In this document: positions 1 through 56,817 of the stretch, one piece after another
Layout of the letters: each line of letters starts with the position of its first letter
Numbering within the stretch: the stretch's first letter is position 1
Assembly: GCA_903925205.1 (NCBI GenBank)
Contig: CAIYEN010000010.1
Span: forward strand, 1-56,817
Source: an uncultured Opitutia bacterium
GTDB taxonomy: Bacteria > Verrucomicrobiota > Verrucomicrobiia > Opitutales > UBA953
Reading direction: 5' to 3'
DNA length: 56,817 nucleotides
The notes under the pieces: model-generated
The model's input: the letters and a program-made list of their open reading frames with translations, nothing else
Told to the model about the DNA's origin: nothing
The model's database searches: none
Made by a program: the position numbers and the translations under genes

Positions 1-200
1 AGATCATCGCCGCCCTCGCCTACAAGAACGCGAAGAACTCCTTCACGCTCCCCGGCCTCGGCAAGCTCGTCCTCGTGCACCGCAAGGCTCGCCAGGGTCG
101 TAACCCTGCCACCGGCGAAGTCATCCAGATCAAGGCTAAGAAGGTCGTGAAGTTCCGCGTGGCTAAGGCCGCGAAGGACGCGATCCTCGGCGCCAAGTAA
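1..200 (+). CDS. HU-family DNA-binding protein, C-terminal part (5' end outside window)
   Basis: Only the last 65 codons are in the window; the reading frame begins at base 3 and ends at a TAA at 198-200. HU proteins are small dimeric histone-like proteins that bend and compact DNA. What shows it here is the C-terminal half of the fold: the GRNPATGE turn at the tip of the DNA-binding arm, followed by basic beta strands (IKAKKVVKFR) and the usual C-terminal helix AKAAKDAIL. A strong hairpin terminator follows 21 bases after the stop, so the gene ends its transcript here. Whether this is HU proper, IHF or a variant with an extended N-terminus cannot be judged without the missing start. Confidence 0.93.
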   Translation, partial: IIAALAYKNAKNSFTLPGLGKLVLVHRKARQGRNPATGEVIQIKAKKVVKFRVAKAAKDAILGAK

Positions 201-221
201 TCTTCGATTACCTTGTCCACC

Positions 222-251
222 AGAGGCGCCTCGCAAGAGGCGCCTCTTTTG
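222..251 (+). terminator. Rho-independent terminator of the HU gene
   Basis: Perfect 10-bp stem (AGAGGCGCCT / AGGCGCCTCT) with a 6-base loop, followed by TTTTG. It sits just after the HU stop codon and before tRNA-Leu. Confidence 0.88.
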
Positions 252-328
252 TTTGGTGCGGTGCCTAACCCGCGACGGTTTTTCTTGCGAGCGTCCGTCC
301 GAGCAGAATGAATGTTCGGACGTAAGTC

Positions 329-412
329 GCCCGGGTGGCGAAATGGCAGCCGCAGCGGACTCAAAATCCGCCGCCCTCTAAAGGCGTGAAGGTTCGAGTC
401 CTTTCCCGGGCA
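329..412 (+). tRNA. tRNA-Leu (anticodon CAA)
   Basis: Cloverleaf with acceptor arm GCCCGGG / CCCGGGC, a long variable arm typical of a class II tRNA, T arm with GGTTCGAGTCC and anticodon CAA at 362-364, which reads UUG leucine codons. CCA is not encoded. Confidence 0.95.
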
Positions 413-436
413 CTTGCGTGAAGGTTTCGCCGCGGC

Positions 437-700
437 TCACGCCGCGGCGAGCCACCACGCGCCAACACCCGCCAGGAGGCCCAGCCCAACGACGAGGAGC
501 GAAGCGCACCCACGGTTCGCCAAGCGTTCACGGTACGAAAGTCCCGTGCCTGGCAGGCCCACCGTCCCATCGACGCGATCCTTGCGCACGTTGAGCGTCG
601 CCCCAGGCCGACCGATCGAAGCGGAGACGCCCGTCTTGGAGAGGTTCAATTTCAAGAACCTTCCCAACGAGACGACCTTACGAAAACGGAAGGAACCCAT
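437..700 (-). CDS. DUF4236-like small membrane protein
   Basis: I place the start at the ATG at 698-700, giving 87 residues beginning MGSFRFRKVVSLGRFLKLN; the longer frame to 784 adds an unlikely Arg-rich stretch. The N-terminal part matches the DUF4236 pattern: a basic FRFRK segment, LNLSKTGVSASIGRPGATLN, then a TVGLPGTGLSY motif. A single hydrophobic helix, rich in Leu, Val, Gly and Trp, closes the protein. Members of this family have no known function and are often fused to or sit beside membrane segments. The gene runs against tRNA-Leu, only 25 bases away, and no Shine-Dalgarno sequence is visible. Function unknown. Confidence 0.72.
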   Translation of the reverse strand: MGSFRFRKVVSLGRFLKLNLSKTGVSASIGRPGATLNVRKDRVDGTVGLPGTGLSYRERLANRGCASLLVVGLGLLAGVGAWWLAAA

Positions 701-797
701 ACGTATCTTATAGAATAACCGTCGCGCGGGACCGCGAGCCCTTTCCGCAGGCCGACTGCGAGATTGCGCCGACGGTTCGCTCAACTATCCTCTGGCC

Positions 798-1445
798 ATG
801 CGCATCGTCTTCGCCGCCCTCAGCTTGGCCGCCGCCACCAGCGACCTGCCGCCATCCCCGCCGCGCGTCACAGTGACGACGATTCCCGGCCGCGATGTCT
901 TTACGTTAGCCTACGACGTGAAGCGCGTTGACCTTCCGTCCAGCCGCCAAGCGGAAATCGGGGAAGCCCTCCAAAGCGCACACCTCGACCAAGTGCTCGC
1001 AGCCCACCTCAAACTCCGGACGGCGACCGAGGCAGCCAAGAAAGCCGCCACCATCCAAGATGAGGCGGCCAAAGCCGTTGACCGCGAAAAGGACCACGTC
1101 CAGAAGCAGCAAGCCGATGTGGATAAAGCGGAGAAGCAAGTCGACACCGCGAAGCAAAACCTCGAGGCCGCCCAACGCCGACGCGACGACGCCAAAACGA
1201 TTGAGGGCTATCAAGCGACGCTGACCACCATGAATAACCGGGTGGCCAATGAGAAGAAACAGGTTGCCCGCGCGAAGGAGATTGCCGCCCGGGCCGAAAG
1301 TCGGGCCAAAGAGGCGGCCCAAGGGGAAGCCCAGGCGGAGAAAGCCCGGAAGGCCGTGGCCGACGAATACGCCAAGGCGGCGGCCGCCGCCGAACCCGCC
1401 CTGCGTAAATTGCGTGCGGCCGCAGGGCTACCCGAGCCGAAATAA
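798..1445 (+). CDS. Hypothetical Ala/Lys-rich coiled-coil protein
   Basis: A 215-residue protein not assigned to any family. Residues 1-14 form a short hydrophobic leader (IVFAALSLAAAT) that may be a weak signal peptide. Residues about 75-205 are almost entirely Ala, Lys, Glu, Gln, Arg and Asp with hardly any Pro or Gly, so a long helical coiled coil is expected; its repeats resemble TolA-like or periplasmic adaptor stalks. The codon pattern agrees with neighbouring genes and the reverse-strand frames here are shadows. It stands alone between the DUF4236 gene and a possible terminator. A structural or envelope-spanning role is possible, but nothing in the sequence settles it. Confidence 0.72.
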   Translation: MRIVFAALSLAAATSDLPPSPPRVTVTTIPGRDVFTLAYDVKRVDLPSSRQAEIGEALQSAHLDQVLAAHLKLRTATEAAKKAATIQDEAAKAVDREKDHVQKQQADVDKAEKQVDTAKQNLEAAQRRRDDAKTIEGYQATLTTMNNRVANEKKQVARAKEIAARAESRAKEAAQGEAQAEKARKAVADEYAKAAAAAEPALRKLRAAAGLPEPK

Positions 1446-1495
1446 GGCTCAGCCGGCCTATGACACAGGCCGAGCCGGCGCGGGCTTGCCTTTTT
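1446..1495 (+). terminator. Possible terminator after the coiled-coil gene
   Basis: CGGCCT (1454-1459) pairs with AGGCCG (1467-1472), extended by GGCT/AGCC across a bulge. A TTTTT run lies 18 bases further on (1491-1495). The distance to the T run makes it a weak call. Confidence 0.35.
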
Positions 1496-1692
1496 CCCGC
1501 CGCCAACCATGGTAGGCGAAGTTCCTTAACAAACGCATCACGAGCAAAGCCGGCCCCGCCGGACTTGCACCAACCGAGCCTTTTAGGCCGCGGTGGTTTT
1601 CAGGATACCCATCCTGAGATGAGGACCGAAAGGTCATAATTCATCCTCCCCCCGGAGTTGATCGTGCTGCGTGCCGCTTCCATCCACACGCC

Positions 1693-1944
1693 ATGATCAA
1701 CACCACCGAAAGCACTCCCACCGCCCCGCGCCTCTCCATCCGCGTCCAGGGCGAAAACCCGTTGCACCACCTCTGGAACAACAACGGGACTTGGTGGATC
1801 CATTACACAATCCACCCCGACGCCTACACGAAGGCCCGCGTCCGCCGTTCGTTGCAAACCCGGGACCTGGCCACAGCCATCCGACGACGCGACGAAGTTC
1901 TCGGGGCCCTGCCCTTTGAACCCAGCGCTAACCGCGCGGCCTAA
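1693..1944 (+). CDS. Stand-alone integrase-type N-terminal (arm/SAM-like) DNA-binding domain
   Basis: 83 residues. The centre reads HLWNNNGTWWIHYTIHPD, then RVRRSLQTRDLATAIRRRDE. A WW-containing strand pair followed by 'R.SL.T.D...A..RRD' is the usual shape of the N-terminal domain of tyrosine recombinases, which binds arm sites through a small beta sheet. Here there is no catalytic domain: the frame stops after an Ala-rich tail and nothing recombinase-like follows downstream. It could be a domesticated DNA-binding protein, an excisionase-like factor or a relic. Codon use is like that of its neighbours, so recent truncation is not obvious. Confidence is good that it is a gene, moderate for the fold and low for a function. 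Confidence 0.6.
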   Translation: MINTTESTPTAPRLSIRVQGENPLHHLWNNNGTWWIHYTIHPDAYTKARVRRSLQTRDLATAIRRRDEVLGALPFEPSANRAA

Positions 1945-1948
1945 CGCC

Positions 1949-2014
1949 ATGACTACCCTGCTCTGCTTAGGTGCGGTGCTTACCCTGCACGTGCTGGCGG
2001 CCCGCGAACTCTGA
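1949..2014 (+). CDS. Possible 21-residue hydrophobic micropeptide
   Basis: ATG at 1949, four bases after the preceding stop, opens a 22-codon frame ending TGA at 2014. The product, MTTLLCLGAVLTLHVLAARE plus one Leu, is long enough to span a membrane once. The tight spacing suggests translational coupling with the integrase-domain gene. A frame this short can arise by chance; conservation would be needed. Confidence 0.25.
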   Translation: MTTLLCLGAVLTLHVLAAREL

Positions 2015-2025
2015 GACCCCGCGCC

Positions 2026-3018
2026 TCAGTAGAACTCGACGATGTATTCCAACTTCGCGCTGCGCCAGCCTTTGACTGGTAAGGAAACGCCGAAACGGTG
2101 GCCACGCTTGGGGATGACTTCCGGCCGAAAGATCACGCACTGGGCGATACCCATCCCTTCACGGGCGACGCGTACATCCGTCAGCTTCAGTTCCTTCAGG
2201 CCTTTGGTCTCTTGAGGAAAACGGTCGGTGCCGCCCAGCAGGTAGACTTTAAGTTCCGGACTATCCTCCACCCGGTAACGGCCTGGATCCAGCGAGATAC
2301 TCCACGCCGCCTTATTGGGCCAATAGGCCAGCGGCCAGAAACCAGCCGCGGGAAAACAAACGATGTGCTCGCCTTTACCCGCGGCGTTACTCGCATCCAT
2401 CGACCACATGGCCGAATAACCACGGACCTGGCCGAACCCGGTGGCGCCCAGCGCGGGGTTCAAACACCAGCGACGGTGGCCGACCCGCGCGACATTAGAA
2501 GCATCACTGTCATCCATGTAGCCGTTGACGGAACCGGTCAGCCCATCGGGCCCCGACGACCAAAAGAGGTTGGAGTGGGACGTGCCTTCGTAGCCCTTCT
2601 TATAGACGAGCTCGTCCATGCCGGCCGGCTTCGGCGGGGTATGCTCGATGTGCCCAATGACGCTGCAGAGATACGCGCCAAATTTACACGTCAGGTTATA
2701 CTCCTCCTTCAGCACGACCTCCGCCTCGAGGCCGCACAAGTAGCGGTAGCCATTCAAGCGGAGCAGTTCGGCCCGAGCCCGCTTCAGCTCATCGGGCTTG
2801 ATCACCAAATCATTCACCACGGCCTTGGCGCCTTTGCCGTCCTTCGGCTTATCAACGCTGTCGGGCGCCTTGGGCTCCTCTTTACCGGTCCGGGCCTTGG
2901 TCTCCAAGGCCTTCAAGCCTGCCTCGATTTCTAAACGCGTCCGCTTGGCGGTCGTATCCGGCGAAACCGCCGCACCGAGTGAGATGGCAATGCCACCGAG
3001 GAGGAGGACCCAGCGCAT
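2026..3018 (-). CDS. Secreted CAP-domain (SCP/PR1-like) protein
   Basis: 330 residues with a signal peptide (MRWVLLLGGIAISLGAAV). Residues 20-75 are a charged linker. The middle, about 80-225, is a CAP-like domain: the helix with RLNGYRYLCGL, a Cys-containing stretch, the SHSNLFW segment, and VGHRRWCLNPALGATGFG, which matches the VGHRRW-LNP signature of bacterial CAP proteins. The C-terminal 100 residues are beta rich and unassigned. CAP proteins are extracellular and often bind lipids or metals, with varied roles. It lies 20 bases downstream of the outer-membrane-type gene on the same strand, so the two are probably one transcript. Confidence 0.75.
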   Translation of the reverse strand: MRWVLLLGGIAISLGAAVSPDTTAKRTRLEIEAGLKALETKARTGKEEPKAPDSVDKPKDGKGAKAVVNDLVIKPDELKRARAELLRLNGYRYLCGLEAEVVLKEEYNLTCKFGAYLCSVIGHIEHTPPKPAGMDELVYKKGYEGTSHSNLFWSSGPDGLTGSVNGYMDDSDASNVARVGHRRWCLNPALGATGFGQVRGYSAMWSMDASNAAGKGEHIVCFPAAGFWPLAYWPNKAAWSISLDPGRYRVEDSPELKVYLLGGTDRFPQETKGLKELKLTDVRVAREGMGIAQCVIFRPEVIPKRGHRFGVSLPVKGWRSAKLEYIVEFY

Positions 3019-3038
3019 GCGCGAAACGGTTTAAAGAA

Positions 3039-3929
3039 TTAGAAGCGCGCGCCGACGTGCACCGCGCAGCCCCACGTCGCCGCAGTCTGGAAGACGCCTT
3101 GGGTCTCGCTGGCGTGCACAAAGGATTGCCGGGAAAACGCGACCCACTCGAACGAACCTTGCACAAACCATGTCCCGCTGCGCTCGAGGAACTGCGTCAC
3201 GCCGATGCGCAACGGGACTTCGCCGATGGAGACCGCCCGGCTGCCATAGGCCGAGCTATCGGCCAGGCGGAACGTGAGCGTTTCATACATCACCGAAAGG
3301 TCGACCCGCGTGGCCTTATCCTCCGTGAGGAACCCGCGGATGATGAGCCCGTTCTGCAGGCCGGTGGCACGGAGCTCCACCTCGGCGGCGAGGCAGGGAC
3401 GCCAGATCGCCTTGAGGTAAGGAATCGGGAGCACCCCGGCTTCGAAACGATCTTCGAGCATCACGCCCACGGCGATGTCGGTTTCTGCATCCGGGCGCCA
3501 GCGGGCTGCGCCCCCGAAGCCCCAGCGAAAACCACGGGAAAGACCCACCCCCTCTTCATAGGCGGACTCCACGGCATAGATGGTTTGGACCGCATACTTG
3601 GCGTTCCAATCCCACTGCTTAAAACCCGTAAGCATCAAGTCGGTGGTATTCCCGTAAGCCTGGTCCGACCCCTTAATCGTACCCGTAAAATCATTCTTGT
3701 ACTTGTAGTACTCCAAGTCGACGGCCGCGGCAGGCGTTGCCCAGATGACTTCGGCGCCCGCACGCGAACGCCCGAAAGACCCGCTCACGGGACCCGCGTG
3801 GGTCACCATTTCCGCACTGCGGGTCTGCCAATCGGCGAGGACCATCCACGGCTTCGCCGGAGCCTCAGCAGCCCGCAAAGCCGTAAAACCAACTGCTGAA
3901 AGTAAGGCAAAATGCGTAAGTTTAGACAT
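3039..3929 (-). CDS. Outer-membrane beta-barrel-like protein
   Basis: 296 residues with a signal peptide ending near ALRAAEA. The mature chain is a run of alternating amphipathic strands (for example VDLEYYKYKNDF, EVELRATGLQ, KATRVDLSVMYETLTFRLAD) and ends in a C-terminal aromatic residue (HVGARF), as expected for a protein inserted by BamA. The layout resembles the DUF6268 or transporter-like outer membrane families, but I cannot name one. It is transcribed divergently from the first amt gene and is followed by the CAP-domain gene. The divergent gap also holds the sigma-54 site of amt, so shared nitrogen control is possible but not shown. Confidence 0.68.
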   Translation of the reverse strand: MSKLTHFALLSAVGFTALRAAEAPAKPWMVLADWQTRSAEMVTHAGPVSGSFGRSRAGAEVIWATPAAAVDLEYYKYKNDFTGTIKGSDQAYGNTTDLMLTGFKQWDWNAKYAVQTIYAVESAYEEGVGLSRGFRWGFGGAARWRPDAETDIAVGVMLEDRFEAGVLPIPYLKAIWRPCLAAEVELRATGLQNGLIIRGFLTEDKATRVDLSVMYETLTFRLADSSAYGSRAVSIGEVPLRIGVTQFLERSGTWFVQGSFEWVAFSRQSFVHASETQGVFQTAATWGCAVHVGARF

Positions 3930-4001
3930 TATTTAAACAGGTAAAAAGAGTGTGTCTTCGAAACCCTCGAAAGCAAGCGACTTGCAGGCACTGCCTAAAA
4001 A

Positions 4002-4018
4002 TTGGCACACATCTTGCT
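4002..4018 (+). promoter_or_regulatory. Sigma-54 (-24/-12) promoter of the first amt gene
   Basis: TTGGCACACATCTTGCT has GG and GC separated by exactly 10 bases, the fixed spacing of RpoN promoters (consensus TGGCAC-N5-TTGC). If C4017 is -12, transcription begins near 4029, four bases before the ATG at 4033. A small palindrome, GCAAG-CGA-CTTGC (3973-3985), lies upstream and might serve an activator. Confidence 0.85.
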
Positions 4019-4032
4019 GAATAATTCGCACT

Positions 4033-5313
4033 ATGCTCGTTTCTATCGCCGCCACCACCGTCACTGCAGGAGACAACGCTTGGGTGCTGATCAGTGCCGC
4101 CTTGGTTCTGCTGATGTGCATCCCGGGGCTCTTCATGTTCTACGGTGGCTTGGTCCGAACCAAGAACGTCCTCTCCATCGCGGCCCAATGCGTCGCGCTC
4201 ACGGCCATGGGCCTCCTGCTCTGGTGGGCCTGCGGCTATTCCCTGGTCTTTGGTAAGAGCCTCCAAGGTTCGTTCCTCGGGCATATCTTTGGCGGCACCG
4301 AGCACCTGGGCTTTGCAGGGATCGGAGCGGAGGCGAGCACCTATGAGCCGCGCATCGCTGCGGGGACCTTCGCCCTTTTCCAAGCCATGTTTGCGGCGAT
4401 CACGCCGGCCCTGATCATCGGTGCCGTCGCTGAGCGCATGAAGTTCTCGGCGGTCATGTTCTTCTCTCTGCTCTGGACGATCTTCGTTTATTACCCCGTC
4501 GCGCACGCCGTGTGGGGGCAGACGGGCGACTTCGCAGGCCTAGCTAATCCCGCCGCCGCCTTTAAGGCCGCCGACTTCGCGGGCGGTATCGTGGTCCACA
4601 TGACCTCTGGCTGGTCGGCGCTCTTACTTTGTATTTTGGTCGGCCCGCGCGCGGGCTTCGGCAAGCGGGCGATGACGCCCCACAGCATGGTGCTTTGCGT
4701 CCTCGGCACGGGGCTGCTTTGGGCTGGCTGGTATGGCTTTAATGCGGGGTCGGCCCTCGCTGCCGACGGTGTCGCCGTCCAAGCTTTCCTCACCACCACA
4801 CTCGGGGCCGCGGCCGCCACCCTCGTCTGGGCGCTCGTCGAAAAACTGCACCGCGGAAAGCCCTCGGTGCTCGGCCTGTGCTCCGGCTCGATTGCGGGCC
4901 TCGCGACGATCACCAACGCCGCTGGCTTTGTTTCAGGGACTTCCGCAGTCCTCATCGGCGCGCTGGCGGGCGGCCTCTCCTATTGGGCCTGCTCGGTCCT
5001 GAAGGGGAAGCTAGGCTATGACGACGCCCTCGATACCTTCGGCGTCCACGGCATCGGGGGCACCTTAGGCGCGCTGGCCACCGGTCTCTTGATGAGTTCA
5101 GCCGCCCATGCCGCCGGCGGCGGCTTAATCGCCCAAGGCCTTCTGCAAGGTCAGCTCCTTGCGATGCTCTTGTGTATTCTTCTTTCCTTGGCAGCCACCT
5201 GGCTGATCGCGCAAGTCGTCGCCAAGACCATTGGCCTGCGCCCCACGGAGGAAGAAGAAGCCCAAGGCTTGGACATCGCGGACCACGGCGAAGAAGGTTA
5301 TCAGCACAATTAA
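4033..5313 (+). CDS. amt: Ammonium transporter (Amt/MEP family)
   Basis: 426 residues, close to the usual 400-450, and no cleavable signal peptide. Amt trimers conduct ammonium across the inner membrane. The sequence shows the first helix with FMFYGGLVRTKNVLS, the AERMKFSA loop, FAGGIVVHMTSGWSALL with pore His189, WAGWYGFNAGSAL, and DTFGVHGIGGTLGAL with the second pore His339. The C-terminal tail (RPTEEEEAQGLDIADHGEEGY) is the segment contacted by PII proteins such as GlnK. No glnK is adjacent. A sigma-54 promoter directly upstream points to induction under nitrogen limitation. The next gene is a diverged paralogue with its own sigma-54 promoter, 151 bases after this stop. Confidence 0.97.
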   Translation: MLVSIAATTVTAGDNAWVLISAALVLLMCIPGLFMFYGGLVRTKNVLSIAAQCVALTAMGLLLWWACGYSLVFGKSLQGSFLGHIFGGTEHLGFAGIGAEASTYEPRIAAGTFALFQAMFAAITPALIIGAVAERMKFSAVMFFSLLWTIFVYYPVAHAVWGQTGDFAGLANPAAAFKAADFAGGIVVHMTSGWSALLLCILVGPRAGFGKRAMTPHSMVLCVLGTGLLWAGWYGFNAGSALAADGVAVQAFLTTTLGAAAATLVWALVEKLHRGKPSVLGLCSGSIAGLATITNAAGFVSGTSAVLIGALAGGLSYWACSVLKGKLGYDDALDTFGVHGIGGTLGALATGLLMSSAAHAAGGGLIAQGLLQGQLLAMLLCILLSLAATWLIAQVVAKTIGLRPTEEEEAQGLDIADHGEEGYQHN

Positions 5314-5433
5314 ATGGCCCAACGAGCCGGCGGTACGCTCAACCGCCCCCTGATTGCTCGAAAAGAGGCAAGGCTCGGCCGGGGTTGCGTCGGATTTTAA
5401 TCAAAAAAGCTGGGGGGGCGTTTCCCCGCAAGG

Positions 5434-5450
5434 TTGGCACGACCGTTGCG
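5434..5450 (+). promoter_or_regulatory. Sigma-54 (-24/-12) promoter of the second amt gene
   Basis: TTGGCACGACCGTTGCG matches the RpoN consensus TGGCACG-N4-TTGC almost perfectly, with GG and GC 10 bases apart. Its first base is 31 bases before the ATG at 5465, exactly the offset seen at the first amt gene, and predicts a leader of about four bases. Confidence 0.9.
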
Positions 5451-5464
5451 ATAGGGGGAATGCC

Positions 5465-6997
5465 ATGAACTCCCTGCTCCGCACACTCACCATCCTCGCC
5501 CTCGCGGCGGCGCCCTACTGGGCGTCGGCTGCGGAGAGCACTCCCGCCCCGGCAGCCGCACCTGCGGCTGAAGCGGCCAAGACGCCCCCACCCCCGCCGG
5601 CCCCCACCCTTGAACAGCGCTTGGCTGGCATCGAGGCCTACCTCGGCAACGGCGACCCCACTGCCGTCCTGAAAGACGCCAAGGGCAATATCCCCGCTGG
5701 CCTGACCACCCCGGCCGCGAGCTCGACGGGCCCAGGCCATAACGGCTTCATGATGATTTGCGCCGCCTTGGTGCTCTTCATGACGCTCCCTGGCCTCTTC
5801 CTCTTCTACGGCGGCTTGGTCCGTTCGAAGAACGTCCTCTCCGTCGTCGCCCAGTGCTTCGGCCTAGCCGGGCTTGTCACCATCCTCTGGTGGGCCGTCG
5901 GTTACTCGCTCGTCTTCGGTAAGAGCTTCGACGGCACGCTGCTTGGCCACGTCTTCGGCGGCAGCGAATTCTTCTTCATGAACGGCGTCACCTCGGCGCC
6001 GAACACCGACTACGCCTACTGGATCTCCCAGAACGTCTTCTCGATGTACCAGCTCATGTTCGCGATCATTACCCCGGCGCTGATCGTCGGTGCGATCGCG
6101 GAACGTATGAAGTTCTCCGCGCTGATGGCCTTCATGACGGCGTGGATGTTCCTCGTCTACTTCCCGATGGCCCACGCCATCTGGGGCATCACGGGTGACA
6201 TGAACGGCGTCTGGAACGCCAAGGCCACCATCAAGGCCATCGACTTCGCCGGTGGTACGGTCGTCCACATGACCTCTGGTTGGTCTGCCCTGCTCCTCTG
6301 CATCATCCTCGGACCGCGCCTCGGCTTCGGTAAGAAGTCGATGAGCCCGCACAGCATGGTGCTCTGTGCAGTCGGTACCGGTATGCTCTGGGTAGGTTGG
6401 TACGGCTTCAACGCTGGCTCGGCCCTCGCCGCTGACGGTGTCGCCGCCCAGGCCTTCACCACGACGACCCTCGCCGCGGCCGTTGCCGCCTTCACTTGGG
6501 GTGCCCTCGAATGGATTCTCCGTAAGCACGCTAGCGTCTTAGGCATCTGCTCGGGCGCCGTCGCTGGCCTCGTCGTGATCACCCCGGCCACGGGTTTCGT
6601 CTCCGCCACGGGTGCGGTCATCATCGGCGTCCTCGCTGGGGTAGTGCCCTTCCTCGCGGTGGTCTACCTGAAGTCCAAGCTCGGCTATGACGATGCCCTC
6701 GACACCTTCGGCGTGCACGCTGTCGGTGGCACCTTGGGCGCCATCATGACCGGCGTCCTCGCCACGGTCGACGCCAACGGCAACCTGGCCACCAACCTCA
6801 AGGACGTCGTCGGCAAGACGCTCCTCACCGAACAGTTCAAGGCGATCGCCATCACCTTAGTCCTCTCCCTCGTGGCCACCGCCATCATCGCCTACGCGGT
6901 GAAGGCCGTCATCGGCCTGCGCCCGACCGAAGAAGACGAGTCCCGCGGCTTGGATATCTCGGACCACGGCGAAGAAGGCTACAACCACAACTCCTAA
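5465..6997 (+). CDS. amt: Ammonium transporter with signal peptide and periplasmic N-terminal extension
   Basis: I choose the ATG at 5465 (510 residues) because it gives a clear signal peptide (MNSLLRTLTILALAAAPYWA) and the sigma-54 promoter lies inside the longer frame. After cleavage comes a Pro/Ala-rich linker (about 24-48), then a short helical piece with EQRLAGIEAYLGNGD, and only at about residue 95 the Amt core. The core carries FLFYGGLVRSKNV, AERMKFSALM, GGTVVHMTSGW (pore His), WYGFNAGSALAADG and TFGVHAVGGTLGA (second pore His), and ends with the same PII-contact tail as the upstream paralogue. Amt proteins with long periplasmic extensions are known, but the role of this one is unclear. 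A strong terminator follows. Confidence 0.96.
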   Translation: MNSLLRTLTILALAAAPYWASAAESTPAPAAAPAAEAAKTPPPPPAPTLEQRLAGIEAYLGNGDPTAVLKDAKGNIPAGLTTPAASSTGPGHNGFMMICAALVLFMTLPGLFLFYGGLVRSKNVLSVVAQCFGLAGLVTILWWAVGYSLVFGKSFDGTLLGHVFGGSEFFFMNGVTSAPNTDYAYWISQNVFSMYQLMFAIITPALIVGAIAERMKFSALMAFMTAWMFLVYFPMAHAIWGITGDMNGVWNAKATIKAIDFAGGTVVHMTSGWSALLLCIILGPRLGFGKKSMSPHSMVLCAVGTGMLWVGWYGFNAGSALAADGVAAQAFTTTTLAAAVAAFTWGALEWILRKHASVLGICSGAVAGLVVITPATGFVSATGAVIIGVLAGVVPFLAVVYLKSKLGYDDALDTFGVHAVGGTLGAIMTGVLATVDANGNLATNLKDVVGKTLLTEQFKAIAITLVLSLVATAIIAYAVKAVIGLRPTEEDESRGLDISDHGEEGYNHNS

Positions 6998-7020
6998 GCC
7001 CCCTTAGGGAGTCCGGCTAC

Positions 7021-7052
7021 CAGGCCGCCCAGCAACGGGCGGCCTGTTTTTT
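7021..7052 (+). terminator. Rho-independent terminator of the amt pair
   Basis: Perfect 10-bp GC-rich stem CAGGCCGCCC / GGGCGGCCTG with loop AGCAAC, followed by six T residues. Confidence 0.95.
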
Positions 7053-7060
7053 GCCAAGGG

Positions 7061-7142
7061 AACCAATGCACCCACTGGGTGTTAACAAACCATGATAAAA
7101 GGTTGCCAGGTTAACCAATGCTGACACCTTGCTGTCTATAAA
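7061..7142 (+). promoter_or_regulatory. Control region of the MerR-like gene
   Basis: Contains an inverted repeat CACCC-ACT-GGGTG (7069-7081), the motif GGTGTTAACAA (7078-7088), a palindrome GGTTAACC (7109-7116), a direct repeat AACCAATGC (7061-7069 and 7113-7121) and a TATAAA -10-like element (7137-7142). GGTGTTAA-AA recurs in front of the next gene at 8007-8017, suggesting a shared operator. No clear -35 is visible at normal spacing. Confidence 0.45.
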
Positions 7143-7150
7143 AGAAATCT

Positions 7151-7981
7151 ATGTTAAAAATCTCAGCCCAAATAGGAGACGACTTCCTCGGTACCGCCGA
7201 AGAACTCGCCCTCCATGTCTCGGCCAAGCTGCAAGCACTCGGCTTTGGCGATCGCCACCGGGCGACCGAGCGCCTCGTCCGCTTCTATACCTACGAGAAT
7301 CTCATTTCTAAGCCCGAACGGGCCAATGACGACCGACGCAAAGCCAACTACGGCAGCCTCCAGGTTCGCCAATTACTCTTGGCGAGGCTTTTGGCCGAAC
7401 GCGGCTGGGAACTCGACCGTATCCGCAACCTGCTCAAGGATAACGGCCACGTCGATAAACTGAACAAGTTAATCGACGAATTAGCCCAGCCCAACGAGGC
7501 CGAACGCCTCTTCTTCCGAACGGCCTCGCATCAAGATACCGAAGGGCATGTCCGCCCTGCCACGATGCGCTCCAACCGCCTCTACAGCGTCGCCACCTTT
7601 GACGCCGATTCTGTCAGCGAACCCGACGCGGGGATGCCTTCACCACGCAAGAGCCGCTTCGCGCACGAGACTTTCCAACAGCTGCGCGATCTCGCGGAAT
7701 CCCCCATGCCGGCGGTGCAGTTCCGTAAACTGGTCATCAAGGAGTCCATGCGCCCGGATTTAGAGCCGGAAGTCCGGGAACTTTATCAGCAATTACTAGC
7801 CTTCCATCCGACCTCCCGCGGGGAGGAACCTAAGCGCGAAAGGTGGACCCGTTTGCGACTCTCCCACTGGTGCGAAGCTTCTTTCCATATCGATAACCGC
7901 GGTCGTCCCAGTGAGGAAGAGCTAGATGAAATCGTAAATAAATTCCGCAAAGCACTGAAAGATAGTTACTTAAGAGTTTGA
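7151..7981 (+). CDS. MerR-family-like transcriptional regulator
   Basis: 276 residues. Residues about 18-105 look like a MerR-type winged helix: ERLVRFYTYENLISKPER followed by ANYGSLQVRQLLLARLLAERGWELDRIRNLL, where the Y-x-x-x-x-L-I turn and the 'R-x-L-L-x-x-G-x-x-L-x-x-I' helix are the standard recognition and dimerisation parts. The C-terminal 150 residues match no sensor domain I know; there is no Cys cluster for metals and no GyrI-like fold. The gap upstream carries repeats that suggest autoregulation, and the related motif before the VWA gene suggests that gene is a target. Codon use and AT content are slightly different from neighbours at both gene ends. Confidence 0.75.
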   Translation: MLKISAQIGDDFLGTAEELALHVSAKLQALGFGDRHRATERLVRFYTYENLISKPERANDDRRKANYGSLQVRQLLLARLLAERGWELDRIRNLLKDNGHVDKLNKLIDELAQPNEAERLFFRTASHQDTEGHVRPATMRSNRLYSVATFDADSVSEPDAGMPSPRKSRFAHETFQQLRDLAESPMPAVQFRKLVIKESMRPDLEPEVRELYQQLLAFHPTSRGEEPKRERWTRLRLSHWCEASFHIDNRGRPSEEELDEIVNKFRKALKDSYLRV

Positions 7982-8006
7982 TTCATATTTATGACAGTAT
8001 CTTTTA

Positions 8007-8017
8007 GGTGTTAATAA
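8007..8017 (+). promoter_or_regulatory. Candidate operator upstream of the VWA gene
   Basis: GGTGTTAATAA, identical in 10 of 11 positions to GGTGTTAACAA at 7078-7088 before the MerR-like gene. It lies about 22 bases upstream of the -35 element of the VWA promoter. Confidence 0.4.
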
Positions 8018-8039
8018 CAAAAAAGATGCTTTGGTGATG

Positions 8040-8067
8040 TTGACAGTTTAAGGTGGGTGTGCATAGT
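8040..8067 (+). promoter_or_regulatory. Sigma-70-type promoter of the VWA gene
   Basis: Perfect -35 TTGACA (8040-8045), 16-base spacer, -10 CATAGT (8062-8067, four of six consensus). Transcription would begin near 8074, just before the ATGs at 8077 and 8089. Confidence 0.5.
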
Positions 8068-8076
8068 GGTCTTTCC

Positions 8077-9444
8077 ATGATCGCTCCTATGCACTCCCCC
8101 ACCATCGAAATCCTGCCCCTCAAGAAGGGCTTCCTCCGTGCCGCTGCCGAAGCAACGCACGTCCTCGTTCGCCTCGTCGCTCCGGCCCAGCCTGTCACCG
8201 AAAGCGACGCGGCCGCCCCCCGTGCCCCGCTCGACCTGGCTCTCGTCATCGACCGTTCGGGCTCCATGAGCGGCGACCCCCTCAAGGCCGCCCTCGAAAG
8301 CTCGGTCCGCATTATTCAGGGCCTGCGCCCCGATGATCGCGTCGCCGTCGTCGCCTTCGACGATCACGTGCAAGTCGTCCAACCCCTGATTGCCGTCGGG
8401 GATGCCTTGGAATTGGCCAACCGCGTTCGTCAAATCGAGGCGGGCGGTTCGACTGCCCTCTTCGATGGCTGGCAGGAAGGCGTCAAGCAGCTCGCCCCGT
8501 TCGTAAAGAAGGAGCGCATCGCTCGCGTCATCCTCCTCACGGATGGGCAGGCCAACCACGGTCTCGTCGAAGAAGGTAAGATCTTTGAACACGTCGCCAA
8601 GGCCGCCGGCGCCGGCATCACCACTTCCACCGTCGGTCTCGGTCATGGCTTCAACGAATCCCTCCTCACAGGCATGGCTAAAGCCGGCGAAGGCGCGGCC
8701 AACTTCGGCCAGACGGCCGATGACCTGAGCGAAGCCTTCGAAGAGCAGTTTGCCATCCTCTCCAACGCCTTCCTGCGCCAGGTCAAGGTCACCGTCCAAG
8801 GCGGCAGCGACGTCCAGGCCCGCCTCCTCGGCGAATTCCTGGAAGACGGCGTGACGCGTTCCCGTAAACTCGGCACGTTGCCTTGGGATTCCGCCCTGAC
8901 GGCGGTGGTCGAACTCAAGATCGGCGCTAACGCCAAGGCCGACTCCTTGCTCGCGGTGAACTTCAGTGCCATCACCAAGGATGGTACACCCGTTACCTTC
9001 GGCCCGCAGATCCTCGTCCTCCCCGAAGTGGACCTCGCCGTGTTCAGCACCTTGCAGGCGGACGTGAATGTGGCCGCCGCCGTGGGTGAAGCCGTCACCG
9101 CCGAAAAGCTGGAGGTGATTGAAGCCCTCGTGCGCAACGGCCAGGTGGCCGAAGCCAAACAGAAGCTCGCCGAGCTCACCCAGCAGGCGGACCTCTCCTC
9201 GTGGGCCCGCGAAAAGGTCATCTACCTGACGCGCCTCCTGGACGAGGACCGCATCATGGCGATGAAGGAAATGCGCTACGCTAGCCGCAACTTCACCCGG
9301 AGCATTAAGGGCAGCAACGTCGATGAAAACTCCGAGACCTTCGACGAGAAATTGGAGGAGGCGAAGGCTCTCTTCCTCCGCAAGAAGCGCGCGGCCGGCC
9401 GCAGCTCGGCCCCGCAGCCACCCCAGCAGCCTCCGCAGGCCTAA
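8077..9444 (+). CDS. von Willebrand factor type A domain protein
   Basis: 455 residues from the ATG at 8077; the ATG at 8089 is an equally possible start, and the GTG at 8053 would overlap the promoter. Residues about 52-230 are a VWA fold with an intact metal-ion site: DRSGS near residue 59, the Thr in GGSTALFDG, and LTDGQAN. Such domains bind partner proteins through a bound Mg2+. The C-terminal half has a beta-rich segment and then a helical tail (KLEVIEALVRNGQVAEAKQKL) ending in a Pro/Gln-rich stretch. No signal peptide or membrane segment is seen, so it probably acts in the cytoplasm. It follows the MerR-like gene and shares its putative operator. Confidence 0.9.
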   Translation: MIAPMHSPTIEILPLKKGFLRAAAEATHVLVRLVAPAQPVTESDAAAPRAPLDLALVIDRSGSMSGDPLKAALESSVRIIQGLRPDDRVAVVAFDDHVQVVQPLIAVGDALELANRVRQIEAGGSTALFDGWQEGVKQLAPFVKKERIARVILLTDGQANHGLVEEGKIFEHVAKAAGAGITTSTVGLGHGFNESLLTGMAKAGEGAANFGQTADDLSEAFEEQFAILSNAFLRQVKVTVQGGSDVQARLLGEFLEDGVTRSRKLGTLPWDSALTAVVELKIGANAKADSLLAVNFSAITKDGTPVTFGPQILVLPEVDLAVFSTLQADVNVAAAVGEAVTAEKLEVIEALVRNGQVAEAKQKLAELTQQADLSSWAREKVIYLTRLLDEDRIMAMKEMRYASRNFTRSIKGSNVDENSETFDEKLEEAKALFLRKKRAAGRSSAPQPPQQPPQA

Positions 9445-9468
9445 AGAGCCCGCTAAGGCTCAGTCGCC

Positions 9469-9502
9469 AAGCCCGGTGGGAGTAATTCCACCGGGCTTTT
9501 TG
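9469..9502 (+). terminator. Rho-independent terminator of the VWA gene
   Basis: Perfect 11-bp stem AAGCCCGGTGG / CCACCGGGCTT with an 8-base loop, followed by a T run. Confidence 0.93.
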
Positions 9503-9544
9503 TTGCCCGTATGCCGAAGCCAGCCAATCTGATGGCATCGTCCC

Positions 9545-12500
9545 ATGCCCCGTGCCCTTCGTATCAGCCTTTGGACCCTCGGAGCCCTCGTCGTCCTGCT
9601 CGGCGGTGCCGTGCTTTGGGTCGACTCCGAACTCAAACCCGACCCGCTCGGCAAACGCGTCGCGGCGGCCTTGGCCGACGCGAAGATCAAAGGGGGCATC
9701 GGCAAAATCTCCGCGTCCTTGGATGGTTCCTTCGAAGTCCTCGGGGTCGATTTGATTCTGACGGATGGCACGAAGGTCAAACTCGCGAGTGCGACCGGCA
9801 AGGCCGACGTCTGGGCTTCCGTCTTCGGCACCTACACGCTCGAAAAAATCACGGTCCGTGGCCTCGACCTCGACCTCTCGACTCGCCTCCCAGCAAAGTC
9901 CGAACCTGCCGCCACCACTCCCCCGCCGGCCCCCGCCCCGAAACTGCCGGGCTTTAAGGTCGGGCCTTATGCCGCCAATGGACGGGTGACGTTAGCGGAC
10001 GGACAAGAGGTCCGCTTTAGCGTCGTGGGCGAAGGTATCGACACCGCGGGAGCCGTCACGCTTCGCGCCGGCGTCATGTGGCCCGGCTTTAAGGTCGGCA
10101 CGACCACCACGCGCCCGCGGGCGGAAATCATCTTCAAGGGCCAACTACAACGTCCGCTCGGTCAGGCCGGTCTCGATATCAACAACCTGACCGAGGATGT
10201 GAAATCGTTCGAGCTCAACGTCGTCGCCAAAGATGATAGCCCGCTGGCCGCCGGCGCCATGGGCTTGGAACTGCGTGGTCAACACGAGCCGCAAAAGCCC
10301 TTAGCACTCGCTGGTCAATTACTCGATGCCGCCCGTCGGCCCGCCCTGAAGTTTACTGGCACCGCCGACCAAGGCACGCTCAGCCTCGAAGCGAACCTCG
10401 ACCTAGATCCGACGCGCTTCGGCATCCTCAGTGCCAGCCTGCCCGACTGCCAATTAGCGGGCCTCATCAAAGCACAGACCGCTCCGTTGGCCGGCACCTG
10501 GGCCGTGCAGACGGATGTGAAGGCTACTTGGACCGATCTCTCGAAATTTGCGAAAGCCATCCCGCGCAACACGGCTTCCTCCTGGACGATTAAAGCCCAG
10601 GCCCGCAATGCCGCCGATGGTCTCGACGTCGAGCAGCTCGATGTCTCTGGCAACGGCATCTCCTTGGTCCTCGCGAAGCCGTTGCACCTCGCAAACGGCA
10701 AACTTCCGGAGGACGCGGCCCTCACCTTGACGGCACGCGACGCCAACCTCGTCTCTCTCACGCCGTTCTTGGCGATGGCCAACCTGACCGCCACCGCGGG
10801 GCGCTGGACCGGCGAAGCCGAATTGGCCCTCGTCAAAGGCGAACCCGCCATCACGACCATCAAGACGCACGCCTTCACGGGCTTGACGCTCGAGAGCGCC
10901 GGTAAGGTTCTCTTGCAGGAAGTGGACGCCCAACTGCCGCTGCGGTCCGAAGGTGGCGCCATCTTCATCGCACCCTTTTCGCTGAGTTCCGCCGCCGGGG
11001 AAATCGCCTCTGGGGATGCGATTGTGCGCCCAGGGAAAGACGGCGCATGGTCGGTGACCGCCAATGCCCAAGTCGGCATCGCGGAACTCGCTGCGCAGCC
11101 TGGCTGGGAAGACCTACCGAAGGACAAGCTCGCTGGCATCCGGGTCTTCGCCAAGACGGCGCTCGGCAAGGATGCAGGCAAAGCCCCCGCCCTCAACACC
11201 CTCGAAGCACGCATCACGCGCGCTGGCGAAAACCTCTTAACCCTCAAACTGCGTCAGCCCTTCCCGTTCTCGGGGGAGATGCCAGCGGGCGTCCTCGTGG
11301 AAGCGAACGCGGCGAAGTTGCCGCTGGAATCGCTCGCCGCCCTAGTGCCGGGCCTAAAACTCTCCGGCAACCTGGACCGAGCGGACGTTGTCGTGGGCTT
11401 CAAGTCTGGGGGACTTTTCATCCGCACCGAAGGTGCCCCCGTGGCCTTCGTGGATACCAGCGTGAGCTGGCGCGGCAAACTCTGGGTCAGCCACTGCGAT
11501 CTCGCCGCGGGTCTCGACCTGAGTTTCGGGGACAAAGCCACCGTCTTGGCCTTCAGCCAGGCCAAGCTCGCGAACAAAGGCCGCGTGCTGGCCGCCGGCG
11601 ACCTTTCCTGGGGGATGGGCGAGGCGCCCACCACGATGCGCTTACATGGCAACTTAGGCGCGATGGCCGAACAGCCGTTTGCTGAGGCGCTTAACATCAT
11701 CACGACGGGCAGTTACACGGCGGTCGCGACGATGGCGCCCTCCGGTGAAATCAAGGCCACACTCACCCTCAAGGAACTCGCATTCAAGGAGCGGGAAGGA
11801 AAACTCAAAGCCGTGGCCATCAGCGGGGCCTATACTCCCAACGCCCAAGGGCTCGAGGCTTCCGGCCGGATTCGCATCGAAGCCGACGGCGTCTCCGAAG
11901 GTCAGCTAATCGTCAAACAAGTCCGGCTCGGCGAACGCACCGAGTGGAAAGTCCTCGCGGACTTCCCGAATGTCGCCGGCGACGACCTCCTCGCCGTCCT
12001 CTCCAAGACCGAAGAGGAGCCAACGGACAAGCCCGTCAAACCGAACACCGCGAAGGACGCGACCCCGCTCTGGCACCACCAGTTCGGCCAAGCCCAAGTG
12101 CGTATCGGCAAGGCCTACGCCAAGGGCATCGTCGCACAGAATGTCTCCCTCCAGCTCGATGTCGTCGAAGAACAGGTCACGCTCTCGAAGGTTCAAGGCA
12201 AGGTCGCCGAGGGCACCTTGGGCGGGGGCGGTAAACTCACCTTCCAAACCACGACCACGGGCGGCCCTTATGCGCTGACCTCCAAGGTCACGCTGACCCA
12301 GTTCGATTTCGGTTCCGTTGCCGCCGCCTTCCCCTCCTTGCGTGAATTCGTTGACGGCAAGGCCGATGCCTGGGCCTCCGCGGAAGGCGTCTCGGGTAAC
12401 CTCGACGCCTTGGCGGCCAAGATGAACCTTACCGCTGGCCTGACCTCCAAAGGCGGCCGCATCCAAGCCTTCGGCGGGAAGGATAGCGCCATGGCCCTCA

Positions 12501-13105
12501 CGGCGAATACAGCCGGCGACACCGCCGAAGTGGTCGGTGGCCTGGCCATCCTCGCTGGGGTGCTCACCAAGAATCAGCAGCAAGGCGAGAAGGTTGCCAA
12601 GATTGGCGCCGCCGTCGCCGCCGTGGGTAAACTCCAGAAATCCCTCGCCAACTTCCAATACGACAGCGCCGAGTTCCTCGCGCAGCGCATGCCCGACGGC
12701 ACCATCAAGATCACCAAAGCGCAGGTTACCAACTCCGAGTTGACGCTCAGTGCCCTCGGCGAAATCGGCGCCCGCCCGCAACTGGGCTTCACCGACTGGC
12801 CGTTAAGCCTGTCGGCGGAAATGCGGGGGAAGGGCGACTACGCCCAACACTTCGCCCTCCTCGGCTTTGCGGATGGTATCGCGGTGCCGGATGGTTCGAC
12901 CAAAGGACCGGGCGTGAAATTTAGCGGGTCGCTGAACAACCTGAAGAACGACCTCGTGGAACGCTTGCAGACGGCCGTGGGCAACATCCGTTCGGGCGCG
13001 AGCTACCAAGGCCAAAACACGGTTCAGCCGGACCGGACGACGCCGCCGAATAATAACGCGACGCCGAAACCGCGGAACCCGCTCGAGTCCTTGTTTGGCA
13101 AGTGA
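9545..13105 (+). CDS. Large AsmA-like envelope protein
   Basis: 1186 residues. One N-terminal membrane helix (about residues 5-27) is followed by a very long chain of repeated beta-rich segments facing the periplasm, the layout of AsmA/TamB-type proteins, which form hydrophobic grooves that move phospholipids between membranes. Similar segments such as 'LDVSGNGISLVLAKPLHLANGK' type strands recur, and the last 250 residues (GEIGARPQLGFTDWPLSL, GVKFSGSLNNLKNDL) resemble the AsmA C-terminal region. A Thr/Pro/Asn-rich tail closes the protein. The ABC permease gene starts two bases after the stop, so the three genes are likely one transcript, an unusual pairing. Exact substrate unknown. Confidence 0.78.
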   Translation: MPRALRISLWTLGALVVLLGGAVLWVDSELKPDPLGKRVAAALADAKIKGGIGKISASLDGSFEVLGVDLILTDGTKVKLASATGKADVWASVFGTYTLEKITVRGLDLDLSTRLPAKSEPAATTPPPAPAPKLPGFKVGPYAANGRVTLADGQEVRFSVVGEGIDTAGAVTLRAGVMWPGFKVGTTTTRPRAEIIFKGQLQRPLGQAGLDINNLTEDVKSFELNVVAKDDSPLAAGAMGLELRGQHEPQKPLALAGQLLDAARRPALKFTGTADQGTLSLEANLDLDPTRFGILSASLPDCQLAGLIKAQTAPLAGTWAVQTDVKATWTDLSKFAKAIPRNTASSWTIKAQARNAADGLDVEQLDVSGNGISLVLAKPLHLANGKLPEDAALTLTARDANLVSLTPFLAMANLTATAGRWTGEAELALVKGEPAITTIKTHAFTGLTLESAGKVLLQEVDAQLPLRSEGGAIFIAPFSLSSAAGEIASGDAIVRPGKDGAWSVTANAQVGIAELAAQPGWEDLPKDKLAGIRVFAKTALGKDAGKAPALNTLEARITRAGENLLTLKLRQPFPFSGEMPAGVLVEANAAKLPLESLAALVPGLKLSGNLDRADVVVGFKSGGLFIRTEGAPVAFVDTSVSWRGKLWVSHCDLAAGLDLSFGDKATVLAFSQAKLANKGRVLAAGDLSWGMGEAPTTMRLHGNLGAMAEQPFAEALNIITTGSYTAVATMAPSGEIKATLTLKELAFKEREGKLKAVAISGAYTPNAQGLEASGRIRIEADGVSEGQLIVKQVRLGERTEWKVLADFPNVAGDDLLAVLSKTEEEPTDKPVKPNTAKDATPLWHHQFGQAQVRIGKAYAKGIVAQNVSLQLDVVEEQVTLSKVQGKVAEGTLGGGGKLTFQTTTTGGPYALTSKVTLTQFDFGSVAAAFPSLREFVDGKADAWASAEGVSGNLDALAAKMNLTAGLTSKGGRIQAFGGKDSAMALTANTAGDTAEVVGGLAILAGVLTKNQQQGEKVAKIGAAVAAVGKLQKSLANFQYDSAEFLAQRMPDGTIKITKAQVTNSELTLSALGEIGARPQLGFTDWPLSLSAEMRGKGDYAQHFALLGFADGIAVPDGSTKGPGVKFSGSLNNLKNDLVERLQTAVGNIRSGASYQGQNTVQPDRTTPPNNNATPKPRNPLESLFGK

Positions 13106-13107
13106 CG

Positions 13108-14052
13108 ATGAAGCGTCCTGCCGGCACCATCGCCCTCGCCGCGTTACTCTTGGCTGCCTTGGCCTTAGGGGCGCTCGCCTGCGGGAGTGCTGGCTTCGGC
13201 TGGGGCACCAACGGCGAACTGCTGATGCTGCGCCTGCCACGCGTGCTGGCTGCGCTCGCGGCGGGTCTTGCGCTGGGACTAGGCGGAGCCAACCAACAAG
13301 GTGTTTTCCGAAATCCCTTGGCGGATCCAGGACTCACGGGCGTCTTCGGCGGAGCCCTCCTCGGCATCGCGCTCCTCTTAGCAGGAGCCACGGAGTTCAC
13401 CTGGAATCATCGCTGGGCTTTACCTACAGCCGCTTTCGGCGGGGCCTTGGCGACGTCCGCCGCTTTAGTCTGGCTCGGACGTGGCCGGTCGACCGCGAAA
13501 CTCCTGCTCACGGGGCTCGGGTTGAATGCTTTTACCGCAGCGGGGACGTTGCTGATTGCGGCACGGTTTCCAGAGGCACGCGATATTTTGATTAACGGCG
13601 CCGCCGGCGATTGGCTCGGCACGGCCACGCTCGAACTTGCTTGGCTGCCCATTCTCGGCTGCGTGCTGGCTGCGCTCTTATTGCTGACCCAAGCATCGGC
13701 CCTCGACCGGCTCGCCTTGGGCGAAGATATGGCCTTCTGCCTCGGGACCGATGTAACGCAGACGCGGCACCGGGGCGTCCTGCTCACCGCGCTCGCGGCG
13801 GGGGCGGCCATTTGCCTCGTCGGACAAGTGGCTTTCATCGGCTTACTCGCGCCGCACCTCGCGCGTGCACTCGTGGGCCCGCGGCATCGGGCCATGCTGC
13901 CGCTCGCAGGTTTACTGGGAGCAGGCCTGCTACTCTTGGCCGACACCTTAGGCCGCTCGCTGTGGCCGCAGACGCCTATCTCCGCCGCGGCAATGACCGC
14001 ACTCCTCGGCGCTCCCGCCTTCGTCTGGATTGCCGCCCGTCGCCATGAGTGA
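13108..14052 (+). CDS. FecCD/BtuC-type ABC transporter permease
   Basis: 314 residues from the ATG at 13108, two bases after the AsmA-like stop. Nearly the whole chain is membrane helices, as in the dimeric BtuC/FecCD permeases that import iron-siderophores, haem or cobalamin. Diagnostic stretches are LGLGGANQQGVFRNPLADPG near residue 55 and the late cytoplasmic loop GQVAFIGLLAPHLARALVGP that couples to the ATPase. The ATPase gene overlaps its last eight bases. No periplasmic binding protein or TonB receptor is nearby, so the substrate cannot be told from context. Confidence 0.93.
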   Translation: MKRPAGTIALAALLLAALALGALACGSAGFGWGTNGELLMLRLPRVLAALAAGLALGLGGANQQGVFRNPLADPGLTGVFGGALLGIALLLAGATEFTWNHRWALPTAAFGGALATSAALVWLGRGRSTAKLLLTGLGLNAFTAAGTLLIAARFPEARDILINGAAGDWLGTATLELAWLPILGCVLAALLLLTQASALDRLALGEDMAFCLGTDVTQTRHRGVLLTALAAGAAICLVGQVAFIGLLAPHLARALVGPRHRAMLPLAGLLGAGLLLLADTLGRSLWPQTPISAAAMTALLGAPAFVWIAARRHE

Positions 14053-14740
14053 AGCCCGCCTCGAGTCGCTCCGCCTCTCCGTGGATTTAGCCGGCCGCAC
14101 TGTGCTCGATGGCATCGCACTGACGGTCTCCGCAGGTGAAGTCGTCGCCGTGGTTGGCGCCAATGGTGCGGGCAAGACCACCCTGTTAAGGGCTTGTGCG
14201 GGCTTGCTGCCTGAAGCCACTGGCGAGCTACGCCTCGGCGAGATCGATCCGCGACGCACCGCCCCGGCGAAACTCGCTAGCCTACGTGCCTACGCGCCGC
14301 AGCACCCAACGTCGGCGTGGGACTACACCCTCACCGAGCTCGGCACGCTCGCGCCGTCCCTGGCCGAATACGTCCAGTGGCAAGAACGCTTCGGACTGCG
14401 CGCACTGGCGGCGCGCAAACTTTCGGAACTTTCGGGCGGGGAACGGAAGGTCGCCCACCTGAGCCTGACCTTCAGCGCCCTCGGCGACGCCTATGGCAAA
14501 GCCTTGCTCTTGGATGAACCCACGACTGCGCTGGACCTCTGTCGAGCCGAGCTCGTGGCGCGCGCGATCCGCGCCAGCGCGCAAGCAGGGGCCGCGGTGC
14601 TCGTCGCGACCCACGACCTCGCTTGGGCCCGCACCTGTGACCGCGTCCTCGTTCTAAGCGAAGGCCGCCTCGTCGCGGCGGGCCCGCCCGCCACGGCGCT
14701 CACCGCCGAGCTCGTGCACGCGACTTGGGGCGGGGCTTGA
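14045..14740 (+). CDS. ABC transporter ATP-binding protein (FecE/BtuD-like)
   Basis: 231 residues from the ATG at 14045, overlapping the permease stop (ATGAGTGA), which implies translational coupling. It shows Walker A GANGAGKTTL, the Q-loop (YAPQHP), signature LSGGERKVAHL, Walker B KALLLDEPTTALD and the switch His in VATHD, so it should hydrolyse ATP and power the preceding FecCD-type permease at the inner membrane. Sequence type matches the iron-siderophore/B12 class of importers. Its last 41 bases overlap, tail to tail, the 3' end of the DNA glycosylase gene on the other strand. Confidence 0.94.
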   Translation: MSEARLESLRLSVDLAGRTVLDGIALTVSAGEVVAVVGANGAGKTTLLRACAGLLPEATGELRLGEIDPRRTAPAKLASLRAYAPQHPTSAWDYTLTELGTLAPSLAEYVQWQERFGLRALAARKLSELSGGERKVAHLSLTFSALGDAYGKALLLDEPTTALDLCRAELVARAIRASAQAGAAVLVATHDLAWARTCDRVLVLSEGRLVAAGPPATALTAELVHATWGGA

Positions 14741-15641
14741 CCGCGATTGCCGGCAAGGCGTACGGCTGAAGCAAAACGCCGGCGCGAGCCGCGGCGAAAA
14801 GGTATTGTTGAGCGAGGCCCGCCGCCGGACCGAAATGCGCGCGGCCAAACTCTTCCAACCGCGCAGGGGCCCAGCCATGAAACCCATAAGCACCCGCCAA
14901 GGCTTGGACGACCCAGGTATCCACTGGAAAACTTTCCAAGCGCCCGAAGCCGAAAAGCGCCACGCACGCGGCGACCTTCGGCCCGACGCCCGGTAAACTT
15001 TGCAGTTCGGTCAATAAGTCGGCCGTCGATAAAGCCTGGAATTCTTTGGCCCACTGGGGACGCTCGCGCAAACGCTGGGCCGTACCACGCAAGAAGGCCG
15101 CCCGATAACCGAGTGCGCAGGCCTTCAGCTGACTGTCCGTGGCGGCGGCCAACTGTGCCCACGTCGGCAAGGCATGAAAACCGCCGCCCAGCGGCTCACC
15201 GAGCGTCGTCGCCAACTGCGCGACCATCTGCCGAATCTGGAGGATGCGCTTATTGGAACTACAGAGAAAACCGATGAGGGCCTCCGGCGGGTCTTGGCGC
15301 AAGATGCGCAGCCCCGGGTTCGCCGCGATGGCCGCACACAACACCGCATCGGAACGCCAAGGCAACGTCTCCACGAGACTCGCCTGTACGCCGGCCCCAT
15401 CCAAGTAGGACTGCAAGGCCGCCGCCGGGGTCGCCGCCCCAACGACTCCGCGCCACTCGAGTCCGTTTACGCCCGGGCGCACGCCGGCGACGGTGCGCCC
15501 AAAGACGCCCGTCCACACGCCGGCTTCATCGACGTTCCAGCGAAAGGCCTGCCCACCATCGAGCTGTTCGCGTAAAGTCTGCGCGGGCACTGGGTCCGCG
15601 AGCTCCAACGGGCGCCAAGCGGTCCAAGCGACAGCCTTCAT
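14700..15641 (-). CDS. ogg: 8-oxoguanine DNA glycosylase/AP lyase, OGG1 type
   Basis: 313 residues. OGG1 enzymes cut 8-oxoguanine out of DNA opposite cytosine and nick the backbone. The N-terminal domain shows GGQAFRW; the helical domain carries FLCSSNKRILQI and ALGYRAAFL; the helix-hairpin-helix is LPGVGPKVAAC with the Schiff-base Lys222, followed by the catalytic Asp241 in FPVDTWVVQ. The 19-residue gap between Lys and Asp equals that of human OGG1 (K249/D268). OGG1-like enzymes are less common in bacteria than MutM. The gene begins three bases after the lipoprotein stop, in one minus-strand operon, and its C-terminal tail is Arg/Lys-rich. Confidence 0.93.
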   Translation of the reverse strand: MKAVAWTAWRPLELADPVPAQTLREQLDGGQAFRWNVDEAGVWTGVFGRTVAGVRPGVNGLEWRGVVGAATPAAALQSYLDGAGVQASLVETLPWRSDAVLCAAIAANPGLRILRQDPPEALIGFLCSSNKRILQIRQMVAQLATTLGEPLGGGFHALPTWAQLAAATDSQLKACALGYRAAFLRGTAQRLRERPQWAKEFQALSTADLLTELQSLPGVGPKVAACVALFGFGRLESFPVDTWVVQALAGAYGFHGWAPARLEEFGRAHFGPAAGLAQQYLFAAARAGVLLQPYALPAIAVKPRPKSRARARR

Positions 15642-15644
15642 GGC

Positions 15645-16142
15645 TTACTTCTGGCCAAGATCCGTGGGCGAACCCCAGAGGAAACTATGCGTCGCGGCCA
15701 AGACTTTACCTTGCGCGTCGACGACGGAGAGACGCCAGGCAATCGGCACCCACTTCGCGTTGCCCGCATCCTTGCCCGTGAGACCGATGACATACTCACC
15801 CACCGGAAACTGCGGGCGCACCTTCGTCGAGAAAACGTAACGTTCAGGCGCGGTGGCCTCTGTCCGGACGACCTCCAAGACGAGGCGGGCTTCGGCGGGC
15901 GGCTCAAAAGCTAACTTCGTGTAAAAGTAATAACCCGCCTGCTCGTGTTCAACCGAGCGAAACACCACGTCCTGACCATGGGTCTCCTTGGCGTAGAACG
16001 CCTCGGAAGCACGGGCCACGTCGGCTTCCGAGCGTCGCTTCGGGTGGACATAGGCCACACCGGGCAAATCAACCGCGGAAGGGGGCGGGGAGTCGCAGGC
16101 GGTCAGGGCCAGCGCGATGAGCGCGGCCTGCCAACAGGCCAT
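15645..16142 (-). CDS. Hypothetical lipoprotein
   Basis: Starting at the ATG at 16140-16142 gives 165 residues with a short hydrophobic leader and a lipobox (LTAC, Cys16), so it should be lipid-anchored after export. The frame can be read further upstream to 16298, but that part covers the 39-residue basic gene on the same strand and lacks leader character. The mature part is mostly beta strand (QAGYYFYTKLAFEPP, ARLVLEVVRT, PQFPVGEYVIGLTG, WRLSVVDAQGKVLA) without a recognised family; the fold could be immunoglobulin-like. The stop is three bases from the start of the OGG1-type gene. Confidence 0.75.
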   Translation of the reverse strand: MACWQAALIALALTACDSPPPSAVDLPGVAYVHPKRRSEADVARASEAFYAKETHGQDVVFRSVEHEQAGYYFYTKLAFEPPAEARLVLEVVRTEATAPERYVFSTKVRPQFPVGEYVIGLTGKDAGNAKWVPIAWRLSVVDAQGKVLAATHSFLWGSPTDLGQK

Positions 16143-16156
16143 GCCACCCCTGGGCT

Positions 16157-16276
16157 TCACTTCTTCGACTTCTTCTTGCTGGCGGCGGCGCGGGCGGCCT
16201 TGATCCGCTCCTTCTTGCGCTCGAGGTAAGCACGGAGACGACGACGCTTGATAACTTTGTTGGTTTGCTGGCCCAT
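16157..16276 (-). CDS. 39-residue Arg/Lys-rich basic protein
   Basis: A short frame begins at the ATG at 16274-16276 and ends TGA at 16157-16159. It starts MGQQTNKVIKRRRLRAYLER and ends in KKKSKK; more than a third of residues are Arg or Lys, with no acidic cluster, typical of small RNA- or ribosome-binding proteins. A GGAGG lies 12 bases before this ATG; an in-frame ATG 12 bases earlier touches the GGAGG and is less likely. The lipoprotein gene starts 14 bases after its stop, and tRNA-Asn lies about 100 bases upstream on the same strand. The codon choice is that of a real gene. No family name can be assigned from here. Confidence 0.68.
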   Translation of the reverse strand: MGQQTNKVIKRRRLRAYLERKKERIKAARAAASKKKSKK

Positions 16277-16376
16277 AGTGACTTGCATCCTCCCGCAACC
16301 GCCCCCGTGGTCAAGGAGAAGGTGAAAGCAGTCCAACCGCCCCCGGGGAGGGTCGGTTTACGTAAAAGGCCCTTTC

Positions 16377-16451
<75 letters not shown>

Positions 16452-16635
16452 GTGCGAAAGGACCTGAATGAAGGCAATAATCGGGCAAGGGTGTCAAACA
16501 AAACCCATCGGGGGATTCGCTGACCGCATCGGAAGGGTCTTAACTACCAAAAACCCTAGGAATAACTAAGTAATGAGCGGACTTCGCTGGCTAATCTCTG
16601 GACAGGGGGCGGGGGTCTGTCTTGCTTAAGTCGTG

Positions 16636-17610
16636 ATGTCGATGCGCTGGTCCCGAATTCCTGAATCTCCCAACGCCCCCGGCGTCGGCGGTGCCTTCCT
16701 CGGCACGTCCGGCGACCTACTGCTCATGGCGGGCGGTTCCAACTTTCCGGCCAAGCCAGCCTGGGAGGGCGGTGCCAAGGTCTGGCATGATACCGTCTAC
16801 ACAATTGGCCCACGGAACCGTAAGTGGACCGCGGCGGGGAAGTTGCCGCGCCCCATCGGCTATGGCGTCGGCATTTCCATTCGCCAAGGCCTGCTGACGA
16901 TCGGCGGCGCCAACGCTGAACGCCATTATCAAGACTGCTACGTCCTCAGCATCGAAGAAGGCGAACTCAAGGTTCGGCCGTTCCCCTTCCTCCCCCGCCC
17001 CCTCGCTTATGCGGCTGGCGCGCTGGTCGGCAGCAAAGTCATCGTCGCGGGCGGCACCGAACGACCCGATGCGACGGCCGCGTCCTCGACCGCTTACGCC
17101 ATCGACCTCGCTAACCTCACGGGCGGCTGGAAAGAACTGCCCCTCTGGGCCGGCTCTGGCCGCATGCTCGCGCAGGCCGCAGGAACGAAGGATACGTTCT
17201 TCCTCTTCGGGGGCGTGGCTTTGACCGCTGGGGCCAAAGGCGCGGAGCGCGAGTACCTGACCGATTGCCATGCCTTTACGCTGGGCAAAGAATGGCGCCG
17301 CCTCGCGCCACTGCCACGGCCGATTGCCGCTGCCCCGACGCCGTGCCCCTTTGTCGGCGAACAAGCGCTCCTCATCGGCGGCGATGACGGCAGCTTGGCG
17401 GGCAAGGTCGAAGCCGCGAAGCATCCAGGCTTCTCGAAGCAGATTCTTTCGTACGACAAGACGCTCGATGCTTGGCAAGAAGCCGGCGAAGCCCCCGCGG
17501 CCTTGCTCACGACGGGCTGTACGAAGTGGAATGGAGGGATTGCGGTCGTAAACGGCGAGATCCGTCCCTGCATGCGCTCTTCTGAAGGTTGGTTAGGCCG
17601 CGAAGAATAA
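16636..17610 (+). CDS. NanM-like kelch protein (N-acetylneuraminate epimerase family), no signal peptide
   Basis: 324 residues from the ATG at 16636. NanM is a six-bladed kelch propeller that speeds the change between alpha and beta anomers of sialic acid. Repeating kelch blades are visible: LLLMAGGSNFPAKPAWEGG, LLTIGGANAE, KVIVAGGTERPDA, FFLFGGVA and QALLIGGDDGS, with the Gly-Gly doublets of each blade. The AGGSNFP plus EGGAKVWHD segment is a hallmark of the cyclically permuted mutarotase family. No signal peptide is present, so this copy should stay in the cytoplasm, unlike E. coli NanM and unlike the next gene. It is the first gene of the sialic acid operon, 52 bases before its paralogue. 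Confidence 0.87.
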   Translation: MSMRWSRIPESPNAPGVGGAFLGTSGDLLLMAGGSNFPAKPAWEGGAKVWHDTVYTIGPRNRKWTAAGKLPRPIGYGVGISIRQGLLTIGGANAERHYQDCYVLSIEEGELKVRPFPFLPRPLAYAAGALVGSKVIVAGGTERPDATAASSTAYAIDLANLTGGWKELPLWAGSGRMLAQAAGTKDTFFLFGGVALTAGAKGAEREYLTDCHAFTLGKEWRRLAPLPRPIAAAPTPCPFVGEQALLIGGDDGSLAGKVEAAKHPGFSKQILSYDKTLDAWQEAGEAPAALLTTGCTKWNGGIAVVNGEIRPCMRSSEGWLGREE

Positions 17611-17662
17611 CGCTTAGGCTGGCAGGCGTCCGACTCAGTGGTATCAACGTGGATACCCCGAC

Positions 17663-18718
17663 ATGCCCCTGTCCGCCCTTCGTATCTTCGCCCTACTCTG
17701 CCTCGCCCTTCGCTTGGGAGCCAGCGAGGCTTTGCCGGATTTACCCGACCCACTAGGTCGGGCCGGAATGATGGCGGCGGTGCTGAAGGACGCCGAGGGG
17801 CAAGAAGTCATCCTCGCCGCGGGCGGTAGCAACTTCCCTGGCAAGATGCCTTGGGACGGCGGCACCAAAGTTTTCTACAAGGACGTCTTTCTGCTGCAGA
17901 AGACCGCTGGCAAGTGGGCGTGGCGAAAGGTCGGTGAACTCCCCACGCCTAATGCTTACGCGGCCTTCGCCGCCACGCCCGCACGCGATGGCCTCGTGAT
18001 CGCCGGCGGCTGTAACGCCGACGGCCACCTGGCCGCGGTGCTCGTGGTGAAGGCCGACGGAAAATGCCTTCCACTGGAAGCAAAACTCCCCGAGCCACGC
18101 GCCTACGCCGGCGGCTTTACCATCGGCACACGCTTAATCGTCAGCGGCGGCACGCCGCACCCCACCGCCACGACGGCGCTCGCGACGATGACCGTGCTCG
18201 ACCTCGCCCGCCCGCACGAAGGCTGGAAGTCGACGGACGACAAAGAAGAGTTTGCCCGAATCCTCCCTTTGGTCGGTGCGGACGAAAACGGCATCGTCCT
18301 CTGGGCCGGCGGCTGTGCTTTAAGCGACGACCAAGGTAAACCTGTCCGCGACTACCGCGACGCCCTGACTTACTCCCAGCCCAACCGCCAAGGCACTAAG
18401 TTCCATGCGCTCCCCACGCCGCTGGCCGCTTCGGCGGGGCCGGGCATTACCACGGGGCATCACCTCTTCTTCGTCGGCGGCGACGACGGCAAACATTACG
18501 GGAAGCCGCCGGCGACGCACCCTGGCCAAGGCACGCAGGTCCTGGCCATCGATACGGAAACCATGGAAGTCCAAGTCGTCGACCAGTGGCCGCACCCCGT
18601 AGCGACCGCACCGTTACTGCGGCTCGGCGATGACCTCGTGACTATCAGCGGCGAAACGCGCCCAGGGGTCCGTACGCCCGCCTGCACGCGCTGGACCATT
18701 CCCCCCAAGCTACGATGA
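17663..18718 (+). CDS. nanM: Periplasmic NanM-like kelch protein (N-acetylneuraminate epimerase family)
   Basis: 351 residues with a signal peptide (ALRIFALLCLALRLGASEA). Kelch blades with Gly doublets follow: VILAAGGSNFPGKMPWDGG, LVIAGGCNADG, RLIVSGGTPHP, IVLWAGGCAL, LFFVGGDDGKHYG and LVTISGE. The first blade matches the upstream paralogue closely. By family, it converts the alpha-sialic acid released by sialidase into the beta form before uptake. Its stop overlaps the start of the MFS transporter gene by four bases (ATGA), so the two are translationally coupled, which fits a link between epimerisation and import. The symbol rests on family and context, not on a tested activity. Confidence 0.87.
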   Translation: MPLSALRIFALLCLALRLGASEALPDLPDPLGRAGMMAAVLKDAEGQEVILAAGGSNFPGKMPWDGGTKVFYKDVFLLQKTAGKWAWRKVGELPTPNAYAAFAATPARDGLVIAGGCNADGHLAAVLVVKADGKCLPLEAKLPEPRAYAGGFTIGTRLIVSGGTPHPTATTALATMTVLDLARPHEGWKSTDDKEEFARILPLVGADENGIVLWAGGCALSDDQGKPVRDYRDALTYSQPNRQGTKFHALPTPLAASAGPGITTGHHLFFVGGDDGKHYGKPPATHPGQGTQVLAIDTETMEVQVVDQWPHPVATAPLLRLGDDLVTISGETRPGVRTPACTRWTIPPKLR

Positions 18719-19953
18719 AGGACGAAGGATTCAACGCCTCCTCAATGCGTACGGCCTGGCTCATTGTCGTCCTGCTCATCCCGGTCGCCCTACTCAACTA
18801 CCTCGATCGCCAGATGCTGGCGGCGATGAAGGGGTCGATGATGACCGACATCCCGGACATCGGGAGCAAAGCCAACTGGGGCCTGGTGTTAGGCTCCTTT
18901 AAGTGGGTCTACGCCATCCTCAGCCCGCTGGGCGGATACCTGTCCGACCGCCTTAACCGTCGCAACGTCATCTGCGCTAGCCTCCTCGTCTGGTCAGCAG
19001 TGACTTGGTACATGGGACACGTGCACAGTTTCCCCGAGCTACTCACCGCTCGGGCCCTCATGGGCGTCAGCGAGGCCTTCTACATCCCCGCAGCCCTGGC
19101 CCTCATCACTGATTTCCACTTGGGCGAGACCCGCTCGCGCGCTGTCGGTTTTCACCAGATGGGCATCTACTTGGGCGTTATCCTCGGAGGCTTCGCTGGC
19201 TTCGCGGCGGAAAGCCCAGACATCGGCTGGCGCGCAGCCTTCGATTGGTGTGGAGCGGTTGGCGTCTTCTACGCGCTCCCGCTCTTCTTCCTGCTCCGCA
19301 ACCCACCCGTGCGGCCAGATGCCCCGACCGCCGGACCTAGCTTCTTCAGTGCATTCCGAGCGCTCCTCACCAACCGCAACTTCCTCCTGCTGGCCCTCTA
19401 CTTCACCTTACCGGCGCTAGCGGGCTGGGTCGTGAAAGACTGGATGCCTGACATCCTCCGCGAACAGTTTGGCCTTGGCCAAGGCCAGGCGGGCGTGTCG
19501 GCCGTGCTCTATGTCCAGATTGCCTCGCTCATCGGCGTGGGCATAGGCGGTTGGCTGGCCGACCGCTGGATGCGTCGCACCGAACGCGGACGCATCTTTG
19601 TCAGCGCGCTGGGTATGAGCCTCTTCCTCCCAGCCCTCTTCGGCGTGGGTAACGCTGGCACGCTCCTCGTCGCCGTCGGCTTCCTGATCCTCTTTGGCCT
19701 CGGCTGGGGGTTCTTTGACTGCAATAACATGCCGATCCTTTGTCAATTAGTGCAGCCGGAACTGCGGGCCACTGGCTACGGGCTGATGAACCTCGTCAGC
19801 ATCAGCTGCGGCGGCTTGGCCGATTGGGGCTTTGGCGTGATGCGTGATGCACACGTCCCCGTGAACGTCATCTTCGGCTCCTTCGCGGCGATTGCTTTAC
19901 TGTCCGTCGGCGTCGTCTTATGTATCCGACCTAACGCCGCCCTCCGCCGTTAA
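18715..19953 (+). CDS. MFS transporter, probable sialic acid importer
   Basis: 412 residues with about 12 membrane helices. MFS landmarks are visible: NYLDRQMLAAM in helix 1, the loop 2-3 motif GGYLSDRLNRRNV, ARALMGVSEAFYIPAA in helix 4 and GGWLADRWMRRTERG in loop 8-9. The family is broad (anion:cation and sugar acid symporters) and substrate cannot be read from the sequence. Placement between a periplasmic NanM-like epimerase and a sialic acid lyase, with overlaps on one side and an 11-base gap on the other, makes N-acetylneuraminate the most likely cargo. This resembles the Bacteroides arrangement in which an MFS protein (NanT) imports sialic acid. Confidence 0.88.
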   Translation: MKDEGFNASSMRTAWLIVVLLIPVALLNYLDRQMLAAMKGSMMTDIPDIGSKANWGLVLGSFKWVYAILSPLGGYLSDRLNRRNVICASLLVWSAVTWYMGHVHSFPELLTARALMGVSEAFYIPAALALITDFHLGETRSRAVGFHQMGIYLGVILGGFAGFAAESPDIGWRAAFDWCGAVGVFYALPLFFLLRNPPVRPDAPTAGPSFFSAFRALLTNRNFLLLALYFTLPALAGWVVKDWMPDILREQFGLGQGQAGVSAVLYVQIASLIGVGIGGWLADRWMRRTERGRIFVSALGMSLFLPALFGVGNAGTLLVAVGFLILFGLGWGFFDCNNMPILCQLVQPELRATGYGLMNLVSISCGGLADWGFGVMRDAHVPVNVIFGSFAAIALLSVGVVLCIRPNAALRR

Positions 19954-19964
19954 CCCCCTTTCTT

Positions 19965-20879
19965 ATGTCCGCCTTTAAGTTCCATGGGCTCTGTCCCGCC
20001 ACCCACACGCCCTTCCACGCTGATGGTTCACTGAACCTCGCGGTGGTCGAACGCCAAGCTGAGCACTTACTCGCCCGCAAGATTGACCGCGTCTTCATCG
20101 GCGGTACGACGGGTGAAAGCGTCTCCCTGCAACTCACCGAACGCCTCGCCCTCGGCGACCGCTGGGCCGCCGTGGCGAAATCCAGCGGCATCCAAGTCGT
20201 CGTCCACGTTGGCGCCAATTGCCTCGCCGACGCCGCGGCCCTCGCGGCCCAGGCGCAACGCAATCAAGCCAGGGCGATCTCGATGATTGCGCCGTCCTAC
20301 TTCAAGCCGCGTAACGTTGAAGACCTCGTCGCCTGCTGCGCTCAGGTGGCTGCCGCCGCCCCCGAACTGCCGTTCTATTACTACGACATCCCGGCCCTCA
20401 CGGGGATCAACTTCCCGGTCGACGACTTCCTGAAGCTCGCCGCCCAGCGCATCCCCAACCTTGCGGGCGTGAAGTATTCCAACCCTGACCTCGGCACCTA
20501 CCTGCTCGGCAAGCGCCTCGCCGGTGGTAAATACGACCTGCCGTGGGGCATCGACGAGTACTTCCTCGCGTCCCTAGCGATGGGTGCACAAGGCGGCGTC
20601 GGTAGCACCTACAATTTCGTTCCAGGCCCACTCCAACGCATGATGGTGGCCTTCCCCAAGGGCGACCTCGCTACCTGCCAGCTGGAGCAGGATCGCATGA
20701 TGCAGGTCATCCGGATCGTCGCCAAACGTGGCTACATGGGCTGCGCCAAAGCGCTGATGACGCACCTCGGCGTCCCGGTTGGGCCGGCGCGGCTACCGAA
20801 CGCCAATCCCGATGCCGCTGGCATCCAAGCGATGCTCGGCGAACTCGAAGCCATCGGCTATTTCTCATGGAAAGACTAA
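19965..20879 (+). CDS. nanA: N-acetylneuraminate lyase
   Basis: 304 residues, the usual size for this class I aldolase of the DapA/NanA superfamily. It splits N-acetylneuraminate into N-acetylmannosamine and pyruvate in the cytoplasm. Seen in the sequence: the pyruvate-carboxylate site GGTTGES (47-52), the proton-relay Tyr in YYYDIP (138-140), and the Schiff-base Lys170 in AGVKYSNPD; the GIDEY segment near residue 190 agrees with sialic acid lyases rather than dihydrodipicolinate synthases. E. coli NanA has the matching Tyr137 and Lys165. The sialidase gene begins inside its last 13 bases. Confidence 0.95.
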   Translation: MSAFKFHGLCPATHTPFHADGSLNLAVVERQAEHLLARKIDRVFIGGTTGESVSLQLTERLALGDRWAAVAKSSGIQVVVHVGANCLADAAALAAQAQRNQARAISMIAPSYFKPRNVEDLVACCAQVAAAAPELPFYYYDIPALTGINFPVDDFLKLAAQRIPNLAGVKYSNPDLGTYLLGKRLAGGKYDLPWGIDEYFLASLAMGAQGGVGSTYNFVPGPLQRMMVAFPKGDLATCQLEQDRMMQVIRIVAKRGYMGCAKALMTHLGVPVGPARLPNANPDAAGIQAMLGELEAIGYFSWKD

Positions 20880-21982
20880 TCGCGCTCTGCCTCCTCCTCC
20901 CGGCCGGCCTCACCGCCGCGCCCAAGCCCTCCGAAACGCCGGCGGTGGCGGTTTTTGAGGCGAAGAAGAACATCCCGCACGCTTCCGTCCGCATCCCCGC
21001 GTTATTGATGACGGCCAAAGGCACGCTCATCGCCATCGCCGAAGGCCGCGATAAGGCCACCGATCAAGCGGGCAACGACCTGCTCGTCGCGCGCTCCCAA
21101 GACCAAGGGAAGTCCTGGTCCAAGCCGACGCTGGCCTATGAACAGGGCGACGACAGCTGCAATAACCCCTGCCTCGTCCAGGACGCCAAGAGCGGCCGCG
21201 TCTTCCTCTTCTTCCAAACCTTCCCGGCCGGCGGCAAGGAGTTCGGCGGCCTCCCGGTCGGCCCGAAAGACCCGAAGGGTAACCGCCTGAAGTTCGTAAC
21301 GTCGGACGACGATGGCGCGACGTGGTCCCAGCCCGTCGATGTGAGCCATGCATTAAAACCGGCGAACGCCGTGACCTGCGCTTCTGGCCCCGGCATCGGC
21401 ATCCAACTACGGAAAGGTAAATTTGCCGGCCGCTTGGTAATGCCGTTCAACTCCCAAGACGCGCAGCGGAATTTCGTGAACTGGGTCGCCTTCAGCGATG
21501 ACGCCGGCAAGACCTGGCAACGCAGCGCTGAAGTGCCGCAGGAAGGCATGCAGCTCAACGAGGTGCAGGTCGCCGAAACCGCGGATGGTTCGCTCTACCT
21601 AAATTCACGTCGCTGGCGCTCGGGCGCACCCTTGCGCAAGGTTTCTTGGTCCCAAGATGGCGGGGCGACGTGGGCCAAGGCCACGGAAGACGCCACCCTG
21701 CCCGAGCCAGTGTGCCAAGGCTCCCTGCTCTCCGCCACGACCAGCGGCCAGACGGCCATCTTCTTCCTGAATCCAGTCGGCAAAGGCCGCGCGAACGGGA
21801 CGCTCCGTCGCTCCATGGATGGCGGCAAGACTTGGGCTGAATCGACCCTGATCTTCCCCGGGCCCTTTGCCTACAGCTCGATGGCTCAAGTCGGCAAGGA
21901 CATCGGCGTGCTCTACGAGCCCGCCAGCAATTCCATCGTGCTCTATCGCGTCATCTCCGGCACCAACCTGGAGGGCAAGTGA
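20867..21982 (+). CDS. Secreted exo-alpha-sialidase (GH33)
   Basis: 371 residues with a signal peptide (LIALCLLLPAGLTAAP). It carries the VRIP box (41-44) with the first catalytic-triad Arg, and five Asp boxes of the form S-x-D-x-G-x-T/S-W at about 77, 146, 210, 262 and 316, which mark the six-bladed sialidase propeller. A Glu in NEVQVAE and a Tyr in FAYSSMAQ are plausible catalytic partners. It would release terminal sialic acid from glycoconjugates in the periplasm or outside. The start overlaps nanA by 13 bases and its stop overlaps the GTG of the esterase gene, so all are one operon. There is no carbohydrate-binding module. Confidence 0.93.
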   Translation: MERLIALCLLLPAGLTAAPKPSETPAVAVFEAKKNIPHASVRIPALLMTAKGTLIAIAEGRDKATDQAGNDLLVARSQDQGKSWSKPTLAYEQGDDSCNNPCLVQDAKSGRVFLFFQTFPAGGKEFGGLPVGPKDPKGNRLKFVTSDDDGATWSQPVDVSHALKPANAVTCASGPGIGIQLRKGKFAGRLVMPFNSQDAQRNFVNWVAFSDDAGKTWQRSAEVPQEGMQLNEVQVAETADGSLYLNSRRWRSGAPLRKVSWSQDGGATWAKATEDATLPEPVCQGSLLSATTSGQTAIFFLNPVGKGRANGTLRRSMDGGKTWAESTLIFPGPFAYSSMAQVGKDIGVLYEPASNSIVLYRVISGTNLEGK

Positions 21983-23496
21983 ACCGACTGACGCTGAGCC
22001 TCGGGCTTTGCCTTGGGGCCAGCCTCGCGGCCGCGGCTGAACTGCACCCTTGGTTCGGCGATGGCATGGTCCTGCAACGCGACCAGAGCATCCGCATCAC
22101 GGGTATGGCCGCACCCAGCGGCAAGGTCACGGTTCATCTCGGCACAGAAACAACCACCGTCGAGGTGGCGCCTTCCGGGCGTTGGTCCGTAGTCTTCCCG
22201 GCGCGTCGCGCCAACATCCAGCCAACCACCATCGCCGTTGAAGAACGCGGCCAGACGGTGACCATCAGCAACGTGCTCGTCGGGGATGTCTGGATTTGCG
22301 CCGGACAATCCAACATGGAGTTCCCGTTGAGTCGTGATGCTGACGCCCCAGCGGAACTCCCGCAGGCCAACCTGGCCTTAGTCAGGCTGCGCAATTATAG
22401 CTTCGCGGGGCAGTACCGCTACGCGGCACCGCTGGATGCGGCCACCGTGGCCCAAATGACGGTCGATCACTTCTACTCCGGCCGCTGGGAACCTTGCACG
22501 ACCAAGTCCGCCGCCCCGCTAAGTGCCGTCGGCTACTACTTCGCTAAGCGCGTCGCGACGGAGACGGGCGTGCCTATCGGGCTCGTTAATTACGCGATTG
22601 GTGGCGCCCCCATCGAAGCCTTCATCAGCCGCGAAGCCTTAGCGGACGAGGCGGCCTTCCGAAAGAAAGTCACCGGCAACTGGCTCGAGAACGAAAGCAT
22701 CGAGGGAAGCTTCGTGCGCCTCCGCGGCCGGCAGCATGTCGGGGCCGCCCAGGATGCACCCGGGGACGATGGCGGCCCAAACCACGGCTTCAAACCCGGC
22801 TTCGCCTGGGCCGCTGGACCCGCCCAAGCCACCGACTGCGCGGTCAAAGGGGTCCTTTGGTATCAAGGTGAAAGCAACGCTATCCGTCAGGCGGACATCG
22901 TCGAATACGGCGGCTTAATGAAACTCCTCGTGGCCGACTGGCGCCAGCACTGGCACCAAGCGAACCTCCCCTTCTATTGGGTGCAGTTGCCATCCATCAA
23001 CGAACCAGCCCGAAAGTTTTGGCCGGAATTCCGCGAGGTCCAACGTCAGTTGACGACAGAGATTACCAATAGTGGGATGGCCATCGCGCTCGACGTCGGC
23101 ACGCCGAAGGACGTCCACCCGCGCAACAAACGTCCGGTGGGCGAACGCCTGGCCCTGCTCGCACTCCGCGATCTCTACGGACGGAAGGACGTTGTCGCCG
23201 AAGGCCCCGTGGCCATCGACGCGCGGCAAACGGGAAAAGACGTCCACATCCGCTTCCGCTCAGCGGCCGGGCTAACGCTAGCAGGCCCGCTGCCGGCCCT
23301 CGTCGAAATCCGACTGGCAAACGCCACGGCCTTCCACGCAGCGCCCACCGTGCGCATCGAAGGCGATGCAATGGTCATCGCGGCCGAAGGTCTGGTCGCC
23401 GAGATCCGCTACGCTTGGCACATGAACGCAGCCGCCGCCCTGCGCAATGGGGCCGGTCTCCCCGCCGGACCCTTCTGGCTCAAGGTTTCGGAATAA
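21979..23496 (+). CDS. Secreted sialate O-acetylesterase
   Basis: 505 residues from a GTG that overlaps the sialidase stop (GTGA). A signal peptide ends near LAAAAE. The SASA/SGNH hydrolase motifs are complete: GQSNM with the nucleophile Ser (109-113), WYQGESN (294-300) and the DVHP His (378-381). The enzyme removes O-acetyl groups from sialic acids, which otherwise block sialidase and lyase. Beta-sandwich segments surround the hydrolase core, as in other bacterial members. The gene is last in the plus-strand operon and its stop overlaps, tail to tail, the 3' end of the zinc-ribbon-like membrane protein gene. Confidence 0.93.
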   Translation: MNRLTLSLGLCLGASLAAAAELHPWFGDGMVLQRDQSIRITGMAAPSGKVTVHLGTETTTVEVAPSGRWSVVFPARRANIQPTTIAVEERGQTVTISNVLVGDVWICAGQSNMEFPLSRDADAPAELPQANLALVRLRNYSFAGQYRYAAPLDAATVAQMTVDHFYSGRWEPCTTKSAAPLSAVGYYFAKRVATETGVPIGLVNYAIGGAPIEAFISREALADEAAFRKKVTGNWLENESIEGSFVRLRGRQHVGAAQDAPGDDGGPNHGFKPGFAWAAGPAQATDCAVKGVLWYQGESNAIRQADIVEYGGLMKLLVADWRQHWHQANLPFYWVQLPSINEPARKFWPEFREVQRQLTTEITNSGMAIALDVGTPKDVHPRNKRPVGERLALLALRDLYGRKDVVAEGPVAIDARQTGKDVHIRFRSAAGLTLAGPLPALVEIRLANATAFHAAPTVRIEGDAMVIAAEGLVAEIRYAWHMNAAAALRNGAGLPAGPFWLKVSE

Positions 23497-24196
23497 AGTC
23501 CGCCGACTCGCCCGCCGCGCCGTTATAGAAGCCGTCCATCGCCGCGGCGAGGTACTCCTTCACGTCCTTCGCCAAGAAAGAGCCAAAACTGATTTCTTGG
23601 CCCGCTGAAGCCAAGACGATGGCACTGACGGCGCTACCGTTCGAGCGGGCGCCACGGTAGGCCAAAGAGACCCGAATCGTCTCGCCGACCGCCAAACGCC
23701 AAGTCCAGCCGACCAAGGGGAATAAGCGAAACCGGACGGTCGCCTGCGCGTCTGCCAGCCGAACGGTATAGCGACTGAGGGTGAACGCGAAGCCGACGGC
23801 AAAAAAAATCGAGTAGAACGCCGATAGCCCCAAGTAATGCCCAAGGGTCGGGTGCGTGACGAGCTGATGGTTCACGCGGACCGCGCCTTGGGAGAGTCCA
23901 TAGAACATGAACCCGCAATGGACCGTGGTAAAGGCCAGCCAGAACCAACCGAACCAAGTACCCTGCCGCGTGACATAGACCTGCTCGGTGCCTTCGATAC
24001 GCTGGCTAACCTTGGGATGTGTCGCGCCGACGGGCAAGGCACTGACAATCACCTGGCCGCCCCCTTCGTCTTGTGCCGTCTGGCACCACGGGCACGTCAC
24101 CTTACCATCGACGAAGCGTGTTCGTGGGATCCCGCGTTCGCACTCAACGCACGATACAGAGTCATCACGAGGCAGCGGCGGCGTCTGACCAAGCAT
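23480..24196 (-). CDS. Zinc-ribbon-like membrane protein
   Basis: 238 residues, no family recognised. Two CxxC pairs (Cys16/19 and Cys35/38) near the N-terminus look like a small zinc ribbon. Two membrane helices follow, WFWLAFTTVHCGFMFYGL and LGLSAFYSIFFAVGFAFTL, then a C-terminal domain of strands (YTVRLADAQATVRFRLF, VGETIRVSLAYRG) resembling a PH-like sheet, probably in the cytoplasm. It starts four bases after the stop of the AGE epimerase gene and should be cotranscribed with it, but no link to sialic acid is evident from its sequence. Confidence 0.68.
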   Translation of the reverse strand: MLGQTPPLPRDDSVSCVECERGIPRTRFVDGKVTCPWCQTAQDEGGGQVIVSALPVGATHPKVSQRIEGTEQVYVTRQGTWFGWFWLAFTTVHCGFMFYGLSQGAVRVNHQLVTHPTLGHYLGLSAFYSIFFAVGFAFTLSRYTVRLADAQATVRFRLFPLVGWTWRLAVGETIRVSLAYRGARSNGSAVSAIVLASAGQEISFGSFLAKDVKEYLAAAMDGFYNGAAGESADFIPKP

Positions 24197-24200
24197 GGGA

Positions 24201-25397
24201 TCAGCTTAAGCCCTCCAAGAGTTGCCAGCAGACCAGTTTCTGGCGCGGCATATGGAAGGGCCCCTTCCACATGTTCCCCTTGAGCTCGGTCGTCGGGCGA
24301 CCTTCGCGGTCTAGGTAACCGTACCACTCACCGCCTTCGCGGTCCGGGAAGTGCGCGTAGGACCAGTCGTGCACTTGGCGGTGCATCTCGGCGTACTTCG
24401 GATCGCCGGTCATCACGTGGGCCAAGAGCGTGGCGATGATGGCCTCGTTGTGCGGCCACCAGAACTTCATGAAGTGCCAATACTCCTGGATCGGCTTTCC
24501 GTAGAGGTCCACGAAGTAGAGGATGCCGCCGTGCTCGCGGTCCCAGCCGCGGGCCCACATCCAATCAAGCATGTCGAGCCCCAGTCGCTTCATGGACTCA
24601 TCGCCGAGGTGGCGGGCTTCGCGCAAGATGAACCAGGCCGCCTCAATCGAATGACCAGGATTGAGGAGCCGCCCGTCGAAGTGGTCGTAGATTTCGCCAT
24701 TCGGCCCCACGGCCTCCATGACCACCTTCAGGTCTGGCTTCACGAAATCGACCTGAATCTCGGCGATCGCTTCGGCGGCCCACTGCGTCAGCGTCTTACC
24801 GCGGACGAAGATATCGCCGAGGTCGGCGCGCATGTCCTGGGCCGTCACCAACGTCATCATCAACGGCGATAGGCCCTTCATCGGACGCGTCTCCGGCGAG
24901 GTCTTCGGTGCGATGTGGCCGGGCTCGCGGTTGAACTTCAAAAAGAGGTCGAAGGCGGCGATGGCTCGTTCCTTCCACTGCCCCTGACCCGTGGCATGGA
25001 AGAGGGCCGCGTAGGCGATGGCGGCGAAGCACTCGCTGAAGACGTAGCGACGCATGCGCAGCGGGTCGCCCGCCGCCGTCACGGTGAAGTGTAGCTTACC
25101 CGTGAGGTCCGGACAACGGTCGTGCAGGAAATTACCGCAGGACAAAGCGGCTTCGAGCCATTCTGGCCGCGGCTCCACTGTGTTATAGAGGTTGGCGAAC
25201 GTCCACGCCGCGCGGCCTTGGAACCAGACGGACTTATCGGAATCAAGCAGTTCGCCGTGGCGACCGAGTGCAGTATAGATACCCCCATTCGCCCGATCCA
25301 GGCCATGCTTCAGCCAGAACGGGATGACGTCCTGCAGGAGCCCATCGCGGTAGGCCTGCAGGAGTTCCGGGCGACGCTGCTGGAGGTAGGGAGTCAC
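24201..25397 (-). CDS. N-acylglucosamine 2-epimerase (AGE family)
   Basis: 398 residues from a GTG start, close to the standard 390-420. The family folds as an (alpha/alpha)6 barrel and interconverts ManNAc and GlcNAc; cellobiose 2-epimerases are relatives. Family landmarks: WFQGRAAWTFANLY, RRYVFSECFAAIAYA, GHSIEAAWFILREA with an active-site His, WWPHNEAI with a second His, and the closing MWKGPFHMPRQKL. Bacteroides uses an AGE-type enzyme rather than NanE for ManNAc in its sialic acid pathway, so its position convergent to the nan operon makes ManNAc the likely substrate. It is not in the same transcript as nanA. Confidence 0.9.
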   Translation of the reverse strand: MTPYLQQRRPELLQAYRDGLLQDVIPFWLKHGLDRANGGIYTALGRHGELLDSDKSVWFQGRAAWTFANLYNTVEPRPEWLEAALSCGNFLHDRCPDLTGKLHFTVTAAGDPLRMRRYVFSECFAAIAYAALFHATGQGQWKERAIAAFDLFLKFNREPGHIAPKTSPETRPMKGLSPLMMTLVTAQDMRADLGDIFVRGKTLTQWAAEAIAEIQVDFVKPDLKVVMEAVGPNGEIYDHFDGRLLNPGHSIEAAWFILREARHLGDESMKRLGLDMLDWMWARGWDREHGGILYFVDLYGKPIQEYWHFMKFWWPHNEAIIATLLAHVMTGDPKYAEMHRQVHDWSYAHFPDREGGEWYGYLDREGRPTTELKGNMWKGPFHMPRQKLVCWQLLEGLS

Positions 25398-25442
25398 GAG
25401 AAGGGATGTAGTCGCAATCGCAGGCAGGTCAACGCAGGTCCC

Positions 25443-26366
25443 TTAGCGCGGCACGACCGATTGATGGCGGACCTGGCCCTCAGCGTCGAAGAAACGGAGC
25501 ACCAGTTGATCGCGGGCAAAGTCCAAGGCCGTAAACCCAGGATAAGCGCCGATGAATTCGGACCCCTGACCTGACCCCGTCGGGTATAGGTCGGAGCCAT
25601 TGCCGCAGGTGACGTAGGCCACGCCCTTCTCCTTCACCAGCTCGGCATGGTGGTTATGTCCATTCAGGTAAAGCTGCACATGGTACTTCTCCAGCAACGG
25701 CGTGAGGCGGCGCGCATACTCCGGCTCCGTCAGGTGGACCCCTTGACTCCGAATCGGCAGGTGGCCAACGACAACCTTCCAGCGGGCCGGCTTAGCGAGT
25801 TCGGCTTCAACCCATGCCCATTGGGCCGCGGTCTCTCGCTCGGCCTCGGCGCTGAAGTAGCGGCGATTCCACAACGGGCTTAGCGAACAGGCGTCGAGCA
25901 CGATGACGCGGACATCTTGGGCGGGGAAGTGCTGGGTGAAGTAGCGAGCCGGCATCACCCAGCGCCCCTTAGACTTGGCGGCGTAATCGATTTCCGCCTG
26001 GGCCGTCGTGTCATGATCGTGGTTTCCCAGGGAAGCAACCCAAGGCACCTGCAACGAGGGCGCGACGTACACCTGCTCAAAGGAGGTGGCCCAACGCGGA
26101 TCCTCCGCGGACTTCACGCCGTTGGGATAGAAGTTATCGCCAGTCGTCAGGATTGCTGCAATCGGCTCCTTGGCGGCCTGCGCGGCCATCGCTTTCGCCA
26201 CCGCCCGTTGCAGGTCGGCGTTTTGCCGCACCAAGGAATACTGACGCTCGAGGTCCGGATCGGCCCAGCCCCAATCCCCGAGGACGAACATCCGTTCCAC
26301 CGCTGGTTCGGCCGCGGCAGCCACGAGGGCAAAGAAACAAAAGGCCAGGGGGCGAAGCACGGACAC
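25443..26366 (-). CDS. Secreted metallophosphoesterase (purple acid phosphatase-like)
   Basis: I start at the GTG at 26364-26366, which gives a good signal peptide (VLRPLAFCFFALVAAAAEP). The open frame extends to an ATG at 26435, but that codon shares bases with the start of the divergent gene and adds a non-leader stretch. The calcineurin-like metal motifs are all present in order: VLGDWGW, TTGDNFYPNG, SLGNHDHD, VVGHLPI and YLNGHNHH. The spacing and the DNFY-NG motif resemble tartrate-resistant acid phosphatases. Such enzymes hydrolyse phosphate monoesters in the periplasm or outside. It may be expressed with the AGE gene 45 bases downstream. Confidence 0.88.
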   Translation of the reverse strand: MSVLRPLAFCFFALVAAAAEPAVERMFVLGDWGWADPDLERQYSLVRQNADLQRAVAKAMAAQAAKEPIAAILTTGDNFYPNGVKSAEDPRWATSFEQVYVAPSLQVPWVASLGNHDHDTTAQAEIDYAAKSKGRWVMPARYFTQHFPAQDVRVIVLDACSLSPLWNRRYFSAEAERETAAQWAWVEAELAKPARWKVVVGHLPIRSQGVHLTEPEYARRLTPLLEKYHVQLYLNGHNHHAELVKEKGVAYVTCGNGSDLYPTGSGQGSEFIGAYPGFTALDFARDQLVLRFFDAEGQVRHQSVVPR

Positions 26367-26433
26367 ACTTTGACGGCAGGCCGGAGCACGGCAAGCCCTT
26401 GCCCAGCGAAGGATTTCGGACCAACCTGTCGAC

Positions 26434-27735
26434 ATGCGCCCCCTGCTCGCCCTGCTCCTAGCCCCCTGGGCCCTCTTCGCTGATGGCCAGAAATTCAGCG
26501 TCGATTACCCAATTTCCTCTCTCCCGAGCGGGTTCGCCTTTGCGATGACCTATAACCTCTGGATTCCGGATGGCGTGAAAACCATCCGGGGCGTCATCGT
26601 CCATCAACACGGCTGCGGTGAGGGGTCGAATAAAAGCGCCGTCACCGCGGCCGATGACCTCCACTGGCAAGCGCTGGCCCGCAAGTGGAACTGTGCCCTA
26701 CTTGGGCCTGTCATTCATCAACCCGAAGCCGCCAACTGCCGACTCTGGTGCGACCCGCGTAATGGCTCAGAGCGCGCCTTCCTAATGGCCTTGGACGACC
26801 TGGCCCAGCGCTCGGGGCACCCTGAGCTCGCCGAGGCCCCCTGGTGCCTCTGGGGACACAGCGGCGGGGGCTTCTGGTCCAGCATCCTGCAGGCGAAGTA
26901 CCCCGAACGCATCGTCGCCATCTGGTTCCGCTCGGGCACGGCGTACAGCGCTTGGCAAAAGACGGCGGACCCTAAACTCGTTGGACAGGTCCCCTTCGTC
27001 GACCTTCCGGCCGCGGCTTATGAAATCCCGATGATGGCTAATCCGGGCGCCAAAGAAAACGGCGACCAGCGTTTCAACGGCGCTTGGACCGGAACGCTGG
27101 CGATGTTCAAAGCCTATCGCGCGAAAGGTGCGCCCATCGGTTTCGCCCCAGATCCGTTGACCTCACACCAGTGCGGTGACCAACGCTACGCCGCCCTCGC
27201 CTTCTTCGACGCCTGCCTCGCCCTGCGCTTGCCGGCAAAGGGTACGACGCTCCGCAAGATTGACCAAAGCCAAGCCTGGCTCGCCCCCTTACTCGGCGAC
27301 GCCGCCGTGCCGGCGGCTGATTACAAAGGCAACGTCGCGGAGGCGAATTGGTTGCCGAATGCGGCGTTCGCGAAGGCCTGGACGGAATACGTGAAGACCG
27401 GCGCGACGAGCGACACCACCCCACCCGATGCGCCCTTCCGCGTCACCACGCGAGCGACGGCCACGGGTATCGAAGTGACGTGGGATGCGCACGCTGACCT
27501 TGAGAGCGGCCTGCGTCAGTTCATCGTACTGCGCGACGGGCAACCCGTAGGGCGCGTCCCAGAAAAGCCGGCCAATCCTTTTGGCCGGCCCCTCTTTCAA
27601 AACATGAGCTACGGGGATACGCCAGGGCTTCCGCTCGCGCAGATGCGTTTCGTGGACAAGGCCGGTCCGTCCGCGAGCCGCTACCAGGTCGTCGCTATCA
27701 ATGGCGTCGGGCTGGAATCGGCCCCCTCCAAGTAA
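26434..27735 (+). CDS. Secreted alpha/beta hydrolase with C-terminal fibronectin III-like domain
   Basis: 433 residues with a signal peptide (RPLLALLLAPWALFADG). The hydrolase core shows an oxyanion segment (IVHQHGCGEGS) and the nucleophile elbow GHSGGG, with GFAPDPLTSHQCGDQR as a plausible region for the catalytic His. The last 110 residues, from DTTPPDAPFRVTTR, form a fibronectin III-like sandwich. Similar enzymes are frequent in planctomycetes and verrucomicrobia and act on esters of carbohydrates, but the substrate is not known here. Its start is only 67 bases from that of the divergent phosphoesterase, so both promoters share a short gap. Confidence 0.8.
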   Translation: MRPLLALLLAPWALFADGQKFSVDYPISSLPSGFAFAMTYNLWIPDGVKTIRGVIVHQHGCGEGSNKSAVTAADDLHWQALARKWNCALLGPVIHQPEAANCRLWCDPRNGSERAFLMALDDLAQRSGHPELAEAPWCLWGHSGGGFWSSILQAKYPERIVAIWFRSGTAYSAWQKTADPKLVGQVPFVDLPAAAYEIPMMANPGAKENGDQRFNGAWTGTLAMFKAYRAKGAPIGFAPDPLTSHQCGDQRYAALAFFDACLALRLPAKGTTLRKIDQSQAWLAPLLGDAAVPAADYKGNVAEANWLPNAAFAKAWTEYVKTGATSDTTPPDAPFRVTTRATATGIEVTWDAHADLESGLRQFIVLRDGQPVGRVPEKPANPFGRPLFQNMSYGDTPGLPLAQMRFVDKAGPSASRYQVVAINGVGLESAPSK

Positions 27736-27740
27736 GCCCA

Positions 27741-27770
27741 CAAAAAGGGCCGCCCTAGCGGGCGGCCCTT
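27741..27770 (-). terminator. Terminator of enolase gene (possibly bidirectional)
   Basis: Perfect 11-bp stem AAGGGCCGCCC / GGGCGGCCCTT with loop TAGC. The A run on its left (27742-27746) is a T run on the minus strand, so it fits the end of the enolase transcript; the plus-strand hydrolase gene also ends here. Confidence 0.92.
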
Positions 27771-27793
27771 GAGGCGAACGTGCGCGCGCCGGG

Positions 27794-29326
<1,533 letters not shown>

Positions 29327-29375
29327 AAAAAATCGAAAGGTGAACAAAGGGAACAGAAAGGCGGCTGGCAAGCCT

Positions 29376-29867
29376 TCAGTGCACGTCCCCCAAGTAACGG
29401 GCGGAGCCATCCTGGAGCGACTGGGCGATAATCGCCCCTAACCCCTGCGGGGAAAGGGGGTAATCGGCTAGTTTTTCCAAGGGAATCCACTCGAAACCGA
29501 TCTGCCGGCGATCAGTGGTCAGGCCACCGCCAATCGGCGAAAAATCGCTGCAGGCGCAGTGAAAGACCGCCTCAACCTGATGGAAACGTCCATGAATGCG
29601 GTGCATACCATGATTTTTGCCCACATACTCCCGGAGGTAGACCAGGCGCCCAGGAACAACCTTCAAGCCGAGTTCCTCGAAAACCTCCCGTTGGACGGTA
29701 TCGGTCAACGTTTCGCCATGCTCCTGCCCACCGCCTGGCAGGACCAAAAACTCCCCCTCATCCGTCCGGACCCGCACAACCAACAAGTCTTGGCCCCGTA
29801 AAATCACCGCGCGGGCCGCCGTGCGGACGGTCGGTGGACCAGGACGGGAAGACGAAGAAGAGGCCAC
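29376..29867 (-). CDS. NUDIX hydrolase
   Basis: 163 residues; the start is a GTG at 29865-29867. A complete Nudix box is present: G-x5-E-x7-REVFEELG, running from GGQEHGE to REVFEELGL, which binds Mg2+ and cuts a nucleoside diphosphate linked to another group X. Strands before it (RAVILRGQDLLVVRVR) and after it (EAVFHCACSD, FEWIPLEKLADYPL) match the fold. Substrate cannot be read; the general MutT-like or ADP-ribose group is possible. It lies 48 bases after yebC on the same strand, with a hairpin (29860-29884) lying over its start codon, which might limit translation or partly end transcription. Confidence 0.88.
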   Translation of the reverse strand: MASSSSSRPGPPTVRTAARAVILRGQDLLVVRVRTDEGEFLVLPGGGQEHGETLTDTVQREVFEELGLKVVPGRLVYLREYVGKNHGMHRIHGRFHQVEAVFHCACSDFSPIGGGLTTDRRQIGFEWIPLEKLADYPLSPQGLGAIIAQSLQDGSARYLGDVH

Positions 29868-29884
29868 CCCGACAGGGTGGCCTC
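29860..29884 (-). promoter_or_regulatory. Hairpin covering the start of the NUDIX gene
   Basis: Perfect 10-bp stem GAGGCCACCC / GGGTGGCCTC with a 5-base loop, between yebC and the NUDIX gene and including its GTG start. Only a broken T/C tract follows on the minus strand, so it may be a weak terminator or a translation-limiting hairpin. Confidence 0.5.
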
Positions 29885-29915
29885 AAGGCATCGTTCTGGA
29901 AAGCCGGAAATCGGC

Positions 29916-30656
29916 TTAGCCGAGCAACTTCTCGTCGATCTCGTGATTGCCGTGCACGGCCTTCACGTCATCGAGGGACTCCAAGGCGTCGATGAGTTCC
30001 ATCACCTGTTTGGCGATAGCTGCGTCACCGACCGGCACCGGGATACTCGTGACATAGGCAATTTCGCTGGATTCAGGCTTCAGCGATTTTTCCTGCAAGG
30101 CTTTGGCAACGGAGTCGTAGGAAGCGATGGCGCACAGCACTTCATAGTGATCACCATGGTTAATGATGTCATCGGCCCCGGCCTCGAGGGCGAGCTCCAT
30201 GAGCTGATCCTCCGAGATTTGCGCGGCCCCAATCAAGATTTGGCCTTTGCGCTGGAAGCTATGGGAGACGGCGCCCGTCTGGGCCATGTTCCCGCCGTTG
30301 TCGTTGAAGGCTTGGCGCACTTCGGCCGCCGCGCGGTTCTTGTTGTCCGTCGTGACTTCCACGATGATGCCAACCCCACCGGGGGCGTAGCCTTCGTAGG
30401 TAATCTCTTCGTAAACGACGCCGGGGATTTCGCCGGTGCCCTTCTGCACCGCACGCTTGATGTTGTCCGACGGCATGTTCGCCGCGCGGGCCTTATCCAT
30501 CAAAGTCCGGAGCCGAGCGTTCGTCTCGGGACTACCGCCGCCGGCGCGCGCAGCGAGCGAGATTTCTTTTGCCAGCACGGAGAAAATCTTGCCGCGCTTA
30601 GCATCAATGACGGCCTTATGCCGCTTGGTCGTGTGCCACTTGCTATGACCTGACAT
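29916..30656 (-). CDS. yebC: YebC/PmpR-family protein
   Basis: 246 residues. The N-terminal signature MSGHSKWHTTKRHKA and the following segments (FSVLAKEI, AARAGGGSPETNARLR, NMPSDNIKRAVQKGTG) are diagnostic. YebC proteins have been described both as DNA-binding regulators and as factors helping ribosomes through difficult proline stretches. The three-domain length is normal. It lies 23 bases after yidC on the same strand, in a pyrE-yidC-yebC-nudix run. Confidence 0.97.
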   Translation of the reverse strand: MSGHSKWHTTKRHKAVIDAKRGKIFSVLAKEISLAARAGGGSPETNARLRTLMDKARAANMPSDNIKRAVQKGTGEIPGVVYEEITYEGYAPGGVGIIVEVTTDNKNRAAAEVRQAFNDNGGNMAQTGAVSHSFQRKGQILIGAAQISEDQLMELALEAGADDIINHGDHYEVLCAIASYDSVAKALQEKSLKPESSEIAYVTSIPVPVGDAAIAKQVMELIDALESLDDVKAVHGNHEIDEKLLG

Positions 30657-30679
30657 GGTGGGATGGGGTTGGGGGGAAA

Positions 30680-32443
30680 TCAGCCTTTAGCCTTCTTCGG
30701 ACGGGCCTCGACCACGACCACTTCAGCCGTGGGATTCTTGGTCAACTTGGCCTGCAGGATGGTTAAAAGGTTCTGCACCGTCATGTAGAGCGGCAAGGCC
30801 GCTGGCAGGGAGTAACAGATGACTGGGAAGACTAAGGCCATCGTGTACATGATGGTCTTCTGCGTGTCGTCGGCGGAAGGGTTCGGCGTCATCTTCATCG
30901 AGATCCACATGGTGACACCCATGAGGACGGGGAGGATGTTCACGCCGAAACTACCAATATGGAAGACGGTATCGGGCGCAGCGAGGTCATGGATCCAAAG
31001 GAAGGATTCCAAGCGAAGTTCCACCGTGGTCTGGAAAGCGGTGTAGAGGCCAAAGAAGACGGGAATCTGAATCAGAATCGGCAGACAGCCCGCGAAGGGG
31101 TTGATCTTATGCTCCTGGTAGAGCTTCATCATCTCCTTATTCAGTTTCTCGGAGTTGTCTTTGTACTTCTCGCGCAGGTCCTTCATCGGACCAGCGAACT
31201 GCTGCATCTTCAGGGCACTGCGCTGCTGCGCGGCGGTCAGCGGCCAGGTGATGACCTTGATCAGCACCGTGAGGATAACAATGGCCCAACCCCACGACCA
31301 ACCGCCGGTCCAGGTGAGCAAGGCATGCACGCCACCCAAGCAGGCCAAGAGGAGTTTGCAGATGGCCCCAAAGGAAATGAAACCGAGAATCTTCGAGAAC
31401 TGCAGGACGGCGACTTGGCCATCGGCCAAGGCCGAAACGCGGGCGTACTCCTTCGGGCCCACAAAGAAATTACCCTCGGTCGTAATGGAGGCGTCGCCCG
31501 CGACGGGGCTATCCCAATAGGCAAAGGCCTGAATACCATGAGTATCCTTGGTCAAGTCCACCGGGCGGGCCAGCAGTTCAGCCCGCGTGCCGCGGCTGGC
31601 GGCGTCGACATGGATGATGGAAGCAAAGAACTGATTGCCCGAAGAGACCCACTGGTAGGGCTTACCAACCGCAGCGGCGGGGTGCTCAACTTCGGCCTTG
31701 TGGGCGCCGAGACCAAAGAATCCGGAAGAGTCCTTAAAGACATCGGTACCAACGCGCGTCAGGTCATCGCCATCATGGGCCAAGACCGAAATATACTGAT
31801 TGGCGGTATCCCCCGTGGTGAAACCCCAGCAGCCAGTGGCGTGCCAAACGCGGCTAGCGGCGACACCGGGAGTCGGCGGCACGACCTTGGTGCTGAAACG
31901 GATCGCGTAGGGCTCTTCGCCTTCCTTCTCGCCGAGGTTCAAGGAGAACTGGCGAATCACCCGGGTACCGTCGGGCAATTTTCCGGTAAAGGTGACGGCA
32001 CGCGCCTTCTCGTCGACGGTCGCGGTGAAGTCGGAATAGACTGGCTCGACCTTATTCGTCAGGGTGTTGCGCACGCCGAGGGCGAGGGCGGAGTCCTGGT
32101 TATTATCGTTAAAGACCACCTTCGCCTTCCGCTCGGTGTCGGCGAACTGCTTAAGGAGCTCGACCTTCTCGATGGCGCCGCCACGGGAGGTGAAGGTGAC
32201 CTTGACGAAGCCGTTTTCGAGCGTGACGCGCTTGGCATCGGCTGGATTGATGGCGACCACGGCGCCAGGGGCGGGCGCGACCGGGGCAGCGACCGACGGA
32301 GCGACCTTGCCTGGGGCGGCGGCGGCTTCCAAGACCTTCCGGTCGCCTGGGGCGACCGGGACGGGCTTCGGGGCGTTTAAGACGTAGAGGAACAGGGCCA
32401 GCGAGACGCAGCCGAGACCTAGAAAGAGATTCTTGCGATCCAT
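30680..32443 (-). CDS. yidC: Membrane protein insertase YidC
   Basis: 587 residues from the ATG at 32441-32443 (MDRKNLFLGLGCVSLALFLY), which gives the N-terminal membrane anchor of Gram-negative YidC; the frame upstream of it lacks leader character. The large periplasmic beta domain (about 60-350) is followed by the conserved C-terminal core of five helices: WSWGWAIVILTVLIKVITWPLTAAQQRSALKMQ with the hydrophilic-groove Arg/Lys region, MKDLREKYKDNSEKLNKEMMKLYQEHKINPFAGCLPILIQIP split over the cytoplasmic hairpin, and the last helices ending in a basic tail. It inserts proteins into the inner membrane alone or with SecYEG. Confidence 0.97.
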   Translation of the reverse strand: MDRKNLFLGLGCVSLALFLYVLNAPKPVPVAPGDRKVLEAAAAPGKVAPSVAAPVAPAPGAVVAINPADAKRVTLENGFVKVTFTSRGGAIEKVELLKQFADTERKAKVVFNDNNQDSALALGVRNTLTNKVEPVYSDFTATVDEKARAVTFTGKLPDGTRVIRQFSLNLGEKEGEEPYAIRFSTKVVPPTPGVAASRVWHATGCWGFTTGDTANQYISVLAHDGDDLTRVGTDVFKDSSGFFGLGAHKAEVEHPAAAVGKPYQWVSSGNQFFASIIHVDAASRGTRAELLARPVDLTKDTHGIQAFAYWDSPVAGDASITTEGNFFVGPKEYARVSALADGQVAVLQFSKILGFISFGAICKLLLACLGGVHALLTWTGGWSWGWAIVILTVLIKVITWPLTAAQQRSALKMQQFAGPMKDLREKYKDNSEKLNKEMMKLYQEHKINPFAGCLPILIQIPVFFGLYTAFQTTVELRLESFLWIHDLAAPDTVFHIGSFGVNILPVLMGVTMWISMKMTPNPSADDTQKTIMYTMALVFPVICYSLPAALPLYMTVQNLLTILQAKLTKNPTAEVVVVEARPKKAKG

Positions 32444-32552
32444 GGAAAGTGAAGCGTTGGCGTAGGGAATAGCCCCGCCGGGTGCAAGGCACAAGGCGAC
32501 CCAGCCCAGTTTACCGAAGGTTTAGCCCGCCCAGCAGGCCCCTTCGGCCCGT

Positions 32553-33122
32553 TTACGACCCCGGCTTGGAGGCCGGGATTTTCGCCAAATCCGCCGGGAC
32601 CTGATCGGCGGGGTAGGTCGGGAAGGTCAATTCCAACAAAGCGATGAACGGTACCGTGAACTTCGTCTGGCCACCGGAGCGGTCCACCAGGCTGGTCACG
32701 GCGACCGTGGTCGCCCCTTGCTGCGCGACGATGTCCAAGCATTCCTGCACGCGGCCACCGCGAGTGACGACGTCTTCGGCGATCAGAACGCGCTCGCCGG
32801 GACGGAAGGTGAAGTTACGGCGCAGGACCAAGCGGTCGTTCTCCTTCTCGACGAAGATGAAACGGACTCCGAGCTGGCGGGCGAGTTCTTGCCCGACAAC
32901 GAGGCCGCCCATGGCTGGAGCCAAGACGACGTCGCAAGGATGCGCCGCCAACTTGGGGCGGAGCAGTTCGATCAGGCGCGTGACCTTATCCATGTACTGG
33001 CAAACCTGAGCGCACTGGAAGAAGTGGCCGCTGTGCAAGCCGGAGCGCAGGACGAAATGGCCCGTCAGCAGGGCGCGGGAGTCACGGAAGATTTGGAGGA
33101 CCTCTTCTTGGGACGAACTCAT
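32553..33122 (-). CDS. pyrE: Orotate phosphoribosyltransferase
   Basis: 189 residues. PyrE joins orotate to PRPP to make OMP in pyrimidine synthesis. Visible features: the N-terminal FVLRSGLHSGHFFQC substrate segment, LAPAMGGLVVGQELA, the flexible-loop basic stretch FVEKENDRLVLRRNF, and the PRPP-binding motif RVLIAEDVVTRGGRV. It heads the minus-strand run to yidC and yebC, 109 bases upstream of yidC, and is divergent from the formylglycine-generating enzyme gene across about 120 bases. Confidence 0.95.
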   Translation of the reverse strand: MSSSQEEVLQIFRDSRALLTGHFVLRSGLHSGHFFQCAQVCQYMDKVTRLIELLRPKLAAHPCDVVLAPAMGGLVVGQELARQLGVRFIFVEKENDRLVLRRNFTFRPGERVLIAEDVVTRGGRVQECLDIVAQQGATTVAVTSLVDRSGGQTKFTVPFIALLELTFPTYPADQVPADLAKIPASKPGS

Positions 33123-33241
33123 GGTGAGGTTGGTCTAATGCCCCCGCGCGGCCAAGGGCGAGGCGATATCCTAAGGACCGTGCAAAATAAGAAAGGGTCG
33201 ACCATGCCAAAACAGCGGTTATCCCTCCCCTACCCGCACCC

Positions 33242-34315
33242 ATGGAAACCCCCGCCGCCGCTGACAGCCCCGCCGCCCGTGCCCGCGCCACCCTCATCTG
33301 GGTGACCTTAGGCTTCATGCTGCTGCCCGCCGGCCTCTTTCTCTGGCTTAACCGTGCACCCGCCGTCGACCCAGCCAACGTCTGCAAGATGGTCTGGATT
33401 CCCGGCGGGGAGTTCCGCATGGGCACCGGCAACGTTGATGATAAGCACAAGGAAGAAGGCCCGGCTCACAATGTGCAGGTCAAAGGCTTCTGGATGGATG
33501 AAACGGAGGTGACGAACACGCAATTTGCCGCCTTCGTCCAAGCCACGGGCTATGTCACGGATGCCGAAAAAGACCTGAGCGCCAAAGACTTCCCCGACGC
33601 CCCAGCCGAATACCTCAAGGGCGGCTCACTGATCTTTAAGCGCGTCCAAGGCGTCGACCCATTTCAATGCGGCACCAGCGGCAACCTGCCTTGGTGGAAG
33701 TTCACCGCTGCCGCCACGTGGCGTACGCCCGAAGGTCCGGGCTCTTCAATCGAGAAGCGCATGAACTATCCCGTCCTCTGCCTCACCTGGAAAGATGTGC
33801 ACGCGTTTGCGGCTTGGGCTGGCAAGCGGCTACCCACCGAAGCCGAATGGGAATTTGCGGCGCGCGGCGGCCTCAAAGACATGCCGTACGTCTGGGGCCA
33901 AGAAGAACGCCCGAATGGCAAATACATGTGCAACCACTGGCAAGGGCCGTTCCCCGCCACGGACACTGGGGAAGATGGCTTCCTCAACGTGGCCCCTGCG
34001 GCAAGCTACCCGCCAAACGGTTATGGCCTCTACGATGTGGCCGGCAATGTCTGGGAAATGTGCGAGGATTGGTATCACCCCGATTTCTATAAAATTTCCC
34101 CCGCGGCCAATCCGCTCGGGCCGGCCATCGGCTACGACCCCGAGCAGACGGGCTTCGGCCAACACGTCATCCGCGGCGGCTCGTGGCTCTGTGACGTCGG
34201 CTACTGCTTCCGCTTCCGCGTCGGCTCCCGCCAAGGCCTCGATACGCTGACGTCGACCAACCACGTGGGCTTCCGCTGCGTGGCCGACCGTCCGGCGCCG
34301 GGCACCCAGAAGTAA
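33242..34315 (+). CDS. Formylglycine-generating enzyme, membrane-anchored
   Basis: 357 residues. A membrane helix (about 18-37) anchors an FGE-sulfatase domain that would face the periplasm. FGE oxidises a Cys in sulfatases to the catalytic formylglycine. Landmarks: MVWIPGGEFRMGTG, GFWMDETEVTNTQFAAFV, YPVLCLTWKDVHAFAAWAGK, RLPTEAEWEFAARGG, YGLYDVAGNVWEMCEDW, and HVIRGGSWLCDVGYCFRF. In the last, Cys317 and Cys322 match the paired active-site cysteines of human FGE (Cys336/341), which bind copper, so this is probably a true oxygen-dependent FGE and not one of the many Cys-less relatives. No sulfatase lies in the window. Confidence 0.9.
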   Translation: METPAAADSPAARARATLIWVTLGFMLLPAGLFLWLNRAPAVDPANVCKMVWIPGGEFRMGTGNVDDKHKEEGPAHNVQVKGFWMDETEVTNTQFAAFVQATGYVTDAEKDLSAKDFPDAPAEYLKGGSLIFKRVQGVDPFQCGTSGNLPWWKFTAAATWRTPEGPGSSIEKRMNYPVLCLTWKDVHAFAAWAGKRLPTEAEWEFAARGGLKDMPYVWGQEERPNGKYMCNHWQGPFPATDTGEDGFLNVAPAASYPPNGYGLYDVAGNVWEMCEDWYHPDFYKISPAANPLGPAIGYDPEQTGFGQHVIRGGSWLCDVGYCFRFRVGSRQGLDTLTSTNHVGFRCVADRPAPGTQK

Positions 34316-34318
34316 GCC

Positions 34319-35653
34319 TTACTTCTTTTCTTGGTAGTCGAGGTCCTTGCCGTAGGTCTCATCCATCTTCCAAAGGGCCAAGAAGGCCGCGCTAAAGCAC
34401 ACGACGCCCAAGATCAGGCCAGCGGTCGATGGTGCATAGTTTGGGGCTTCCTTCGTGCCGATGAGCATCGTGAAACAGAAGGTCAGCAGCACCAGTGAGC
34501 CGCGGGCAAAGTTCGGAACGGTTGTCGCCACGGTGGCGCGCAGGTTGGTGCCGAACTGCTCGGCCGCAATGGTGACGAATAACGCCCAATAGCCCATGCC
34601 GAACCCCATCAGGAAAATCAGCCGATAGTAACCGGCCGTGGTCCAACCGTCGGCGCCGTAAAGATAAACCCCCACACAGAGGAGACTGAACAGGAGGAAA
34701 GCGCCGACGACTTTCTTGCGTGACTCCAGCAGCTGACTAGCGATACCGCTCGCGAGGTCGCCAAAGGTCAGGCCGAGGTAGAATGCGGCCACGGCCCAAT
34801 TCGTCTGCACCTTCTCACCCTGGATACCCGCAGCGGGCGCGAAGACCGTGGCGGCACGCTGGACCAAGATGCCAATCATAAACCAGGTCGGCAGGCCGAT
34901 GAGCACGCAACGCGCGTACCGCGTGAAGCGTTCGCGGTTCGTAAAAAGGGCCAGGAAGTTACCGCGCGCGACGGAGCCGACGTCGGTCGACTCCTTCGCG
35001 TGCTGGAACATGCCGGACTCGTGCACGCCAATCCGCATGGCGAGCAAGGCCAGGCCGAGACCGCCGCCGATAAAGTAACTCATCCGCCAACCGGCCGTGC
35101 CGAAGACGGCACCGATGGCATCGACCTGCTCCGCCATGAAGCCAGCGACGACCGCCCCAAAGACACCCACCGTCGCCACCAAGGCAGTTCCGTAACCGCG
35201 GCGCTCCTTAGACAGCGTCTCGGAGACGAGCGCGATACAACCGCCAAGCTCGCCGGCGAGCCCGATACCGGCAATAAACCGCCAGGCCGCATAGGCTTCG
35301 AAGGTGTCGACCATCCCGTTGGCGATGTTCGCGATGGAATACAGCAGGATGGAACCGAAGAGGGTCGTCAGACGGCCCATGCGGTCGCCAAGGATGCCGA
35401 AGAAGATACCGCCGAGGAGCATACCTGCCATCTGCCAAGAAAGTAGGTCCTTATACCAAGGCGCCCCCGAAATAAGGCTCTCCAATCCTAACCCGCCATC
35501 TTTCAGCGGGCCGAGGCTCTTCTCACGCACCGTCATGAAGAGCGTGAGGTCGTAGATATCAACGAAGTAGCCCAGGGCGCCGACAATCACGGCCGGCTGC
35601 AGGAGGTCGCGCCACAACGGACGCGGGGCGGACGAAAAATCGGGCTCTCTCAT
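34319..35653 (-). CDS. MFS transporter (metabolite:H+ symporter type)
   Basis: 444 residues with about 12 membrane helices. Motifs: FVDIYDLTLF in helix 1, GGIFFGILGDRMGRLTTLFGS in loop 2-3, RFIAGIGLAGELGGCIALVSE in helix 4 and the loop after helix 6 with a long cytoplasmic stretch. This pattern belongs to the metabolite:H+ symporter/sugar-porter-like group. The substrate is not evident; it is the last gene of a minus-strand run that also carries an FAD oxidoreductase 10 bases upstream. It ends three bases from the convergent FGE gene. Confidence 0.9.
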   Translation of the reverse strand: MREPDFSSAPRPLWRDLLQPAVIVGALGYFVDIYDLTLFMTVREKSLGPLKDGGLGLESLISGAPWYKDLLSWQMAGMLLGGIFFGILGDRMGRLTTLFGSILLYSIANIANGMVDTFEAYAAWRFIAGIGLAGELGGCIALVSETLSKERRGYGTALVATVGVFGAVVAGFMAEQVDAIGAVFGTAGWRMSYFIGGGLGLALLAMRIGVHESGMFQHAKESTDVGSVARGNFLALFTNRERFTRYARCVLIGLPTWFMIGILVQRAATVFAPAAGIQGEKVQTNWAVAAFYLGLTFGDLASGIASQLLESRKKVVGAFLLFSLLCVGVYLYGADGWTTAGYYRLIFLMGFGMGYWALFVTIAAEQFGTNLRATVATTVPNFARGSLVLLTFCFTMLIGTKEAPNYAPSTAGLILGVVCFSAAFLALWKMDETYGKDLDYQEKK

Positions 35654-35663
35654 GGGGATGGGG

Positions 35664-37082
35664 TCAGGCCTTCAAACCATGCAGGTTGGCCATCGAAATA
35701 CCAGAAAGCATTGCGCCCGTGACGCCCAGGAACCCTTGGTCCGTCCCAATCAGGAAGAGGTTAGCGACGTCCGTCCGGCCATCCCGACGCTTCGTCGGAG
35801 CCCCATAGATGGCCCCGTTCAGGTGCCCCGTGAACTTACGCACGGTACGCGGGGTGAAGACGTCCGTCGAAGTCTGGGCGGCCGCATGGACCGCATCGGG
35901 TACTACCGGCAAGTGCGCCCGGGCCACGCGATTAAGCCGTGTGCACCAAGCCTCCTTCTGGGCGAGGTACTCGGCTTCGGGCAAACGACACCAGGCGTCG
36001 TGGTTCGCTAAAGCGGTGACGCGCAACCAGCCTTCATCGAGCGTCCGGCCTGGGCCGTACTGGTAATTATTCGGAATGCAGATCACCCCCGAACGCGGGT
36101 CCACGAGCTCACCCGGTGCCCGGTAGGAAAAACGCTCATCATCACAGAAGAAGATGATGGTATCCTTCCAGCCAAACCCCGCAAAGGCCTGCGGCTCGTA
36201 GGTGGTAATGGTCTCCGCGTAACCGAGGCGGCCAACCTCACTCGCGCCGACGAGCGGCACCTGATCGGAACGCAGGCGCAAGGTCTCGACGGCGCCGGCC
36301 GAAGAATACACGCGCTCAGCGGTGACCTCCGTGCCGTCGTCCAAGGTAAGCGCCGCCACGCGATTGCCACGGACCTCCAGGCGCTGGACGCCGCACTTCA
36401 TGCGCCGCTCGACGCCGTGCTCACGACAGCGGTCGATGAGTAAACGAATGACTTGGCGAACCCCAATGAACGGCCGCGCGAAGCCTTCTTTAAACAAAGA
36501 GCGCCACATGACCGCGAACTGCGCGACCTCAATGTCGTCTTCGACCGCACTGCCATAGAAACAAGTCGGCAACAGGAGCATGTCGCGCAGGAGCGGGTCG
36601 CCGAGCCGTTCGTCGAGCAACGCCCGCGCCGAGCCGCCGGGCGCTTCTAAGGCCGCCTCATCCAGGCCCGACAGGTAGGCATCCAGGGCGCGAAAGCGGT
36701 CGATGGCCTGTGGAAACTCGCGGGCGACGTCTGCTTCGAAGTCAGCAAAGCAATTGTTCACCCGAAGATTCCGGCCCGCCATGGTCACCCGCGAACCAAG
36801 CTGTGGACAAAGGTCGAGTTCTTCGCGACGGATGCGAAGCTGGCGCATCAGTTTGACCAAAGGCGCACCCTTGGTGCCCTCGGGCACCCAATTGGTGAGC
36901 GCGTGCAGGCCCACGTCGTACTTGCGCTGCCCACGCGCGTAGAAGGAATTAAGGCCGCCAGCGGCATTGTGCCGCTCGAGGACGAGGACCTTCTGCCCGA
37001 ACATCCCGAGACGCACCGCCGCGGCGAGGCCGGACATGCCTGCACCGATAATAACCGCATCGTAATGGGAACTCGCGACGCT
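35664..37082 (-). CDS. FAD-dependent phytoene desaturase/retinol saturase-like oxidoreductase
   Basis: 472 residues from a GTG at 37080-37082; the frame runs on to a TTG at 37112. The N-terminal Rossmann motif DAVIIGAGMSGLAAAVRLG and VLVLERHNAAGGLNSF bind FAD, and the C-terminal NLFLIGTDQGFLGVTGAMLSG closes the FAD site; together these are typical of the carotenoid desaturase/isomerase and retinol saturase superfamily. The substrate is not known; there is no crtB or other carotenoid gene here. It lies between a GT9 glycosyltransferase (46 bases upstream) and an MFS transporter (10 bases downstream). Confidence 0.85.
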   Translation of the reverse strand, partial: SVASSHYDAVIIGAGMSGLAAAVRLGMFGQKVLVLERHNAAGGLNSFYARGQRKYDVGLHALTNWVPEGTKGAPLVKLMRQLRIRREELDLCPQLGSRVTMAGRNLRVNNCFADFEADVAREFPQAIDRFRALDAYLSGLDEAALEAPGGSARALLDERLGDPLLRDMLLLPTCFYGSAVEDDIEVAQFAVMWRSLFKEGFARPFIGVRQVIRLLIDRCREHGVERRMKCGVQRLEVRGNRVAALTLDDGTEVTAERVYSSAGAVETLRLRSDQVPLVGASEVGRLGYAETITTYEPQAFAGFGWKDTIIFFCDDERFSYRAPGELVDPRSGVICIPNNYQYGPGRTLDEGWLRVTALANHDAWCRLPEAEYLAQKEAWCTRLNRVARAHLPVVPDAVHAAAQTSTDVFTPRTVRKFTGHLNGAIYGAPTKRRDGRTDVANLFLIGTDQGFLGVTGAMLSGISMANLHGLKA

Positions 37083-37128
37083 CACGGGGTTACAGTCCGC
37101 CACCTTGGGCAAGGGTCAAGCGAACGCA

Positions 37129-38136
37129 TCAGGGCGCGCTCAACTGCAGGACTTCCTCCGCGGCGCGGATGACTTGGTCGGCCGTGATGCGGGCGAGGGC
37201 CCGGTCCATCCGCCGACGATAGTCCTCCGCCAGTTCGCCCTCATAGGCCGTGGTATCAACGCGCACAATGCGATGCAGCACCCCCCAGGGACGGGCGCGG
37301 ATGTAGTCCGACGGGCCAAAGACGCCCACCACCGGCGTATTCACGGCCGCCGCCAACTGGAGGATGGGGGAATCGGCCCCCAAAAAGAGGCGGGCTTCGC
37401 TAATTAACTTGGCCAACTGCGGGACACCGAGGCCGCCCCGAGTCGGCTGCGCAAACGGCCCGATGAGCCCACAAAGGGCCTCCGCCATGATGCGTTCGGT
37501 GGAAGACGTCCCAGCAGAGACAACGATGCGGTCAACCTGGCGACTAGCGACCAGTTCCCGGCCGACCTTAGCCCACTTATCAATTTCAAAGACTTGCTCG
37601 GCGCGCGAGGCGCCGGGGTGGAGCACCGCATAACGACGCGGCTCCACCAGAAGGCCATGCTCCTCCATGCGCGAGGCCGCGTACCATAAGCCGGGCACTT
37701 CCTGCCCCAAACCCAAGACCGCGCTCAGCACTGCGTGATCGCGCGAAGCCTCGTGCGGATCGACGACCGAGCCCGTCACGACCTGATGGAACCACGGGTA
37801 CAGCCCAATGGGGGGCCGACCTGCACAGGCCCGTTTACCGGCGCCACTCCAAGCGACGAGCCGCCGCGACAAGGAGTCCCCGCCTAAGGCCACCGCCACC
37901 TCAAAGCGCTGGCGACGCAAACCGTTCAAAAAAGCCCACGCCTCCCAGCCGCTTGCGTGCGCGTCCAAACTGATGATTTCGTTGACGACGGGACACCCCG
38001 CGAGGCCCGCTTCGCTGCCAGGCGAAGTCACGAAGGTGACCGCAGCCGCAGGATGGCGCTCCTTGAGGGAACGAAAGGCGGCCGTGGTGGCGAGGGCTCC
38101 GCGCAAGCCGGAGAACTTGACCACCAGGATACGCAT
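37129..38136 (-). CDS. Glycosyltransferase family 9 (heptosyltransferase-like)
   Basis: 335 residues with the GT-B fold of ADP-heptose transferases. Start MRILVVKFSGLRGALATTAAF matches the family N-terminus (normally 'ILII-lGDli-ttP'), and RYAVLHPGASRAEQ, LISEARLFLGADSPILQLAAAVNTPVVGVFGPSD are the nucleotide-sugar-binding region, shown here in two pieces. It would add a sugar to lipopolysaccharide core in the cytoplasm. The start codon overlaps the stop of the MsbA-like exporter gene (ATGA), which supports a joint role in LPS assembly. Confidence 0.9.
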   Translation of the reverse strand: MRILVVKFSGLRGALATTAAFRSLKERHPAAAVTFVTSPGSEAGLAGCPVVNEIISLDAHASGWEAWAFLNGLRRQRFEVAVALGGDSLSRRLVAWSGAGKRACAGRPPIGLYPWFHQVVTGSVVDPHEASRDHAVLSAVLGLGQEVPGLWYAASRMEEHGLLVEPRRYAVLHPGASRAEQVFEIDKWAKVGRELVASRQVDRIVVSAGTSSTERIMAEALCGLIGPFAQPTRGGLGVPQLAKLISEARLFLGADSPILQLAAAVNTPVVGVFGPSDYIRARPWGVLHRIVRVDTTAYEGELAEDYRRRMDRALARITADQVIRAAEEVLQLSAP

Positions 38137-39938
38137 CAGGAGATGCCCTGGGCTTGATTATCCCAGAGCCGACGGAAGAGCTCGTTCGTGCGATAAACTT
38201 CCTCGCGCGGGCCATCAGCGACGATGCGACCGCCGTCAAAGACGAGGACGCGATCCACGTCGCGAATGGTGGAGAAACGGTGCGCTACAATCAGCGTCGT
38301 GCGCCCCTTCATCAACTGCGCGAGCGAGTGCTGAATGCTCCGTTCGGTGTCGGTGTCTAAAGCGGAAGTAGCCTCGTCGAGAATGAGAATCGGCGCATCC
38401 TTCAAGAAGGCCCGGGCGATGGAGACGCGCTGGCGCTGCCCGCCCGAGAGGCGTGAACCGCGCTCCCCCACCAGCGTCGCAAAACCCTGGGACTGCGCCT
38501 CGATGAACTCGAGGGCACCCGCTAAGCGCGCCGCCGCCTGGACCTCGGCATCAGTGGCGGAGGGTCGGCCTAAACGAATATTCTCGGCGATGGTCTCGTT
38601 AAACAACACCGGCTCTTGCGAAACCAAGGCGATGTTGGCACGAAGATCCGCCTGCTTCACGGTGCGTAAATCGTGCCCATCCACCCGAATGACCCCGGAC
38701 CGGGGATCAAAGAAACGCGGCACTAAATTGACAAAGGTACTCTTGCCCGCGCCACTCGGACCCACCAACGCCACAGACTGACCGGCCGGAATGCGCAGGG
38801 TGACATCGCTCAGCACAGCTTCCGCGCCATAGGCAAAGGTCAGGCCCTCGAGACTGAGTTCCCCGCGGACACGCCCCAAGGCCTGAGCGTCTAACGCATC
38901 GTCCACTTCAATGCGGGCCTCCAGAATTTCGGCCAAACGCTCCAAGCCTGGCTCCGCCATGCTCATCCGGCTACTCACATAGCCGATACGCTTCAACGGG
39001 CCGTAGGCCATATAGAAGGCGGCAATCAGGGCCAGCAGCTCCTCAAAACGGAAACCAATGCCGGCACCAACCCCAATGGCCAAGGCAATGCCGATGGCCG
39101 CGGAGATTTCCAACATCGGGGACAAAGCTTTCTCGTAGCGAACCAACTTGGCCTGAATCCGCAGGCCTTCGCGGCTGGCCGCGTCGAAGCGGGCGCACTC
39201 ACGCTCCTGGAGGCCATAGGCCCGCACCTCGCGCGCCGACTGCAAATTCTCGACGGCAATCCCGTTCAGGTCAGACGCCGAAGCCAAGCCGGAGCGCGCG
39301 CGCTTTTGAATGGCCATACCGATATAACGGACGAAGAAGACCGCCAGGGGCACGACGAGCAGGCAGCCCAAGAACCAAAAGCCATCGGGCTTGGAAAGGC
39401 AGAGCCAAACGACATACCCCAGCGCAAACACCATGGTGAGAGGCTGAATCAGAAGGTCGTTCGAGATATCGACGAGCACCATGCGGACCGAGTTAGCGTC
39501 GTTAATGACCCGCTGCAGAAGGTCACCCGTCGGCAGCTTGGCAAAGAATCCGAGATGCAGCCGTTGAAGTTTGGCAAAGACTGCCCGTCGGACCGATTCC
39601 ACCACGCGCAGACCGGCCAGATTCAGGAAATAGTTCGAGCAGAATTCCGAAACCCCCCGGACCAAGAAGACTGCTGGCAAGAATGCGACGGCAAAGGTCA
39701 CCTCATACCCCTTAGGCAGGTAAAACGGCGCCCAGCCCAACCAAGCCGGAAAACTCACGAGGGGAGCGGCCCGCTGTTCCGCCGACCCAAAGACCGTCGG
39801 GAGAACCTTACCGATCAGGAAAGGAATCCCCAGCGCATTGCTCGCCGCAAAGAAAAGGCCGAACACAATCGCCAGCACCAAGAGCAGCCGACTGCCCTTA
39901 AGGTGGACCAAGTAGGGTCGATAACGGCGGTTGAACAC
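38136..39938 (-). CDS. msbA: ABC exporter, MsbA-like
   Basis: 600 residues, one membrane half (six helices, residues about 18-310) plus one ATPase half. The ATPase shows Walker A GPSGAGKSTF, Q-loop LVSQEPVLF, signature LSGGQRQRVSIARAF, Walker B ILILDEATSALD and the switch in VAHRFST. The intracellular loop with GDLLQRVINDANSVR is typical of lipid/LPS exporters, so lipid A flipping is the likely role; a drug or peptide exporter cannot be excluded. Overlap with the downstream GT9 gene strengthens the LPS reading. The symbol is by homology type and context. Confidence 0.88.
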   Translation of the reverse strand: MFNRRYRPYLVHLKGSRLLLVLAIVFGLFFAASNALGIPFLIGKVLPTVFGSAEQRAAPLVSFPAWLGWAPFYLPKGYEVTFAVAFLPAVFLVRGVSEFCSNYFLNLAGLRVVESVRRAVFAKLQRLHLGFFAKLPTGDLLQRVINDANSVRMVLVDISNDLLIQPLTMVFALGYVVWLCLSKPDGFWFLGCLLVVPLAVFFVRYIGMAIQKRARSGLASASDLNGIAVENLQSAREVRAYGLQERECARFDAASREGLRIQAKLVRYEKALSPMLEISAAIGIALAIGVGAGIGFRFEELLALIAAFYMAYGPLKRIGYVSSRMSMAEPGLERLAEILEARIEVDDALDAQALGRVRGELSLEGLTFAYGAEAVLSDVTLRIPAGQSVALVGPSGAGKSTFVNLVPRFFDPRSGVIRVDGHDLRTVKQADLRANIALVSQEPVLFNETIAENIRLGRPSATDAEVQAAARLAGALEFIEAQSQGFATLVGERGSRLSGGQRQRVSIARAFLKDAPILILDEATSALDTDTERSIQHSLAQLMKGRTTLIVAHRFSTIRDVDRVLVFDGGRIVADGPREEVYRTNELFRRLWDNQAQGIS

Positions 39939-39987
39939 AGCCCCAGCGTGGCGAGAACCCTCGACGGAGGAAACACCAAAAACCTGT

Positions 39988-41049
39988 TCAATCCTTCTTC
40001 GGGAAAGCCACCGAGAGGGCGATAGCGAGGGCCAAGATCACGCCGATGACCCCGAGGGAAACCTGGGTCGGCAGATGGACCGCCCCATCATGGACCAACG
40101 ACACCGGCACCCAGCCCGCCACCTGGCCGTCGGGTTGGCCAAGCTTTGCAGCCCACGGTAGCACCATCTTGAGGCCGATGAAGACCAGGATAAAGGCCAA
40201 GGCCGGCTTCAGGAAGCGGACGTACTGCACAAAGCCGCTCAAGGCGAAATACATCGAACGAAGCCCCATGATTGCGAAGATGTTTGAGGTGAAAGCGATG
40301 AAGCGACGTTCTTCGATCTCCATCCCGGACGGCAGGATCCCCAAGACCGCCGGGATGGAATCAAGGGCGAAGATCAGGTCGGTGCCCTCGACGACGAGCA
40401 GGACAAGGAAGAGTGGCGTGAAAACCCGCCGGCCATTCTCAACGGTCCAGAATGCACTCCCGTGAAGGTGGGTCGTCAGGGGGATGCACTTGCGCGCGAC
40501 CTTGACGATGAAGTTCTCTTCCATGCTCTTCCCTTCGTCCTCATCCTTGGACAGGGCCAGCTTGATCCCCGTGAATAACAAGAAGGCGCCAAACAGCGGG
40601 AGCAACCAGTTGAAGCGATCGACCGCCGCGACGCCAACAATAATGAAGAGCGCGCGCATCGCCACGGCACCGAGGATGCCCCAAAACAGGACGCGATGCT
40701 GCAAGCGATCCGGGATGCTGAAGTGGGCGAACACTAAGATAAAGATGAAGAGGTTGTCGACCGACAGCGCCAGCTCGAGGATGTAGCCCGCCGCAAACAG
40801 CTCGGCGACCTCCGAGCCCGGATAATCCTTCGTGCCCGCGAACGCGCTTAAGAGGAAAGCAAAAGCCCCCGCCAAGCTGGCCCAGACTACGCACCACGCG
40901 ACGGCTTTTTTGAAGCTCGGGGCCTGCTCCTTCTTACTGAAGACCCCGAGGTCTAAGGCCAGCATGGCACCAACGAAGAGCAGGAATGCCCCCCAAGCCC
41001 AGCCAGGAATGACCAAAGAATCTTGCGCCGCGAGAAACAGGGTGTGCAC
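39988..41049 (-). CDS. TerC/Alx-family membrane protein
   Basis: 353 residues from the GTG at 41047-41049; another GTG at 41094 is possible and no ribosome site distinguishes them. About nine membrane helices. The two family motifs are clear: LELALSVDNLFIFILVFAHF and GTDLIFALDSIPAVLGI, whose acidic residues are thought to bind a metal. TerC-type proteins (for example Alx and MeeF/MeeY-like exporters) export manganese and help metallate exoproteins. It lies upstream of the MsbA-like gene on the same strand with a 49-base gap. Confidence 0.92.
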   Translation of the reverse strand: MHTLFLAAQDSLVIPGWAWGAFLLFVGAMLALDLGVFSKKEQAPSFKKAVAWCVVWASLAGAFAFLLSAFAGTKDYPGSEVAELFAAGYILELALSVDNLFIFILVFAHFSIPDRLQHRVLFWGILGAVAMRALFIIVGVAAVDRFNWLLPLFGAFLLFTGIKLALSKDEDEGKSMEENFIVKVARKCIPLTTHLHGSAFWTVENGRRVFTPLFLVLLVVEGTDLIFALDSIPAVLGILPSGMEIEERRFIAFTSNIFAIMGLRSMYFALSGFVQYVRFLKPALAFILVFIGLKMVLPWAAKLGQPDGQVAGWVPVSLVHDGAVHLPTQVSLGVIGVILALAIALSVAFPKKD

Positions 41050-41142
41050 AAGGCAAGAAGTTACGGAAACTAACGGAGAGTCAAGCCGACCCACCGATGG
41101 AGGCTTGCCCGCCCCCCCATGGCCGGACTACATAGAACCCGC

Positions 41143-41214
41143 GTTCCCGTAGTTCAACGGATAGAACATTGGTTTCCTAAACCGAGGATGTGGGTTCGAT
41201 TCCCGCCGGGGACA
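41143..41214 (+). tRNA. tRNA-Arg (anticodon CCT)
   Basis: Acceptor GTTCCCG / CGGGGAC (one T-G pair), D arm GTTCAACGGATAGAAC, anticodon loop TTCCTAA with CCT (reads AGG), T arm GTGGGTTCGATTCCCGC, discriminator A. CCA is not encoded. Confidence 0.94.
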
Positions 41215-41223
41215 GCGGGGGCT

Positions 41224-42384
41224 TCAGCGCTTCAAGCGGAAGCCCTGGATCCGGGTCGCCGGAGAGCGACGGTAGATCGACTCCACGTCTTTAATTTGCA
41301 TCAACGCCCATGGGGCCAAGATGCTGTCACCATTCTTCGTCAGGACAATATCATCCGCAATGTACACGCAGGTGTGGAGCCCTTCCCCACCGTCCAGAAA
41401 ACAGAGCACATCGCCGTACTTATACGGTGCCTCGACCGTGGCGTAGTTTTCAACCAACTGGGCGGCCGCTAAGCGAGTATCCAAGTAGAAATCCTTGGGG
41501 GTGATGTTGAAGAAGTTGAGCGAGGTCCAGTGGCAATCGGGGAAACGGCCTTTGAGCCCGAGCTCCATCTCCGGAAAAGTATAGGCCCGCTGCCGCATCA
41601 GGGACGGAAGAAAGTGCGTGATATCAACGGACTGCGGCGCCCGCCGCTGGGTAATCGCGTTAATAAAAGTTAACCGGGGAGCGTCGGTCTGGCCAGCTGC
41701 CCAATACTCAATGAATTGGTGGCGGTCCGTCTTCAGCGGTAACTGCAGTTCAACTAAGAGACTACGCACCCGCGTGACCGCCCGAAAAGTCGTCCGGACT
41801 TCGTCGGAGTTCTTTGCCAAGGTCAGCAGGGCCTGGATGTCGCTGAACACCAATGCGTCCCCCCGCTTCCAGACTAGTTTACGGAAGAGATCCTTCTGCG
41901 CATCGCTCAACCCAGCGTCCATGAGCCAATCGTCTAAATCTCCGCCCAAGATATAGACCGGATCGCGCTGATACTCATTGGCCGAGGATTTAGCCAACTC
42001 TCGGTAGAGGGCCGTTCGGCTGGCCGGCGGGAGGGCCACCAAGTCGTCGACGGCCGGGTAGAGACTGATCACATTCCCCGCCGTGACTCGGCGGGCGGGG
42101 TCCAACAAGCGGGCAATGACCGCGGCGGGCACCTCGCACTGCTGTAGCGTTCCCCGTACCGCCGTCTCTGTCGTCTGCTCGAAGACCCAACGCGTCACGG
42201 AGTTCGGCTTAGCCACCGCGGCCAAAAGCGTATCGGGCGCCTCCAGGTAAACCGTCCGCACCTCCAACTCACCCCACGGGCCGGGCTTGGCTTTCCAAAC
42301 AGGCTCCTCATGGGCAGCCCCGAGGGAAAACGGCGCAATGCAGACGGCGCCCCAAAGACCCCAAATGGAAAAACAGCGATTCAC
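41224..42384 (-). CDS. Secreted NlpC/P60-like (papain-fold) protein
   Basis: 386 residues with a signal peptide (CFSIWGLWGAVCIAPFSLGA). Residues 30-270 are helical and unassigned. The C-terminal 115 residues read like a diverged NlpC/P60 or amidase fold: a Cys in PDCHWTSLNFF followed by GDVLCFLDGGEGLHTCVYIADDIVLTKNG split across strands, in which the Cys and the His of LHT sit where the catalytic pair lies in cell-wall peptidases. The usual third polar residue is not obvious. It may trim peptidoglycan or be a non-catalytic relative. It runs convergent to tRNA-Arg with nine bases between them. Confidence 0.6.
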   Translation of the reverse strand: MNRCFSIWGLWGAVCIAPFSLGAAHEEPVWKAKPGPWGELEVRTVYLEAPDTLLAAVAKPNSVTRWVFEQTTETAVRGTLQQCEVPAAVIARLLDPARRVTAGNVISLYPAVDDLVALPPASRTALYRELAKSSANEYQRDPVYILGGDLDDWLMDAGLSDAQKDLFRKLVWKRGDALVFSDIQALLTLAKNSDEVRTTFRAVTRVRSLLVELQLPLKTDRHQFIEYWAAGQTDAPRLTFINAITQRRAPQSVDITHFLPSLMRQRAYTFPEMELGLKGRFPDCHWTSLNFFNITPKDFYLDTRLAAAQLVENYATVEAPYKYGDVLCFLDGGEGLHTCVYIADDIVLTKNGDSILAPWALMQIKDVESIYRRSPATRIQGFRLKR

Positions 42385-43008
42385 ATCTTTTTAACACGCG
42401 AAAGACGGGAATGTTCCAAGCGAAATATTAATTCATCATCCTGCGCTCTGGCATTTGTAACAATACCTTTGGTTACGTCAGTATTTTCATGCGTACTTCG
42501 AGGATTGGCATTAACACGGACGTTCAATGAAAATCACAAATCTGAATGACAGTGAGGTCTCGCTGGGGATTGCTCCGTTTCCATTTTGCACGAAAGTTCC
42601 CAACCTGCGATCAGGCCGCCCGCGAAGGCTGACTCTTCCAACACCAGGTCCCCGCACTCGAGAAGAAAAGCGCTGGGGCTAGCCACTGCACCCCTCGTAC
42701 GCACCGCCGTTCCCATCGACACTTATCCGCTCGGGCCGCGTTTCCTTCCGTGCCGCCAGTAAGACATCTAGGCTGGTCGGCACCTCCCGGGCCGACTCGC
42801 TGGCGGCCCCCTTGCTGGCGATTTAGGCTCCGACCCTGCCCGCCGGCAGACTAACGCTTGGGGCGAATCTACGGTGAAAGTGGCGGCAACCGCCCCCAGC
42901 TAGGCGAAAAGCGCTGGCGGCGGGGGCAAGGAAGTCCGCTCTGGCTCGTTTCGCATTGTAGTAGGGAATGCTTCCCGACAGGGATAGGAGAACCTTTTCC
43001 TCCTTCCC
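42385..43008. other. 624-base gap with AT-rich part and GC-rich, structured-looking part
   Basis: No convincing gene. 42400-42550 is AT-richer and probably holds the promoter of the NlpC-like gene. 42740-42960 is GC-rich with nested inverted repeats: GCCGCCAG/CTGGCGGC (42752-42759 with 42800-42807) enclosing GTCGGC/GCCGAC (42776-42781 with 42791-42796); CTGCC/GGCAG (42836-42849); GGCGG/CCGCC (42882-42894); CCAGC/GCTGG (42896-42917); and GGGAA/TTCCC (42964-42976). A non-coding RNA or a long leader of the NYN gene are both possible. Conserved blocks of RNase P RNA, tmRNA and SRP RNA are absent. Confidence 0.4.
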
Positions 43009-44199
43009 GTGGCCCGCCCTACGTCCAAAAAAGCCGCCGCTCCCCGCGGCCGCATCGCCAAGCCCTCCAAGCGTCCTGCGAAGGGTCGCACCCCTCGCCG
43101 CCAAGCCGACGCCGCCTCGACCTCCACGCCGGAAGCGGCCAAAGGCCAAAAGGGCCAACGCATCGGCATCCTGATCGACGCGGACAACGTTTCCCACCAG
43201 CACCTCCCGACGCTGCGCCGTTTCATCGGGGAAACGCCCATCTCGGCGGCCCGGGCCTATGGCGACTTCCAAGGCCGCCTCAGCGGTTGGCGCGCCTTCG
43301 CCCAAGACTGGCCCGAGCTCGAACTCGTCGACCAGCGCAGCTACACGCCAGGCAAGAACGCGGCCGACATGCGCCTGACCATCGACGCCGTCAAACTGAT
43401 GGCGGCCGCCGAGCCACCGACGACCCTGATCTTCGTGACCAATGACAGCGACTTCACCCCGGTGGTCGAAGACGCCAAGCGCCTCGGCGTCCGCATCGTC
43501 GTCATGGGCGAACGCACCCACAAGGCCCTCCGCTCGACCGCCCACCATTACCTTAACCTCTCGGAGCTACGCGAACGCCTCGACTCCGAAGAGCAGGCAA
43601 AATCCGACCCGCGCGCCGCGCTCGCCGTCTTGGCCCAAGCCATCCGCGAGTTAACGCCCAAGACCAAGCCGAAGGCCTTGGAGTTACTCGCGCAATTCGA
43701 GAAGATGTTGCCCGACCTCCGTTTCGGCGACGTCCGACCGGCCCGCCCCGCCGCCCCCGCGCGCGAACCGCGTCCATCCCGTGAAGCCCGCCCCGCACGC
43801 GAACCGCGTAGCCAACGCCAACCGCGGGAACCGCGCCAAGAAAACCATGGCGGGAACGGTCAAGATTACCGCGATACACCTAACCTCTCCGCGGCACAAC
43901 AGGCCCAAGGCAAAGCCGAAGCCGACCAGCGACGCCAGCAATTGCTGGCCCGCAAGGACATCATCGAGGCGCTCATCGACGTGGCCACGGGGCTCGCTCC
44001 TGAAGGCGAATGGATCAAGGTCGAGGTAATCAAGAAGTTCCTGATCCAGGAATACCCTGGCCTCGAACGCGACGCCCCACGCTACGCGAAGTTCTACCGC
44101 ATGCTCGAAGACACCGGCTGCTTTGAAGTCCAGCTACAAGGCTCGACGGTCATGGCCAAGCTCAAGCCGCAGCCCGGCAACGAGCCGCGCGGCGCCTAA
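43009..44199 (+). CDS. NYN-domain (LabA/DUF88) ribonuclease-like protein with C-terminal LOTUS/OST-HTH domain
   Basis: 396 residues from a GTG. A basic N-terminal tail (1-48) leads to an NYN PIN-like nuclease domain (about 50-175): GILIDADNVS with Asp57, GKNAADMRL with Asp120 and FVTNDSDFTPVV with paired Asp residues, the expected metal-binding acidic set. A low-complexity linker (about 245-290) of Arg/Pro/Glu repeats (AREPRPSREARPAREPR) follows, then an OST-HTH/LOTUS domain (about 310-385) with DIIEALIDVA and VEVIKKFLIQEYPGL. LabA-type proteins are thought to bind and cleave RNA; LOTUS domains bind RNA, some G-quadruplexes. Its stop abuts that of the convergent esterase gene. Confidence 0.88.
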   Translation: MARPTSKKAAAPRGRIAKPSKRPAKGRTPRRQADAASTSTPEAAKGQKGQRIGILIDADNVSHQHLPTLRRFIGETPISAARAYGDFQGRLSGWRAFAQDWPELELVDQRSYTPGKNAADMRLTIDAVKLMAAAEPPTTLIFVTNDSDFTPVVEDAKRLGVRIVVMGERTHKALRSTAHHYLNLSELRERLDSEEQAKSDPRAALAVLAQAIRELTPKTKPKALELLAQFEKMLPDLRFGDVRPARPAAPAREPRPSREARPAREPRSQRQPREPRQENHGGNGQDYRDTPNLSAAQQAQGKAEADQRRQQLLARKDIIEALIDVATGLAPEGEWIKVEVIKKFLIQEYPGLERDAPRYAKFYRMLEDTGCFEVQLQGSTVMAKLKPQPGNEPRGA

Positions 44200-45213
44200 T
44201 CACTTACCGATTGTCCGGCTGAGGAAATCTAAGGTCGGCTCGGTGAGGTCAGGCTGGGCGCTCTTGGTTTCGTTCCTCGTCTCGTTGCCATTGGTGGCCC
44301 AACGAAGCGTGACGCGCGTCCAGCCGGAGGCCTTCGGGTGCAGGTCGAACGTGTGGGCGGCTCCGTTGACGACGATGAATTCATGGGGGACCTTGGCCTT
44401 AGCTAAGGCCGCCGCCATGTCCTTCGATTGCTGAATATCCACCGTGGTGTCGGAGGTGCCATGCAGAATCAACACGGGGGGATCCTTCGCATCGGCCTGC
44501 TGCTCCGGCAGGTAGGCGACCTGTTCGGCGGCGGACACACCCGGGACGTCGCCCTTGCCGTGCTTGGAGAAATTCACCACGCCGTACATATCAATGACCG
44601 CAGCCACCTTAGCCGAGACCGTCGCCTTCGGGGCACCGCCGGGGCCAGTCTTATCGTCGGAGAGTCCGACCATGAGCGCCAAGTAGCCACCCGCCGAACC
44701 ACCTGCGACGGCGATCTTGTCGGGATTCACGCCGAGCTCCTGGGCATGCGCGCGTACCCAGCGGACGGCGTCCCGGCAATCGGCGAGGTTACGCGGCCAC
44801 ACCCCTTCCTTCGTCTTGGGCCCGAGGATGTAGTTGCAACTGACGACGACGTAGCCCGCGCGCGCGAGGTCAGCGCTGACGCTGGCGGAACGGAACTCCG
44901 CCTTATCCCCGCCCGTGAAACCGCCGCCATGAATAAACACCACGGCGGGCCGGTCCCGCCGGGCCGGGCCGTTGGGTAGATAGAGGTCGAGCTTCTCCTT
45001 CCGGTCCGGACCGAGAAAATCAAGGTCACTGAGGCGGAAGACCGGATTGGGCATCTCGGCGGTGAACATCTTGCCCTTCTGGGCCGCATGCAGCCGCGGG
45101 AGGTCGGCGAGATTCGCCGGCTGGCCGGCCTCGGCGAGATCGTAGATTCGCAGCTTGTTTTGATCAGGGGCGGCGCCGAGCGACGCGGCGGCAAAGAGGA
45201 GCAAGAAACGCAT
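44200..45213 (-). CDS. Secreted alpha/beta hydrolase (esterase/lipase, Aes/BD-FAE type)
   Basis: 337 residues from the ATG at 45213, chosen for its signal peptide MRFLLLFAAASLGAA; the frame runs on to 45360 but the extra part is Arg-rich. Hormone-sensitive-lipase-type motifs are complete: oxyanion FIHGGGFTGGD, nucleophile elbow VAGGSAGGYLAL, acid in LHGTSDTTV and His in GAAHTFDLH. Such secreted enzymes in carbohydrate-degrading bacteria commonly remove acetyl or feruloyl groups from polysaccharides. The substrate here is not known. It is 62 bases downstream of citramalate synthase on the same strand. Confidence 0.88.
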   Translation of the reverse strand: MRFLLLFAAASLGAAPDQNKLRIYDLAEAGQPANLADLPRLHAAQKGKMFTAEMPNPVFRLSDLDFLGPDRKEKLDLYLPNGPARRDRPAVVFIHGGGFTGGDKAEFRSASVSADLARAGYVVVSCNYILGPKTKEGVWPRNLADCRDAVRWVRAHAQELGVNPDKIAVAGGSAGGYLALMVGLSDDKTGPGGAPKATVSAKVAAVIDMYGVVNFSKHGKGDVPGVSAAEQVAYLPEQQADAKDPPVLILHGTSDTTVDIQQSKDMAAALAKAKVPHEFIVVNGAAHTFDLHPKASGWTRVTLRWATNGNETRNETKSAQPDLTEPTLDFLSRTIGK

Positions 45214-45275
45214 AAGGGCGGGGCGGGAGAACATCCAATCCCACCCCCAAGCGCAGTCAATCCGCCAAGGGACGC

Positions 45276-46832
45276 TTAAGACAAGGCGTAGGCGTAGCCG
45301 TCGACGATGGCCCGCAACGAGGCTTCCACGAGGTTGGCGCTCACGCCGACGGTGCCCCACGAGCGCGTCCCGTCCGTGGAACGGACGACCACGCGGGTCT
45401 GCGCCGACGTACCATCCTGACCAGCCAACACGCGGACCTTGTAATCCGCGAGGTGCACCTTCTTTAACTTCGGGAAAGCTTTCACGAGCGCCTCGCGGAG
45501 GGCTTGGTCCAACGCGTGTACCGGGCCTTCGCCTTCGGCCACAGTCAGCGATTCCTTACCGTCGATGCGCACGCGCACGGTGGCTTCGCAACTGGCGTCC
45601 TTCAGGCCACCCTGCACGGAAATATGGTACTTCACGACTTCGAAAGGTACGACCGCCGACTTGCCCATGTGACTACGGAGCAACAAGGCGAGCGACGCAT
45701 CGGCGTCCTCGAAACTCCAACCTTTGTGCTCGAGCTTCTTGAGCTCATCCAGCGCAACGCGCGTCGAGGGCGCATCCTTATCGAGGGTGATCCCGAGTTC
45801 AGCCGCCTTCAGGAGTAGGTTACTACGGCCCGACTGGTCGCTCACGAGGACATCCCGCGCGTTGCCGACAGCGGATGGGTCAACGTGCTCGTAGGCGGCG
45901 GAGAACTTGCGGATGGCGTCGACGTGCGTACCGCCCTTGTGGGCGAAAGCCGCGGCGCCGACCCACGGACGACGGGGATCGGGGGCTTGGTTGGTGACGC
46001 CATCGACGAAACGGGAAAGGGCGGTAAGACGCTTGAGCGAAGCCGCCGGGACGCAGCTCCAGCCGCGCTTAATCTGCGCAACCGGGATGACGGCCGTGAG
46101 GTCGCAATTGCCCGTGCGTTCGCCGATGCCGTTCATCGTGCCCTGCACGTGGACCGCGCCCGCGTCCAACGAGGCCAAGGCATTGGCTAAGGCCAAGCCC
46201 GAGTCGTCATGGGTGTGGATGCCGATGGCGGCCTTGACGGCGGCGCGGGCATGGCGGGTAGCTTCGGCCACTTCGTCCGGCAGTGAACCACCATTGGTAT
46301 CACAAAGGACAATGCGGGAGGCACCCGCTTCAGCCGCAGCACGGAAACAAGCCGCGGCGTAGGCAGGATCTTCCTTCCAGCCGTCGATTGCATGTTCGCA
46401 ATCATAGACGACCTCGCGGCCGTGGGACTTCAAGAAGGCCACGGTGTCGGCAATCATCGCCAGGTTTTCTTCGGGCGTGCAGCGCAGGACTTCACGGACG
46501 TGGAGGGCGGAGGTCTTACCGTAAATGGTGACGACGGGGGTCTCGACCTCGAGCAGGCCCTTGACCTGCGCATCTTCGGAGGCACGAATCCCCTTCTTGC
46601 GGGTGGAGCCGAACGCCGCGAGCTTGGCGTGCTTGAACTTCAACTTACGGGCTTCGTGGAAGAATTCGATATCGCGCGGGTTGGAGCCTGGCCAGCCGCC
46701 CTCGATATAGGTCACCCCAAAACGCTCGAGCTCTTGAGCCACGCGCAGCTTGTCAGCGACCGAGAAATGAATCCCCAGGCCCTGCGAGCCGTCGCGAAGG
46801 GTGGTGTCATAAATTTCGATTTTTCGTGCCAT
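45276..46832 (-). CDS. cimA: Citramalate synthase
   Basis: 518 residues from the ATG at 46830-46832 (MARKIEIYDTTLRDGSQGLG). The DRE-TIM barrel metallolyase core shows IYDTTLRDGSQ, YIEGGWPGSNPRDIEFF, CDTNGGSLPDE and GIHTHDDSGLALANAL; a LeuA-type dimer domain with SVQGGLKDASCEATVRVRIDG ends the protein. The GGWPG-NP and HTHDDSGLA forms belong to the CimA group (Geobacter/Leptospira type), which condenses pyruvate and acetyl-CoA to (R)-citramalate, the first step of the threonine-independent route to isoleucine. An isoleucine-rich leader peptide directly upstream confirms this pathway and not leucine synthesis. Confidence 0.95.
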   Translation of the reverse strand: MARKIEIYDTTLRDGSQGLGIHFSVADKLRVAQELERFGVTYIEGGWPGSNPRDIEFFHEARKLKFKHAKLAAFGSTRKKGIRASEDAQVKGLLEVETPVVTIYGKTSALHVREVLRCTPEENLAMIADTVAFLKSHGREVVYDCEHAIDGWKEDPAYAAACFRAAAEAGASRIVLCDTNGGSLPDEVAEATRHARAAVKAAIGIHTHDDSGLALANALASLDAGAVHVQGTMNGIGERTGNCDLTAVIPVAQIKRGWSCVPAASLKRLTALSRFVDGVTNQAPDPRRPWVGAAAFAHKGGTHVDAIRKFSAAYEHVDPSAVGNARDVLVSDQSGRSNLLLKAAELGITLDKDAPSTRVALDELKKLEHKGWSFEDADASLALLLRSHMGKSAVVPFEVVKYHISVQGGLKDASCEATVRVRIDGKESLTVAEGEGPVHALDQALREALVKAFPKLKKVHLADYKVRVLAGQDGTSAQTRVVVRSTDGTRSWGTVGVSANLVEASLRAIVDGYAYALS

Positions 46833-46934
46833 GGTGGTGGGGGTGGTGGGAAGGGGTGTAAGGGAAGTCTCCGTTCCGGGAGCCGCGGAACGGGAAGTCG
46901 CCGATGGCGAGCCGTTCAGCGGGCTTAGCGCCCG
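46833..46934 (-). promoter_or_regulatory. Attenuator region of cimA
   Basis: Between the leader peptide and cimA the minus-strand RNA can form three hairpins: CGGGC/GCCCG around the leader stop (46920-46934), TCGCC/GGCGA (46898-46910), and an 8-bp stem CCGTTCCG/CGGAACGG (46871-46893). No U run follows the last hairpin. Instead, about 36 bases almost free of G and rich in C (46833-46868) lead to the cimA ATG, as expected for a Rho entry site or an open initiation region. Confidence 0.65.
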
Positions 46935-47008
46935 ATGATGATAATCGCAGGAATAATGGCACGACCGCCCACGGGGGGAAGGGTCTGAGACTGTGCCGTG
47001 AATTCCAT
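46925..47008 (-). CDS. Isoleucine-rich leader peptide of cimA
   Basis: A 27-codon frame opens with the ATG at 47006-47008 (MEFTAQSQTL) and ends at a TAA at 46925-46927. Codons 17-27 read AIIPAIIIIGR: six Ile codons (ATT, ATT, then ATT, ATC, ATC, ATC) in eight positions, just before the stop and 92 bases before the gene for an isoleucine-pathway enzyme. Leader peptides rich in the end-product amino acid sense charged tRNA: scarce Ile-tRNA stalls the ribosome on these codons and changes the folding or Rho access of the RNA beyond. The frame is distinct from that of cimA. Confidence 0.85.
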   Translation of the reverse strand: MEFTAQSQTLPPVGGRAIIPAIIIIGR

Positions 47009-47114
47009 GGGAGAACCCCAAGTCCAAGGAAATCCCCGTGTTGAGTCAAAGGCAAAGGCGGGAAGGCACAGACTCGGCTCGCCAAAACCCCTATTTTAAG
47101 GAGAAAATCGGCCC

Positions 47115-47867
47115 ATGCGGAACTTCATCGCCCTTCTTGCCCTCCTCGGGAGCACCGCGGGCGCCCAGGCCCAGTGGAATATTTTCGCGGAAAAACTCCC
47201 TGCCCCGGGTGCCTGGGCCACCTATCAAATCAAAAAAGTCCTGCCGACGCCGGACGCTGAACCCACCACCATCAAGCTCTCCGTTCGCGACGGCGGTAAG
47301 GTGAACGACAAGCCACATGTCTGGCTCAGCGTCGAGCCCGTCGCCTGGCTGGGCTCCAGCCATAAAGCCCCCCTCCGCTTCCTCGTCCCCAAGGACCTCA
47401 CCCGCGAAGGCGCCAACAAGCTCCTCGAATCTTCGGTGGAAATTCTCTTCTCGGAACCCGTGAAAGGGCCCTGGCACATGTTGCCTGACGACGTGGCGTC
47501 TATCGCGGAGAAGGCTGGCTACAAAACTACCAATACGCTCGAGCCCGAAACCGCCGCCATAGAAGTGCTCCCGTTGGGCGCGAAAACTTTCCAGTGCCAG
47601 CGCCTGAAGATGGAGTCCTACACCATCATCGATCCGCCCTTCGTCAAAAAGCAGACCATCATCCTCCGGGGGACGGTCTGGCGGGACGAGCAAACCCCCT
47701 TTGGGGTGGTGCAGGCGAAGTGGACCGAAAAGACCATCAAAGGAGACAAGACCCGCGAGGAGGAGAAAATGATCACGCTGGTTGAGTCGGGCAAGGACGA
47801 GACCCCGCCGCCGGCGCTCGAGCACGGCGAACGGTTCTCGATGATGCGCCTACTCTTTAACCGCTAA
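47115..47867 (+). CDS. Hypothetical secreted protein
   Basis: 250 residues, family not recognised. A signal peptide (MRNFIALLALLGSTAGAQA) precedes a beta-rich mature chain with strands such as WATYQIKKVLPT, TTIKLSVRDGG and KPHVWLSVEPVAW, and a long charged middle. The pattern recalls periplasmic proteins that report on mass or lipid release, but no motif supports a function. An AAGGAG (47098-47103) lies 11 bases before the ATG, one of the clearer ribosome sites here. It is divergent from the cimA leader and ends in a strong terminator shared with tRNA-Phe. Confidence 0.75.
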   Translation: MRNFIALLALLGSTAGAQAQWNIFAEKLPAPGAWATYQIKKVLPTPDAEPTTIKLSVRDGGKVNDKPHVWLSVEPVAWLGSSHKAPLRFLVPKDLTREGANKLLESSVEILFSEPVKGPWHMLPDDVASIAEKAGYKTTNTLEPETAAIEVLPLGAKTFQCQRLKMESYTIIDPPFVKKQTIILRGTVWRDEQTPFGVVQAKWTEKTIKGDKTREEEKMITLVESGKDETPPPALEHGERFSMMRLLFNR

Positions 47868-47907
47868 AAAGGTCCGGCCCGCCTGAGGGTATCAAGCGGG
47901 CCGGTTT
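47866..47907. terminator. Bidirectional terminator between secreted protein gene and tRNA-Phe
   Basis: 9-bp perfect stem CCGGCCCGC / GCGGGCCGG (47874-47882, 47896-47904) with a T run on the right and an A run (47866-47870) on the left, so it can work on both strands. Confidence 0.88.
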
Positions 47908-47911
47908 GAAG

Positions 47912-47987
47912 TGGTGGCCTGAGTCGGAATCGAACCAACGACACGACGCTCTTCAGGCGTCTGCTCTACCAACTGAGCTATCAGGCC
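47912..47987 (-). tRNA. tRNA-Phe (anticodon GAA)
   Basis: Minus strand: acceptor GGCCTGA / TCAGGCC, D arm GCTCAGTTGGTAGAGC, anticodon stem GACGC/GCGTC with loop CTGAAGA (GAA), T arm GTTGGTTCGATTCCGAC, discriminator A, encoded CCA. Confidence 0.96.
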
Positions 47988-48062
47988 AAATCAACTAGAG
48001 GTCGAAGGTGACCAAAGACCCCCTCCCCTGTCAATCCGACAAGGAAGGGGTCAAAAACGGGC

Positions 48063-49307
48063 TTAGAAAGCGAATTTCCAAGCCGAAAGGCGGCGTTCCA
48101 CCTCGGCGATAACCTCGGCTTCACCGGCCTCGCCCTTGTCCGAGACGAAGGTCACGGAGAAACGCACGAAGGCGCCGCAGTCATCCCACGGCACGGTCGA
48201 AATGAGGTGCTCGGTGATCATCCACTGCGAGAAGGCCTCGCCGGAATCGAAGTGCACTGGACCCGACGCACCCGTGGCCGACTTCGGCGCCGGCATGTAG
48301 AGGAAGAAACCCGCGCCGGGCTTACGCACCTGGAAGCCGAGTTTGGCGAGGACGCCGACGAGCTTGTCCATGCGACGCGAATACTTCGCGGCGATGGCCT
48401 TCGGGATGGAAGCGTCATCGAGACCGGCGACGCCCGCCTTCTGGATACCGAGGAACTGACCGGAGTCGGAGTTATCCTTCACGTCGCCGTAGGCGCGGAC
48501 GATGAGGGCGTTGCCGGCGACGAAGCCGATGCGCCAACCCGTCAGGTTGTGGCTCTTGGAGAGGGAGTGCAGTTCGACGGCGACGTCCTTGGCCCCCGGA
48601 ACCTGCAGGATCGACACCTGCTCGGCGCCGAAGTGGAGCGAGCCGTAAGCGGCATCCTGGATGACGATCAGGTTGTGCTGCTTGGCGAAGGCGACGACTT
48701 CCTCAAAGAACTTGCGCGTGGCACAAGCGCCGGTCGGATTATTCGGGTAGTTAAGAACGAGGACCTTGGCCTTAGCGAGGACGTCAGCGGGAATCGACTT
48801 CAGATCCGGGAGGAAATTGTTTTCGGCCGTGAGCTTCAGGTTATGGACGAGGCCTCCGTAGTACTTGGCGTGCGTGCCGAAGACCGGGTAACCCGGGACG
48901 GTCATGAGAACGTAATCACCCGGATTGATGAAGCAGGCCGGCATGATGGACAATGCGGCCTTGGAGCCGATGGAGTGTAGGACCTCCGTGTCGGGGTCGA
49001 CGGTCACACCGAAGAGGTTCTGCATGTAGCGGGCCGCGGCCTGCTTGAAGTCCGCGCCGCCGTTGTCGGCGTAGCCGCGGTTCTCGGGCTTGGCAGCTTC
49101 GGTCTGCAGGGCCTTCACCACTTGCGGGAAAGCCATTTCGTCGGGCTCGCCGACGCCGAGGTCAATCAGGGCGACGTCGGGCTTCGCCTTCTTGGCGGCA
49201 GCCTTGGCGCGCTTGATTTTCTCAAACTTATAGATGGCGGTAGACTTGCCGTAATTAACGCCGCCGATACGTTCGGCGAAGAGCTGCTGGATATAAGGGT
49301 CGGACAT
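48063..49307 (-). CDS. dapL: LL-diaminopimelate aminotransferase (DapL type)
   Basis: 414 residues, a fold-type I PLP enzyme. Motifs: IDLGVGEPDEMAFP, GYADNGGADFKQAAARYM, VLNYPNNPTGACATR, IQDAAYGSLHF and the PLP lysine in SLSKSHNLTGWRIGFVAG. This arrangement is that of DapL, which turns tetrahydrodipicolinate into LL-diaminopimelate in one step for lysine and peptidoglycan. DapL has been demonstrated in Verrucomicrobium, in keeping with the lineage suggested for this window. Other class I/II aminotransferases (for example aspartate or alanine types) remain possible alternatives. It is divergent from the TspO gene. Confidence 0.85.
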   Translation of the reverse strand: MSDPYIQQLFAERIGGVNYGKSTAIYKFEKIKRAKAAAKKAKPDVALIDLGVGEPDEMAFPQVVKALQTEAAKPENRGYADNGGADFKQAAARYMQNLFGVTVDPDTEVLHSIGSKAALSIMPACFINPGDYVLMTVPGYPVFGTHAKYYGGLVHNLKLTAENNFLPDLKSIPADVLAKAKVLVLNYPNNPTGACATRKFFEEVVAFAKQHNLIVIQDAAYGSLHFGAEQVSILQVPGAKDVAVELHSLSKSHNLTGWRIGFVAGNALIVRAYGDVKDNSDSGQFLGIQKAGVAGLDDASIPKAIAAKYSRRMDKLVGVLAKLGFQVRKPGAGFFLYMPAPKSATGASGPVHFDSGEAFSQWMITEHLISTVPWDDCGAFVRFSVTFVSDKGEAGEAEVIAEVERRLSAWKFAF

Positions 49308-49403
49308 GGCGAGGTGACCTCGAAAAAGAGGGACAAAACGGCCGATGGCAAGCGGTCATCACCGTTGCCTTGCGCCAGTCAGGCCCGCCGCCAGCCTCAG
49401 CCC

Positions 49404-49889
49404 ATGGAAACCCCTGTCTCGCGCGGTTCGGCCGGCACGCTCGTCGGACTCCTCGTCTTAACCCTCGGCCTCGGTGCCCTCGGCTCGCTGGCGACGGTTC
49501 CACAGATTCCCGGGTGGTACGCCCACCTCCAGAAACCCTCCTTCAACCCACCCAACTGGATCTTCGGTCCCGTCTGGACGACCCTCTACGTCCTCATGGC
49601 GGTCTCGATCTGGCGGGTCTGGCGCTCCCCGCATGCGGACGCGCTGAAGACGAAAGTCGCCTTCTTCCTCATGTTGCTACTGAACGCCGCGTGGTCGCCC
49701 GTCTTCTTTGCGCTGCATCGCCCCGACCTCGCGCTCTGGATCATCTACTTCTACGTCGGCGCCCTCGCCCTGCTCATCCACTACCTCTGGCGCCAAGACC
49801 GACTCGCGGCGGCCCTACAGTTCCCACACCTCGCGTGGGTCCTCTTCGCGACCGCGCTGAACTCGGCCATCACGAGCCTCAATCAATAA
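49404..49889 (+). CDS. tspO: TspO/MBR-family membrane protein
   Basis: 161 residues from the ATG at 49404, five membrane helices as usual; the frame runs back to 49122 but that part lies opposite dapL. Family hallmarks: WYAHLQKPSFNPPNWIFGPV with the PNW-FGPVW turn, TTLYVLMAVSIWRVW, and the Trp/Asn-rich LLLNAAWSPVFFALH helix. TspO proteins bind tetrapyrroles and cholesterol-like compounds and have been linked to porphyrin breakdown and stress; the bacterial function is not settled. No haem genes are nearby. Confidence 0.93.
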   Translation: METPVSRGSAGTLVGLLVLTLGLGALGSLATVPQIPGWYAHLQKPSFNPPNWIFGPVWTTLYVLMAVSIWRVWRSPHADALKTKVAFFLMLLLNAAWSPVFFALHRPDLALWIIYFYVGALALLIHYLWRQDRLAAALQFPHLAWVLFATALNSAITSLNQ

Positions 49890-49890
49890 A

Positions 49891-49914
49891 CAGGCCCCGG
49901 AAGACCGGGACCTG
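49891..49914. terminator. Imperfect hairpin at the tspO/oxidoreductase convergent junction
   Basis: CAGG-CCCCGG-AAGA-CCGGGA-CCTG folds into a 10-position stem with one mismatch, between two convergent genes. No clear T run, so only a weak terminator call. Confidence 0.35.
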
Positions 49915-49935
49915 CGTAGACGGCTGGGGCGACGC

Positions 49936-51105
49936 TTAGGCGTCGAGCTTGGTCCAGCGGGCGTTGGCCTTCGAGGACTTCACCGCGGCGGCCACGAAGG
50001 CCATGCCGGTGACGCCATCGTCGATGCTCGGGAAGTCGTAGCCAGCCTTCGGGGCCTTGCGGCCGGCGAGTCGGTCCCGCACGGCTTCCGTGACGGAGCG
50101 ATAAACGTTGGCGAAGGCTTCAATGAAGGCCTCGGGGTGGCCGAACGGCGTACGGGTGTACTTCTTACAGGCGTCCCCGTTGTAGGAATTACCGCGCCGG
50201 TGCACCTGACGGGGCTGATCGAGGTATTTCACGATGAGCTCATTCGGATGCTCCTGGTGCCACTCCAACGAAGCCAGGGTGCCGTAAACGCGGATATTGA
50301 GGTTATTCTCGTCGCCCGTGGAGATCTGTGAGGCGTGCAGCACCCCCTTGGCGCCACCCTTGTAGCGCACGAGCATATTGGCGTCGTCGTCGAGTAGGCG
50401 GCCAGGAATGTAGGTGCTGAGGTCCGCAGCAATTTCCTTAATCTCCAGACCGGTGATGTACTGAACGAGGTTTTCGGCGTGCGTGCCGATGTCACCAACG
50501 CAGTTGGAAAGGCCGGAGCAGTTCGGATCCATGCGCCAGTTGGCAATCTTCTGAATCTTGCCAGATTGCAGGGCGCCGATGGCGTAACCCTGCGGGTACT
50601 CGACGAGGACCTTGTTAATCTTGCCGAGTTTCCCAGCAGCCACGAAGTCGCGGGCTTCCTTGACCATCGGGTAGCCGGTGTAGTTATGCAGCAACGCGAA
50701 GATTAAACCACTCTTCTTGACGATGGTCCGCAGCTTCTTCGCTTCCGCGAGGGAGAACGCGAGCGGCTTCTCACAGACGACATGGATCCCCGCCTCGAGA
50801 AAGGCCTTGGCCACGGGGTAGTGCATGTCGTTGCGCGCGACGATGGAGACGAAATCAATCCGATCGCCGAGCGGGCGCTGGGCCTCAGCCTTCGCCATTT
50901 CTTGATAACTAGCGTAGACACGAGCTGGGTCGAGGAACAGGTCCTCGCCGGAAAGGCGGGACTTCTCGGGATCCGAGGAAAATGCCCCGGCCACGAGTTC
51001 AATTTGACCGTCGAGGGCCGCGGCCATGCGATGCACGCCACCGATGAAGGCACCCCGGCCGCCACCGACCATGCCCATACGAAGTTTACGATTCTGAGTA
51101 GCCAT
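49936..51105 (-). CDS. Gfo/Idh/MocA-family oxidoreductase
   Basis: 389 residues. N-terminal NAD(P)-binding fold with GMVGGGRGAFIGGVHR, the conserved CEKPLAFS lysine segment, and the C-terminal sheet domain with CVGDIGTHAENLVQYITG, where the D-x-G-x-H residues form the active site. Family members oxidise hydroxyls on sugars, inositols or sugar acids. It is the last of five minus-strand genes (xylA-xylB-TIM barrel-oxidoreductase-oxidoreductase) and starts five bases after the stop of the other oxidoreductase. The substrate is likely a sugar entering with xylose-type catabolism, but is not defined. Confidence 0.92.
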   Translation of the reverse strand: MATQNRKLRMGMVGGGRGAFIGGVHRMAAALDGQIELVAGAFSSDPEKSRLSGEDLFLDPARVYASYQEMAKAEAQRPLGDRIDFVSIVARNDMHYPVAKAFLEAGIHVVCEKPLAFSLAEAKKLRTIVKKSGLIFALLHNYTGYPMVKEARDFVAAGKLGKINKVLVEYPQGYAIGALQSGKIQKIANWRMDPNCSGLSNCVGDIGTHAENLVQYITGLEIKEIAADLSTYIPGRLLDDDANMLVRYKGGAKGVLHASQISTGDENNLNIRVYGTLASLEWHQEHPNELIVKYLDQPRQVHRRGNSYNGDACKKYTRTPFGHPEAFIEAFANVYRSVTEAVRDRLAGRKAPKAGYDFPSIDDGVTGMAFVAAAVKSSKANARWTKLDA

Positions 51106-51110
51106 AGGAA

Positions 51111-52193
51111 TTAGATGGAGACGGGCTTGCCGGTCTGGGCGGATGCATAGATCGCATCAATCACCTGCATGAGGCGGAGGGCCTGCTCTGGCGTGTTGAG
51201 CGGCGCGGCCTTGCCTTCAATCGCCTCGATGAAGTTGGCGGCGCTGGCGATGCGACCCATGTCTTCGCACGCGGGGGTGACGATGGCGCGGTTAACGCTG
51301 TGGCCGTTCTCCTGCACGTAGAGTTCGCAGGTGTCGATTGCGGTGTTGTCGAGGCCGTCGATGCCGAAGAGGCGCTCAACCTTGCCGCCGGCCTTGGTGC
51401 CTTGGAAGACGACCGAGACCTCCTCGCGCTTGACCATCTCCGCCCAGGAAACCTGGAGCGTCAGGACTTGGCCGGACTTAAACATCACGAAGCCATGCGC
51501 GGCGTTCTCGACGTCCGTCACGCCGCCCACGCGGTCGGGGATGCCCCACGGGCCCTTGAAAGACTTGTCCTCGATGAAATCATTGAAGGTCTGGCCGAGC
51601 ACGTGCGCCGGCTCCGGATAGCCCATGAAATACATGGCGAGGTCGACCATGTGCAGGAGGTCGATAAGCGGACCGCCGCCCGAGAGTTCCTTGGTCGTGA
51701 ACCAACCACCGAAGCCCGGAATGCCGGTGCGGCGGATCCACTTCGCTTGCGCGGAGTTGATCTTCCCGACCTGGCCCGCGGCGACGTACTTCATCATCGC
51801 CTGCGACTCGGGGCGCGCGCGGTTGTTGAAGTTGAACATCACCTTCTTGCCCGACTTCTGGGACGCGGCGATGATGCCGTTGACTTCCGCGGCGCTGAGG
51901 GCCGGCGGCTTTTCGCAGAAGACGTGCTTGCCGGCGGCAAGGCACTGGATCGCGAGGGCGGCGTGGAACTTGTTCGGGACGATGATGCTGACCGCGTCGA
52001 GCTCCTGGCATTCGGCGAGCAGGGCGTCGACGGACTCGTAGGCGTGCTTGGCGCCCCACTTGTCGGCGGCCTTGCGGGCCGCACCCGGAGCGGCGTCGGC
52101 GATCGCGACGATTTCAGCGCCGGCCTGCTTGAAGCCAGCGGCGTGGTACTGGAGCATGCCGCCTGCCCCGATGATGCCTACTTTGATTGCCAT
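51111..52193 (-). CDS. Gfo/Idh/MocA-family oxidoreductase
   Basis: 360 residues from the ATG at 52191-52193 (MAIKVGIIGAGGMLQYH); the frame extends to 52352 but covers the end of the TIM-barrel gene. Features: dinucleotide motif GIIGAGGM, VFCEKPPALSAAEV, and the active-site segment GGGPLIDLLHMVDLAMYFMG with the D-x-x-H pair. It is not a close copy of the following oxidoreductase, so the pair probably works on different intermediates. It lies 23 bases after the TIM-barrel isomerase, a common partnership in which the isomerase/epimerase and the dehydrogenases process 3-keto or inositol-like sugars. Confidence 0.92.
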   Translation of the reverse strand: MAIKVGIIGAGGMLQYHAAGFKQAGAEIVAIADAAPGAARKAADKWGAKHAYESVDALLAECQELDAVSIIVPNKFHAALAIQCLAAGKHVFCEKPPALSAAEVNGIIAASQKSGKKVMFNFNNRARPESQAMMKYVAAGQVGKINSAQAKWIRRTGIPGFGGWFTTKELSGGGPLIDLLHMVDLAMYFMGYPEPAHVLGQTFNDFIEDKSFKGPWGIPDRVGGVTDVENAAHGFVMFKSGQVLTLQVSWAEMVKREEVSVVFQGTKAGGKVERLFGIDGLDNTAIDTCELYVQENGHSVNRAIVTPACEDMGRIASAANFIEAIEGKAAPLNTPEQALRLMQVIDAIYASAQTGKPVSI

Positions 52194-52216
52194 AAATATG
52201 AGGGCTGGAGATAGGA

Positions 52217-53284
52217 TTACTTCTTCGCCTTCTGCTTGGCCTTGTCGAAGGCGGCGTCGAACGCGACCTTGTTGGTCGGGAAGGCGAGTTTCTTGACGAA
52301 GGCGCAGGATTCGGTCGCGCCATGGAAACGGTCCATGCGGCCGTCTTCCCACTCGACGGAGAGCGGGCCAGCGTAGCCGACGTCATTAAGCGCAACAATG
52401 ACGTCCTCGAAGCGGATGTCGCCGCGGCCGACAGAGCGGAAGTCCCAGGCGCGACGGGCGTCGCAGAAATCGGTGTGGCCACCAAACACGCCGACGGTGC
52501 CGTCGCCGTGCCCCCACCAGACGTCCTTCATGTGGGCGTGGTGGATCTGCTTGCCGAAGGTGCGGATGAACTTCACGTAGTCGACCCCCTGGTAGCCAAG
52601 GTGGCTAGGGTCGTAATTAAAGCCGAAGCGCTTGTGGTTACCAACGGCCTCGAGGGCGCGCTGGGCCGAAGCGATGTCGAAGGCGATTTCGGTCGGGTGC
52701 ACTTCGAGCGCGAAGTAGACGTCCTGTTTTTCAAAGGCCGCTAGGATAGGCTGCCAGCGCTTAGCGAAGTCATCATAACCCTTCTGGAGGAAAGCCTGAT
52801 TGGTGGGCGGGAAGGCGTAGAGCGCGTGCCAGATGGAAGAACCCGTGAAGCCGTTCACGACGACCTTGCCAGAACCCTTCGGCTTCTTGGCCATGTAGGC
52901 CTTACCCGCATTGAAGAACTTACGGGCGGCTTCGGCGGTCAGCGCCATTTCCTTGGCGGCACGCTGACGGACGCCTTCGGGCTTACCATCACCCCACACG
53001 TGCGCGGGCAGGATAGACTTATGACGTTCGTCGATGTTGTCGCAGGTGGCCTGGCCGACGAGGTGCGAAGAAATCGCCCAGCAACCGAGGTCGTGCTCGG
53101 CGAGCAGCGCCCAGACGGATTCGATGTAACCCTTTTCCTTCACGGCGCGCGTGACATCGAAGTGATCGCCCCAGCAGGCGAGCTCGACGCCTTCGTAGCC
53201 CATGGCTTTGACCTTGGGGAGGAGTTCGGCGATGGGGAGGTCGGCCCACTGGCCGGTGAAGAGAGTAACGGGGCGTTGGGACAT
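52217..53284 (-). CDS. Sugar phosphate isomerase/epimerase (xylose isomerase-like TIM barrel)
   Basis: 355 residues. The TIM barrel of the AP endonuclease 2 / IolE-IolI superfamily is marked by metal-ligand segments: [13 protein letters not shown] (Glu), [15 protein letters not shown] (Asp, His), [12 protein letters not shown] (His) and [13 protein letters not shown] (Glu). Such enzymes isomerise or epimerise sugars and inositols in the cytoplasm. Position between xylB and two Gfo/Idh dehydrogenases suggests a shared catabolic route. The reaction cannot be given more precisely. Confidence 0.9.
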
Positions 53285-53366
53285 GGCAGGAGGGATTGGG
53301 GACCTATGAGTCAGCCAATCGCACCGCTTTGTTCAAGCGGGCAATGCAGGAAACCGCTCGAAACCG

Positions 53367-54896
53367 CTACTTGGCTAAGGCCTGGGCAAGCTCGGCCTCC
53401 AAGGCATCGTAAGCCCCGCGTAGGCTAACATCGGGCGAGACCTGCCCCGGCGCGGGCGCACAGAAAACGGCCTCTAAATCCGCCATTTTCGCACCGCAAG
53501 CCGCATGGGCCGCCCGTAAGGCGGCACCGAGGGCGGCGGAGTCGGAGACGGCCAAACGGAGCACGGGCGCACCGAAAACATCGGCGAAAATCTTCGCAAC
53601 GGAGGGATTCTCGGAGGCCCCACCCGTCAAAAGGAGGTGCGTCGTCGGTGTACCCACCCAGCGGCTATGCAGGCGGAGGCTCAAGGCTTGGCCTTCGACC
53701 GCGGCGCGCGGCAACGTGGCCAACGTGGTTGGGGCACCCAAAGCGATCCGACCGGCGGCCCGGCGCGGCGTGATTTCGGTTGCTTCCATGGGCAGGACGG
53801 CTGCTCGGGCGGCGGGGGCGACCTCGACAGCGGCGGAGAAGGCAGCCCAGTCAGCGAGCCCACATTCGCGGCGAATCGCTTCGCGGGCGAGCGAACCGTT
53901 GCGAACGCAAATCAGGCTCATGCTGCCGCCTTGCGGGTTGCCGAAAGCATGGCCGAGGCCAGCGCCGTCGGTGCGGATGCCTTCGATAGCCGCGAAGAGC
54001 GTGTCGCTCGTGCCGAGACTGATGACGACCTTGCCCGGCTTGGAAGCACCCATGCCGACGAGGCTGGACGGGTTGTCGCCGGTGCCGATGACGACCTGAC
54101 ATTGGGGCGAGAAGCCGTAGCGGTTAACGAAGTATGCAGCGATCGAACCTGCGACCGTGGCACCAGGACGGACGGGCGGGAGCTTTTCGGCGAGGCCCGG
54201 GGCAGTGGCATTCAGCGCGGCCGGTGACCAAGCCCCTTGGCGGATATCCATTAAGTTCATACCCGCGCCATCGCCCGTATCAATGGCCGCATCCTTGCCG
54301 GCGAGCACCGAAGCAAAGAACGACGAGACCAAATGAATCCGCCGCGTGCGGGCCCAACCGGCCGCATCCGACTTATAGAAACGACGGATTTGTGGGCCCG
54401 TGAACCGGGGCGTCGCCACGCTACCCGTCAGGTCGCAGACGGCCTGGTCGCCGCCCAGCGTGGCTGCGATTTCGGCGCACTCCGCGGTCGTCGAAGAATC
54501 CATCCAGATTGGCGAACTCGCGCGTGCGAGCACGGACTGGAACTTGGCGGATAAAGCCGTGGCGCGGTCACCATCTGCTAAGGCGGTGGCGTACCCCTCG
54601 GCGAGATACACGCTCCCGTGCTGTTGCCCCGACACCGAGACGGCGTCGATCTGCGAGAGGTCGGTTAGTTTAGACAGACGGTCGAGTGCGAGCTCCAACC
54701 CATCTAACCACAGCAAAGGGTCCGCGTGGACGACGCCCCCCTGCCCGCCGGGCAGGAAACCTTCGGGATGTCCCCGGCCCGGGAAGTCGGGACCAAAACC
54801 CGCGCGGGCACGGGCCAAGGTCTTACCGGCTTGCGTGTCGAGCACGAGCGCCGTGGCGCTCTGCGTAGACAAGTCCAGCCCGAGGACAATCGCCAT
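53367..54896 (-). CDS. xylB: Xylulokinase (FGGY family)
   Basis: 509 residues with the two-domain FGGY kinase fold. The N-terminal phosphate-binding loop GLDLSTQSATALVLD, the substrate region SVSGQQHGSVYL and WMDSSTTAECAEIA, the catalytic-base region DTGDGAGMNLMDIR, and the ATP-domain segments VIGTGDNPSSLVGMG, VISLGTSDTLF and LTGGASENPSVAKI identify it. It phosphorylates D-xylulose to xylulose 5-phosphate for the pentose phosphate pathway. It begins six bases after xylA. Confidence 0.95.
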   Translation of the reverse strand: MAIVLGLDLSTQSATALVLDTQAGKTLARARAGFGPDFPGRGHPEGFLPGGQGGVVHADPLLWLDGLELALDRLSKLTDLSQIDAVSVSGQQHGSVYLAEGYATALADGDRATALSAKFQSVLARASSPIWMDSSTTAECAEIAATLGGDQAVCDLTGSVATPRFTGPQIRRFYKSDAAGWARTRRIHLVSSFFASVLAGKDAAIDTGDGAGMNLMDIRQGAWSPAALNATAPGLAEKLPPVRPGATVAGSIAAYFVNRYGFSPQCQVVIGTGDNPSSLVGMGASKPGKVVISLGTSDTLFAAIEGIRTDGAGLGHAFGNPQGGSMSLICVRNGSLAREAIRRECGLADWAAFSAAVEVAPAARAAVLPMEATEITPRRAAGRIALGAPTTLATLPRAAVEGQALSLRLHSRWVGTPTTHLLLTGGASENPSVAKIFADVFGAPVLRLAVSDSAALGAALRAAHAACGAKMADLEAVFCAPAPGQVSPDVSLRGAYDALEAELAQALAK

Positions 54897-54902
54897 AAGG
54901 TC

Positions 54903-56213
54903 TTAGCGGATGTACTCGTTGATGAGATTCTCGAGCAGCTCTTGGCGGCCGGAAGCGAGGCGCGGGGCCGGGATGCCTTGGGCGTAAGTGTCGAGCTGGG
55001 CGAGGGTGACCTTACCGGACTCGACCTTTTTGCCGATGCCGGAGTCCCAGGAAGCGTAACGGTTCGCAACGAACTTATCCATCTTGCCGTCTTGGACGAT
55101 TGCATGGGCGATTTTGAGGCCGCGGGCGAAGGCGTCCATACCACCGATGTGGGCGTGGAAGAGGTCGACCGGCTCGTGCGATTCGCGCCGACGCTTGGCA
55201 TCGAAGTTGAGCCCGCCCTTGGTGAAGCCACCCATCTTGAGGATGCGCAGCATGATATTCGTCGTGAGGTAAAGGTCGGTCGGGAACTGGTCGGTATCCC
55301 AGCCCAAGAGCGTATCGCCACGGTTGGCATCGACCGAACCAAGGGCGTTCGAGCCCATCGCGACTTCCATCTCATGCTCCATCGTGTGACCAGCGAGCGT
55401 GGCGTGGTTGGTCTCGAGGTTCAGCTTGAAGTGCTTCAGGAGGCCGTATTCACGGAGGAAGTTAAGGCAGGCGGCGGCGTCGGAATCGTACTGGTGCGTC
55501 GAGGGTTCGCGCGGCTTCGGCTCAATCAGGAACTGGCCCTTGAAGCCGATCTTCTTGGCGTGATCGACCGCGAGGTGTAAGAGCGCGGCAAGGTGGTCGA
55601 GCTCACGCTTCATGTCGGTGTTGATCAGCGTGGCGTAGCCTTCGCGGCCACCCCAGAAGACGTAACCTTCGCCGCCGAGGGCCTTGGTGGCCTCCAGCGC
55701 GTGCCGGACCTGGCTGGCGCCATAGGCGAAGACATCGGCGTTGGGCGAGGTGCCCGCACCCTGCGCATAGCGCGGATGAGAGAAGAGACAGGCGGTCCCC
55801 CAGAGGAGCTTCTTGCCCGTGCCCTTCTGGAAGGCCTTCAGCTCCTGCGTGACACGAGCGAGGTTCGCGTGCGTCTCAGCGAGGGTCTTCCCTTCCGGCG
55901 CGATATCGCGGTCGTGGAAGCAGTAGAAGTCGATCTGGCACTTCTGGAGGAACTCAAAGAACACCGGCACCCGGTGGAGGGCGTTGTCGAGGGAATCCGA
56001 ACCGTCATCCCAAGGCATGAGGGCCGTGCCGGCGCCGAACGGGTCGGAGAGGCTATTGCGCATCACATGCCAGTAGGCCGCGGCGAAGCGCATGTGGTCC
56101 TTCATCTTCTTCCCGCCGATTTTCTCGTCGGGATTGTAGTGCTTGAAGGCGAACGGGTTCTTGGACTTCGGTCCTTCGAACTGAATGACCGGAACGTTAG
56201 GGAAGTGCGACAT
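54903..56213 (-). CDS. xylA: Xylose isomerase
   Basis: 436 residues, the long (class II) form. It turns D-xylose into D-xylulose. Signatures: [13 protein letters not shown] with the catalytic His, [32 protein letters not shown] with metal-binding Glu and Lys, and [18 protein letters not shown] with metal-binding Asp residues. It is the first gene of the sugar operon and its upstream gap (56214-56385) is shared with divergent panC. No Shine-Dalgarno sequence is visible before the ATG. Confidence 0.97.
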
Positions 56214-56385
56214 AGCGTTAATGAGCGATTTCCGACTTTGGGATTCGGGGGCGGACTGCCAAGAGGGTATTTTCGATAAAAGAATAAAAGTGTTCGTTTG
56301 GTATTAATACGACCTCGGGCGGCGCTTGGCCGGGTCCAAATAACTGCGCCTTGCACCCCCTGCCCCGCGCCCTAGCCTGCCCGTG
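56214..56385. promoter_or_regulatory. Divergent promoter gap between xylA and panC
   Basis: The middle (56268-56312) is clearly AT-richer than its surroundings and contains TATTTTCGATAAAAGAATAA and TATTAAT, plausible -10/-35 elements for both directions. No clear sugar-regulator operator could be made out. Confidence 0.4.
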
Positions 56386-56817
56386 ATGCAGGTCGTCCAA
56401 ACCATCCCTGAGCTCCGGGCCGCCGTGGCCCAAGTCCGCGCCGCCGGTAAGTCCGTCGGGTTTGTCCCGACCATGGGCTGCTTGCATGCAGGCCACCTCG
56501 CTTTGGTCACCCGGGCCCGCCAAGAGGCAACCTATACCGTGGTCTCGATCTTTGTGAATCCGACCCAGTTCGGCCCGAACGAAGACTTCTCGCGCTACCC
56601 GCGGACCTTCGAGGCGGATCGGGCCGCCTGCGAAAGCGCGGGGGCTGACCTCATCTTCGCCCCGACGCCCGCCGACTTCTACCCCGCCGGCGCCGCCACT
56701 TGGGTCGACGTCGCCGGCCTCTCCGCTGGCCTCTGCGGCGAGTTCCGCCCCGGGCACTTCCGTGGGGTCGCCACGGTCGTCGCCATGCTCTTTAACGCCG
56801 TTCAGGCCGACGTCGCC
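56386..56817 (+). CDS. panC: Pantothenate synthetase, N-terminal part (3' end outside window)
   Basis: 144 codons from the ATG at 56386 run off the end of the window without a stop. PanC joins pantoate and beta-alanine using ATP to make pantothenate. The N-terminal adenylylation domain is recognisable: [18 protein letters not shown] with the class I synthetase HxGH motif, [33 protein letters not shown] and the Arg-Pro-Gly-His-Phe-Arg-Gly substrate loop. Most PanC proteins are about 280 residues, so roughly half is present. It is divergent from xylA. Confidence 0.97.

Follow-up and report, generated by a model that had tools for sequence, protein, structure and literature searches.

The window analysed here, 56,817 nucleotides of contig CAIYEN010000010.1, comes from an uncultured Opitutia bacterium of the Opitutales, UBA953 (genus g1 of family f1 below). 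Its minus strand carries cimA (45276..46832), which encodes a citramalate synthase of 518 aa scoring 649.6 bits with TIGR00977, where 450 bits is the cut-off for a CimA equivalog call. On the same strand, a leader peptide ORF of 27 codons (46925..47008) runs from an ATG at 47008 to a TAA at 46925, 92 nt before the cimA ATG at 46832. Its translation, MEFTAQSQTLPPVGGRAIIPAIIIIGR, ends in GRAIIPAIIIIGR and has six isoleucine codons within an IIPAIIII stretch; an SD is absent. The initial annotation had described a 27-codon minus-strand frame ending AIIPAIIIIGR, with six isoleucines and 92 nt from cimA, and re-reading proved it correct. In every relative with sufficient upstream sequence, a TTTGACTC box lies ∼33-47 nt 5' of the leader ATG. 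Upstream sequence comparison gives a putative -35 element, TTGACT (47044..47049, minus strand), and the sequence suggests a weak putative -10 element, TGGACT (47021..47026, minus strand), after a 17 nt spacer. With this placement, transcription probably begins ∼10 nt upstream of the leader ATG.

Around and beyond the leader stop, the RNA of this strand offers four segments that can pair as 1:2 (P1), 2:3 (P2) and 3:4 (P3). P1 (46920..46934), CGGGC-GCTAA-GCCCG, carries the leader stop within its loop, and 99.5% of its alignment cells are paired; one pair is altered from CG to GC on both sides in two sequences, giving CGGGG/CCCCG in L046 and L048. P2 (46883..46922), the putative on hairpin, joins CCGC-U-GAACGG to CCGUUC-C-GCGG through nearly invariant arms (CCGCUGAACGG with CCGUUCCGCGG), with 99.0% of cells paired in its extended form, and it holds an inner stem, CGCC-AUC-GGCG (46899..46909), in which three of the four pairs show two-sided changes. 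P3 (46871..46893), the putative off hairpin, pairs CCGUUCCG with CGGAACGG in 95.3% of cells. P2 and P3 are mutually exclusive, as both use positions 46893-46883, the almost invariant CCGUUCCGCGG. The initial annotation had recognised a first hairpin with the stop in its loop and two more stems after it, but had missed that these two are mutually exclusive.

Conservation of the leader and its link to isoleucine synthesis

Among 84,980 species genomes scanned, 80 CimA relatives were found. The Ile-rich frame is present in all Opitutae relatives whose CimA is 78-100% identical and whose upstream sequence is long enough, except for a sister genus (L019, L020, L043) whose cimA upstream region is short and leaderless; such recurrence is far beyond chance. 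The 27-codon frame is kept in 45 genomes of the window's genus, which is every one with the cimA 5' end assembled. In an alignment of 42 sequences, 45 of the 46 indels inside the frame are multiples of three, whereas those 3' of the leader stop measure 1, 2, 3, 4, 5, 7 nt and more, and the ratio of synonymous to nonsynonymous single-base codon differences is 0.76 against an expected 0.40. Together these patterns indicate that the leader frame is very probably translated. Isoleucine occupies leader positions -6, -4 and -3 in 39 of the 42 sequences; in a few relatives the run is thin (three Ile in L010). The alignment of related cimA upstream regions proposed in the initial annotation thus does contain Ile codon runs in a conserved frame. 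Among these close relatives, a cimA lacking the Ile frame occurs in the sister genus only, and frameshifts are nearly absent. What precedes cimA is a short ORF with a codon run for the pathway product, its translation being read from frame conservation. The reading of this ORF as a chance occurrence within a conserved promoter region, for which its shortness and missing SD might speak, has a negligible probability given the frame conserved over the 42 aligned sequences and the distinct Ile-rich leaders that precede cimA in family f21 (below).

We searched 55 genomes of the genus and 388 of the phylum with a covariance model of the element, R1. It was found directly 5' of cimA in 45 of the 55, once per genome (69.8-99.3 bits); in the other 10 the cimA 5' end or the whole gene is missing from the assembly. 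Elsewhere there were only chance-level matches, one extra in G062 (E 0.026) and two in the 388 phylum genomes (E 0.02-0.03), and on these searches the element is confined to the window's genus.

The regulatory domain of IlvA, PF00585, was the sole marker by which we judged biosynthetic threonine deaminase, and it was found in none of the 55 genus genomes. The single g3 genome and the eight g4 genomes, all without cimA, do carry it, and every one of the nine g2 genomes has cimA, PF00585 or both. Across family f1, cimA and this domain are nearly complementary by genus, g1 and g5 having cimA only, g3 and g4 IlvA only, and g2 being mixed. Since PF00585 is missing from all 55 genomes, cimA is very probably the entry step to isoleucine in the window's genus. 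The citramalate route is thus represented by a CimA equivalog (649.6 bits) with the PF00585 deaminase absent, in agreement with the earlier suggestion that isoleucine is the pathway product.

Ile-rich ORFs also precede cimA in other Opitutales (L139, L165, L166, L171, L178, L180-L183, L187-L189). In family f21 a separate Ile-rich ORF was found in 10 of 16 genomes (p ≤ 0.05 each against shuffles), and likewise in L171 (f23) and L139 (f4); when families f20, f21 and f23 are pooled, isoleucine is the most enriched of all twenty residues (z 10.5). Model R1 matched none of the other Opitutales cimA leaders in the sampled genomes, suggesting that the leader either diverged beyond recognition or arose more than once. 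The f21 leader (L165, L166, L168, L178, L180, L181, L183, L187, L188, L189) ends IIS or RIS before the stop, has ATTAGCTGAGGGG at the stop and a GC-rich hairpin after it; L182 has lost the stop of this motif. A further element, CGAATT-NNN-stop, is found before cimA in families f2, f20 and f23 (L133, L135, L162, L164, L171, L190, L191, L196, L200, L203-L208). It codes for R-I-(S/R/L)-stop, Ile codons are otherwise few, and a hairpin comes directly after it; L198 and L202 keep most of its bases and have lost the stop. In L053, filed as Sumerlaeaceae, an ORF ending RIIIIGPPRVR (2281-2391) precedes a cimA whose product has 52% CimA identity.

The four-segment switch and the proposed role of the leader ribosome

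When P1, the P2 core and the inner stem are taken together, 97.8% of cells hold standard pairs and four pairs have changed two-sidedly, a level reached by none of 500 shuffles; in the alignment, then, there is covariation in the 1:2 stem and in the inner stem of 2:3. P3 has no two-sided compensatory pair and does no better than shuffles, and the outer P2 pairs barely vary and are likewise free of two-sided compensation, so that P3 and outer P2 are supported by conservation rather than covariation. Segment 3, the 5' arm of P3, hardly varies, as would follow from its pairing in both states. Most changes in the 3' arm of P3 preserve pairing (A to G opposite U), and L009, L010 and L051 retain P3 through a 3' arm, CGGAAC or CGGGAC, shifted a few nucleotides further on.

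The distance from the leader stop to the 5' arm of P2 is 6-7 nt in all sequences (in the window, GAACGG begins 7 nt past the stop), and a ribosome at the stop would therefore cover that arm, whereas stalling on the Ile run would be expected to leave it uncovered. The median energy is -28.2 kcal/mol for P1, the inner stem and P3 together and -23.6 kcal/mol for extended P2. As P1 alone contributes -8.2 kcal/mol, blocking it would reverse the preference (about -20 against -23.6), and occlusion of P1 alone would flip the switch. P2 and P3 exclude each other, and their placement would let the predicted footprint of the ribosome determine which of them forms.

We consider it likely that this element upstream of cimA acts as a ribosome-mediated attenuator responding to the charging of tRNA-Ile. 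Ribosomes would translate the Ile-rich leader and, when isoleucine is plentiful, reach the stop and occupy the 5' arm of P2, allowing P3 to form and turning cimA off. When isoleucine is scarce, they would stall on the Ile run and cover the 5' arm of P1, leaving segment 2 free to form extended P2, which would exclude P3 and turn cimA on. The frame, the codons, the conserved alternative pairings and the linkage to cimA are observed here, and from them we infer the ribosome positions and the on/off assignment; P3 is the presumed off hairpin by the logic of trp and ilv attenuators.

Candidate outputs and rival explanations

The region between the last stem and the start codon (46833..46870, minus strand) is C-rich, G-poor and SD-less. 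The initial annotation had pointed to such a tract in place of a U run, and indeed there is 1 G in the 38 nt beyond the last stem; over 43 sequences the tract measures 21-49 nt and contains 2.7% G. It is most likely the translation start region of cimA. In the window's genome, similar tracts lie upstream of the starts of leuA and ilvB, and by eye no Ile leader was seen before either gene. Among 341 genes from three genus genomes and the window, 32 (∼9%) have an SD-like motif 5' of the start, G drops to ∼19% near the C-rich starts, and in 21 no more than one G occurs within 30 nt, so by its composition the cimA tract resembles an extreme version of the SD-less starts usual here.

A Rho-dependent output, in which untranslated C-rich RNA recruits Rho once the leader ribosomes have gone, has this tract in its favour, and a comparable mechanism has been proposed for the cys leaders of mycobacteria (PMC1262725). 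Yet Rho, as judged by TIGR00767, was found in none of the 55 genomes of genus g1 (G000, G025-G078) and none of the six of genus g5 (G019-G024), compared with all 18 other family members, mostly in two copies, and 202 of the 223 sampled genomes of the order. Within the order this looks like a lineage-specific loss of Rho in g1 and g5. We also rejected the tract as a rut site because similar tracts precede other genes, leuA and ilvB among them. The Rho effector suggested initially therefore has to be given up unless an unrelated factor does the job, and we regard this output as very improbable, since a Rho analogue unrelated to TIGR00767 would be required.

The initial claim that there is no classical terminator holds. 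After P3 there are on average 1.4 U per 8 nt, close to the 1.6 after hairpins inside genes and well below the 3.2 at gene ends of the genus, where the gaps between convergent genes mostly have a U-rich hairpin. No U tract directly follows the 3:4 stem, and we rejected P3 as a canonical terminator since its tail is as U-poor as those of intragenic hairpins.

With neither Rho nor a U tract at hand, the same isoleucine sensing could have a translational output, in which UCGUGCCAU (46957-46965, leader codons G-R-A-I) pairs with AUGGCACGA at the cimA start unless held by a stalled ribosome. In the window the two are perfectly complementary over 9 nt (46957-46965 with 46824-46832), and RNAalifold pairs nearby columns, in a different register. 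However, this long-range helix is 82.5% paired with no covariation and shuffles do equally well, and it is complete only in close relatives, having at least two mismatches in most of L009, L010, L012-L017, L046 and L048, though P1-P3 persist there; we rejected it for want of covariation. A stalled ribosome also fails to lower the opening energy of the -20..+15 region (median 6.1 vs 4.8 kcal/mol), on which ground masking of the cimA start by P3 was rejected as well. Set against an ermC-type translational attenuator, P3 stops 21-49 nt short of the ATG, the opening energy is unchanged and the long-range helix lacks covariation. Control through access to the cimA start, the other output initially proposed, thus finds no support in folding energies or covariation, and we judge the translational version unlikely, though it is to be taken seriously. 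A ligand- or protein-binding riboswitch or a T-box with an incidental peptide would fit the strong nucleotide conservation around P1-P3, but there is no Rfam match near threshold or above chance, T-box included, and the indels in threes, the conserved Ile codons and the stop at a fixed distance from P2 make such a reading improbable.

For the attenuator that we favour, a transcription stop at or just beyond P3, using neither Rho nor a U run, appears slightly more likely than translational control. The variable distance from P3 to the cimA ATG and the rigid spacing from the leader to P2 suit RNA polymerase better than start-codon masking and lean slightly this way. Against the attenuator counts that, with no U tract after P3 and no Rho, no known route of termination is visible; so do the missing two-sided compensation in P3, the scant variation of the outer P2 pairs and the thin Ile run of a few relatives.

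Relation to known leaders

Leaders of the enterobacterial trp and ilvGMEDA type are ribosome-mediated transcription attenuators. The present element shares with them the end-product codons, a stop beside the 1:2 stem, the alternative 2:3 and 3:4 pairings and a stable 3:4 stem as putative off hairpin, and differs in preceding cimA, in a 3:4 stem without a U tract, in its SD-less and very short leader start, and in its Rho-less genus within the Verrucomicrobiota. Actinobacterial ilvB leaders and the Corynebacterium ilvB-II motif, compared by description, also combine a uORF rich in branched-chain codons with alternative stems before a branched-chain pathway gene, there ilvB and here cimA, but in these a U run follows the terminator hairpin (PMC1262725, PMC10272879), and that run is missing here. 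Mycobacterial cys leaders, which have no obvious terminators (PMC1262725), are similar in their regulatory codon run near the stop and the lack of a canonical terminator; mycobacteria, however, have Rho and these leaders no conserved hairpins, the reverse of the situation here. Closest in setting are the other Opitutales leaders, with a short Ile-rich ORF ∼50-150 nt before cimA and, in f21, a GC-rich hairpin at the stop; unlike the present leader, they end IIS, RIS or RIR before the stop, are not matched by R1 and belong to families that have Rho.

Neither cimA nor the Verrucomicrobia are mentioned in a broad terminator-based survey (PMC2965389). Our literature search, of incomplete coverage, found no published cimA leader. 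Most documented cases of leader-peptide control come from Proteobacteria, Actinobacteria and Firmicutes. The present leader would extend it, apparently well conserved, to the Verrucomicrobiota and to cimA, where an isoleucine leader in turn supports isoleucine as the product of the pathway. The element has the layout of a textbook switch, yet neither of the two usual means of halting RNA polymerase is at hand, the genus having lost Rho. It is possible, and we put it forward tentatively, that a full four-segment switch whose off hairpin acts with neither U tract nor Rho represents a new type of expression platform in a Rho-less lineage.
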